Made by a program: the position numbers and the translations under genes. Source: a virus. From it: a DNA stretch of 35,040 nucleotides. The stretch covers positions 1 to 35,040 of the IMG/VR virus record IMGVR_UViG_3300042465_002555; one strand, written 5' to 3'. Positions 1 to 35,040 of the stretch are shown piece by piece (the stretch's first letter is position 1; each line of letters opens with the position of its first letter). The notes below the pieces were generated by a model that saw only the letters and a program-made list of their open reading frames with translations, ran no database searches and was not told the DNA's origin.

Positions 1-105
1 GAACGGTTTCCTTCGCTCAAATATCTGGGGTGTAAATGTCTGTCTCCAACACGAACACCGAATACGATGCTAATCGCTTTAAATGGAAGCGTTGCCGCGA
101 TGTTA
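1..105. repeat. Terminal direct repeat, left copy
   Basis: Bases 1-105 are identical to 34936-35040. The repeat carries the last 35 bases of terL (stop TAA at 33-35) and the first 70 bases of the portal gene (ATG at 36). A coding junction split this way is what the ends of a circular assembly look like; it is not a typical physical terminus. Unit length is 34,935 bp. It could be a true terminal repeat, but its place inside an ordinary gene junction argues for a circularly permuted or circular molecule. Confidence 0.95.
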
Positions 106-1550
106 TATCTGGCCGCGATGCTTTAATTCAGAACTACGTTAGCAATACACGTTATTCTGGTAGCCTTTATAATCCGTCATTCGATACTAACAATTATCTG
201 CCAAGGCTGACAGGCCAGACGGACGTTGAATATATCACTTATCAGGAACGGGCCGCTTTCTTTAACGCCAGCGCACGAACACTTGACGCCTTTACAGGCA
301 TGATATTTGCTAAAGACCCGATTTACAAGCTGCCGACTGCCATTGAGCCTTACGCTAATGACATTACGCTTGCTGGCGATAACTTGCGTGAGTTTGCCGA
401 GCAGGTTGTTGAGCAACAGATTGCCGTAGGTCGCGTTGGCATCATGGTTGATTATCCAGCCAATGCGCCAACCAACATTACGATTGCCGCTGCTGAAGCT
501 TTAAACATTCGCCCATTCTTGCGTTATTACACCGCTGAAAGCATCATTAACTGGCGCACCAGCTACATTAACGGCGCACAGGTTCTAACGCTTGTGGTGC
601 TTAAAGAAACTGTTGATGTGCAGGAAGATGAATTCACATCCAATCAGGTTGTGCAATACAGAGTGCTTGACCTTACGGAACAGGGCTATCGCGTTCGCGT
701 TATGGATGACACAAACGCGCTGAAAAGCGAGATGTATCCGATACAGAACGGTGGGCCGCTATCGTATATTCCGTTCGTTATCCTTGGGGCTAACAGCGCG
801 ACTGCCACAGTGCAGAAGCCACCATTGCTTGACCTTGTGGATACCAACCTTGCCCACTACCGTAACAGCGCAGACTATGAGCATGGCTTGCACTTTACTG
901 GATTGCCAACCCCATACGTTGCTGGCGTGCAACTTCCAGAGGGAGCAACGCTTGCTGTAGGCTCAATGAGCGCATGGGTATTTCCTGACCCAGCCGCTAA
1001 TGCTGGCTACCTTGAGTTTAAGGGCGATGGCCTAAAGACATTGCGCGAAGCCCTAAAGGACAAAGAGCAGCGCATGGCTGTCTTGGGCGCACGAATGCTT
1101 GCTGACGATAAGCGCACTGCTGAAGCTTTTGGCACGGTCGAATTAAAGACCGCTGGTGAACGCTCTATCCTTGCGTCAATCAGCCGCTCTGCATCTGACA
1201 GCATTACCCGTGCATTGAACTGGATGGCTGAATGGGTAGGCGCACCGCAGGACGTTGAATTTAGCCTCAACACAGACTTTGGCGCAGCGCGTATGGCTCC
1301 ACAAATGGTAACCGCACTGCTTGGCGCTTATCAAGGCGATGCAATGCCGCTTTCAGTATTGTTTGAGAACTTCCAGCGTGGTGAGCTTATTTCGCCAGAC
1401 ATGGAGTTTGAAGAATACGAAGCGCAGTTGGATGACTCTGGCCCATCTTTCACACAAACTGTTTTGGTTGAGGAAGATGAGGAAGATGACAACGACAATA
1501 TGGAGGAACAAACCCTGATGGCTAACATCCGTCAGAGGCTTGGACTCTAA
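36..1550 (+). CDS. Portal protein (DUF4055 family)
   Basis: This 504-aa protein would form the dodecameric ring at the packaging vertex through which terminase pumps DNA and to which the neck attaches. The N-terminal stretch (YDANRFKWKRCRDVISG, residues 9-25, then the RLTGQTDVEYITYQERAAFF region) and the following GVGRVGIMVDYP segment are typical of the DUF4055 portal family in length and order. The C-terminus is acidic (EEDEEDDNDN). The gene starts directly after the terL stop (TAAATG across 33-38), so packaging and head genes are translated as one unit. The next gene also abuts it with TAAATG. The DUF4055 assignment is from motif recognition; the position downstream of TerL supports it strongly. 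Confidence 0.9.
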   Translation: MSVSNTNTEYDANRFKWKRCRDVISGRDALIQNYVSNTRYSGSLYNPSFDTNNYLPRLTGQTDVEYITYQERAAFFNASARTLDAFTGMIFAKDPIYKLPTAIEPYANDITLAGDNLREFAEQVVEQQIAVGRVGIMVDYPANAPTNITIAAAEALNIRPFLRYYTAESIINWRTSYINGAQVLTLVVLKETVDVQEDEFTSNQVVQYRVLDLTEQGYRVRVMDDTNALKSEMYPIQNGGPLSYIPFVILGANSATATVQKPPLLDLVDTNLAHYRNSADYEHGLHFTGLPTPYVAGVQLPEGATLAVGSMSAWVFPDPAANAGYLEFKGDGLKTLREALKDKEQRMAVLGARMLADDKRTAEAFGTVELKTAGERSILASISRSASDSITRALNWMAEWVGAPQDVEFSLNTDFGAARMAPQMVTALLGAYQGDAMPLSVLFENFQRGELISPDMEFEEYEAQLDDSGPSFTQTVLVEEDEEDDNDNMEEQTLMANIRQRLGL

Positions 1551-2579
1551 ATGGCAATCAGCGAGGAAATTGTCACCTCGCTAGTCGAGGCTGTTGCCGC
1601 GCTTAACCAGCGTGTCAATGATGCTGCATCACGCCCAATGATAGCAGGGCCGCAAGGTGAGGCTGGCCCACAAGGTGAGCGTGGCGAAGATGCGCCTCCC
1701 GTTACTGATGAACAAATCAAGGCTGCGGCTGTAGCTTGGCTGGAAGATAACATGACGCAAGCCCTTGATGGCTTGGATGGTAAAGATGGTGAGCAAGGCC
1801 CACAGGGTCGCCCACCAACGGATGAGGAGATACAACTTGCCGTCAATATCTGGTTTGAAATTAACCGTGCTTCACTTGTTGGCCCCGCTGGAAGCAATGG
1901 GAGCGATGGTGCTGATGGTCGTGACGGGCGTGATGGTGTTGATGGCAGGGATGGCGCTACTGGTAATGCTGGCCCCGCTGGTGTTGGCATCGCATTGGTG
2001 GAACAGCGCGATGAAACGTCTTTTTGGATAACGCTTACTGACGGGCAAGAGTTTCAGATTGAATTGCCTGTCGCCAAAGCAAAGCCAGTAAGCACGTTTC
2101 GAGGTGGTATCGCGCCGCCTCTTTATTTGTCGGCCATTGATAAGCAAACACAAACGCACGCTGCAAATACATCTGCTCCAATGGAATTTGACACGATTGT
2201 AGAAAACAATGGCATTACAATTGAAGATAGTGTTCGCGTAGTATTTAGCGAAGCGGGATTATATAACATTCAGTTTAGCGCACAGTTAAACAACGCTGAC
2301 AGTCAAGAACACGATGTTAGCATCTGGTTAGCGCGTGACGGAGTAGCCGAACCTGATAGTTGCGGAGATGTTATTGTGCCTAAAAAGCATGGAACATTTA
2401 ATGGCGCAACAATAGCTGCGTGGAATTATTATTATCGTGCAGAAAAAAATGAATACTTCAGATTGCTGTGGTCTGCACCTAGCACACAGGTTTTTATCGC
2501 TGGGTTGCCAGAAAGAATAAACCCCGTTAGACCAGCAACGCCAGCAGTCATTTTAACAGTTAATAAAGTCTCGCCTTGA
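1551..2579 (+). CDS. Collagen-like protein with C1q/TNF-like C-terminal domain
   Basis: This 342-aa protein has three collagen-type Gly-X-Y stretches at about residues 33-47, 74-87 and 110-147 (GPQGEAGPQGERGED, GLDGKDGEQGPQG, GSDGADGRDGRDGVDGRDG). Short helical linkers separate them. The C-terminal ~150 residues look like a trimeric beta-sandwich of the C1q/TNF type: it begins near FRGGIAPPLYLSA and ends PATPAVILTVNKVSP. Collagen-like repeats in phages usually form trimeric stalks on fibres or head decorations. Here the gene sits between portal and MuF-like genes rather than with the tail fibres, so a head- or neck-mounted fibre is more likely than a tail fibre; that is inference. It starts one base after the portal stop with no clear Shine-Dalgarno, implying coupling. 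Confidence 0.75.
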   Translation: MAISEEIVTSLVEAVAALNQRVNDAASRPMIAGPQGEAGPQGERGEDAPPVTDEQIKAAAVAWLEDNMTQALDGLDGKDGEQGPQGRPPTDEEIQLAVNIWFEINRASLVGPAGSNGSDGADGRDGRDGVDGRDGATGNAGPAGVGIALVEQRDETSFWITLTDGQEFQIELPVAKAKPVSTFRGGIAPPLYLSAIDKQTQTHAANTSAPMEFDTIVENNGITIEDSVRVVFSEAGLYNIQFSAQLNNADSQEHDVSIWLARDGVAEPDSCGDVIVPKKHGTFNGATIAAWNYYYRAEKNEYFRLLWSAPSTQVFIAGLPERINPVRPATPAVILTVNKVSP

Positions 2580-3601
2580 CCGTATCTGACCAACTGCATG
2601 ACCTAATCATCATTCGGCAACTGCTTTTGCAGCGGATTATTGGTGGGCAGGATGCAGCTATAAACAAGCAATTAGACGCTCTAGCTGCGTCGATTGAAAA
2701 GGCGTTAAAGGGTGATGACCTTTCCACATATAAGGGCAAGCGCCTAGCCAAAGCCATTGATGAGCTAAAGGCAATGGTTTCTATAACACCACCAGACCTT
2801 GTTGAATTAGCAAAAGCTGAAGCATCATTCCTGCAAAGCGCGTTTGTGTCGGTAGGCATAGACACGGTTATACCGCCAGCATCCGTGGTGGACACCATTG
2901 CTAAGTCTGCGCTTATACAGGGCGCGACAATAGGCGAATGGTTTAGCAGACTAAACGAGTCGGCAAGGTTTGATATTGAGCGTGCTATCAAGAATGGCGT
3001 AACGCTTGGGCAGACGAATAGAGAAATAGCTAAGGCTATCGTCGGCAATGGTTCTGACAAAGGCCCACAGGCGCTTGCTAAGGCACGGCGCGATGCAATG
3101 GCTATAACCCGCACTGGTGTTCAAACTATTGCAAATGAAGCACGCATGGCTGGCCTTATGGAAAACCAAGACATCATTAAGGCGGTGCAATGGGTTTCCA
3201 CACTGGATAGCCGCACCAGTGATATATGTATTGCACGCGCTGGCAAAACTTGGACATTTCCAGAGTTTAAGCCAATAGGCCATTCTATACCTTGGAACGG
3301 CGGCCCTCCTGCCCATTGGTCTTGCAGGTCAAGCTATGTGCCAATAACAAAGTCATTCGCTGAAATACGCAATGAGCCTGTTGCAAAAGAAATATCACAA
3401 ACAACTCGCGCTAGTATGAATGGGCAAGTTGCTGCTGATTTATCGTTTGACCAATTCTTAAAAAACAAGCCAGCATCATTCGCTGATGAAATGCTTGGTA
3501 AAGGAAAGGCTGAATTGTGGCGCTCTGGTAAAATAACCTTGAGCCAGTTGCTAGACCAGCGCGGCAATCCACTTACACTTACACAATTATCACGCCTATA
3601 G
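2576..3601 (+). CDS. Minor head protein, MuF-like (head morphogenesis)
   Basis: This 341-aa protein carries a Mu gpF-like domain in its second half. The conserved block WVSTLDSRTSDICIARAGK is followed by GGPPAHWSCRSSYVPI, matching the family pattern TLDxRT..C..G...PP.H..CR. Such proteins are minor, portal-associated head components needed for head assembly or ejection. The start is TTG at 2576, overlapping the previous stop (TTGA), the same arrangement seen at terL. The N-terminal half is alpha-helical with no recognised domain. Order portal, accessory gene, MuF, scaffold, capsid is standard for this phage type. Confidence 0.85.
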   Translation: MTVSDQLHDLIIIRQLLLQRIIGGQDAAINKQLDALAASIEKALKGDDLSTYKGKRLAKAIDELKAMVSITPPDLVELAKAEASFLQSAFVSVGIDTVIPPASVVDTIAKSALIQGATIGEWFSRLNESARFDIERAIKNGVTLGQTNREIAKAIVGNGSDKGPQALAKARRDAMAITRTGVQTIANEARMAGLMENQDIIKAVQWVSTLDSRTSDICIARAGKTWTFPEFKPIGHSIPWNGGPPAHWSCRSSYVPITKSFAEIRNEPVAKEISQTTRASMNGQVAADLSFDQFLKNKPASFADEMLGKGKAELWRSGKITLSQLLDQRGNPLTLTQLSRL

Positions 3602-3617
3602 TATTATTGCGCGTAGC

Positions 3618-3704
3618 ATGATAATAAAAGAATTACGCGGAGGCCGTGCCAAAGCGTTACCCGCCCCTGAGGGGCAACATCAGTCCAGAGGACAAACACT
3701 ATGA
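3618..3704 (+). CDS. Possible 28-codon upstream ORF coupled to scaffold gene
   Basis: An ATG at 3618 opens a 28-aa frame (MIIKELRGGRAKALPAPEGQ...) whose TGA overlaps the scaffold ATG in an ATGA quartet (3701-3704). No good ribosome binding site precedes it. It spans a small GC hairpin (gcccctgaggggc, 3663-3675). The overlap may be chance, because the scaffold has its own AGAGGA site. Function unknown. Confidence 0.25.
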   Translation: MIIKELRGGRAKALPAPEGQHQSRGQTL

Positions 3705-4294
3705 GTGAAGAACGGATAGCAGAGTTAGAAGCCGCAATGGAGGCGCTGAGTGCCAAAAACCGCGAACTTCTAGGAGAAGTTAAAATTGCCAGAGCGAAAG
3801 CAAAGGGAGTTGAGATAGACCCAAACGATTTTATGGCGCTTCAAACTGAAAATGAAACGCTCAAATTGCAACTCGATAAAACAGTCAAGGATAGCACAAA
3901 GACGATAGAGACACTGCAATCAAGCCTGACAGAAAAGGATGGCGCACTGCAATCGTATCTAATCGACAATGGGCTAAACGATGCGATGCTAAAGGCTGGT
4001 ATTAAGACTGAATTCATGGCCGCCGCAAAAGCCATGTTGAAGTCGCAAACAAAGCTGATGGCGGACAATGGGCAATATTCCGCACTTATGGGTGAAAAGC
4101 CGCTGAATGAAGCGATTGCTGAATGGGCCGCTGGCGATGAAGGTAAACACTTTGTTTCCGCACCCGCTAACTCTGGTGGTGGAGCCACTGGTGGGACTGG
4201 CAATGGTATGGCTGTAGCACCGAAGGGTAACCTTGGAGGCGACAAGACGCAGCGGACAAACGCAATCAAACAAATGTTCCCTGATTTACAATAA
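3701..4294 (+). CDS. Head scaffolding protein
   Basis: This 197-aa, highly charged protein has a predicted coiled coil at about residues 1-90 (heptad-like runs such as ERIAELEAAMEALSAKNREL and LKLQLDKTV). A Gly-rich linker (NSGGGATGGTGNG) and a short basic/amphipathic tail ending KQMFPDLQ follow. This layout, and its position directly before the major capsid gene, fit an internal scaffold that directs procapsid assembly and whose C-terminal tip binds capsid. Start ATG is preceded by AGAGGA. No protease gene is evident, so the scaffold may exit intact rather than be digested. Confidence 0.8.
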   Translation: MSEERIAELEAAMEALSAKNRELLGEVKIARAKAKGVEIDPNDFMALQTENETLKLQLDKTVKDSTKTIETLQSSLTEKDGALQSYLIDNGLNDAMLKAGIKTEFMAAAKAMLKSQTKLMADNGQYSALMGEKPLNEAIAEWAAGDEGKHFVSAPANSGGGATGGTGNGMAVAPKGNLGGDKTQRTNAIKQMFPDLQ

Positions 4295-4306
4295 GGATTT
4301 TTAATT

Positions 4307-5278
4307 ATGTCACTTTCGCAAATGAAGGTATTTAACGAATACGTAATGCCAGCCACCATCGAGACACTCTCGCAGATGGTTGACAAGTTTAACGCAGCAT
4401 CGAACGGCGCAATCCGTTTGACCACAACTGGCTTTGACGGCGATTTCTATCAAGAGTCGTTCTTCGCTGCCGTGCATAGCGCACAGCGTCGCGTTGACCG
4501 TTATGCTGCACAGGGCGCTGCCGCTGCAACTGACCTTACTCAGCTTCAGTTGAACGGCGTAAAGGTTGCTGGTGGCTTTGGCCCAATCCGCTTTGAGCCT
4601 TCGCAGCTTACATGGTTGCAGAAGCCTACATCGGAAGGCATCGAAGTTGCATCGCGTAACTTTGCTGAAGCACTGATGGCTGACCAGTTGAACACTGCAA
4701 TCGCTGCATTGACTGCTGCAATCGCTAACCAAGGCGCTGCAACTACTGTAGACGTTTCGGCTACTGACCCTGTAACCTATGCCACAATGAACTCGGCCAA
4801 CGGCTTGTTCGGTGACCATTCGTCGAGCATCGTTGCTAACGTCATGAACGGCGCTGCATATCACAAGTTGATTTCGCAGAACCTGACCAACGGCGCACAG
4901 TTGTTCGTTGCTCAGAACGTGCAGGTTGTAGACATCCTTGGCCGTCCAGTCATCGTGACTGACGCTCCTGCGCTGTATACTGCTGGCACGCCTAACAAGT
5001 CGAAGGTTCTCGGCTTGGCAGATAGCGCAGCCATCGTTTATGACGGCGGTGACGTTATCAGCAACATCGAAACCAACAACGGTCAGACCCGTATCGAAAC
5101 AACGATGCAGGTTGATTACACCTTTGGCGTTGCCTTGAAGGGCTATAGCTGGGATGTTACCAATGGCGGCAAGTCGCCAACGGATGCAGAACTAGCAACT
5201 GGCACCAACTGGGACAAGGTAGCGACGTCCATCAAGCACACCGCTGGTGTCTTGGCAATTGGTGACGCTGACGCCTAA
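4307..5278 (+). CDS. Major capsid protein
   Basis: This 323-aa protein lies directly after the scaffold, 12 bases downstream, with an AAGGATTTTTA site. The first 60 residues (VFNEYVMPATIETLSQMVDKF, then NGAIRLTTTGFDGDFYQESFF) are an N-terminal arm. The Ala-rich spine-helix-like region ADQLNTAIAALTAAI follows near residues 120-150. Codon use is the most regular in the window (many GAC, AAC, CGT, TCG), as expected for a highly expressed gene. It resembles the gp13-like major capsid group of HK97-fold proteins. The exact family is less certain than the role. Confidence 0.87.
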   Translation: MSLSQMKVFNEYVMPATIETLSQMVDKFNAASNGAIRLTTTGFDGDFYQESFFAAVHSAQRRVDRYAAQGAAAATDLTQLQLNGVKVAGGFGPIRFEPSQLTWLQKPTSEGIEVASRNFAEALMADQLNTAIAALTAAIANQGAATTVDVSATDPVTYATMNSANGLFGDHSSSIVANVMNGAAYHKLISQNLTNGAQLFVAQNVQVVDILGRPVIVTDAPALYTAGTPNKSKVLGLADSAAIVYDGGDVISNIETNNGQTRIETTMQVDYTFGVALKGYSWDVTNGGKSPTDAELATGTNWDKVATSIKHTAGVLAIGDADA

Positions 5279-5288
5279 GCTATAGTAA

Positions 5289-5316
5289 GGGGGCTGGCAG
5301 TTGATTGCTGGCCCCC
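5289..5316 (+). terminator. Hairpin after the capsid gene (possible attenuator)
   Basis: GGGGGC at 5289-5294 pairs with GCCCCC at 5311-5316; an inner CAG/CTG can add pairs. It sits just after the capsid stop. No long U tract follows (aatctatt), so it may be a weak terminator or an mRNA 3' end stabiliser that sets capsid mRNA above downstream genes. Confidence 0.45.
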
Positions 5317-5335
5317 AATCTATTAGGAGTATTTT

Positions 5336-5626
5336 ATGGCTAAAATCATTTATGAACCGCATCCGATTAACCCTGCACGCAAAGCTAAGTTGCAAGCTGA
5401 GGGATACAAAATCATTGATGCAATCTTTGCTCCTGCTGGCACACCTATCCATGAAAAACTGGATACAGAAGAAGCCGCTATTGAACCAGAAGCTGAACCA
5501 GAAGATACGCTAGTAGCGTATGAGGCTGAAGCAGAAGTTGACGAAGCCGCTGAAGCGCTTGATGAACCCGTTGAGGAATTCATTGTTGAAGTTGCTGCAA
5601 AGCGCAAACGCTCGAAAAAAGGTTAA
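5336..5626 (+). CDS. Small acidic virion-region protein
   Basis: This 96-aa protein begins MAKIIYEPHPINPARKAKLQ, continues with a strongly acidic, low-complexity middle (many Glu/Ala, residues 45-85), and ends basic (AKRKRSKKG). It is preceded by TAGGAGTATTTT. I do not recognise a domain. Position between capsid and the first connector suggests a head-associated or connector-accessory protein; the acidic/basic split could serve DNA or capsid interaction. Function not assigned. Confidence 0.7.
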   Translation: MAKIIYEPHPINPARKAKLQAEGYKIIDAIFAPAGTPIHEKLDTEEAAIEPEAEPEDTLVAYEAEAEVDEAAEALDEPVEEFIVEVAAKRKRSKKG

Positions 5627-5630
5627 TTAA

Positions 5631-6143
5631 ATGGCATTCGTGGTCGAAACAGGTGCAGGGCTTTCTAATGCTAACAGCTACGCCAGCGTTTCGGCTGCGG
5701 ATAGCTACGTTAGTGACCGTGGCATAACGGGTTGGGCAAGCCTGACACAAACAGTCAAAGAGCAATCCTTGGTAAAGGCTACAGATTATCTGGAAGCTAC
5801 ATATCGCGGTGCTTGGAAAGGTAATCGCGTTAGTGAAACGCAGTCGCTGTCGTGGCCGCGATATAACGTAATTGTTGATGGATTTAATTTCCCCGCTAAT
5901 GTCGTGCCAACGCAGGTAGTAAATGCTTGCATTGAAATGGCTATACGGGCTTCACTTGGTGAGACTTTACTTGCTGACCAAGGCCAAAGGGTAAAGCGCG
6001 AAAAGATTGATGTGATTGAGGTTGAATACCAAGATTATTCAGACCCAACGCAGCGTTATCCATTAGTCAATCGCATGGTTATGCCATACCTTATTTCTGC
6101 ATCTGAAAGCGGGTTTGCTGTGGTTAGGCCACTTCGCACATGA
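5631..6143 (+). CDS. Head-tail connector (DnaT-like family)
   Basis: This 170-aa protein begins MAFVVETGAGLSNANSYASV, a start typical of the family labelled putative DnaT-like ssDNA-binding protein in phage genomes. Despite that label it sits in head-tail joining modules and is thought to be the first connector ring below the portal. The WPR motif (LSWPRYNV, around residue 82) and the helical C-terminal half match. The stop overlaps the next start (ATGA, 6140-6143). Confidence 0.7.
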   Translation: MAFVVETGAGLSNANSYASVSAADSYVSDRGITGWASLTQTVKEQSLVKATDYLEATYRGAWKGNRVSETQSLSWPRYNVIVDGFNFPANVVPTQVVNACIEMAIRASLGETLLADQGQRVKREKIDVIEVEYQDYSDPTQRYPLVNRMVMPYLISASESGFAVVRPLRT

Positions 6144-6493
6144 GTAGCCAAGCGCAAACAGCATCACGGCTGCTTGCTAAATATGGCGAAGCTGTGTCCA
6201 TAATCTTTCCTGTATATGGCGGGACAGACCCCATAACAGGCGCAGTTATTGGAACTAACACTAGCACGACGATAACGGGCAAAGGCTATCCAGCACTTTA
6301 TCAAAAAAAGGACGTAGACGGCACAAGCATCAAGGCTGGTGATATACGTTTAATCCTTGAACTAATAAGCACGCCGCCGACTGTTGGTTGCTTGGCATCC
6401 GTTGATAGCACAACGTATCGCATAATGAATGTTCAGCCTATTCGCCTTACTGGTGAAGATGTAATTTACATTTGTCAGATAAGGGCGAACTAA
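6140..6493 (+). CDS. Head closure / head-tail joining protein
   Basis: This 117-aa predicted beta-rich protein lies between the connector and tail-terminator genes. Size and the segment GDIRLILELISTPPTVGCLA are in line with stopper-type head-closure proteins. It is coupled upstream (ATGA) and downstream (TAATG at 6491-6495). Assigned mainly from size, order and fold expectation. Confidence 0.55.
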   Translation: MSSQAQTASRLLAKYGEAVSIIFPVYGGTDPITGAVIGTNTSTTITGKGYPALYQKKDVDGTSIKAGDIRLILELISTPPTVGCLASVDSTTYRIMNVQPIRLTGEDVIYICQIRAN

Positions 6494-6660
6494 TGATACC
6501 TATAGGTGAGCGCGTCTTTTTTCCATCGCACTGGGACTCAGGCATTCTGGACAGCGTGCTATGTGACACGAATAACCATGTGATAGCCTATATCATCATG
6601 CTGGATGACGGTAAGAAGGTGGCTATAGATATGCAACTGGTGGAAGCTTTAGATGAGTAA
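6493..6660 (+). CDS. Small conserved-position protein in the neck region
   Basis: The 55-aa reading begins MIPIGERVFFPSHWDSG; the ATG overlaps the preceding stop (TAATG). A TTG 21 bases earlier is possible but lies within the previous gene. It looks like a small beta barrel, about as long as an SH3-like domain (hydrophobic strands around VIAYIIMLDDGKKVAID). It overlaps the next gene by 8 bases. Function unknown; a neck accessory role is only suggested by context. Confidence 0.6.
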   Translation: MIPIGERVFFPSHWDSGILDSVLCDTNNHVIAYIIMLDDGKKVAIDMQLVEALDE

Positions 6661-7048
6661 TTCCAAAATAGCCGCTGCGCTGGCAACAAAACTTAACACG
6701 TTAAACCTGCCTACCCATTGGGAGAATAGCAGCTTCACGCCTGTTGCTGGGCAAATCTATGTGTCTGAAAGCCTGTTGCAAGGCGCAACCATTCCTATAG
6801 GCATTGCTACGGGTTCAAGCGATGAACTGGGCGGTATATACCAAGTGCTTGTTTACGCGCCTATGGACGCTGGCAAGGGCGCTGGCAGGGCTGTTGCTGA
6901 TACTGTGTCCGCTGCATTTCAGCGTGGCGCTAGATTGACTTACCAAGGCGTTACAGTGACCATCCAAAGCGTTTCACAATCGGCTGCATTTATATCTGGC
7001 GATAGATTTGTTATCCCTGTCAGCATTGCTTATCGTTCATTCTCATGA
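6653..7048 (+). CDS. Tail terminator protein (DUF4128-like)
   Basis: This 131-aa protein has the usual layout: an N-terminal helix (SKIAAALATKLNTL), a GQIYVSESLLQG segment, and a strand-rich C-terminus ending IPVSIAYRSF. This matches DUF4128-type tail terminators, which form the ring closing the tail tube and joining it to the head. The stop overlaps the next start (ATGA). Confidence 0.7.
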   Translation: MSNSKIAAALATKLNTLNLPTHWENSSFTPVAGQIYVSESLLQGATIPIGIATGSSDELGGIYQVLVYAPMDAGKGAGRAVADTVSAAFQRGARLTYQGVTVTIQSVSQSAAFISGDRFVIPVSIAYRSFS

Positions 7049-7422
7049 GCACCTTTAAATTAGACATAAGCAAATTTATTGACAAGACCAGCAAGTCTGC
7101 TGACGCTGAAGTGCGGAAGATATGCTTGGACTTATTGACGGGCATCGTGCTTAAAACGCCTGTAGACACTGGCCGCGCAAGAGCTAACTGGGTCACCAGC
7201 ATTGGTAGCCCAAGCGATAACGTAACAGAGTCAGTAGACCCAAGCGGTTCTTCAACTATTACTGGTTCGTTGGGCGCAATATCCAAAGCAACGGGCAATG
7301 TTTTGTGGATTACAAATAACCTGCCGTATATTTACAGGCTTGAATTTGAGGGCTGGTCAAGACAAGCCCCTGCTGGGATGGTTCGCGTCACAGTCAACGA
7401 TATTACAAGGCAGCTAACATAG
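7045..7422 (+). CDS. HK97 gp10-like neck/tail completion protein
   Basis: This 125-aa protein has the signature segment TPVDTGRARANWVTSIG near residue 38, characteristic of HK97 gp10-like proteins. The region WITNNLPYIYRLEFEGWSRQAP is the typical end of the same family. These proteins act at the head-tail interface or in tail completion. It closes the neck cluster; a likely promoter follows before the tail tube gene. Confidence 0.78.
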   Translation: MSTFKLDISKFIDKTSKSADAEVRKICLDLLTGIVLKTPVDTGRARANWVTSIGSPSDNVTESVDPSGSSTITGSLGAISKATGNVLWITNNLPYIYRLEFEGWSRQAPAGMVRVTVNDITRQLT

Positions 7423-7424
7423 AC

Positions 7425-7453
7425 TTACTTTGTGATAAAAAAAATGCTATAAC
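7425..7453 (+). promoter_or_regulatory. Putative sigma70-type promoter for the tail tube gene
   Basis: TTACTT (7425-7430), a 17-base spacer containing an A8 tract, and TATAAC (7448-7453) lie in the 62-base gap before the major tail tube gene, which needs high expression. The A-rich spacer resembles the A-tract of the early promoters but lacks the ACGC box. Unproven. Confidence 0.45.
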
Positions 7454-7484
7454 AACCAAACCACTTGCAATTGGAGTAATTTAA

Positions 7485-7937
7485 ATGTCTGATATTGTTT
7501 CCTCGGTCGGCACTGTTGTTTCAGTTTCCACCACCGCACCTGCAACTTATGACGCTGCTGGTTTCGGCGCTCTTACTTGGTCAACTTGCGGCGAATTGGC
7601 TGAATTGCCTTCGTTCGGTGCTGAAGCTGCCCTTGCTACACACACCCCGCTGGCTACTGGCATTGTTGCCAAGCGCCGTGGTTCGCTTAACTATGGTTCA
7701 GTAGCTTTGACGATGGCCGTATCTGATACGGATGCTGGTCAAACTGTCCTGCAAGACTCGGCTGAAGCCGCTGCTGGTTCTGACGCCGCTGTTTCGGTTA
7801 AGGTTGTGCTTGTTAATGGCGAAATTCAGTATTTCACCGCACAGGTCATGTCCTACAAGGTCAATGTTGGCAATGCTGACGCCATCACGATGGCTGAAGT
7901 TACGCTGGAAATTGACAACTCGATTATCAAAGTCTAA
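7485..7937 (+). CDS. Major tail tube protein
   Basis: This 150-aa protein is rich in Ala, Ser, Thr and Val with a regular strand pattern and codon use like that of the capsid gene, implying high expression. The ending (DAITMAEVTLEIDNSIIKV) and segment PLATGIVAKRRGSLNYGSV are typical of siphophage tube subunits. It is preceded by TTGGAGTAATTTAA. Its position between neck genes and tail assembly chaperones fixes the role. Confidence 0.82.
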   Translation: MSDIVSSVGTVVSVSTTAPATYDAAGFGALTWSTCGELAELPSFGAEAALATHTPLATGIVAKRRGSLNYGSVALTMAVSDTDAGQTVLQDSAEAAAGSDAAVSVKVVLVNGEIQYFTAQVMSYKVNVGNADAITMAEVTLEIDNSIIKV

Positions 7938-7958
7938 TTAGCTGAAACGCTAGAAGAA

Positions 7959-8011
7959 CTTGGGTAGGCAAATCACTATCCGGCTTGCCTACCCAAGACA
8001 AAAGCCGGATA
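7959..8011 (+). promoter_or_regulatory. Strong intergenic RNA structure, possible pseudoknot or switch
   Basis: A perfect 13-bp stem pairs 7959-7971 with 7985-7997. The last eight bases of its 13-nt loop (7977-7984, TATCCGGC) are perfectly complementary to 8004-8011 (GCCGGATA). The result is either an H-type pseudoknot or two competing hairpins just upstream of the SD of the tail chaperone gene. No U tract follows, so it is not a simple terminator. It may lower chaperone translation or transcription relative to the tube. Confidence 0.55.
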
Positions 8012-8030
8012 TTTAGAAGGATAGTTTCTA

Positions 8031-8471
8031 ATGGATTTAAATAGCTTAAAGCCTGTAATGGCTGACGATGGCGCTGTTCTAAACATCGCCCACCCCGAAA
8101 CTGAAGAAGTTATTGAGGGAATGACGATTACTTTGCTTGGTCAAGACAGCAAGGTTTATCGCAAAATTCAACTTGCCAAACAGCAAACCGCATTGAACCG
8201 CATTTCAAAAGGCAAGAAAGCTGTCGATTTTGACGCTGAAAAGCTGGCTGAAGATAGCATTGATGACCTTGTGAAGTTGACTGTTTCTTGGACAGGCTTT
8301 ACGCTTGACGGCGATAAGCTGGAATGCACACCAGATAATGTCCGCAAGGTTTATGGCGAATGGGTTTGGATTAAAGAGCAGGTTGCTGAATTTGTGGCGG
8401 AACGCGCTAACTTTTTTCGCACAAACGCTCCAGCAACTAATACTGTTCGTAAAACAAACAGCGTGGCTTAA
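8031..8471 (+). CDS. Tail assembly chaperone, G-type
   Basis: This 146-aa protein lies between tube and tape measure genes, the place of lambda G and its analogues. These chaperones coat the tape measure while the tube polymerises. Segment PETEEVIEGMTITLLGQDSKVYRK and the helical middle fit the family. The C-terminal tail (FFRTNAPATNTVRKTNSVA) overlaps an open +1 frame that continues into the T part. The run AAC TTT TTT C (T6 at 8412-8417) at codons 128-129 would permit a +1 (or -2) slip. Confidence 0.72.
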   Translation: MDLNSLKPVMADDGAVLNIAHPETEEVIEGMTITLLGQDSKVYRKIQLAKQQTALNRISKGKKAVDFDAEKLAEDSIDDLVKLTVSWTGFTLDGDKLECTPDNVRKVYGEWVWIKEQVAEFVAERANFFRTNAPATNTVRKTNSVA

Positions 8472-8523
8472 CACAATCCCGTTGAAGGCCAAGCGCCCAA
8501 GACGGGAAACCAAGTCAAACGCA

Positions 8524-8850
8524 ATGCCGCCTTTAACTGGTGGGGCTTACCTTATTGAAATATTATTTGAGGTTGGCCCCTCCAAGCCTATAGGCATGGG
8601 TGGTAGCGTTGGCATAGATGAAATTGATTTGGCTGCATGGATGTCAAATCAGAATGTGCAATTAACCCCTTGGGAAGCACAAACTATCAGGCGCTTATCG
8701 CATGAATACGCTGCGATGCTATCTGTTAGCTCTGAACCTAACACGCCAGCGCCTTGGTCTAGCGCCCAAGCAATCACTGATGAAATGCGCGAAAAAATAT
8801 CTAATGCGATGTCTGATTGGAGTAATCGCATCAATACCAAGACAAGATGA
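8524..8850 (+). CDS. Tail assembly chaperone, T part (likely made by frameshift)
   Basis: Conserved-looking sequence starts at MPPLTGGAYLIEILFEVGPS (ATG 8524) and includes a domain usual for the second chaperone (MGGSVGIDEIDLAAWMS, then LTPWEAQTIRRLSHEY). No Shine-Dalgarno precedes 8524. The frame is open upstream through the end of the G gene, so expression as a G-T fusion is likely: about 272 aa if the shift is at the T6 run. The coordinates given are the minimum T segment. Independent initiation cannot be excluded. Confidence 0.65.
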   Translation: MPPLTGGAYLIEILFEVGPSKPIGMGGSVGIDEIDLAAWMSNQNVQLTPWEAQTIRRLSHEYAAMLSVSSEPNTPAPWSSAQAITDEMREKISNAMSDWSNRINTKTR

Positions 8851-8860
8851 CATACTTGTG

Positions 8861-8900
8861 CTATGAGGCTAATTAAGCGATAACGCTCTGGGCCTCATAG
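8861..8900 (+). promoter_or_regulatory. 9-bp inverted repeat before the tape measure gene
   Basis: CTATGAGGC (8861-8869) and GCCTCATAG (8892-8900) are perfect complements separated by 22 bases. The right arm ends in the AGGA ribosome binding site of the tape measure gene, so the hairpin could hide that site. A role in translational control is inferred. Confidence 0.45.
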
Positions 8901-8910
8901 GATATTGCGC

Positions 8911-11900
8911 GTGGCAGATTTAGCTAACCTCAGAATTTCAGTTGATAGCCGTGAGGTTAAAACCGCCACTAGCGATTTGAATAATTTGTCGCGTGCTTCT
9001 GGCGATGCAGAGCAAAAAACAAATGGTCTTGGTCGCGCATTTGGTGGCTTGCGTGGCGTTCTGGCTGGCCTTGGTTTTGGCTTGCTGGCTCGTGAACTTA
9101 TCACAATGGCTGATACTTTCACCAATATGCAAAGCCAAATTAGATTGGTTACCACTAGCACTGCTGAATTGGCTGCTGTTCAAACCCGTTTATTTGAAAT
9201 GGCGCAGAATAGCCGTGTAAGCTATGAAGGAACTGTTGACCTTTATGCACGGCTGGCTCGTTCGACCAAGGCATTGGGCGTTAGCCAAGAGAGCGTATTA
9301 ACTGTAACTGACAGCATCAACAAAGCTTTGTTAGTTTCTGGCACTAGCTCTGCACAAGCATCTGGTGCGTTGATGCAGTTGGGCCAAGCGTTTGCGTCTG
9401 GAACGTTGCGTGGCGATGAACTTAACTCCGTCATGGAAGGTATGCCTCGCGTAGCAACCATGATTGCTGAAGGCATGGGCATCACTGTTGGCGAATTGCG
9501 TAAGCTAGGCGCACAGGGCAAACTGACGGGCGCTGAAGTATTTAACGCCATTATGAAAATGAAGGATAGCGTTGAGGTTGAGGCAGCTAAAATGCCTATG
9601 ACCTTTGGGCAGTCGATGACTGTATTACGCAATTCTCTTATACAATTTGTCGGCAGCGCAAATGAAACATTAGGAATTACAAAAAACCTTGCGGCCTTTG
9701 TCGCCTTGCTTGCAAATAATTTAGATGTGCTTACTGTCGCCGTAGGAACCGCTGGAGCCGCATTTGTTGCTCTTAAAGCGAGCATGGCTGTAAGCTTTGT
9801 TGTTTCTTATATTCGCTCCGTAATCGGTCTGCAAATGGCATTGGGAGCAACAGGCACTGCGTCTGCTATCTTTAGCGCAGGTCTTAAAATGATAGAAGGC
9901 GCATTTCGGTCACTTACGGCGACCATGATGCTCAACCCATTTGTAGCAGTTGCAAGTGCGATTGTTGCTGTGACAACATTGTTATATGCCAACCGCGACG
10001 CACAAGTGCAGGTGGCTGGGCAAACCGTGCGCTTTGGCGACATATTCCTTGGCGTGTTTGAACTAATTAAGCAGGGCGTTGCGTTCGTCACTAAGATATT
10101 CCGTGAAGGTTGGGCGGCTGCTATTGGTTCCGTTGCGCCTAACTTGGCATGGCTTGGCGGCATTTTCAGCAAAGTATTTAGTGCGATTGGCGGCTTCATC
10201 AAAAGCTGGATTAACACACAAATTGGTTTCTTCGCTGGCTTATGGGCTGCTGTAACCGCCATTTTTAAGGGCGAGGACATAACAGACGCTTTTGGCGCAG
10301 CCTTTAAGAAGGATTATGTCGGCGGGTTTGTAAAGCAAGTTGGCAACGGTATTGTTTCGCTTGCAAATCTAGGCGCTCAAGCAAACAAGACCAGCAAAGC
10401 TGCCGTGAGTTTAGGTGAGCAGGGGATGGCTACAGCCACGGCGGCAATGGGCAAGACGGCCAAGAAGACCAAAGAGGCCACAGACGAGCTAAAAAAATAT
10501 CGTGACGCTTTGGCTGATATGGTGGTCGAAGGCAAAAAGATTGGAATGACACCTGAGCAAGCCAAGGCTTTTGATGTTGAAGCACTTGCGGATGAGGCTG
10601 AGGCTGTAGCTAAAGCCAACAAGCTTAATATTGGAACTCTTGCCGACCGAATTCGTCAGCAAGGTATGCTTAATGCACTCAATCAATATGCGGCAGATAT
10701 ACAGAAAAAGGTTTCTGATGAGCTAAAGGATTACGCCAAAGCGATTGCCGATAATAACAAAGCGCATAGTGATACCATGACTACATTAAAGGGCGAAGCA
10801 ACGCTGCTTGGCCTTGTTGGTGTTGAGCGTGAAAAAGCTTCATTGGCTTTAGAGCGTGAAGCTTATGTATTAAAATACGGCGTTACTGCATGGGAAGAAT
10901 ATCATGCAGCGCGAACGGCTAACATTAACGCAAAAAGCGTTATAGATAAAGACATTGAGGCTCTACAAACCCTTACCAACAACCTTGAAACTGCCGCTGG
11001 TATGATTGGTGGCAAAGTTGGTCGAAGCGTCCAAGGTATTTTGAAAACAGAAATAACCTTAAAGGATGGCGAAACTAAAAAGATAAGCGAGGCTATTGCG
11101 GCTACATTCCCGCAACTTGGCTCTGCCTTATCTGCTGTGCTGGCTGGCGCACAAGTTGGCACAAGTGTTGATAGCTTATTTAAATCTGTTGGCATTAAAT
11201 CATCCAAGATGGGCGCACAGGTTGGAGGCGCTATCGGTAGTGCTGCGTTTGGCCCCGTTGGTGCTATCGCTGGCAGCATCTTGGGCGGTGTCCTTGGCGG
11301 TATGCTCAAGAAAACCAAAACAGGTTCTGCAACCATTTCACAGATAGCTGGTCAAGGTATGCAGACTGCACTGTCTGGCAATAGCGCGGCTCTAAGAGAT
11401 GTTGCTAACACAATGGCGACTGGCTTGCTCAAAGGCCTTGGTAGCATGGCAGAGCAGCTTGGCGGCACATTAGGTGGCAACGTCAAGGTCAGCCTTGGTA
11501 TGCGTAACAAAGACTTCGTGGTTGACCCTACTGGCGGTGGTCGCACTAAGGGCGCTGGCGTTAAGAACTTTGGCACAGATGAAGCGGCTGCGGTTGCATA
11601 CGTCACGCAACTGGCAATCCAACAGGGTATCGTCACGGGTATTAGTGCTGGAGCGCAGACCCTTATTCGCGCTGGCAATGACCTAAACGAGCAAGTCCAA
11701 AAGGCGCTGAAGTTTGACCAAGTGTTTAAGGACTTGGTGAACGAGAGCGACCCGCTGCGTGCAAGCCTTGATGAGCTATCCGTTGAAATGGAAAAGCTAA
11801 AGGTTATCTTTGCTGAAGCTGGTGCATCGGCTGCTGACTACGCCAAGCTCGAAGAACTGTATGCTATCAAGCAAGCCAAGGCTATATTTGAAGCTAACAG

Positions 11901-13611
11901 GCCGCGCCGTGAGTTGGAAATTCAACTTATGGAAGCGCAGGGCCGTTCGGTTGAGGCGCTGGCCGCAAGCCGTCAGCTTGAATTGGAAGCAATGGACGCA
12001 TCTTTGCGCTCGTTGCAAAGCATGATTTATGCAGAACAAGACCTTGGTGCTGCCCGTGCAGCAGAGCAAAGCGCCATTTCTGACCTTCGCGCTGCCGTTG
12101 ATATGCTTAATTCCAATGTTGCTGAAGCAGAAGCCAATCTTGCTGAAGCATTAAGGGCGCAGCGTGAGCGTCAAATGGAAAGCTATCGGGCGCAAATTGC
12201 TGACCTTGATGTCATTATTGCCAAGCGTCAGGAAGCTCAAGACGCATTGCGCCGCGCCTATGATGCTGAAATTGCGCGTATTGACGATGAGATTAGCAAG
12301 CGTAATAGCAACATCCAATCGCTTGAAGACGCATACTCAAGTCAATCTAATATCATGCAAGGCACAATTGACCAATTCCGTGACTTCGCATCATCATTGC
12401 GCGATTTTGCAGCAAGCATTATTCCCATGAATGGCACTGGGCCACAATCTTTGGAAGGCTTGCGCCGCCGCTTTGCAGATGTAACCAAGGCTGCTCTTGG
12501 TGGTGACAAAACGGCGATGGGTGAAGTTGTCGGAGTTGGTGGGCAATTACGCGAAAGCATCATGGCAAACGCTACTGACCGCACATCCATGCTGCGTCAG
12601 CTTTATGCGCTACAGGCCCAAACAAACACGGTTGTCAGCGGTGCAGAAGACCAAGCGACTATTGCTGAGAAGCAACTGGCAGAAGCAAAACTGCAAAGCG
12701 ACCATCTTATTGGCATTGAAAACAAGGCTATCGCCCAGCTTAATGCTCAAAAGGAAGCGGCTACTGCGCTTGTTGGTCAGTTTATCCAACTTAGTGAAGC
12801 AACCCTATCAGTTGATGAAGCTATCCGTTTGCTTCAAACAGCCGAGCAAGCAGCTACCAGTGCAGAACAACAGAAAGCTTATCTGCAATTGCAGATTGAT
12901 GCTTTGACAGCCCTTGATGAAAGCGTAATGAGCGTTGAACAAGCGCAACGTGAACTAGATGAAGCAAAGGCAGAACGTGACTCTGTGCTGGCTGAAATTA
13001 ACGCTCGCGGCTTCGGAGAGCTAATTGCGGTAACAAAACAAACAGGCGCTGAAATGGCAAGAATTGCCATGTCCGCAATTGACAGCGCACGGGCATCGGC
13101 GGCACAAGCGCAAGCTGCTTTGGATGCTGCGAAGGCTGCGGCGGCTAAACCTCCTGTTGTTCCTACAGTTGTTCCTCCTGTCGTTTCCGTCCTGCCTGAT
13201 AATGTCATTCCATTCCCAATTATGGGTGGTGGTTCTGGCGCTGCTGGTGGCTTCAACGATATAGGTATTCCGCAAAACCTTTATGGCGGCGGCTCAGGCG
13301 GTGGGAGCTTCCGTGAATTTGGCGTTAATAATAATATCCGTCCATTTGCTAATGGCGGCATCCATAGTGGTGGCCTTCGCGTTGTTGGTGAGAATGGCCC
13401 TGAGCTTGAAGCAACTGGCCCAAGCCGGATTTATAACGCTAACCAACTTGAAGGCATGATGGGCGGCGGCGGAACAGCCGAGGAAGTTAAGGCGCTGCGT
13501 GAAGAACTTAAACTTGCCATGTATCAAATTGCCAAAAATACTGGTAAGAGCTATGACCTAATGAACCGCTGGGATGGTGATGGCTTGCCGCCTGAAAGGA
13601 TAGTTGCCTAA
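8911..13611 (+). CDS. Tape measure protein
   Basis: This 1566-aa protein is the longest in the genome. Its length sets tail length, and its domains are ejected with DNA. The N-terminal ~250 residues (ADLANLRISVDSREVK..., then QLGQAFASGTLRGDELNSVMEGMPRVA) match the common tape-measure N-terminal domain. Hydrophobic segments lie at about 265-370; a Gly/Ala-rich segment (about 760-810) and long coiled coils (about 970-1370) follow, then a Pro-rich and Gly-rich C-terminus with a common tail motif (NGGIHSGGLRVVGENGPEL). GTG at 8911 is chosen because AGGA (8899-8902) lies 8 bases upstream; TTG at 8905 is too close. The next gene overlaps its last base (TAATG). Confidence 0.9.
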   Translation: MADLANLRISVDSREVKTATSDLNNLSRASGDAEQKTNGLGRAFGGLRGVLAGLGFGLLARELITMADTFTNMQSQIRLVTTSTAELAAVQTRLFEMAQNSRVSYEGTVDLYARLARSTKALGVSQESVLTVTDSINKALLVSGTSSAQASGALMQLGQAFASGTLRGDELNSVMEGMPRVATMIAEGMGITVGELRKLGAQGKLTGAEVFNAIMKMKDSVEVEAAKMPMTFGQSMTVLRNSLIQFVGSANETLGITKNLAAFVALLANNLDVLTVAVGTAGAAFVALKASMAVSFVVSYIRSVIGLQMALGATGTASAIFSAGLKMIEGAFRSLTATMMLNPFVAVASAIVAVTTLLYANRDAQVQVAGQTVRFGDIFLGVFELIKQGVAFVTKIFREGWAAAIGSVAPNLAWLGGIFSKVFSAIGGFIKSWINTQIGFFAGLWAAVTAIFKGEDITDAFGAAFKKDYVGGFVKQVGNGIVSLANLGAQANKTSKAAVSLGEQGMATATAAMGKTAKKTKEATDELKKYRDALADMVVEGKKIGMTPEQAKAFDVEALADEAEAVAKANKLNIGTLADRIRQQGMLNALNQYAADIQKKVSDELKDYAKAIADNNKAHSDTMTTLKGEATLLGLVGVEREKASLALEREAYVLKYGVTAWEEYHAARTANINAKSVIDKDIEALQTLTNNLETAAGMIGGKVGRSVQGILKTEITLKDGETKKISEAIAATFPQLGSALSAVLAGAQVGTSVDSLFKSVGIKSSKMGAQVGGAIGSAAFGPVGAIAGSILGGVLGGMLKKTKTGSATISQIAGQGMQTALSGNSAALRDVANTMATGLLKGLGSMAEQLGGTLGGNVKVSLGMRNKDFVVDPTGGGRTKGAGVKNFGTDEAAAVAYVTQLAIQQGIVTGISAGAQTLIRAGNDLNEQVQKALKFDQVFKDLVNESDPLRASLDELSVEMEKLKVIFAEAGASAADYAKLEELYAIKQAKAIFEANRPRRELEIQLMEAQGRSVEALAASRQLELEAMDASLRSLQSMIYAEQDLGAARAAEQSAISDLRAAVDMLNSNVAEAEANLAEALRAQRERQMESYRAQIADLDVIIAKRQEAQDALRRAYDAEIARIDDEISKRNSNIQSLEDAYSSQSNIMQGTIDQFRDFASSLRDFAASIIPMNGTGPQSLEGLRRRFADVTKAALGGDKTAMGEVVGVGGQLRESIMANATDRTSMLRQLYALQAQTNTVVSGAEDQATIAEKQLAEAKLQSDHLIGIENKAIAQLNAQKEAATALVGQFIQLSEATLSVDEAIRLLQTAEQAATSAEQQKAYLQLQIDALTALDESVMSVEQAQRELDEAKAERDSVLAEINARGFGELIAVTKQTGAEMARIAMSAIDSARASAAQAQAALDAAKAAAAKPPVVPTVVPPVVSVLPDNVIPFPIMGGGSGAAGGFNDIGIPQNLYGGGSGGGSFREFGVNNNIRPFANGGIHSGGLRVVGENGPELEATGPSRIYNANQLEGMMGGGGTAEEVKALREELKLAMYQIAKNTGKSYDLMNRWDGDGLPPERIVA

Positions 13612-14504
13612 TGATTATCATTCAGCCCGTTCCTATTACTGCGGCGATGCTGACGGCATCCAACGTGCCAGAGACTGACGCGCCACTTTGGACGGCTGGC
13701 ACGTATTCTCTTGGCACACAGCGCATCTATGAACATCGTGTTTATGAAGTAATTGTTGCCAGCACGACTGACCGCCCTGACATAGGCGCTGCCGCTGCTA
13801 CACCTACATGGCTAGACCTTGGCGCAACTAATCGCTTCAAGATGTTTGACCAAATTATTAGCACTGAAACAGTTTACGCTGGCGAGGTTGATGTTGACAT
13901 TACGCCAGCAGCTATTGTAAATTCGGCTGCATTTTTTGGCCTTTCAGGTAATGAAATTACTCTCACGATTACTGACCCAATTGACGGCGTGGTTTATATT
14001 GAGACACGAAGCCTACAAGATAACACGCTAATCATTGACTGGTATCCTTACTTCTTTGAGGAAATTGCGTATTTATCAGATATGGTTTTCCTTAACCTCC
14101 CCGCTTATGGAAGTGCTACACTTAACGCCGTCGTGGACGCTGGTGCTAGTGATGCAAAGGTAGGTGAAGTTGTCATTGGTAAGCAGCGGACGATAGGCGC
14201 AACTAATTTTGGCACTAGCGTCAGCATTCAAGATTATTCAATAAAGTCCACTGATGAATTCGGTAACACAATCATTGTGCAACGGGCTTACAGTAAACGC
14301 GCTGATTATGATGTTACTGTTGAGACATCATCTGTAGCTGCTGTTCAGAAGGCGCTTGCTGATATTCGCACGACACCCACTGTCTTTGTTGGTGACGAAA
14401 ACCGACCAGAAACATTTGTCTATGGATTTTACAAACAATTTAATATAGTGCTATCTACACCAAGCATATCAGATTGCTCTATTGAGGTTGAAGGATTGGT
14501 TTAA
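13611..14504 (+). CDS. Distal tail / tail tip structural protein
   Basis: This 297-aa protein begins MIIIQPVPITAAMLTASNVPETDAPLW and then has a carbohydrate-binding-module-like small domain (TYSLGTQRIYEHRVYEV, then PTWLDLGATNRFKMFD). This N-terminal pattern recurs in tail-tip proteins of many siphophages. The rest is beta-rich. Placed directly after the tape measure and before the fibres, it most likely forms the tail hub or distal ring. I cannot tell whether it is Dit-like. Coupled at both ends by single-base overlaps. Confidence 0.6.
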   Translation: MIIIQPVPITAAMLTASNVPETDAPLWTAGTYSLGTQRIYEHRVYEVIVASTTDRPDIGAAAATPTWLDLGATNRFKMFDQIISTETVYAGEVDVDITPAAIVNSAAFFGLSGNEITLTITDPIDGVVYIETRSLQDNTLIIDWYPYFFEEIAYLSDMVFLNLPAYGSATLNAVVDAGASDAKVGEVVIGKQRTIGATNFGTSVSIQDYSIKSTDEFGNTIIVQRAYSKRADYDVTVETSSVAAVQKALADIRTTPTVFVGDENRPETFVYGFYKQFNIVLSTPSISDCSIEVEGLV

Positions 14505-15547
14505 TGCCAGCACCGCAAATTACGCCATTACCGACACCGCCCTCGCGCTCACAGTCACCAGATACTTTTAGCGCACAAGCAGATGCTTTCTTGGGTGCGC
14601 TTCCAGAATTCCAGACTGACGCCAACGCGCAAGCTAACTATTTGGATGCCCTTGCTGCAACCGTTGATGGCTATGCTGACGCTGCCCTAGCAAGTCAAAA
14701 TGCAGCAGCAAGCTCTGCGTCCGCCTCTGCATCATCCGCTTCTGCCGCATCTGATAGCGAGGATGCCGCCGCTGCAAGTGAATTGGCCGCCGCTGCATCT
14801 GCCGCTGCTGCACTGGCAAGCGAAAGTGCAGCCTCTGATAGTGAAGACGCCGCGCTTGCAAGCGAAATCGCTGCCGCTGCATCCGCTGCCGAGGCGGAAG
14901 CTATCGTTGCGGGTATTGGCTTCCAAGATGTTGTTTTCATCAATTCTGCGATGTCGCCTTACACGCTTGATGCTGCGTCAAATGGCAAGTTGATTGCTTG
15001 TGATACAACTGGCGGCAATATCGTCGTTAATCTGGACCTTATATCTGGTCTAACGCTGCCATTCACAAGCGGCGTTAAAAAGACCACATCGGATAGCAAT
15101 ACTGTCACCATCAATTGTGCTGTCGGTAACACCTTTGACGATGCCACAACCAGCAAGTCAGTGAACGTCCCTGCTGGCTTTACCTTTATTCCTGACACAG
15201 ACACAAGCCCTGACGTTTGGGCTGCAATCGGCTTTGGCGGCGCTACTGCTGGCCCGATTGGTAGCAGCGGCCTTACAATGGCAACTGATAAGCTGCTTGG
15301 CCGCAATTCTTCTGGCACTGGCGCTATTGAAGAAATTGCACACGCTACGCTGGCTGAAATGCAGGCTGGCACTCAAACCGCAATGCGTGGTATGTCACCA
15401 GCTAACATTGCTGAAGCTATTATCGCACAAGCTATTACAGTAATTGCTGGGGCTTCGGGACAAGTGCTAACCAGCGACGGAACTAATTGGTTTTCTGGCC
15501 CAGCACCGGCCACATCATACGCAACTCTTGTGAAATACGGAATTTAA
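14504..15547 (+). CDS. Ala/Ser-rich tail fibre protein
   Basis: This 347-aa protein has an N-terminal tail-attachment segment (PSRSQSPDTFSAQADAFLGALP), a long Ala/Ser/Asp/Glu helical stalk (about residues 55-145, approximate repeats such as SASSASAASDSEDAA), and a beta-rich C-terminal part with two typical fibre motifs (DKLLGRNSSGTGAIEEI and GASGQVLTSDGTNW). This is the usual build of a trimeric side or central fibre. The purine-rich, repetitive stalk makes long antisense reading frames that are not genes. Confidence 0.75.
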   Translation: MPAPQITPLPTPPSRSQSPDTFSAQADAFLGALPEFQTDANAQANYLDALAATVDGYADAALASQNAAASSASASASSASAASDSEDAAAASELAAAASAAAALASESAASDSEDAALASEIAAAASAAEAEAIVAGIGFQDVVFINSAMSPYTLDAASNGKLIACDTTGGNIVVNLDLISGLTLPFTSGVKKTTSDSNTVTINCAVGNTFDDATTSKSVNVPAGFTFIPDTDTSPDVWAAIGFGGATAGPIGSSGLTMATDKLLGRNSSGTGAIEEIAHATLAEMQAGTQTAMRGMSPANIAEAIIAQAITVIAGASGQVLTSDGTNWFSGPAPATSYATLVKYGI

Positions 15548-15557
15548 GAGGTATATT

Positions 15558-16922
15558 ATGGCCGACCAACTTAAAGAAATCTTTAACGCCGACACTTACC
15601 TGAACTCGTTTTCGGGGGCGTCGAAGACTATTGTCACGACGAACTCAACAACGCAGTATATGATCAAAGACGTTCAGGTTGGGGCTAACACAATTCCGGG
15701 AACAGAGGCGCTTACGGTCAATGGTGTGCCGGTAGCAGCGTCACTGGCCACTAGTGTTGCTGGCTCTGAGATTGTTGACGTAAGCAGCACTGTTGCGCTG
15801 CAACTTCCAGCCACGCCAGTTTATACAAAACTTCTATATAACTCGATGAGAGATGGGTATGGCACCGGCAGTTTTTCTACTGACGCGGCTGTATACACCG
15901 CCGCAATTAACTCAAATTCCTCCTCGACCGCTGTCACGACCGTATCTGCGGCTCTGGCGGCAAGCATTGCCTCAGTAGGCGGTGAACCAACGATAGAACA
16001 TTGGTTTGTCGGCAGTGATTTTTATTATTGGACAAATAACAGTAATAATACTTGGGCGTTTTATAAGCGCACTGGTGGTATTAACGGGACTGAAACACTT
16101 CTGAAAAAGTCTGACAACACTGGGACGATTACTCAAAATCCCGGACAATACGGCTGGGTGCTTTATAGTGCAACGGCAAATAAATTTTATCTTTATGGAA
16201 CCAGCCGCATCGTTGTAACTTACGATCCGACTAATAATACCTCGTCGAGTGTAGCAACCAGCGCCCCTTCGCACTCTACCTATTACCGAGCAACTTTGTC
16301 AAATAACGGGTTAATTTTTGTTATCCCAAGCACTGGTTACTCGACACAAGTATATGCTATCAACCCCGCAAACGGGTTATATATTACGTTTAACGGCCTG
16401 TATGATTGGAACATCCAAGAAGTTGGCGCGGATGCGGGTATGAAAATATTGGTGCATTTCAGTGGAACCCAATATTTTATCTGGCGTACTCAGAGCATAA
16501 ATAGTGCATATTGGTATTTAGCATCGACAAACCCTGCGGTTGTACCGACGTTCCCTTCTTCATCGTCAACAACTTATTCTAACTATATATCAAATGTCGG
16601 CGGTCCCATCACTATTGGGGGTGTTGGCGGCAACATTGTTGCCCAACTTGGCCAAGGATATCTTCCAGACACCTATAGTGCTAATAACGCGGCGTATGTG
16701 TATGTTGTGACCCCAAGCGCAACAGCACCTACTGTAGCGTCATTTAGTATGACAACTGGGGCTGTTACGGTAACTACATTAACTGGGATTTATATCGGAT
16801 CGGGGCGCGGCTTCAAAACATTTAGTCCTACTGCGTCCGCGACCGGAGGAGAAATCGCCAGCACAACCAACTTCCCGCAGCTAATCCGTCTTCGGGTTAC
16901 TGGCGTTGAAACCACACTGTAA
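15558..16922 (+). CDS. Putative receptor-binding / tail fibre tip protein
   Basis: This 454-aa protein is rich in Ser, Thr, Asn and Tyr. It starts MADQLKEIFNADTYLNSFSG and has no recognised enzyme motif. The middle has repeated blocks of about 45-55 residues with a Tyr-aromatic strand followed by Asn/Ser turns (HWFVGSDFYYWTNNSNN, GWVLYSATANKFYLYG, TYYRATLSNNGLIFV), which suggests a beta-propeller or other beta-repeat fold. Its base use (more GGG, TCG, TTC) differs from neighbouring tail genes, as often seen in exchanged receptor-binding genes. Role inferred from position after the fibre gene. Confidence 0.6.
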   Translation: MADQLKEIFNADTYLNSFSGASKTIVTTNSTTQYMIKDVQVGANTIPGTEALTVNGVPVAASLATSVAGSEIVDVSSTVALQLPATPVYTKLLYNSMRDGYGTGSFSTDAAVYTAAINSNSSSTAVTTVSAALAASIASVGGEPTIEHWFVGSDFYYWTNNSNNTWAFYKRTGGINGTETLLKKSDNTGTITQNPGQYGWVLYSATANKFYLYGTSRIVVTYDPTNNTSSSVATSAPSHSTYYRATLSNNGLIFVIPSTGYSTQVYAINPANGLYITFNGLYDWNIQEVGADAGMKILVHFSGTQYFIWRTQSINSAYWYLASTNPAVVPTFPSSSSTTYSNYISNVGGPITIGGVGGNIVAQLGQGYLPDTYSANNAAYVYVVTPSATAPTVASFSMTTGAVTVTTLTGIYIGSGRGFKTFSPTASATGGEIASTTNFPQLIRLRVTGVETTL

Positions 16923-16933
16923 GGAATTAAACC

Positions 16934-17254
16934 ATGCTTTCTTCAGGCCCAAGCCCTTCGCAGACTTCATATGGGAACCCACGGCAGATTGTTGTGATAG
17001 GCTCCGGCTCTAGTACGGTTATGTATACTGTTCCTGCTGGGAAAAAATTCCAAGGGACACTATCTAGCAATACGACTGGCTATACAGTCGCTATCACCCC
17101 AACTGGCGGGTCTATGGCAATGTTTCAAGTGCCCAGTGTTAGTATAGCACCGACGACACCTGCTCTTCCGATTACGTTGGTGGCGGGTTCAATTGTAACA
17201 AATATACCATCCAGCAATAACTCATATCTCATCGGCGTGGAGACAGACGCATGA
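16934..17254 (+). CDS. Small beta-rich tail-tip accessory protein
   Basis: This 106-aa Ser/Thr/Gly-rich protein includes VVIGSGSSTVMYTVPAGKKF, a short beta-sandwich-like pattern common in small proteins beside receptor-binding genes. It follows the receptor-binding candidate by 11 bases with AAGGAATTAAACC and shares its base use, so the two probably moved together. Function not known; fibre cap or chaperone is possible. Confidence 0.55.
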   Translation: MLSSGPSPSQTSYGNPRQIVVIGSGSSTVMYTVPAGKKFQGTLSSNTTGYTVAITPTGGSMAMFQVPSVSIAPTTPALPITLVAGSIVTNIPSSNNSYLIGVETDA

Positions 17255-17502
17255 TTATCGAAATTAACTCAGACCTTTCCGCAACTGTTTACGATGGCAG
17301 CGGCAAGCGTGGCTTTCGCCTTCCGGCCTACAACCCCCGCACGATGGCAAAGTTCGCCAACGAAAACGAAGTGCGTGACTGCGCCGCGTCGTTCATTGGT
17401 GAGGACATCATGGCGGACTTTGATGAAGCGGATTGGCATCCATCGGCCACTGCTTCGGTCGAAGAAGAAGCCGCCGCTGAACCAGCCCCTCCTGCTGAGT
17501 AA
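17251..17502 (+). CDS. Small acidic protein after the tail fibres
   Basis: This 83-aa protein begins MIIEINSDLSATVYDGSGK, contains FRLPAYNPRTMAKFANENEV and ends in an acidic, Pro/Ala-rich tail (EEEAAAEPAPPAE). Coupled to the gene before it (ATGA at 17251). The composition resembles small fibre-associated proteins. No domain recognised. Confidence 0.65.
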   Translation: MIIEINSDLSATVYDGSGKRGFRLPAYNPRTMAKFANENEVRDCAASFIGEDIMADFDEADWHPSATASVEEEAAAEPAPPAE

Positions 17503-17507
17503 ATCCT

Positions 17508-17615
17508 ATGGACATGTCATTCGGTATTGATACGCTTCTCACCGTCGTTGCAGGCATCTTCGCCATCATCGGCGTATGGACGCAGTTGAGTAACCGACTG
17601 GCTCAAAAATCCTAA
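17508..17615 (+). CDS. 35-aa single-span membrane protein
   Basis: The short frame begins MDMSFGIDTLLTVVAGIFAI and continues IGVWTQLSNRL, giving one strong transmembrane segment at about residues 8-24 and a short polar tail. It fits tightly between two genes (5 bases after one stop, 3 before the next start). A holin, antiholin or superinfection-related role is possible. Length and hydrophobicity are visible; function is not. Confidence 0.6.
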   Translation: MDMSFGIDTLLTVVAGIFAIIGVWTQLSNRLAQKS

Positions 17616-17618
17616 ATA

Positions 17619-17927
17619 ATGTCACCACCTGACGTTCTATCGCTTAAACTAGAGATGCTTCACAGCGATGTTGTGGAGGTTAAAACCGCGCTCAATAAGC
17701 TATCTGAGGCAATCACTAAATTGGCACTGGTTGAACAGCAACAGGCGCAAACTGCTGACGCTTTGGAACGTGCCTTTAAGACCATATCCAAGATTGATGA
17801 CCGCTTGTCTGCGCTTGAACTAGCTGCGCCAAAGCACAAGGAAACATCTGGCTGGATGGATAGGTTTATCCTTGCTGTTATCGTGGCTGCAATGGGCTTT
17901 ATCGGCACTAAGCTTGGCGCACTGTAA
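17619..17927 (+). CDS. Coiled-coil membrane-anchored protein (XhlA-like build)
   Basis: This 102-aa protein has a helical coiled coil (about residues 5-70), a polar linker and a C-terminal transmembrane segment (FILAVIVAAMGFIGTKLG). Phage proteins of this build, such as hemolysin XhlA-type accessory proteins, often work with a holin or anchor at the inner membrane near lysis genes. With the 35-aa membrane protein before it, it may form a lysis accessory pair. The stop overlaps the next start (TAATG). Confidence 0.6.
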   Translation: MSPPDVLSLKLEMLHSDVVEVKTALNKLSEAITKLALVEQQQAQTADALERAFKTISKIDDRLSALELAAPKHKETSGWMDRFILAVIVAAMGFIGTKLGAL

Positions 17928-18211
17928 TGGCGGCAAAAGACCCTAAGCTAAAGAAGGTAGGTGTTGAGGGTTATAACAAACCCAAGCGCACACCCAGCCA
18001 TCCGACTAAAAGCCATGTTGTCGTGGCTAAAGAAGGCGATAAGGTCAAAACAATTCGCTTTGGTCAACAGGGTGTTTCTGGTTCACCACCTAGGGCAGGG
18101 GAAAGCAAGGCTGACAAAGCGCGAAGGGCATCATTCAAAGCGCGTCATGCTGAGAATATCGCTAAGGGCAAAATGTCGGCTGCATATTGGGCAGACAAGG
18201 TTAAGTGGTAG
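17927..18211 (+). CDS. DUF6321 family conserved basic protein
   Basis: This 94-aa, strongly basic protein carries the hallmark strings KRTPSHPTKSHVVVAKEGDK and GKMSAAYWADKVKW, seen in a widely shared small phage family (DUF6321). The conserved C-terminus and basic charge suggest nucleic-acid binding, but no function is established to my knowledge. It is followed by another conserved small basic gene, a pair often found together. Confidence 0.75.
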   Translation: MAAKDPKLKKVGVEGYNKPKRTPSHPTKSHVVVAKEGDKVKTIRFGQQGVSGSPPRAGESKADKARRASFKARHAENIAKGKMSAAYWADKVKW

Positions 18212-18220
18212 GAGCTAACG

Positions 18221-18364
18221 ATGCCGTTGATTAAAGGCTACTCACCCAAAAGCGTGTCCAAGAATATCAAGCGCGAAATGAAAAGCGGCAAGAGCCAAAA
18301 GCAATCCGTTGCCATCGCGCTATCGGTAGCAGAGGAAGCCAAGAAGAAGCGCAGGAAGCGTTAG
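18221..18364 (+). CDS. DUF6496 family small basic protein
   Basis: This 47-aa protein reads MPLIKGYSPKSVSKNIKREM, then KSGKSQKQSVAIALSVAEEA and a basic tail, matching the DUF6496 pattern (K..SQKQ.VAIAL..A). SD is TAGGAGCTAACG. Its stop overlaps, tail to tail, the stop of the minus-strand gene at 18361-18504. Function unknown. Confidence 0.75.
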   Translation: MPLIKGYSPKSVSKNIKREMKSGKSQKQSVAIALSVAEEAKKKRRKR

Positions 18365-18504
18365 CCCCAGATAGCGTAATAGATTACATAGAGCCAACCA
18401 AGGCATCCGTGCAACATTGCCCACAATATGCTTTGATTGATGCTCCAGCTAATTGCTACAGATAGGCTTGTGCCTACTACCCCAAACGCCTGTCCTAACG
18501 TCAT
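18361..18504 (-). CDS. 47-aa minus-strand membrane protein
   Basis: On the minus strand an ATG at 18504 opens a 47-codon frame (MTLGQAFGVVGTSLSVAISW, then a second hydrophobic half ending GWLYVIYYAIWG). It has two hydrophobic segments and the string WSINQSILWAMLHGCLGWLY. This resembles a small, widespread membrane protein type with a pattern like SW..N.SI.WA.LHG..GW.YV.Y. AAGGGCG precedes the start. It is the only minus-strand gene in the late region and is convergent with DUF6496 (stops overlap). Function unknown; a membrane or superinfection role is inference. Confidence 0.65.
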   Translation of the reverse strand: MTLGQAFGVVGTSLSVAISWSINQSILWAMLHGCLGWLYVIYYAIWG

Positions 18505-18573
18505 ATTTACGCCCTTGTGTTAAGAAAATGTAGTTTCTTGTGCATATCGCAAAAACTTGTTAAGGCAATCGTC
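18505..18573. promoter_or_regulatory. Short divergent intergenic region before the endolysin
   Basis: This 69-base gap separates the leftward membrane gene from the rightward endolysin, so it should hold at least one promoter. I see AAGAAA...TTTCTT (18522-18527 / 18534-18539), a small inverted repeat, and TTAAGGCA as the endolysin SD. No clean -35/-10 pair is visible. Confidence 0.35.
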
Positions 18574-19062
18574 ATGAAAAATTCCACTCCCCGTTGGGTG
18601 CGAACGGCACAAAGCTTCAATGGCTTGCGCGAAGTGCGTGGCCCTAAGCATAATAACATCATTATTGGCTGGCTCGACAAGCTTAGTGCTTGGTGGCGCG
18701 ATGATGAAACGCCTTGGTGCGGTGTCTTTGTTGCCTACTGCATGAAAGAGGCGGGATTACCATATCCTAAAATGTATATGAGGGCTAAGGAATGGGTTGG
18801 ATACGGTTCATTGCTGCGCCGTGACCGCTTGGCAGTTGGGGCCATATTGGTTTTTGACCGCGCTGGTGGCGGACATGTTGGCTTCTATGTTGGCGAGGAC
18901 GCAGGACATTATTTTGTTCTTGGCGGCAACCAAGGGAATGCGGTAAATGTAATGAAGTTAGGCAAGAGCAGACTGATAGCATCACGCTGGCCCAAGGGTG
19001 AGCCTGTTATTGGAAAGCCTGTCTATATGAATGGTGGGACTGTTTCCACCAATGAAGCGTGA
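18574..19062 (+). CDS. Endolysin, NlpC/P60-like peptidase (TIGR02594 type)
   Basis: This 162-aa protein should cleave cell-wall peptide bonds at lysis. The catalytic Cys lies in ETPWCGVFVAYC (Cys49), the His in GGGHVGFYVGE (His101), and a third polar residue in LGGNQGNAVNV (Asn119). This order and length match the TIGR02594 family of small phage peptidases. ATG at 18574 is chosen because of the upstream TTAAGGCA and family length; an in-frame GTG 57 bases earlier adds a segment with no family likeness. No signal peptide, so export relies on the holin. Confidence 0.85.
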   Translation: MKNSTPRWVRTAQSFNGLREVRGPKHNNIIIGWLDKLSAWWRDDETPWCGVFVAYCMKEAGLPYPKMYMRAKEWVGYGSLLRRDRLAVGAILVFDRAGGGHVGFYVGEDAGHYFVLGGNQGNAVNVMKLGKSRLIASRWPKGEPVIGKPVYMNGGTVSTNEA

Positions 19063-19072
19063 AGGATATATT

Positions 19073-19258
19073 ATGAAGATTGTATCTTGGATAGCAAATC
19101 GTTTGAAAGAGCCTAGCACATACGCAGGGTTCGCAGGAATGGCATTGGCTTTTGGCTTGTCTGACGCAGAGTGGGCAGCGGTATCCACTGCGGCTGCTGG
19201 TGTAGCTGGTCTTGTCGCTATGCTTTTGTCTGATACATCTGCGGAAGTCGCAGAGTAA
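19073..19258 (+). CDS. Holin-like small membrane protein
   Basis: This 61-aa protein begins MKIVSWIANRLKEPSTYAGF and has two short hydrophobic segments (about residues 17-27 and 31-50, GMALAFGLSD and AVSTAAAGVAGLVAMLL), then a polar tail. SD GAAGGA lies 7 bases before ATG 19073. Position between endolysin and spanins makes it the best holin candidate. The stop overlaps the spanin start (TAATG). Confidence 0.7.
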   Translation: MKIVSWIANRLKEPSTYAGFAGMALAFGLSDAEWAAVSTAAAGVAGLVAMLLSDTSAEVAE

Positions 19259-19470
19259 TGAAGCTCTTGACGGCCCTACTGGGTGTTTTGAACAAGTTGT
19301 TGGGACTTTGGACGGAGCATCGTTGGAAGCGGCAGGGCCGTCAAGAAACCATCAAAGAAATGAACGAGGCTATCAATGAGCAAATTGCACTTGGCGAAGC
19401 TGCCATTGTTATTCCTGACCCTGAGCGCACTGAGCGGTTGCGCGACCGTTTCGACCGTTCCCGTAAATAG
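19258..19470 (+). CDS. Inner-membrane spanin, Rz-like
   Basis: This 70-aa protein has a short hydrophobic N-terminus (LLTALLGVLNKLLGLW) followed by a charged helical region (RQETIKEMNEAINEQIALGE), the layout of a short i-spanin with an N-in anchor and periplasmic coiled coil. It contains the start of a lipoprotein gene in the +1 frame, the classical nested Rz/Rz1 pattern. It is shorter than lambda Rz (153 aa), so the complex would be compact. Assigned mainly from context. Confidence 0.65.
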   Translation: MKLLTALLGVLNKLLGLWTEHRWKRQGRQETIKEMNEAINEQIALGEAAIVIPDPERTERLRDRFDRSRK

Positions 19471-19600
19471 CTATTGCGCTATTGCTAAACCTATCACCTA
19501 TGACGCAACAAAAGACACGCCCGAAACTGTGGCGGAAATAGAACACCACAATGGTGTTTTTGTTTGTCTTTGCGAGGATGATTGTCCGAAAGGCAAGTAA
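19376..19600 (+). CDS. Outer-membrane lipoprotein spanin, Rz1-like
   Basis: This 74-aa frame begins inside the i-spanin gene (+1 frame, ATG 19376) and runs 130 bases past it. It has a clear lipoprotein signal: basic start, LLFLTLSALSGC lipobox with Cys22, giving a mature lipoprotein of 53 residues. The mature part contains four further Cys and an acidic end. It would pair with the i-spanin to fuse inner and outer membranes at lysis. It lacks the Pro-rich region of lambda Rz1. Confidence 0.78.
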   Translation: MSKLHLAKLPLLFLTLSALSGCATVSTVPVNSYCAIAKPITYDATKDTPETVAEIEHHNGVFVCLCEDDCPKGK

Positions 19601-20782
19601 ATGTCAGGCGTTCCTTTGAAAATAGACGAAGCATTATTTGCTTATGCCACTCCTCGCCAACGTGAAATGCTTGAGGCAATTAATCTGCATGGAAGTGCGT
19701 TAGCTGCATCTCTTGCGTTAAATATGAATAAAGGTGCTGCCAGCGATGCTTACAACGCAGTCGTAAAGAAAGCTGCTCGTTTTGGTTACTCACCAGAGCA
19801 TGACTTTACTCGCCCCGTTCCAGAGGGCTATGTAGCCAAGGGCGTAAGCACCTACTACAACGCTGAAGGCAAGCCAGCAGGACAATGGGTAAAGGCATCC
19901 CTTAGCCATGAGGCTCTTGTAGACGCCATGAGGGAGGCTGTAGAAGGTTTTAAGGACGAAATACCGCCAGCGGTATCAATTACTGCTCCAGCGGCTTCAG
20001 ATGAGCATCTGTGCAACCTTTACACGTTCACGGACTACCACCTTGGGATGCTGGCATGGCATAAAGAAGGCGGGAGCGATTGGAACATCTCCATAGCAGA
20101 GCGCACAATCATTGCTGCGCTGCAACAAATGATAGAACAAAGCCCCAAGGCTCACACGGCAGTCATCAATATCCAAGGCGACTTTTTGCATACAGATGGC
20201 AAGACGCCCGTCACACCAGCATCAAAGCACGTTCTGGATGCTGACAGCCGCTTTCCCAAGATACGCAAGTCGGCAATTCGCGTCATTCGCTCAATGGTGG
20301 CAATGTCATTGCTGCGTCATCAAGACGTTCATCTGGTTATCGCTGAAGGTAACCATGACGAAGAAAGTGCTGGCTGGCTGGCTGACCTGTTTTGTGTCCA
20401 TTACGAAGATGAGCCTCGCGTCACCGTAAACGATAGCGTCCTGCCGTTCTATGTCTTTGAGTGGGGCAACACCATGCTAGGCATCCATCACGGCCACAAG
20501 GTCAAGAACGAGTCCCTACCGCTGCTGTTTGCCGCACAGTTTCCGCAAGAATGGGGCAGGACTACCCGCCGCGAGATACACTGCGGACATCGCCACCACA
20601 GGGACGAAAAGGAATACAACGGCGTTACGGTGGTGCAACATCCAACCTTAGCCGCTAGGGACGCTTATGCCGCCCGTGGTGGCTGGATTGCAGACAGGGC
20701 GGCATGGGCTATAACGTATCATAAAAGGTTCGGTGCTGTAGGCAGGGTTATGATTACCACCGAAATGCTTGAGGCAAACTAA
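19601..20782 (+). CDS. Calcineurin-like metallophosphoesterase with N-terminal HTH-like region
   Basis: This 393-aa protein has the two-metal phosphoesterase motifs in order: TDYHLG (Asp145, His147), GDFLHTDG (Asp194), EGNHDE (Asn251, His252, Asp253), GIHHGHK (about 294-300) and CGHRHH (about 328-333). Residues 15-65 (RQREMLEAINLHGSALAASLAL...) look like a helix-turn-helix. It follows the spanin stop directly. Phosphoesterases of this class act on DNA ends, RNA or nucleotides; the HTH suggests a DNA substrate. Its place at the end of the late block, convergent with the early block with no gap, is unusual. Exact substrate unknown. Confidence 0.8.
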   Translation: MSGVPLKIDEALFAYATPRQREMLEAINLHGSALAASLALNMNKGAASDAYNAVVKKAARFGYSPEHDFTRPVPEGYVAKGVSTYYNAEGKPAGQWVKASLSHEALVDAMREAVEGFKDEIPPAVSITAPAASDEHLCNLYTFTDYHLGMLAWHKEGGSDWNISIAERTIIAALQQMIEQSPKAHTAVINIQGDFLHTDGKTPVTPASKHVLDADSRFPKIRKSAIRVIRSMVAMSLLRHQDVHLVIAEGNHDEESAGWLADLFCVHYEDEPRVTVNDSVLPFYVFEWGNTMLGIHHGHKVKNESLPLLFAAQFPQEWGRTTRREIHCGHRHHRDEKEYNGVTVVQHPTLAARDAYAARGGWIADRAAWAITYHKRFGAVGRVMITTEMLEAN

Positions 20783-21046
20783 TTAGCGTAAAGCTTCATT
20801 CACGCGACCAATATTGACGTTGAATTGGTTCGCTATCTTTTGCTGCGTTGCCTCTGGATTGGCTGCATAATATACGCGCATCGCTTGTATAACGTCTGGC
20901 GTGATGGGCTGGCTGCTATTAGGGCGGCGACCATTTGTAAACACCTTCTTCTTATAGACCGTATGCCCAAGCTGCTCTAGCTTATCTAAAAAGTCAGTAG
21001 CGGTTTCTTGATTAAAATACCCTGTCTTAATTAATATCTCAATCAT
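20783..21046 (-). CDS. Small HTH protein, last gene of the leftward operon
   Basis: This 87-aa protein has a C-terminal helix-turn-helix-like region (DVIQAMRVYYAANPEATQQK followed by IANQFNVNIGRVNEAL). The N-terminal half (MIEILIKTGYFNQETATDFL) is mixed alpha/beta. SD AAGGAACAAGGCAA precedes the ATG. Its stop touches the stop of the metallophosphoesterase with no room for a terminator. Probably DNA binding; regulator versus other role not decidable. Confidence 0.65.
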   Translation of the reverse strand: MIEILIKTGYFNQETATDFLDKLEQLGHTVYKKKVFTNGRRPNSSQPITPDVIQAMRVYYAANPEATQQKIANQFNVNIGRVNEALR

Positions 21047-21058
21047 TTGCCTTGTTCC

Positions 21059-21142
21059 TTATACTAATTTGGTAATAAATTTAACGCCTTCAACAATGCG
21101 GCACTTGGACACCTTGCCCTTGCTAATTATGTAACGCTTCAT
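21059..21142 (-). CDS. 27-aa basic peptide ORF
   Basis: The ATG at 21142 overlaps the stop of the upstream gene (ATGA), and the frame (MKRYIISKGKVSKCRIVEGV and 7 more residues) ends 12 bases before the next start. Coupling on both sides and a peptide-like composition support expression. No homologue recognised. Confidence 0.5.
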   Translation of the reverse strand: MKRYIISKGKVSKCRIVEGVKFITKLV

Positions 21143-21459
21143 GCGCTTTGTTCCTTTACTGCACTGACAATCTCAATCGCCCTCGCTGATGTAATGCTTT
21201 TCCATTCGCACCATGCGCCACAGCCGCACTCGCCTTCATTACGAGCAAAGCAATCGCACTTCTTAGCGTCAGCTTCTAACGCATTGACAGCGGCTTCTAT
21301 GCCAGCGGCATATCCTGACTGCCATTCGGCTGCCGCATCTTTAAGACTATTGTCTGAGGCGTCATCATAACCACAAGTGCAAGTGTAATCCCTGCCAGCG
21401 CATCCTCGCTGATGGTCTGTCAGTTGCTCTATTGATTGGCGTAGTCGCTCATTGGTCAT
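21139..21459 (-). CDS. Cys-rich small protein, possible zinc binding
   Basis: This 106-aa protein has two Cys clusters: CAGRDYTCTCGYDDA (about residues 20-34) and CDCFARNEGECGCGAWCEW (about 68-86). The spacing suggests one or two metal-binding knuckles. ATGA overlaps join it to both neighbours. No known family recognised; a host-takeover or anti-defence role is only a guess from the setting. Confidence 0.65.
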   Translation of the reverse strand: MTNERLRQSIEQLTDHQRGCAGRDYTCTCGYDDASDNSLKDAAAEWQSGYAAGIEAAVNALEADAKKCDCFARNEGECGCGAWCEWKSITSARAIEIVSAVKEQSA

Positions 21460-21851
21460 TGCCCCTTCTCCCGTATCTCCAGCCCCACGGCGTCCAGTGC
21501 TGCGCGGATTTCTTTCGCCATGCGAACTTCACTAATGTCGCCGTCAGGTTGTGCGTAAATCACTTCATTGATGACGCGCACCAGCGGGTCAGGCTTGGTC
21601 TTGGGGATGATGAAGCGTTCGAGAATTGGGCGTATCCTAACTTCGCAATCATGCTCCGCCATTTCTAGTAGAACCTTCATAGCCGACAACACCGCATCGC
21701 TCACCTCTTGCTTGAAGGCTTCGTGCTGTTCGATGGCGCGGAATAGGGCTTCGTGCGCCGATACGAGACGGTCAATGTTCCTGTTCAGGGCTCCTCGTTC
21801 GCTTAGCACCTGACTAAACAGCGATTGCGCTTTTTGTTCAATGTCGGTCAT
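21456..21851 (-). CDS. Unrecognised helical protein in the leftward operon
   Basis: This 131-aa, mostly alpha-helical protein begins MTDIEQKAQSLFSQVLSERG. Long amphipathic helices span residues 1-80, and the end EIRAALDAVGLEIREKGQ is helical too. SD CAGGAGCAAAGCAA precedes the ATG, which overlaps the upstream stop (ATGA). I do not recognise a family. Confidence 0.65.
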   Translation of the reverse strand: MTDIEQKAQSLFSQVLSERGALNRNIDRLVSAHEALFRAIEQHEAFKQEVSDAVLSAMKVLLEMAEHDCEVRIRPILERFIIPKTKPDPLVRVINEVIYAQPDGDISEVRMAKEIRAALDAVGLEIREKGQ

Positions 21852-21982
21852 TTGCTTTGCTCCTGTTCCTTTGCCCTACGCTCTGCAAATGTTAAACCAT
21901 CAACCCCGCGCAAAGGCCATGCGCTGTCAGATGATACACGGTGCTTCTTGCCCATAGGGGCTGCTTGCTGTGCCTTAATCAT
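21848..21982 (-). CDS. 44-aa protein of the leftward operon
   Basis: The start at 21982 is set by its ATGA overlap with the upstream membrane-peptide stop (21979-21982); an ATG 66 bases further up would run through that gene. The protein begins MIKAQQAAPMGKKHRVSSDS and ends FAERRAKEQEQSK. Basic and polar, no domain recognised. Confidence 0.55.
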   Translation of the reverse strand: MIKAQQAAPMGKKHRVSSDSAWPLRGVDGLTFAERRAKEQEQSK

Positions 21983-22074
21983 GACCACACCGGATTTTCT
22001 GTGAGAAACATAATAATCATAAATGCCAGCCATATTGCGACTAGCCAAAATTGTGTTTTTGATACCTTTTGCAT
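21979..22074 (-). CDS. 31-aa membrane peptide
   Basis: The ATG at 22074 is preceded by GGGAGGCATAAG. The peptide MQKVSKTQFWLVAIWLAFMI followed by IMFLTENPVWS has one clear transmembrane segment (about residues 9-24). It sits between two coupled genes and is itself ATGA-coupled to the next. Early membrane peptides like this often act in host takeover or superinfection exclusion; no direct evidence here. Confidence 0.55.
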   Translation of the reverse strand: MQKVSKTQFWLVAIWLAFMIIMFLTENPVWS

Positions 22075-22075
22075 C

Positions 22076-22327
22076 TTATGCCTCCCGTTGAATGTAAAGT
22101 GCTTCGTCGAGCAATTCGTTTTGGATGTCGCGCAACTGGTTAATCCGTGCGTAGTGCTTGTCGCGGTCTGCAACGCACTGGCTAAGGTCGCGTGGGTAAT
22201 CCCTGCCATTCGGCGTTACCAGCTTAAGTGCCTTAATAACGCCTTCCAGTGCGTCGATTGCATCAATGCGGCCTCGCATTAAATCCTCTTTGCTGGAGCC
22301 GTTGATGTTGATGGTTGGCTTAATCAT
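22076..22327 (-). CDS. Conserved small phage protein (IKPTININGSS type)
   Basis: This 83-aa protein begins MIKPTININGSSKEDLMRGR and contains VTPNGRDYPRDL, followed by helices with HYARINQLRDIQNELLDEAL. I recognise this as a recurring small phage protein in alphaproteobacterial and other phages, with an I.PT.NINGTS..DL.. start and an ..PHGRDY core, but without known function. The start is fixed by an ATGA overlap with the upstream zinc-ribbon gene. Confidence 0.7.
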   Translation of the reverse strand: MIKPTININGSSKEDLMRGRIDAIDALEGVIKALKLVTPNGRDYPRDLSQCVADRDKHYARINQLRDIQNELLDEALYIQREA

Positions 22328-22509
22328 GCTGCTAACTCCTGAAGCATTTTTTCGAATGTGTCGTGCCATGCCGCTTCTTCTGCTAATTGCTCTGCGTTTG
22401 CCTTATCCCAAATTGCTGGAACACCGCAGCTTTTGCAAACGCGCTTGCGTCCGTAAGCCTTGCCACCGCAGCAGCGGCAAAATTTCAATGTTGAAGTTGT
22501 ATGTGTCAT
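22324..22509 (-). CDS. Small zinc-ribbon-like protein
   Basis: This 61-aa protein has CRCCGGKAYGRKRVCKSCG (residues 11-29), two Cys pairs typical of a zinc knuckle or ribbon, then a helix-rich acidic tail. It is the first gene of the downstream leftward operon, preceded by AAGGAGACTACC and the promoter/leader at 22521-22600. Probably a nucleic-acid or protein adaptor; function unknown. Confidence 0.65.
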   Translation of the reverse strand: MTHTTSTLKFCRCCGGKAYGRKRVCKSCGVPAIWDKANAEQLAEEAAWHDTFEKMLQELAA

Positions 22510-22526
22510 GGTAGTCTCCTTAAATG

Positions 22527-22541
22527 GCGGGGCGTGGCCCC
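22527..22541 (-). promoter_or_regulatory. Leader hairpin of the downstream leftward operon
   Basis: The 15-base element (minus strand GGGGCCACGCCCCGC) folds as GGGGC-CAC-GCCCC. It lies between the promoter and the SD. An identical 15-mer occurs at 28719-28733 in another minus-strand leader, and a related hairpin sits at 28871-28893 in a plus-strand leader. The repeat across three leaders points to a common RNA-level control or stability element. Confidence 0.6.
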
Positions 22542-22553
22542 TTGCTGATAATC

Positions 22554-22596
22554 ATTCTATAAACGCGATAAATTATAAATAAAAGCGTTTTTTTCA
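22554..22596 (-). promoter_or_regulatory. Early promoter A (leftward), A-tract/ACGC module
   Basis: Read on the minus strand: TGAAAAAAACGC, then TTTTAT (-35, 22579-22584), a 17-base spacer and TATAGAAT (-10, 22554-22561). The A-tract plus ACGC box followed by a TTTACA-like -35 recurs at 26268-26280, 28786-28801 and 28829-28844. It drives the eight small genes 22509 to 20783. Confidence 0.65.
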
Positions 22597-22604
22597 TTAC
22601 GCAT

Positions 22605-22641
22605 AAAAAAGACGGGCCGCACAATGCAAACCCGCCCTTTT
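22605..22641 (-). terminator. Rho-independent terminator of the ssb operon
   Basis: On the minus strand, GGCGGG (22631-22636) pairs with CCCGTC (22611-22616), extended by flanking AAAAG/TTTTTT pairs, with a 14-nt loop and a T6 run. It lies just after the last gene of the recombination operon and before promoter A, so the two leftward operons are separate units. Confidence 0.7.
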
Positions 22642-22644
22642 CCG

Positions 22645-22875
22645 TCACAAAAGCAATCTTTGTGGTATCTGTAAAATCCAACCATAATTGATGGCAGTCT
22701 GCACAAAACGCTCTTTGTCTAATGCGTGCTGGCCTGTTGTCAGTTGCGCTTTCAAAAGTGCCTTACTGGATTGCGTCACTGTTTCATTATAGTGTCGTGA
22801 CAGCCATTCCTGACGGCTACTCATGGGCCTTAGTTTGCGCCTGTGTTCTAAATTAAGCCGCGAGCCTCTTGTCAT
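22645..22875 (-). CDS. Small basic protein downstream of ssb
   Basis: This 76-aa basic protein begins MTRGSRLNLEHRRKLRPMSS and continues RQEWLSRHYNETVTQSSKAL. ATG at 22875 follows GGCCGGAGATAACT with good spacing; a TTG 18 bases upstream overlapping the ssb stop is the alternative. Last gene before the terminator. No family recognised. Confidence 0.6.
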   Translation of the reverse strand: MTRGSRLNLEHRRKLRPMSSRQEWLSRHYNETVTQSSKALLKAQLTTGQHALDKERFVQTAINYGWILQIPQRLLL

Positions 22876-22889
22876 AGTTATCTCCGGCC

Positions 22890-23273
22890 TCAAAATGGAA
22901 CATTCGTATCGTCAAGGTCATTGTCCCAAGTGGTATGCGAACCGCCGCCAGCTTGCGCTTGTGAACCGCTATCGGCTTGGGCCTGTGAGCGTGGGCCTGT
23001 GTCGATGCTGCCAACGCGCACGTTGAATTGCGGCTTGCCTTCGTATTCGTCGTGCGTCAATTCGCCTGAGATAAAGACTTTGGTTCCCTTGGTCAGTCCA
23101 CCAGCAAATGCCTCTGCGGCCTTGCCCCACAAGCTGCAACGATACCAAACGCTACCAGCATCCTTGCCATAGCCATTCTTTACGCCAACATTGAAGCTAA
23201 GGACTTTGCTGTCGCGGGTGTCGCGCAATTCAGCATCTTTTCCGATGTTGCCTGAAATTGTGATATTTTGCAT
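22890..23273 (-). CDS. ssb: Single-stranded DNA-binding protein
   Basis: This 127-aa OB-fold protein begins MQNITISGNIGKDAELRDTR and has the SSB core (VLSFNVGVKNGYGKD, WYRCSLWGKAAEAF, GTKVFISGELTHDEYEGKPQ). A Gln/Ala/Gly-rich linker leads to an acidic tip ending DLDDTNVPF, the classical protein-interaction tail. It protects ssDNA during phage replication and annealing and fits with the exonuclease and annealing genes in the same operon. SD AAAGGAGAATATCA. Confidence 0.92.
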   Translation of the reverse strand: MQNITISGNIGKDAELRDTRDSKVLSFNVGVKNGYGKDAGSVWYRCSLWGKAAEAFAGGLTKGTKVFISGELTHDEYEGKPQFNVRVGSIDTGPRSQAQADSGSQAQAGGGSHTTWDNDLDDTNVPF

Positions 23274-23285
23274 TGATATTCTCCT

Positions 23286-23519
23286 TTATAGCCCAAGGGC
23301 AGTTAAATATGTGTCAAGCACCGCTTGATACTCTGCGCGGTCGTTATCTTCCATTGCACGAAGGCGGATAACTGCGCGAACGATTTTGGCATCGTAACCA
23401 TGCGCTTTTGTTTCGTTGTAAACATCGCGGATGTCATCCTGAATGCCCTTCTTTTCTTCGTTCAAACGCTCGATACGCTCAATCAAAAGGCGTAGCTGTT
23501 CGGTATGTGGTTCACTCAT
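23286..23519 (-). CDS. GapR-like (DUF2312/UPF0335) DNA-binding protein
   Basis: This 77-aa protein has the family core LRLLIERIERLNEEKKGIQD, DIRDVYNETKAHGYDAKIVR and an IRLRAMEDNDR segment. GapR in alphaproteobacteria is a nucleoid protein that binds overtwisted DNA ahead of polymerases and stimulates topoisomerases. A phage copy next to ssb could support fork or transcription progress on phage DNA; that role is inferred. ATG 23519 has GGAG 8 bases upstream. It overlaps the ninB stop by 8 bases. Confidence 0.85.
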   Translation of the reverse strand: MSEPHTEQLRLLIERIERLNEEKKGIQDDIRDVYNETKAHGYDAKIVRAVIRLRAMEDNDRAEYQAVLDTYLTALGL

Positions 23520-23892
23520 ATTTTTCACTCCATTTCACGTTGTTTTTTGCGCCATAGGCATAGATGAACTCAATCAGGTCGGACATTTGGGCCTTGGTTA
23601 GCTTTGATGTCCTAAACCCTATCGGGAAGGGCTGGTTATCAAGCCCCATCTCGAATTTCACTTCATGGCCGAGTGCGGCCATCATAATGCACTTCCACAC
23701 TTCTGGTATATGCGCCCTGCCTTCTGGCTTTGCGCGACTAATGTCAGAAAGCATAGCCCACATTTTTGCGTTCTGGTCATCGCTGCGCTTGGCTGCGCTA
23801 ACTGCAACAACTGCATCTTGTGGAGCCTTGTCGATAAGCTGGTGGGCTAATCGTCTTTGATGCTCACCGCGAAGCCAAACTGTTTGCGTCAT
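23512..23892 (-). CDS. ninB: NinB-like recombination protein
   Basis: This 126-aa protein matches NinB/Orf: MTQTVWLRGEHQRRLAHQLI, KRSDDQNAKMWAMLSDIS and the late WKCIMMAALGHEV block. In lambda, Orf acts as a RecFOR-like mediator that loads recombination proteins at SSB-coated ssDNA, in keeping with the neighbouring ssb. Start at 23892 is chosen for its ATGA overlap with the upstream gene; an in-frame ATG at 23904 is possible. Confidence 0.85.
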   Translation of the reverse strand: MTQTVWLRGEHQRRLAHQLIDKAPQDAVVAVSAAKRSDDQNAKMWAMLSDISRAKPEGRAHIPEVWKCIMMAALGHEVKFEMGLDNQPFPIGFRTSKLTKAQMSDLIEFIYAYGAKNNVKWSEKYE

Positions 23893-24089
23893 GCTGGTGG
23901 ACATTCGCCACTATGCGGAGCTAAATGAGCTTTGCCCTCAATGGCATCCGCTGCATACTTACAAGCTTCTGCGTGCCAGTCGTGCTTGCCTTTAGTTGTT
24001 CCATAAAATTTAGCCCAATTTTTATGGATAATTTCTGTTTCGCGCAAATAAGATACAATGGCTGCACGCTCTTGTTCTGCGGTATTCAT
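23889..24089 (-). CDS. Small unrecognised protein between alphaCTD-like and ninB genes
   Basis: This 66-aa protein begins MNTAEQERAAIVSYLRETEI and includes HDWHAEACKYAADAIEGKAH. Mostly helical with a conserved-looking His/Cys centre. ATGA-coupled to ninB and overlapping the upstream gene by 4 bases. No family recognised. Confidence 0.6.
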   Translation of the reverse strand: MNTAEQERAAIVSYLRETEIIHKNWAKFYGTTKGKHDWHAEACKYAADAIEGKAHLAPHSGECPPA

Positions 24090-24481
24090 TGCCTTGCCTC
24101 CTTTGCTGAAGACACCGCCGCATCTGCATAATAATATATTTCTGGGTCAATGCTTAACAGTAAAATATCCAACTGCTTTTGTTTCTGAATTATTAAATTA
24201 TTTACGTTTGCCTGAAGCTCATAGAGCTCTGTCAGTTGCCTCAATTCCTTCTTAAAATTACCGCAATTAAAAGCTTTTATAGCGTAAAGCCATTCCTTAA
24301 ACTCTAATGCGGACTTCTTGCCAAAATTAGGCCAGTATTTCATTTCATCTAAAAATTGATGTATTGGCTTGTTCATAATGTCATCAGTTGTCCAATAATT
24401 TGCACTTTTTAGAACATTTGTTAAGCGCGTGGAAAATCCACATTTTTCAATGTCTATATTCGGAAAACCTTCCATTATCAT
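24086..24481 (-). CDS. RNA polymerase alpha-CTD-like protein
   Basis: The 131-aa protein begins MIMEGFPNIDIEKCGFSTRL. Residues about 14-65 (LTNVLKSANYWTTDDIMNKP, then MKYWPNFGKKSALEFKEWL) resemble the RpoA C-terminal domain: two helix-hairpin-helix units with the NFGKKSLEE-like signature. A long helix with coiled-coil character follows. In RpoA this domain binds UP elements and activators. A phage copy could recruit or block host RNA polymerase at A-rich promoters, which this genome has. The start is ATG 24481 (AAGGAGAT upstream) or ATG 24475. Role inferred from the domain. Confidence 0.65.
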   Translation of the reverse strand: MIMEGFPNIDIEKCGFSTRLTNVLKSANYWTTDDIMNKPIHQFLDEMKYWPNFGKKSALEFKEWLYAIKAFNCGNFKKELRQLTELYELQANVNNLIIQKQKQLDILLLSIDPEIYYYADAAVSSAKEARQ

Positions 24482-24813
24482 ATCTCCTTTTGCTTTGCGG
24501 CAATCTCTGCTGCCTTCGGGCTGGCTTTGCAAAACGCTTCAATTAAGGCTTCAATGTCAATGCCCTTCCAGAATGTCTGCTCACCGACTGTATGCTGTTC
24601 GTTGTGATGGTGGCGGCATAATGGAACTACTCTCCAGTCATCTGGCTTTTGCCCCATCCCCGCCCCGCTGCCATAACGAACGTGGGCGCACTCAATAGGC
24701 ATATCCTGACAGCCATTGATGCTGCAATGAAACGACCTGATAAAGTTTAGATGCCCTTGTGACCGCCACCGCGCTGTGCGCTTTGGCTTCTTGGCAATGC
24801 GATTAGGTAACAT
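24478..24813 (-). CDS. HNH-like / DUF968 putative nuclease
   Basis: This 111-aa protein shows paired Cys/His ligands and an HNH-like core: CSINGC (about 30-35), IECAHVRYGSGAGMGQKPDD (His44), WRVVPLCRHHHNEQH (about 60-74). This is the layout of DUF968 and related phage-recombination HNH proteins. It would bind zinc and cleave structured DNA. It sits in the recombination operon beside the exonuclease. Catalysis itself is inferred. Confidence 0.7.
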   Translation of the reverse strand: MLPNRIAKKPKRTARWRSQGHLNFIRSFHCSINGCQDMPIECAHVRYGSGAGMGQKPDDWRVVPLCRHHHNEQHTVGEQTFWKGIDIEALIEAFCKASPKAAEIAAKQKEI

Positions 24814-25024
24814 TTTCTAACTCTAGGCTATATTCTGCAATCAAGGCTGGCTCACCAAAGCGATTGACCACTTCAACGCGCTTGGTTCCTATCTTATGCC
24901 CCTCTTGGCGCAAGTCATAAATCACTGCGCTAAGGCGATAAATGCCAAGGTCGCGCCATGCTTCAAGTGGCTGCAACGTGCCTTTTTCTTTAAGGTGCGA
25001 CAACACCCTGTCCATTTGTGCCAT
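24803..25024 (-). CDS. Small winged-HTH-type protein
   Basis: This 73-aa protein matches a small HTH pattern: QMDRVLSHLKEKGTLQPLEA, then WRDLGIYRLSAVIYDLRQEG and KIGTKRVEV, as in HTH_39-type domains (recognition helix near YRLSAVIYDLR). The start overlaps the exonuclease stop (TAATG). Likely a DNA-binding accessory or regulator in the recombination operon. Confidence 0.7.
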   Translation of the reverse strand: MAQMDRVLSHLKEKGTLQPLEAWRDLGIYRLSAVIYDLRQEGHKIGTKRVEVVNRFGEPALIAEYSLELENVT

Positions 25025-25656
25025 TATGCCTCTCCTATTTTTGATAATGCTTTTACGTCTTCGTCAACTTCCGCAAGAAATGCGCGGACTTCGCTTTCCA
25101 GTGTTGCCAGCATATCATCGTCGCGCTGCACCCGTTGGATGTAAAGCATAAGATGGTCTGGCATCCTTGGGTCAAAACTCACAAAGTCGCACCATTGCCT
25201 GTCAGCGCAACGCATCTGCCACTGCATCTGTAGCAAATACTTATGAGCAACCAGATTGCTTTTCAGCGTTTCAATGTGCGTGGCTGAATTAGGGCATTTA
25301 ATCTCAATGCAGCCATCGTCATCTACAAGCCCATCTGGGCTGGCGTGCGTGCCAATGATTGTCGGGTGCTTATATAGCCCAACTTCAACCACATTGCGGC
25401 CTGTAAGGAAGCTGTAGGCAATGCGTGCTTCTTCTTCTTTCTCAACTCCCCACTGCATTGCTGCACTGCGGATAAATCCTTCTTCCTGCTGGCCCGTTAG
25501 CCTTTCGACCACAAGCTTGGCGCGAAGGTTGACGCGTGATGCTCCCCAGCCAGATTTTGTCTTGGCTAGGGCATCTGCCAATTGAGAAGCGCCAAGGCTC
25601 CCACAACGCTCTGCATACCACTCTGGGCTGCGTTGGATAATATCTGCGTCTGTCAT
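25024..25656 (-). CDS. YqaJ-like / lambda-type 5'-3' exonuclease
   Basis: This 210-aa protein has the PD-(D/E)XK exonuclease core: QRSPEWYAERCGSLGASQL near the start, GVEKEEEARIAY, and the catalytic SPDGLVDDDGCIEIKCPNS (Asp in PDG, Glu-x-Lys in EIK), followed by YLLQMQWQM. Lambda Exo-type enzymes resect dsDNA ends to give ssDNA for the annealing protein encoded directly upstream. Linked by ATGA to that gene. The pair forms a two-component recombinase. Confidence 0.9.
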   Translation of the reverse strand: MTDADIIQRSPEWYAERCGSLGASQLADALAKTKSGWGASRVNLRAKLVVERLTGQQEEGFIRSAAMQWGVEKEEEARIAYSFLTGRNVVEVGLYKHPTIIGTHASPDGLVDDDGCIEIKCPNSATHIETLKSNLVAHKYLLQMQWQMRCADRQWCDFVSFDPRMPDHLMLYIQRVQRDDDMLATLESEVRAFLAEVDEDVKALSKIGEA

Positions 25657-26213
25657 GCCAGCTTCTTTTCTAATGCTGACTTAACGGCATCAAAGCGGCT
25701 GTCCTGCAATTCACGCAATGCGCTGATTTTGTAATGCTTGCAAAGCAAAGCTAGGTCGGTGCCGGTCTGTTCTACCAAGGCTTGCAATTCTGCAAACTGT
25801 TCGTCGCTGATAAACTTAGCCCGTGGCGCTGGTTCGCTTTTGCCTGTGGTGGCATCCAAAGCGTCATGCTCGACGATGCAAAGGGCCGCCGTCCAAAGGT
25901 AGCGAGTGCTGTATGTCTCGCAAGCGCCAATGTTTTGTATCTCGTGGCAACCCTTAAGATTGGCTGAACCCATTGGGCTGTGAATAATGACCTGTGAACC
26001 ATCCTCGACATCGACAATGTGCATCGACGCCGTGGTTTCCGAAAAGCTAATAATGGCGCACAATCCGACATCGTTAAAAATGCGAAGGGCTGGAATTACA
26101 AAGTCGCTAAGTTCAAAATATTTGTAACCCGCGAACGTATTATGGCCGGACTTTTTTAGCGGCAATGCGTGGAAAGCAATCCGCGCTTCGTTAATCTTTT
26201 TATGCACTGGCAT
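25653..26213 (-). CDS. erf: ERF-type single-strand annealing protein
   Basis: This 186-aa protein has the ERF/Sak-like core: KKSGHNTFAGYKYFELSDFV, then a segment ending SPMGSANLKGCHEIQNIG, and ETYSTRYLWTAALCI (core about residues 15-120). A helical C-terminal region follows. It would anneal homologous ssDNA made by the YqaJ exonuclease. First gene of the leftward operon, with SD AAGGAGATACCAA, fed by the divergent promoter region at 26244-26285. Confidence 0.85.
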   Translation of the reverse strand: MPVHKKINEARIAFHALPLKKSGHNTFAGYKYFELSDFVIPALRIFNDVGLCAIISFSETTASMHIVDVEDGSQVIIHSPMGSANLKGCHEIQNIGACETYSTRYLWTAALCIVEHDALDATTGKSEPAPRAKFISDEQFAELQALVEQTGTDLALLCKHYKISALRELQDSRFDAVKSALEKKLA

Positions 26214-26243
26214 TTGGTATCTCCTTTTTTATTTGCCAAAGCC

Positions 26244-26285
26244 CTTGTAATCAATTCACATAACATTAAAAGCGTTTTTTATTAT
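26244..26285. promoter_or_regulatory. Central divergent promoter/operator region
   Basis: Leftward: AAAAAACGC box (within 26268-26280), TTTTAA (-35, 26266-26271), 16-base spacer, TACAAG (26244-26249). Rightward: TTCACA (26255-26260), 17-base spacer containing the same box, then TTTATT/TATTAT (26278-26285). The two promoters overlap, so one protein bound to the box could switch between the recombination operon and the HTH/replication side. The Cro-sized HTH gene directly downstream is the obvious binder; this is inference. Confidence 0.55.
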
Positions 26286-26305
26286 CAACGAAAAGAAAGT
26301 TTGAG

Positions 26306-26512
26306 ATGACAAATGTAGAGCAAGCTATTGCGGACTTTTATAGCCTAGCTAAGTCGCATAAAATCAGGGCGTACCAGATAGCGAACGAAGCTGGGCTTAC
26401 TCGCGTCACCTTGTCTAACTGGAAAAGCAAACGCAATGAACCGACACTTAGCGCATGGCTGCTGGCTAATGATGCGCTTGACCGCTTAATCGAGCAAAAA
26501 CTAAAGGCATGA
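26306..26512 (+). CDS. Cro-sized HTH regulator
   Basis: This 68-aa protein has one helix-turn-helix: KSHKIRAYQIANEAGLTRVT followed by LSNWKSKRNEPTLSAWLL (recognition helix TRVTLSNWKSK). Size and place beside a divergent promoter fit a Cro-like or early repressor. There is no partner CI-sized repressor, so it is more likely a timing switch than a lysogeny repressor. The stop overlaps the next start (ATGA). Confidence 0.75.
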   Translation: MTNVEQAIADFYSLAKSHKIRAYQIANEAGLTRVTLSNWKSKRNEPTLSAWLLANDALDRLIEQKLKA

Positions 26513-26853
26513 AGCGTTTCGGCAAATATCGCGCCGTAAAGTCGCAGTGTAACGCTGGTCACACTCACGATAGCAAGCGGGAGGCCATAAGGTGCAACGA
26601 ACTGCACGCACTGCAAGCAACTGGCGCAATCAGCGACCTAATCATCCACCCGCAGTATTGGTTCGTCATCAATTGTAAGCAGCTAAAGCACGCCAATGGT
26701 CGTCGCGTCGGTTACAAATCAGACTTTGAATATATCGAAAATGGCGTTCAAATCACCGAAGATGTGAAGGGCGTTGTGGTCAGGGATTGGCCGCTTCGTC
26801 GCGCTGTTTTTATTGCGCTATTCCCATTTCACGAATTGCGCGAAACCAAATAA
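26509..26853 (+). CDS. DUF1064 family putative endonuclease
   Basis: This 114-aa protein matches DUF1064: start RFGKYRAVKSQ, HDSKREAIRCNELHALQATG, ISDLIIHPQYWF, then YKSDFEYIENGVQITEDVKG (acidic Asp and Glu-Asp-x-Lys as in PD-(D/E)XK enzymes). Such proteins are thought to resolve or process branched replication DNA. ATGA-coupled to the HTH gene. The metal-site residues are visible; activity is inferred. Confidence 0.8.
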   Translation: MKRFGKYRAVKSQCNAGHTHDSKREAIRCNELHALQATGAISDLIIHPQYWFVINCKQLKHANGRRVGYKSDFEYIENGVQITEDVKGVVVRDWPLRRAVFIALFPFHELRETK

Positions 26854-26898
26854 AAAAACGGGCAGTGCGACCGAGAAAGCCCAATCCAAACACTGCCC
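26852..26898 (-). terminator. Hairpin with T-tract on the minus strand
   Basis: GGGCAGTG (26860-26867) pairs with CACTGCCC (26891-26898), loop 23. An A7 run (26852-26858) gives a T7 tract only on the minus strand, so it would stop leftward transcription entering from the replication side. On the plus strand there is no U tract. No leftward gene lies just to the right, so it may guard the switch region from antisense read-through. Confidence 0.5.
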
Positions 26899-27085
26899 AG
26901 TCCGTTGGTAAGGAGAAAACCAATCTGCGCAAAATACGCATGATTTTAGCGAGCGTCAATCACCTAACGAAAAATCAGTTTTACAAATAAGTTTGTCTGT
27001 TTATAGGAGAGCGAGCGGGGAGTGCCGACTAAGGCAAAGAAGCACTCTACCCGCTCTAACAACGCCCAAGAGGAGGCATCGCTGA
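26899..27085. other. Non-coding stretch before the replication initiator
   Basis: About 190 bases with no convincing gene. A GTG frame from 27022 runs into the initiator in frame but has weak composition. It holds the promoter at 26980-27007, the near repeats gcgcaaaatacgc and gattttagcgagcg around 26925-26955, and the SD AAGAGGAGG (27068-27076) of the upstream ORF. The near repeats could be regulatory or origin-related. Confidence 0.5.
26980..27007 (+). promoter_or_regulatory. Putative promoter of the replication genes
   Basis: TTTACA (26980-26985), 16-base spacer, TATAGG (27002-27007). The sequence before the -35 (CGAAAAATCAG) is a weak match to the A-tract/ACGC module. A start near 27014 would give a leader containing the 15-codon ORF at 27086 and would put the alternative GTG at 27022 too near the 5' end. 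Confidence 0.5.
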
Positions 27086-27133
27086 ATGATTACTACACTC
27101 TACAAATCCATAGCGCAAGGGGCTTTACAATGA
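27086..27133 (+). CDS. 15-aa upstream ORF coupled to the initiator gene
   Basis: ATG 27086 follows AAGAGGAGG, the best ribosome site in the neighbourhood. The frame (MITTLYKSIAQGALQ) ends with TGA overlapping the initiator ATG (ATGA, 27130-27133). This is a leader-peptide or coupling arrangement that could set initiator level. Expression not proven. Confidence 0.55.
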   Translation: MITTLYKSIAQGALQ

Positions 27134-27852
27134 GCGCCCATCAATTTGACCCTGACATCGCCGCACAGGTAGGCTGCAACGCTGCCGTGATTTATCAGAA
27201 CCTATTTTACTGGGCCGAAAAGAACGCCGCTAACGATAGGCATTTTTACGATGGCCGCTGGTGGACATATAACAGCATAACGGCATTTGCCGACCTATTT
27301 CCTTACCTTAGTGGCAAGCAAATAAGGACTGCATTAGACAAGCTGGAAAGCAGTGGCTTGATTGTTAGCGGATGTTATAACAAGTCAAATTATGACCGCA
27401 CAAAATGGTATTCACCGACTTGCCTTAATGAGCAAGCCCATTTGCCCAAAAAGGCAAATGAAGCTGCCCAAAAGGGCAAACCAATACCAGATATAAACAC
27501 AAATAATAAACCAGATATAATTATAGAGGCATTTCCCGATTGGATGCCAATAGATGCTTGGCAGGGTTGGGTAGATATGCGGAAGCAACGCAAGCGCCCA
27601 TTGACTGACAGGGCAACCAACAGGGCAATCAACAAACTGGATGCCATTAGAGCCAAGGGCCATGACATCGCAGAATTGCTAGACCGTTCGACAATTAACG
27701 GCTGGCTTGATATTTACGAACCGAAAGGAACGAACAATGCAGGAAATAGTGCCAAGCCAACAGAGCCAACCAATGCAATGGTCAGAGCCGTTATTGCCAG
27801 CCAAGCTCGACGAACTGCTGATGAGCAACGACCTGCCGACGATTGGGCCTAA
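27130..27852 (+). CDS. Replication initiator-like protein (winged helix)
   Basis: The 240-aa protein begins MSAHQFDPDIAAQVGCNAAV and carries a winged-helix-like domain (WWTYNSITAFADLFPYLSGK, QIRTALDKLESSGLIVSGCY, YDRTKWYSPT). A polar linker follows, then a C-terminal domain (DWMPIDAWQGWVDMRKQRKR, then AINKLDAIRAKGHDI), a layout like lambda O or phage DnaD-type initiators. The linker-coding DNA holds palindromic repeats and an AT-rich run (origin candidate). ATG 27130 is preferred over GTG 27022: family-like start, AAGGGG site and ATGA overlap with the 15-aa ORF. Confidence 0.72.
   Translation: MSAHQFDPDIAAQVGCNAAVIYQNLFYWAEKNAANDRHFYDGRWWTYNSITAFADLFPYLSGKQIRTALDKLESSGLIVSGCYNKSNYDRTKWYSPTCLNEQAHLPKKANEAAQKGKPIPDINTNNKPDIIIEAFPDWMPIDAWQGWVDMRKQRKRPLTDRATNRAINKLDAIRAKGHDIAELLDRSTINGWLDIYEPKGTNNAGNSAKPTEPTNAMVRAVIASQARRTADEQRPADDWA
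27439..27525 (+). other. Candidate replication origin inside the initiator gene
   Basis: Two near-identical palindromic units lie 22 bases apart: CATTTGCC-N6-GGCAAATG (27439-27460) and TGCCCAAAAGGGCA (27465-27478). Aligned as 18-mers they agree at 15 positions. Two exact 11-base direct repeats ACCAGATATAA follow (27486-27496, 27510-27520), then an AT-rich run (ataattatag). Repeats in the linker of an initiator gene followed by AT-rich DNA are the layout of lambda ori in gene O. Function inferred. Confidence 0.55.
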
Positions 27853-28261
27853 ATCTGCGGAGACATTGCAGAAGTTTCTAGATGCACCGCGACCACCAAT
27901 GGCAGAGCGCGAGCAGGTGGATGTTATGATTGCCAAGCTATCACTTGCCACTGCGAACCAAAGGCGCAGCGTGGAGGAAGAAGCAGAGCGGCTGGAGCTT
28001 TACTGGATGACACTTCGCATTTATCCGCTGGTCGATTTGCGGAGCGGTTTTCTCAAGTTGCTACGCACCTGCAAGTTTATGCCAACGCCAGCCGAAATTG
28101 ATAGCGTGGTGCAAGCTGAAGGTTCGGAGCGCAGACGTAGACGCTCAAGGGCAAGCCACTTGCTACAGATACACAAGCGCGACTATGTGCCACCAAAGGA
28201 ATATGTCACGGCAGAGGAATTGGCAGAGTTACGGAGCAGCCTTCAAATTGGTCAAGGATAG
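27737..28261 (+). CDS. Putative replication accessory protein (helicase-loader position)
   Basis: This 174-aa protein overlaps the end of the initiator gene by 116 bases in another frame. ATG 27737 follows AAAGGAACGAACA. Its C-terminal half (LELYWMTLRIYPLVDLRSGF, LKLLRTCKFMPTPAEID, then basic ERRRRRSRAS) recalls small proteins found after initiator genes in alphaproteobacterial phages. A helicase-loader or adaptor role is suggested by position only (lambda P analogue). Confidence 0.6.
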   Translation: MQEIVPSQQSQPMQWSEPLLPAKLDELLMSNDLPTIGPKSAETLQKFLDAPRPPMAEREQVDVMIAKLSLATANQRRSVEEEAERLELYWMTLRIYPLVDLRSGFLKLLRTCKFMPTPAEIDSVVQAEGSERRRRRSRASHLLQIHKRDYVPPKEYVTAEELAELRSSLQIGQG

Positions 28262-28421
28262 TCACAGCGCAGCCACTAGATTGATGTGCGACCTGATACG
28301 CCTTCAATCCGGTGTGCTGACAATGGACGATATACGCAAGCGTTGGGCTAATGGGCAATATGCAGGAGCGCCAGAGGCATGGGCCTTGGAAGCCATCGCG
28401 CACGCAAAACGGCAGAAATAA
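28248..28421 (+). CDS. Short protein at the end of the replication block
   Basis: The frame open to 28421 is convincing only after about 28260 (SAATRLMCDLIRLQSGVLTM, then DDIRKRWANGQYAGAPEAWA). Upstream it shadows the previous gene. TTG 28248 (overlapping the prior stop) gives 57 aa; ATG 28284 gives 45 aa. Neither has a strong SD. Function unknown. Confidence 0.45.
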   Translation: MVKDSHSAATRLMCDLIRLQSGVLTMDDIRKRWANGQYAGAPEAWALEAIAHAKRQK

Positions 28422-28458
28422 AAATGGCCCCACCAGTGAAGGCAGGGCCATGTTTTTA
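28418..28458. terminator. Bidirectional rho-independent terminator
   Basis: ATGGCCC (28424-28430) pairs with GGGCCAT (28445-28451), loop 14, flanked by AAAAA on the left and GTTTTTATT on the right. It therefore terminates both rightward and leftward transcripts between convergent genes ending at 28421 and 28459. Confidence 0.85.
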
Positions 28459-28695
28459 TTAGAAGGGCATCATCGCCTTGCATCTTACGCCGCGCTCAAA
28501 TTCAAGCTGCCGTAATGCTTGACTTAACTCTTGATGGTCTGAGAAATAATTTTCATCATCCCAGACGCCATCGTTTGTTTTTTCATCAATCAGCCAATAG
28601 CCCCAAAAGTTTCCTGCGACTGGAACGTCAAACCGTTCTGCCTCAATGCGGACACCAATGGTTGCAGCACGTGCGCGTAGGTCTTTTAACTTCAT
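28459..28695 (-). CDS. Lone leftward small protein
   Basis: This 78-aa protein begins MKLKDLRARAATIGVRIEAE and contains NFWGYWLIDEKTNDGVWDDE and a helical tail. ATG 28695 has GGAG six bases before it; ATG/TTG codons 6 and 12 bases upstream are less well spaced. Monocistronic, with its own promoter (28761-28801), leader hairpin and terminator. No family recognised; early expression is likely from the promoter type. Confidence 0.65.
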   Translation of the reverse strand: MKLKDLRARAATIGVRIEAERFDVPVAGNFWGYWLIDEKTNDGVWDDENYFSDHQELSQALRQLEFERGVRCKAMMPF

Positions 28696-28718
28696 GTTCA
28701 TCTCCAAATTGTCAAAGA

Positions 28719-28801
28719 GCGGGGCGTGGCCCCATCAACAGCCTTTTGCTGCTGACAAAGATTATATAGCACATTGCATAACGAATGTAAAGCACTTTTT
28801 T
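28719..28801 (-). promoter_or_regulatory. Early promoter C-left with leader hairpin
   Basis: Minus strand: AAAAAAGTGC, TTTACA (-35, 28786-28791), 17-base spacer, TATATAAT (-10, 28761-28768), then the leader hairpin GGGGCCACGCCCCGC (28719-28733), identical to that at 22527-22541. This is the best sigma70-like promoter in the window. Confidence 0.75.
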
Positions 28802-28828
28802 CATATCAAATAAAAATGCACTTTATTG

Positions 28829-28910
28829 AAAAAAACGCTTTACACAATATAAGGCCCGTTGTAGAAGGAGGCATCAGCAAGGGAATAGTCCCGCCAACAA
28901 GGAGCCTGAT
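28829..28910 (+). promoter_or_regulatory. Early promoter C-right with leader hairpin
   Basis: GAAAAAAACGC (28829-28839), TTTACA (-35, 28839-28844), 17-base spacer, TAGAAG (-10, weak, 28862-28867). The leader ATCAGCAAGGGAATAGTCCC (28873-28892) plus CGCCAACAAGGAG matches the promoter-A leader outside the hairpin loop. It drives the block starting at 28911, back to back with promoter C-left. Confidence 0.6.
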
Positions 28911-29132
28911 ATGATTAAGTTTCAACCTAACACGACATATTCAACCCGCAGCATTTGCGATTACGACACTATTATCAGCGTCCGCATTGCCAAGCGCACC
29001 GAAAAGACTGTTACTGATACAGACGGCAAACGCTACGGCATCAAGGTATGGGACGGCGTTGAACAAATCATGCCTTGGGGCCGCTTTTCAATGGCACCTA
29101 CTATTAGCGCAGATAAGGAGTTGGTAGCATGA
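28911..29132 (+). CDS. Small protein, first gene of the right block
   Basis: This 73-aa protein begins MIKFQPNTTYSTRSICDYDT; the middle (ISVRIAKRTEKTVTDTDGKR) looks like a small beta-barrel fold. SD is AAGGAGCCTGAT. Similar short proteins with a YSTRSICDYD-like start occur in phage early regions, but I know no function. ATGA-coupled to the next gene. Confidence 0.65.
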   Translation: MIKFQPNTTYSTRSICDYDTIISVRIAKRTEKTVTDTDGKRYGIKVWDGVEQIMPWGRFSMAPTISADKELVA

Positions 29133-29431
29133 GCCAGAACCTCACAGATTTAGCGCAAGCCGCAATCGACGCACTCGCTGCTTACAATGCAGAGTATAAG
29201 CGTCAAAAAGCACAATGGGTAGCATCGCGCTACGCTATGGCTTTTAACGGCAAGGCTTTTGGCATTAGCGATGAGCAAGAGATTGAACTGCTAACCGCTA
29301 TCGTCGATTATGACGAAGACCCTGCTGGCACATTGCAGGAACTTGCATTCGAGTTTGAATATGACTCTGGCGCAAACGAAGCGGACTACCGCTACGAAGA
29401 AATGCGCTCTAATGAATTGTTGGAAGGTTAA
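29129..29431 (+). CDS. Small acidic unrecognised protein
   Basis: This 100-aa acidic protein begins MSQNLTDLAQAAIDALAAYN, has helices up to about residue 65, and ends in a Glu/Asp-rich tail (EADYRYEEMRSNELLEG). Acidity suggests a DNA-mimic or protein-binding role, but nothing specific supports this. Coupled upstream (ATGA); 11 bases to the next gene. Confidence 0.6.
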   Translation: MSQNLTDLAQAAIDALAAYNAEYKRQKAQWVASRYAMAFNGKAFGISDEQEIELLTAIVDYDEDPAGTLQELAFEFEYDSGANEADYRYEEMRSNELLEG

Positions 29432-29442
29432 GGAGAAATAAA

Positions 29443-29745
29443 ATGGATTACCCAGACTTAATTCGCAAATGGGCTAAAGACCGAAACCTTATCGAAGGTA
29501 GCGACCTAAAAAGCCAATTCGTTAAACTGATTGAGGAGGCTGGTGAACTGGCTAACTCTATTGCCAAAAACAACAGGGACGAATTCGCAGACGCTATTGG
29601 CGATATGTTTGTCGTGCTGACCATCATGGCAGCGCAAAATGATATGTTTGTGGAGGATTGCATTGCTAGGGCATACATCGAAATTAGGCATCGCAAGGGT
29701 AAGATGGTTGACGGAATTTTCATCAAGGAAGAACCAGATGTTTGA
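29443..29745 (+). CDS. MazG-like nucleotide pyrophosphohydrolase
   Basis: This 100-aa protein has the MazG-type all-alpha core: LKSQFVKLIEEAGELANSIA (E-x-x-E metal site in EEAGE) and EFADAIGDMFVVL (E-x-x-D). Such enzymes hydrolyse (d)NTPs or alarmone-type nucleotides, balancing pools or blunting stringent signalling during infection. SD AAGGAGAAATAAA. It overlaps the DnaA-like gene by 8 bases. Confidence 0.85.
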   Translation: MDYPDLIRKWAKDRNLIEGSDLKSQFVKLIEEAGELANSIAKNNRDEFADAIGDMFVVLTIMAAQNDMFVEDCIARAYIEIRHRKGKMVDGIFIKEEPDV

Positions 29746-30037
29746 TTATGATTTTAGCTGGAAAGAGGCAGAAGAAAAAGAAGTGCTTGTTGACAGTCTC
29801 GGTATGACGCCAAGGCAATCTAATATGCTGCAAATTGAAGCAATCGCCAAAGCGCACTGCTTCACTTTGGAAGACATTTTAGGCAAAAGAAAATTCAAGC
29901 ACTTGGTAGAAGTAAGGCGCAAGTGCATTGTTATGCTGCGCGAAAAAGGCTACTCGACTACAGAGATTGGGCGGATTATGCAGCGCGACCACAGCACAAT
30001 TTGCCATGCGCTGCAAATGAGTAAGGCAACAGCATGA
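29738..30037 (+). CDS. Stand-alone DnaA domain IV-like protein
   Basis: This 99-aa protein begins MFDYDFSWKEAEEKEVLVDS. Residues about 35-95 match the DnaA C-terminal DNA-binding domain: IAKAHCFTLEDILGKRKFKH, then EVRRKCIVMLREKGYSTTEI and GRIMQRDHSTICHAL (DnaA signature like RDHSTV..A). It lacks the ATPase domain. It could bind DnaA boxes on phage or host DNA, aiding phage origin firing or blocking host initiation. Start ATG 29738; frame open upstream but inside the MazG gene. Confidence 0.8.
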   Translation: MFDYDFSWKEAEEKEVLVDSLGMTPRQSNMLQIEAIAKAHCFTLEDILGKRKFKHLVEVRRKCIVMLREKGYSTTEIGRIMQRDHSTICHALQMSKATA

Positions 30038-30249
30038 CACCTGCAAAGCTAAAGCTGGCTCGTAACCGCATGGGCTTCAGCATAAACGACATGGCCGCTG
30101 CGTTGCGCCTGTCGCCAGCAAACGGCGGAACAACAATTCGCAAGATGGAAGCTGGCAAGATAAATATCACTGGCCCCATAATGGTCGCCGTGGATGCCAT
30201 GCTAAAGGGTTATGACCCGTTTGAGGATGACTATGATGAAGACGAATGA
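30034..30249 (+). CDS. XRE/Cro-type HTH protein
   Basis: This 71-aa protein begins MTPAKLKLARNRMGFSINDM, then AAALRLSPANGGTTIRKMEA, a standard XRE helix-turn-helix with recognition helix near NGGTTIRKMEAG, and ends with an acidic tail (FEDDYDEDE). ATGA-coupled to the DnaA-like gene. Likely regulator of the right block or of late transcription. Confidence 0.75.
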   Translation: MTPAKLKLARNRMGFSINDMAAALRLSPANGGTTIRKMEAGKINITGPIMVAVDAMLKGYDPFEDDYDEDE

Positions 30250-30751
30250 CTATCAGGTCGGTGGTGACCACTACGCATCAAAGGCGGTTCAGCCTTGGGA
30301 AGCTATGCAAGCGTGGATGACTAAGGAAGCATTCGCTGGATATTTGCATGGCAATTGTATAAAATACTTAGCAAGGTATCTGGACAAGAATGGGGTTCAA
30401 GACCTAAAGAAATGTCAACATTATCTCGCAAAGCTTATTGAGGTAGAGGACGGCAGCAAAATTATAGATGACACGGCGGAGAAGGATGATGGCACGGTAG
30501 GCTATGGTAAGCCACCAAAGCATACTCGCTTTAAGGCTGGGCAGTCAGGAAACCCAAAGGGCCGTCCCAAAGGTCAAAGCAACCTCACCAAGCTTATTGA
30601 ACTAGAAGTCAAAAGGAATATGATGGCTGAGAACATACTGCAATTTCAAGCTGGCCGCGAAGCTGCAATATTTGGATTGTCACGGGACACACGGCGCAGC
30701 AAAGATTGGCTGGAAGGCTATGACCAAGTGAAGGCAGAAGCTAATGATTGA
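30233..30751 (+). CDS. DUF3310-DUF5681 fusion protein
   Basis: This 172-aa protein has an N-terminal DUF3310 (SaV-like) domain: DYQVGGDHYASKAVQPWEAM, CIKYLARYLDKNGVQDLKKC. The C-terminal segment resembles DUF5681: GYGKPPKHTRFKAGQSGNPK, GRPKGQSNLTKLIELEV. The second domain is often found near phage packaging or DNA modification genes. ATG 30233 has GAGGA upstream; it overlaps the XRE gene by 17 bases. The fusion itself is visible; function is not known. Confidence 0.7.
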   Translation: MMKTNDYQVGGDHYASKAVQPWEAMQAWMTKEAFAGYLHGNCIKYLARYLDKNGVQDLKKCQHYLAKLIEVEDGSKIIDDTAEKDDGTVGYGKPPKHTRFKAGQSGNPKGRPKGQSNLTKLIELEVKRNMMAENILQFQAGREAAIFGLSRDTRRSKDWLEGYDQVKAEAND

Positions 30752-31529
30752 CGCACCAAAGATTGAGCAGCGGCTTGTAGCAGATTTAATACCTTATGCA
30801 GCCAACAGCCGCACGCACAGCGATGCACAAGTCGCACAGATAGCCGCGAGCATTAAAGAATTCGGCTGGACGAACCCTATTCTCGTTTCTGGTGACAACA
30901 GCATCATTGCAGGGCATGGACGCTTACTGGCTGCACGCAAGCTGGGCATGGATGAAGTGCCGGCAATTGTCCTTGACCACCTAAGCAAAGCACAGCAACG
31001 CGCCCTTGTGATAGCCGACAACCAACTTGCTTTAAACGCAGGGTGGGACATGAAGATGCTGAAGGCCGAGATTGAAGACCTTGACCTAGAAAACTTCAAC
31101 CTAGAGATATTGGGATTTGATGAAAGCTTTTTGGATGAACTGCTGGAAACAACGCCATCTGGAGATGCTGATAACCCCTATACGACAAAAATTAGCACAC
31201 CTGTTTATGAGCCAAAGGGCGATAAGCCATCGGTAGAAGAACTATACGACGATAAAAAAGCAGTAGATTTGGTGGCCGCAATTAAAGCCAGCAAGCTCAA
31301 TGAAAAAGAAAAGCAATTTTTGATGTCGGCGGCTTCACGACATATTGTCTTTGATTATGCAAAGATTGCTAATTTTTACGCGCATTCGTCTGCGGACTGC
31401 CAAGAGCTTATGGAGAACAGTGCGCTAGTAATTATCGACTTTGATAAAGCGATAGAAAATGGTTTTGTGAAATTAACCGACGAAATTAACAATATGTTTC
31501 AAGGCGATGAAGCCGACGAAGATGAATAA
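30744..31529 (+). CDS. ParB-like nuclease-domain protein
   Basis: This 261-aa protein has the ParB N-terminal domain: EQRLVADLIPYAANSRTHSD, AASIKEFGWTNPILVS and IIAGHGRLLAARKLGMDEVP (GHGR box at 57-60). A helical region and a separate C-terminal domain (about 150-250) follow, with SVEELYDDKKAVDLVAAIKA and MSAASRHIVFDYAKIANFY. Phage proteins of this build sit near terminase and DNA-modification genes and often precede methyltransferases; here the next genes are a nucleotidyltransferase fusion and a glycosyltransferase. The C-terminal domain may be the partner-specific part. Confidence 0.82.
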   Translation: MIDAPKIEQRLVADLIPYAANSRTHSDAQVAQIAASIKEFGWTNPILVSGDNSIIAGHGRLLAARKLGMDEVPAIVLDHLSKAQQRALVIADNQLALNAGWDMKMLKAEIEDLDLENFNLEILGFDESFLDELLETTPSGDADNPYTTKISTPVYEPKGDKPSVEELYDDKKAVDLVAAIKASKLNEKEKQFLMSAASRHIVFDYAKIANFYAHSSADCQELMENSALVIIDFDKAIENGFVKLTDEINNMFQGDEADEDE

Positions 31530-32475
31530 CGACTACACCTTTGTCCGTCATGGGCAAACATACTGGAATAAGAATGGCATAATGCACGGGCAATATGACA
31601 TTCCATTGAATTACACTGGCGTCAAACAAGCCGTAAAAATTTCCAATGAATTGAAGAACGAATTTTTTGATTTATGCTTATGCTCTCCGCTGCAACGGGC
31701 AAAGTCCACCGCTTTCAGCATATTGCGCCATCATAAAAATACGCAAATTCTATATGATGATAGGCTAAAGGAATTAAGCAAGGGATTGCTTGAGGGCAAA
31801 CATTTGAACAGTGAAAAGCTGCTAAAAAATGAAGACCTTAATTTGCTTAAAAAATTCAACATCGAAAGTAAGGTAGAATTTTTTGAGCGCGTAAAGCAGT
31901 TTGTAGACGAAACCGAGAAGAAATATAAAAACAAAAAAATTCTGATAGTGGCCCACAGCGGCACTATTAAAATGCTATTTTTTGCTTTTGATTTTCCGAA
32001 AGCTCCGCTTCATAAGGCTTACTATGATTTGCATATTAAAAACTGTAAGGCATATAAGGTTGGCTCAATACATTTAGAAAGCAAGAAAATGAAAATTGGT
32101 TTTTTCCCAATGGTCGCAGACATTCTACATTCCGGCCATGTGTTATCCCTTGAGGAAGCTAAGAAGCATTGTGACTTTCTGATTGTTGGGCTGCACTGTG
32201 CGCCAAGCTATAAAAACCCACAGCAATCAATCTATGAGCGGTATATGCAGCTACGGGCTGTAAAGTGGGTAGACGAGGTTATCCCTTATGAGAACATCGA
32301 AAAGGACAAGGACATTTTTGTGTCTTTAGACTATGATGTCTACTTCCTTGGCGAAGACCACAAAAGCGATGATTGGGAATTGAAAGACAAAATCGAGGAG
32401 ATGGACAAGGAGATTGTCTACCTAAAGCGGAAGCATAATTACAGTAGCCGGAAAATCAAAAATGAGTGCAAATAA
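31522..32475 (+). CDS. Histidine phosphatase-nucleotidyltransferase fusion
   Basis: This 317-aa protein joins two enzymes. Residues 1-185 are a histidine phosphatase (phosphoglycerate mutase-like): FVRHGQT (His10), SPLQRA (Arg59), ELSKGLLEG, VAHSG (His145). Residues 190-317 are a cytidylyl/adenylyltransferase of the glycerol-3-P cytidylyltransferase type: KIGFFPMVADILHSGH (HxGH at 203-206), ERYMQLRAVKWVDEV, FLGEDHKSDDW. The pair could trim and then activate a sugar or alditol phosphate as an NDP donor. Start ATG 31522 gives a normal phosphatase N-terminus; ATG 31507 is possible. The gene looks AT-richer than its neighbours. Confidence 0.82.
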   Translation: MNNDYTFVRHGQTYWNKNGIMHGQYDIPLNYTGVKQAVKISNELKNEFFDLCLCSPLQRAKSTAFSILRHHKNTQILYDDRLKELSKGLLEGKHLNSEKLLKNEDLNLLKKFNIESKVEFFERVKQFVDETEKKYKNKKILIVAHSGTIKMLFFAFDFPKAPLHKAYYDLHIKNCKAYKVGSIHLESKKMKIGFFPMVADILHSGHVLSLEEAKKHCDFLIVGLHCAPSYKNPQQSIYERYMQLRAVKWVDEVIPYENIEKDKDIFVSLDYDVYFLGEDHKSDDWELKDKIEEMDKEIVYLKRKHNYSSRKIKNECK

Positions 32476-33337
32476 AAATATTGCCGTTTTTATCCTTTCG
32501 CACGGAAGGCCGGATAACGTCATCACATATAAGACGTTGCGTAACTGTGGCTACACGGGCAAAATTTTCATCATCGTGGATGACGAAGACAAGACGTTAA
32601 GCCAATACAAGGCCAAGTATAAAGACGAGGTGATTGTCTTTAGCAAAAAAGATTATGAGCAAAAATTCGACATAATGGATAACTTCGATGGCAACAAAGT
32701 CATCGTTTATGCGCGTAATGCCTGTTACGACATAGCGCGAGAACTAGGCTTAGATTACTTCTTCGAGTATGAAGATGATTATACAAATTTCCAATATAGA
32801 TATATTGATGGAAAAGCATTAAGAGGCATAACGCCTAAAAATCTGGATAGCATATTATCCGCAATGATTGAATGCTTGGATGCAACAGGCTCCAGCACCA
32901 TAGCATTTTGCCAAGGTGGTGACCACATGGGAGGAGTTAGGAGCTTCGACCACATTAGCTATAAAAGAAAAGCAATGAATAGCTTTGTCTTTAAGGTTAA
33001 TCAAAACCCAGCAGATGATGTATTATTCATAGGCCGCATGAATGATGACGTAAACACATATTTAACGCTAGGCAAAACAGGAAAATTATTTTTCCAAATA
33101 GCTGTTGTAAACCTAGTGCAACTTCAAACTCAATCCAACTCTGGTGGCAACACAGACGCGTATAAATTATTTGGAACATACGTTAAGTCTTTTTATAGCG
33201 TCATAGCTGCGCCTGATTGCTGTAAGGTCGCATATATGGGTTCTGCTAATAGGCGACTGCACCATAAAATAAACTGGAACCATGCTGTGCCTATGATTTT
33301 AGACGAAAAGCATCGCAAACCAAGGTATGCAGAATGA
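32462..33337 (+). CDS. TET-associated-type glycosyltransferase (TAGT-like)
   Basis: This 291-aa protein begins NIAVFILSHGRPDNVITYKT and carries GKIFIIVDDEDKTLSQY, VIVYARNACYDIARELGLDY, FFEYEDDYTNF (acidic metal site near 104-106), CQGGDHMGG and GRMNDDVNTYL (Asp195, Asp196). These match my memory of the TAGT family of phage DNA glycosyltransferases, which add sugar to hydroxylated bases and usually sit next to TET/JBP dioxygenases. No dioxygenase, methyltransferase or hydroxymethylase gene is present here, so the acceptor is unclear. It overlaps the nucleotidyltransferase gene by 14 bases, suggesting donor synthesis and transfer are paired. Confidence 0.72.
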   Translation: MSANKNIAVFILSHGRPDNVITYKTLRNCGYTGKIFIIVDDEDKTLSQYKAKYKDEVIVFSKKDYEQKFDIMDNFDGNKVIVYARNACYDIARELGLDYFFEYEDDYTNFQYRYIDGKALRGITPKNLDSILSAMIECLDATGSSTIAFCQGGDHMGGVRSFDHISYKRKAMNSFVFKVNQNPADDVLFIGRMNDDVNTYLTLGKTGKLFFQIAVVNLVQLQTQSNSGGNTDAYKLFGTYVKSFYSVIAAPDCCKVAYMGSANRRLHHKINWNHAVPMILDEKHRKPRYAE

Positions 33338-33726
33338 CAGATGTTAAACTAACCGCAAAGCAAGAAACCTTTGCCCAAGCTATAGCAGATGGTCTGGGCC
33401 AAGCTGACGCATATCGCATGGCTTATGATGCTGAAGGCATGAAGGATGAAAGCATTTATCCGCAAGCATCCAAGCTAATGAAAAACCCCAAGGTCGCCAC
33501 AAGGATTGGTGAATTGAAAGCGCAGGTTGCAGATAAGCAGCTATGGACGCGAGAGATGTCGGTTAAAGGCTTGATAAGCGCATATCGGATTGCACTAGAG
33601 GCCAAGACCTCAACGGGCATGACGGCTGCGGTTAAAGAGCTAAACATCATGCACGGTTATAACGAACCGACCAAGCTTTCGGTCGATATGAAGTTTAAGC
33701 CGATTACGGATGAAGACTGGCTTTGA
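33334..33726 (+). CDS. terS: Terminase small subunit
   Basis: This 130-aa protein matches the Terminase_2 family: LTAKQETFAQAIADGLGQAD, AYRMAYDAEGM, SIYPQASKLMKNPKVATRIG, then the helical oligomerisation region and a C-terminal tail (KFKPITDEDWL) for contact with TerL. It recognises phage DNA for packaging. ATGA overlap with the glycosyltransferase, TTGA overlap with terL. Confidence 0.88.
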   Translation: MTDVKLTAKQETFAQAIADGLGQADAYRMAYDAEGMKDESIYPQASKLMKNPKVATRIGELKAQVADKQLWTREMSVKGLISAYRIALEAKTSTGMTAAVKELNIMHGYNEPTKLSVDMKFKPITDEDWL

Positions 33727-34970
33727 ACTTCACTGATAGCCAGAAAGCGTTTGTCTTTAGCCAAGAGCCATTCCCTGCCTTTGTTGGTGGCTTTGGCTCT
33801 GGCAAGACGGCTGCTGGCATCGCACGCATTATGCGGCTCAAGCGTTACTGCCCTTATCAGGATGTTGCCTACTACCTGCCGACCTATCCGCTTATTGAGG
33901 ACATTGCTTTTCAACGTTTCCCCGCACTGTTTGAAAAGAACGGTATTCCATTCAAATTAAATCAACAAAAGGCGGTGATGGAAACGGAACTAGGCCGCAT
34001 CATATTTCGCAACATGGAGCAACCCGACCGCATCGTCGGTTATGAAGTGGCACATAGCGTAGTAGACGAGCTTGACACCCTGCCTATCGAAAAGGCTCGT
34101 TCCGTCTGGAATAAGATTATCGCCCGTAACCGCCAGAAGGCATTCACGGTATCTGGCAAGCCTGTGAAAAACACCGTAGCTGTAGCGACAACACCAGAAG
34201 GCTTCCGCTTTGTCTATGACCGATGGGTAAAGAACAAGGCTGAAGGCTATGCGCTGTATCGCGCCAAGACATCTGACAACGCAGCCAACCTGCCAGAAGA
34301 TTACATCAAGAACCTACAGAACAGTTATTCGTCCAGCTTATTGGCTGCATACCTTGATGGCGAGTTTGTCAACCTAACGGCTGGCAGCGTTTACCCAGAG
34401 TTTGACCGCAAGCTAAATTATACCCTTGAGCGCATACAACCAAGAGAGCCTTTACACATTGGCCTTGACTTCAACGTCAACAACATGAGCGCCATAGTCT
34501 GCGTCATCCGCAACAACAATCCGCTGGCACTTGATGAGCTAACAGGCGTCAGAGACACGCCAACAATGATTAGGGCGTTGCTGGAGCGTTACCAAGGGCA
34601 TTCGATAACAGTTTACCCAGATGCGTCAGGCGGGGCGACCAAGAGCGTCAACGCCAGCTTGTCTGATATAACCTTGCTGCGCTCTGCTAATTTCACAGTG
34701 CTTGCGCCAAGCAAAAACCCAGCCGTCAAGGACAGGGTAATGGCGCTTAACCAAATTATCCACAATCAGGGCGTGCGGAGATTGTTGGTAAACCCTGACA
34801 AATGTCCTAACCTAATCGAAGGATTAGAGCGGCAAGCCTACAATAAATCAGGTGAACCAGATAAAACGGCTGGCCTCGACCACTTAAACGATGCCATTGG
34901 CTATTTTATTGCGTATAAGTATGCTATTGGTAGAGGAACGGTTTCCTTCGCTCAAATATCTGGGGTGTAA
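33723..34970 (+). CDS. terL: Terminase large subunit
   Basis: This 415-aa packaging motor has ATPase motifs: Walker A GGFGSGKT (22-29), Walker B SVVDELD (112-118) and a coupling motif VATTPEG (154-160). The RNase H-like nuclease domain has GLDFNVNNMSA (Asp249), YPDASGG and a late Asp in LDHLNDAIGYF. It starts at TTG 33723 overlapping the terS stop and runs directly into the portal start (TAAATG). Length and motif order are normal. Confidence 0.92.
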   Translation: MNFTDSQKAFVFSQEPFPAFVGGFGSGKTAAGIARIMRLKRYCPYQDVAYYLPTYPLIEDIAFQRFPALFEKNGIPFKLNQQKAVMETELGRIIFRNMEQPDRIVGYEVAHSVVDELDTLPIEKARSVWNKIIARNRQKAFTVSGKPVKNTVAVATTPEGFRFVYDRWVKNKAEGYALYRAKTSDNAANLPEDYIKNLQNSYSSSLLAAYLDGEFVNLTAGSVYPEFDRKLNYTLERIQPREPLHIGLDFNVNNMSAIVCVIRNNNPLALDELTGVRDTPTMIRALLERYQGHSITVYPDASGGATKSVNASLSDITLLRSANFTVLAPSKNPAVKDRVMALNQIIHNQGVRRLLVNPDKCPNLIEGLERQAYNKSGEPDKTAGLDHLNDAIGYFIAYKYAIGRGTVSFAQISGV

Positions 34971-35040
34971 ATGTCTGTCTCCAACACGAACACCGAATAC
35001 GATGCTAATCGCTTTAAATGGAAGCGTTGCCGCGATGTTA
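34936..35040. repeat. Terminal direct repeat, right copy
   Basis: Identical to 1-105. It contains the end of terL (to 34970) and the first 70 bases of the portal gene (34971-35040), a duplicate fragment, not a second portal gene. Confidence 0.95.

Follow-up and report, generated by a model that had tools for sequence, protein, structure and literature searches.

The cassette and its surroundings

The window, that is, the whole stretch of DNA analysed, is a 35-kb viral contig with an exact 105-bp direct repeat at its termini, as a closed genome should have. Three overlapping ORFs, coding for a ParB-type protein, a phosphatase-nucleotidyltransferase fusion and a TAGT-family glycosyltransferase, are located upstream of terS (Table 1). 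The preliminary description had placed three overlapping genes directly before terS, and each of these ORFs was found where it had been placed; consecutive ORFs from the ParB-type gene to terL overlap by 23, 14, 4 and 4 bases. The scores of all Pfam assignments of the cassette genes exceed the curated cut-offs.

Table 1 Genes and protein domains of the cassette, with the adjoining terminase genes
Feature	Position	Strand	Length	Remarks
ParB-type ORF	30744-31529	+	261 aa	
ParB/Srx (ParB-CTPase fold) domain, aa 5-135	30756..31148	+		PF02195; Foldseek
RHIVF domain, aa ~140-255	31161..31508	+		helical; no Pfam model
Fusion ORF	31507-32475	+	322 aa	
Histidine phosphatase domain of fusion	31507..32064	+		RHG; R64, E89, H150; PF00300
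HxGH (TagD/CCT-like) nucleotidyltransferase domain of fusion	32089..32472	+		PF01467
TAGT-family glycosyltransferase (predicted GT-A fold) ORF	32462-33337	+	291 aa	PF20691
terS, terminase small subunit (context)	33334-33726	+		PF03592
terL, terminase large subunit (context)	33723-34970	+		PF03237, PF17289

About 70 further virus loci contain the trio with the same gene order, and the cassette genes have dN/dS ratios of approximately 0.004-0.13 against their nearest relatives. These observations, together with the invariant catalytic residues of 13 diverse fusions, indicate that the trio is not a chance arrangement. A large terminase gene was present at most 3.2 kb downstream of the cassette in 43 of the 59 testable loci, and terminase-like genes, identified by eye, were the commonest neighbours downstream of TAGT. 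Clamp-like genes, also identified by eye, adjoin the cassette in loci L108 and L110, in the latter together with a DNA polymerase gene, and in Vibrio phage Va1 the adjoining genes encode a sliding clamp and SSB. No consistent sugar genes that could point to the identity of the donor adjoin TAGT.

Nearly all other large ORFs of the window have assignments, the two without one lying in the tail module (13611-14504 and 15558-16922). The second of these (454 aa) was considered as a cryptic enzyme and rejected; it is rich in Ser, Thr and Asn, has no PDB match and was taken to be a tail protein.

The phosphatase-nucleotidyltransferase fusion

Matches to His_Phos_1 (E 2e-35) and CTP_transf_like (E 6e-14) occur within the single ORF, as expected from the fusion proposed earlier. 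The phosphatase residues R14, H15 and G16 (RHG), R64, E89 and H150 are invariant in the 13 fusions and correspond to the RHG motif with second Arg, Glu and His of histidine phosphatase branch 1; the PDB relatives of this domain are phosphoserine phosphatase and CobC. The nucleotidyltransferase motif H208-x-G210-H211, HSGH in the window, is likewise invariant, and both sites are intact as judged from these residues. The nucleotidyltransferase domain has a dN/dS of 0.004-0.017 against its nearest relatives. Its nearest PDB chain is glycerol-3-phosphate cytidylyltransferase (1COZ, E 4.6e-14), but it scores only 54.8 with TIGR01518 (cut-off 165.4) and has the C-terminal signature RxHx(F/Y)SS in place of RTEGIST, the motif of TagD. 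A search for a bacterial homologue of the whole fusion found none. Locus L139 was discarded as a fusion, the phosphatase domain there being inside an isoleucyl-tRNA-synthetase-like ORF.

The phosphatase domain is missing in six loci (L052, L053, L060, L066, L070 and L110). On the TAGT tree, which was built without TET-associated TAGTs, the nucleotidyltransferase was gained at least twice, and the tree suggests that three gains probably occurred; the gene orders are RHIVF/NT/TAGT, NT/RHIVF/TAGT and RHIVF/TAGT/NT. In the alignment-based scan for distant TAGTs, conserved stretches were lacking. The repeated joining of a nucleotidyltransferase to TAGT units, in different orders, argues that the fusion is probably the donor-activating enzyme, and the earlier proposal that it makes an activated donor can be regarded as probable. 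A fusion unrelated to TAGT, belonging for example to cofactor or surface-polymer metabolism and lying between the pair by accident, appears improbable. HxGH nucleotidyltransferases do occur in an NAD cluster (L117) and an NDP-sugar cluster (L113) of other phages, and ParB/TAGT pairs that lack the fusion far outnumber those that have it; this explanation is nevertheless opposed both by the independent gains and by the presence of TAGT near every nucleotidyltransferase of at least 60 % identity for which flanking DNA was examined. In an Agathobaculum phage a related nucleotidyltransferase is found within a dUMP-hydroxymethylase operon.

The combination of a phosphatase with an HxGH nucleotidyltransferase follows the logic of the GmhB/HldE and TagD pathways, TagD being the closest solved relative. 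The fusion differs in having a histidine phosphatase rather than a HAD enzyme, in being a single protein and in its C-terminal signature. GmhB acts before HldE in the ADP-heptose pathway and serves as the model for the phosphatase step. The phosphatase would convert a bis-phosphorylated sugar or polyol into a monophosphate, which the nucleotidyltransferase would then join to a nucleotide, probably to CMP as in TagD; a phage-made donor would give independence from the host donor pool.

The glycosyltransferase and its partner protein

The glycosyltransferase matches PF20691 at E 8e-30 (104.7 bits against a cut-off of 27.5) over model positions 2-204 of 205. Its AF2 model (pTM 0.80) matches the PDB GT-A enzymes SpsA, ColGalT1, AvpGT and TarP at E 1e-5 to 1e-4, with TM-scores of 0.36-0.48 that indicate likeness at the fold level only. 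Family and modelled fold agree in identifying a GT-A glycosyltransferase, in a family with a known phage-DNA member, and bear out the earlier TAGT assignment. The conserved motifs are ARN, EDD, QGGD, RKAMN and DDVNTY. The T6 TAGT adds glucose to glucosyl-hmC on phage DNA; among 753 phage genomes encoding glycosyltransferases, 288 had TAGTs without an alpha- or beta-GT, and TAGT function was described as yet to be defined (PMC13216743, 2026). The T6 gene ggt (beta-glucosyl-HMC-alpha-glucosyltransferase) is, like the TAGT of the window, phage-encoded, of family PF20691 and of GT-A fold. The two proteins have approximately 19 % aligned identity, and T6 differs in having a dCMP hydroxymethylase gene adjoining ggt, an alpha-GT and no RHIVF partner.

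The ParB-type protein consists of two domains, of which the preliminary description had recognised only the first. The N-terminal part matches ParB_N (PF02195, E 5.7e-7), has Noc and ParB-CDP as its top Foldseek matches, which places it in the ParB-CTPase fold, and contains the P-motif Arg (GHGR). This nucleotide-site Arg is not kept in L074, L130 and L132, and the ParB domain is absent altogether from the partner genes of L070, L108, L110 and Va1. The C-terminal domain, hereafter called RHIVF (a name coined here), is helical in the AF2 model and has the conserved residues R199, H200, Y212, E224 and D232. A TAGT gene was located downstream in all 79 virus loci found by RHIVF alone, and TAGT was present in 28 of 28 phage records with RHIVF. 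The RHIVF-TAGT pair is an obligate two-gene unit, in which the ParB half is optional. Foldseek searches of the RHIVF fold against PDB and viral models matched only ParB-type proteins, with nothing informative for RHIVF itself. The possibility that RHIVF is a metal-dependent oxygenase was rejected, since the domain is not large enough and H214 is not conserved throughout.

Acceptor and proposed function

Whole-genome family searches of the window gave no TET, C5-MTase, N4/N6-MTase or thymidylate synthase, in agreement with the earlier report of a genome without a base-preparing enzyme. That report had also assumed that TAGTs normally sit with TET dioxygenases, which does not hold here: TET was found in none of the 58 TAGT-bearing records of the RHIVF-paired branch, with mycobacteriophage Nigel as positive control (E 4e-8). 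No candidate dCMP/dUMP hydroxymethylase was found in the window or in the tested relatives, apart from a thymidylate-synthase-like gene in Va1, T6 being the positive control. The absence of a hydroxylase is a rule of this TAGT branch and not an oddity of the window phage. The TET/JBP-associated phage TAGT systems of Iyer et al. and the Weigele laboratory, near which ParB genes are reportedly found, have the TAGT family in common with the window but differ in containing TET.

The cassette has about an even chance of being a DNA glycosylation unit in which ParB/RHIVF would place TAGT on DNA, the fusion would supply an activated sugar or polyol, and TAGT would attach this group to phage DNA around the time of packaging or replication. 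This reading, in which DNA as the acceptor is suggested by context, is favoured by the family and fold of TAGT with the T6 enzyme in the same Pfam family, the obligate pairing, the DNA-processing neighbours, the repeated nucleotidyltransferase gain and the Agathobaculum operon. It is also favoured by ParB domains in other phages. Many of 500 phage records contained ParB domains joined to DNA methyltransferases, such fusions having been described before (PMC12704722), and in Nigel the ParB gene overlaps the TET gene upstream of the terminase. These domains probably position the methyltransferase or TET enzyme fused to or beside them. The ParB domain of the window is homologous to that of the methyltransferase fusions, but is joined to RHIVF, with the glycosyltransferase encoded by a separate neighbouring gene.

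Known DNA-glucosylating phages encode an acceptor-preparing enzyme, unlike nearly all relatives of the window phage, and this counts against DNA as the acceptor. So do the protein targets that terminase-adjacent genes can have, the units without ParB or its nucleotide-site Arg, and the chemistry of the donor: CDP-glycerol, the product of the nucleotidyltransferase's nearest solved relative, is not a typical source of glycosyl groups for GT-A enzymes. On the DNA reading, since no known acceptor-preparing enzyme occurs in the window phage or nearly all its relatives, an unmodified base would be the most likely acceptor, or else a base handled by RHIVF/TAGT with no preceding hydroxylation. More tentatively, RHIVF and TAGT may glycosylate unmodified bases directly as a self-contained system of bacteriophages and archaeal viruses, with a fusion-made donor in this lineage. 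If plain DNA is the acceptor, the modification would represent a new class of DNA hypermodification, with implications for the evasion of restriction and CRISPR.

The main rival, clearly less probable than the DNA glycosylation unit, is protein glycosylation, with the same donor steps and an amino-acid side chain of the RHIVF/ParB partner, the terminase or another virion protein as acceptor. It would account for the missing acceptor-base enzyme, and the invariant neighbouring partner could itself be the substrate. Protein glycosyltransferases (ColGalT1, LH3, SunS and ThuS) are among the Foldseek matches of TAGT, and the E. coli TAGT is named 'GREB1-related protein' by NCBI in part of the genomes, GREB1 having been reported to O-GlcNAcylate protein (Shin et al. 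2021, as cited in PMC10908778). Against this, the unit is accompanied by modules that act on DNA (ParB, sliding clamp, terminase), phage DNA is the substrate of the T6 TAGT (PMC13216743), and the conserved R, H, Y, E and D core of RHIVF is more in keeping with a structural or catalytic function than with that of a mere acceptor. A protein acceptor would mean widespread, unrecognised phage protein glycosylation.

A host-supplied acceptor, in which TAGT would glycosylate a modified or oxidised base made by the host, or another nucleic-acid hydroxyl, is unlikely. It would explain the enzymes missing from the phage genomes, and preQ0 offers a precedent, some viruses being believed to rely on base modification by a pathway of the host (PMC8651126). 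The hosts, however, range over haloarchaea, Lactobacillus, Nocardia, Porphyromonas, Vibrio and E. coli. We know of no hydroxylated-base pathway common to them.

Distribution of the RHIVF/TAGT pair

Compared with the TAGT systems already described, the new elements are an obligate partner domain, a whole branch in which no known base hydroxylase occurs, a probable donor-activating module and a version in E. coli prophages that is accessible in the laboratory. The pair occurs in hundreds of phages, including those of Lactobacillus, Nocardia, Porphyromonas, Vibrio and Haloarcula; the isolates Lactobacillus phage c5 and HHTV-2 are among the carriers. It is also present in many E. coli prophages and was found in 885 of 5426 complete E. 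coli genomes (~16 %). In Rac-like prophages of E. coli, ynaK and the gene for the 'GREB1-related protein' form the same ParB-RHIVF/TAGT unit upstream of terS, with approximately 50 % identity to the window in both proteins but without the phosphatase/nucleotidyltransferase; in locus L134 the E. coli pair spans positions 5208-6924. K-12-type strains retain only a truncated ynaK.

Organization of the cassette and the genome

The three overlapping ORFs which the preliminary description had placed directly upstream of terS were found at exactly those positions, with overlaps of 23 and 14 bases among the three and of 4 bases with terS. The third product, described there as a TAGT-like glycosyltransferase, was confirmed as such by its Pfam match and by a structure model (pLDDT 79, pTM 0.80) which matches the solved GT-A enzymes SpsA, ColGalT1, AvpGT and TarP. 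As the TM-scores are only 0.36-0.48, the model supports a GT-A fold and nothing finer. The same protein corresponds to phrog_842, 'beta-glucosyl-HMC-alpha-glucosyltransferase' (PHROGs, E 4e-61).

Coordinates and assignments of the cassette genes and of two related loci
Feature	Position	Assignment
ParB-type protein	30744-31529	Pfam ParB_N
Phosphatase-nucleotidyltransferase (NT) fusion	31507-32475	Pfam His_Phos_1 and CTP_transf_like in a single ORF
TAGT	32462-33337	Pfam TAGT, 104.7 bits (cut-off 27.5)
E. coli ParB-RHIVF/TAGT pair	L134:5208-6924	
Mycobacteriophage Nigel	L234:1-4129	ParB-type gp1 overlapping TET/JBP gp2, then adenylate-kinase-like gene, terminase

Identical 105 bases occur at both contig ends, as a closed genome would show. 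The remaining genes are those usual in a siphophage (portal, head, tail, lysis, exonuclease, SSB, GapR, NinB, YqaJ, ERF, replication initiator and MazG). The large ORFs without assignment, 13611-14504 and 15558-16922, are both in the tail module; the product of the latter is Ser/Thr/Asn-rich and had no match in the PDB. A collagen-like protein with Gly-X-Y runs is encoded between the portal and head-morphogenesis genes (1551-2579), and is a possible acceptor if the target of TAGT is protein.

RHIVF, the constant partner of TAGT

Alignment divides the cassette ParB proteins into two parts, a ParB/Srx domain, the model of which matches Noc and ParB-CDP, and a second part (aa 140-255), hereafter called RHIVF, which is helical in the model, has no Pfam match and carries the motif AA.RHIVF.Y..IA.YYAH....Q.LME.SALVIID...AI.NGFV. 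The partner gene consists solely of RHIVF in the loci L070, L108 and L110 and in Vibrio phage Va1, and in L053 RHIVF is preceded by a different, divergent N-terminal region. The constant element of the TAGT partner is RHIVF, not ParB. With RHIVF alone, tblastn identified 28 phage records, 28/28 among the TAGT records, and a scan of IMG/VR gave at least 591 confirmed relatives, 80 of which were retained, 79 being new loci. TAGT was downstream of RHIVF in all 79, separated in 78 by about 70 bases at most or only by an NT or fusion gene; in the single exception (L202:4360-7544) TAGT is 3.2 kb distant, and the interval showed no gene with clear homology. ParB_N alone was promiscuous (500 phage records, many annotated as methyltransferase), in agreement with a published survey (PMC12704722). 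TAGTs without RHIVF were those of T6 and the distant TAGT of L109, which adjoins a ParB gene lacking RHIVF.

Phages of Lactobacillus, E. coli, Salmonella, Nocardia, Vibrio and Porphyromonas carry the pair, as does the archaeal virus HHTV-2. At least 80 % of it is carried by 885 of 5426 complete E. coli genomes (RefSeq), in Rac-like prophages, as ynaK and a protein named 'GREB1-related' or hypothetical by NCBI, directly upstream of terS wherever examined. Only a truncated ynaK, adjoining ydaY, is left in K-12-type strains; in at least one further strain ynaK is disrupted and TAGT intact. Differences between E. coli TAGT alleles are few and mainly silent (dN/dS about 0.1-0.2).

The TAGT family itself is already known, and a 2026 paper (PMC13216743) drew attention to solitary TAGTs as unexplained. 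Neither the RHIVF domain, nor its obligate pairing with TAGT, nor the fusion of phosphatase and NT was found described in the literature searched, which did not extend to key older work, so that priority for these is uncertain.

The phosphatase-NT fusion

The gene order of the window, ParB-RHIVF/phosphatase-NT/TAGT, was present in about 70 loci. Other arrangements were RHIVF/NT/TAGT without the phosphatase (L052, L053, L060, L066, L070), NT/RHIVF/TAGT (L110), RHIVF/TAGT/NT (L219) and ParB/distant TAGT/NT (L109). On a 71-row TAGT tree, the presence of NT required three changes, compared with 17 in shuffles. NT was gained at least twice, probably three times; the lower number applies because L219 is firmly separate on the tree, whereas L110 and the window clade could alternatively be explained by one gain and one loss.

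Across 13 fusions, among them one from L108 with about half identity, the main catalytic residues of both domains do not vary, and constraint is strongest on NT (dN/dS 0.004-0.017). Of solved structures, NT is closest to glycerol-3-phosphate cytidylyltransferase, from which it differs in its C-terminal signature. A related NT occurs in an operon of Agathobaculum phage AB434P2 (L127:769-5582), a candidate thymine hypermodification cluster, in the order P-loop kinase, choline-kinase-like protein, HxGH NT, weakly GT-like protein, thymidylate-synthase-type (dUMP) hydroxymethylase and another weakly GT-like protein. HIGH-superfamily nucleotidyltransferases have been described in jumbo cyanophages as providing NDP-sugars for glycosyltransferases (PMC7824862).

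A virus contig (L113:7145-11636) encodes a HAD phosphatase-NTP_transferase fusion, followed by an epimerase, an HxG[HY] nucleotidyltransferase and a DegT aminotransferase; this is a parallel phosphatase/nucleotidyltransferase fusion, probably for NDP-sugar synthesis. Nucleotidyltransferases of the large phages L111, L115 and L119 have HPGY in place of HxGH, by which an active-site histidine would be changed. In an uncultured bacterium (L139:6528-9989), a histidine-phosphatase domain is apparently inserted within a 1153-aa isoleucyl-tRNA-synthetase-like ORF.

The acceptor

The absence of base-preparing enzymes, noted earlier from the sequence, held in family searches of the entire genome, which found no Tet_JBP, DNA_methylase, N6_N4_Mtase or Thymidylat_synt. 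Neither the first 28 nor a further 30 TAGT-bearing records contained a TET in such searches; a positive control run separately, mycobacteriophage Nigel, was clear in the same search (E 4e-8), though under the curated cut-off. C5-methylase matches were obtained in 2 of 56 records, one spanning only 80 model positions, N4/N6-methylases in 2 of 26, and thymidylate-synthase-like genes in no record other than Va1 and the T6 control. Because many of the TAGT-bearing records are incomplete, the absence of a hydroxylase is weak evidence for any single record; for the records combined it is strong, and lack of a hydroxylase is the rule among them. That the host makes the acceptor seems to us quite improbable. 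Glycosylation of protein, an activity reported for GREB1, is a serious rival, although on balance unlikely. That an acceptor enzyme is missing across very different hosts speaks against DNA as acceptor.

DNA is favoured as acceptor by the neighbouring genes, by the recurrent pairing of ParB with DNA-modifying enzymes and by the precedent of the T6 TAGT, and we give DNA glycosylation by the cassette an even chance. The neighbours are DNA-handling genes: the large terminase lies at most 3.2 kb away in 43 of the 59 loci having enough sequence (terminase clusters being identified by eye), and L108, L110 and Va1 have a sliding-clamp-like gene or polymerase near the cassette. ParB recurs beside DNA-modifying enzymes in methyltransferase fusions and, with TET, in Nigel, the layout of which is that of the window cassette but with TET/JBP as the DNA-modifying enzyme.
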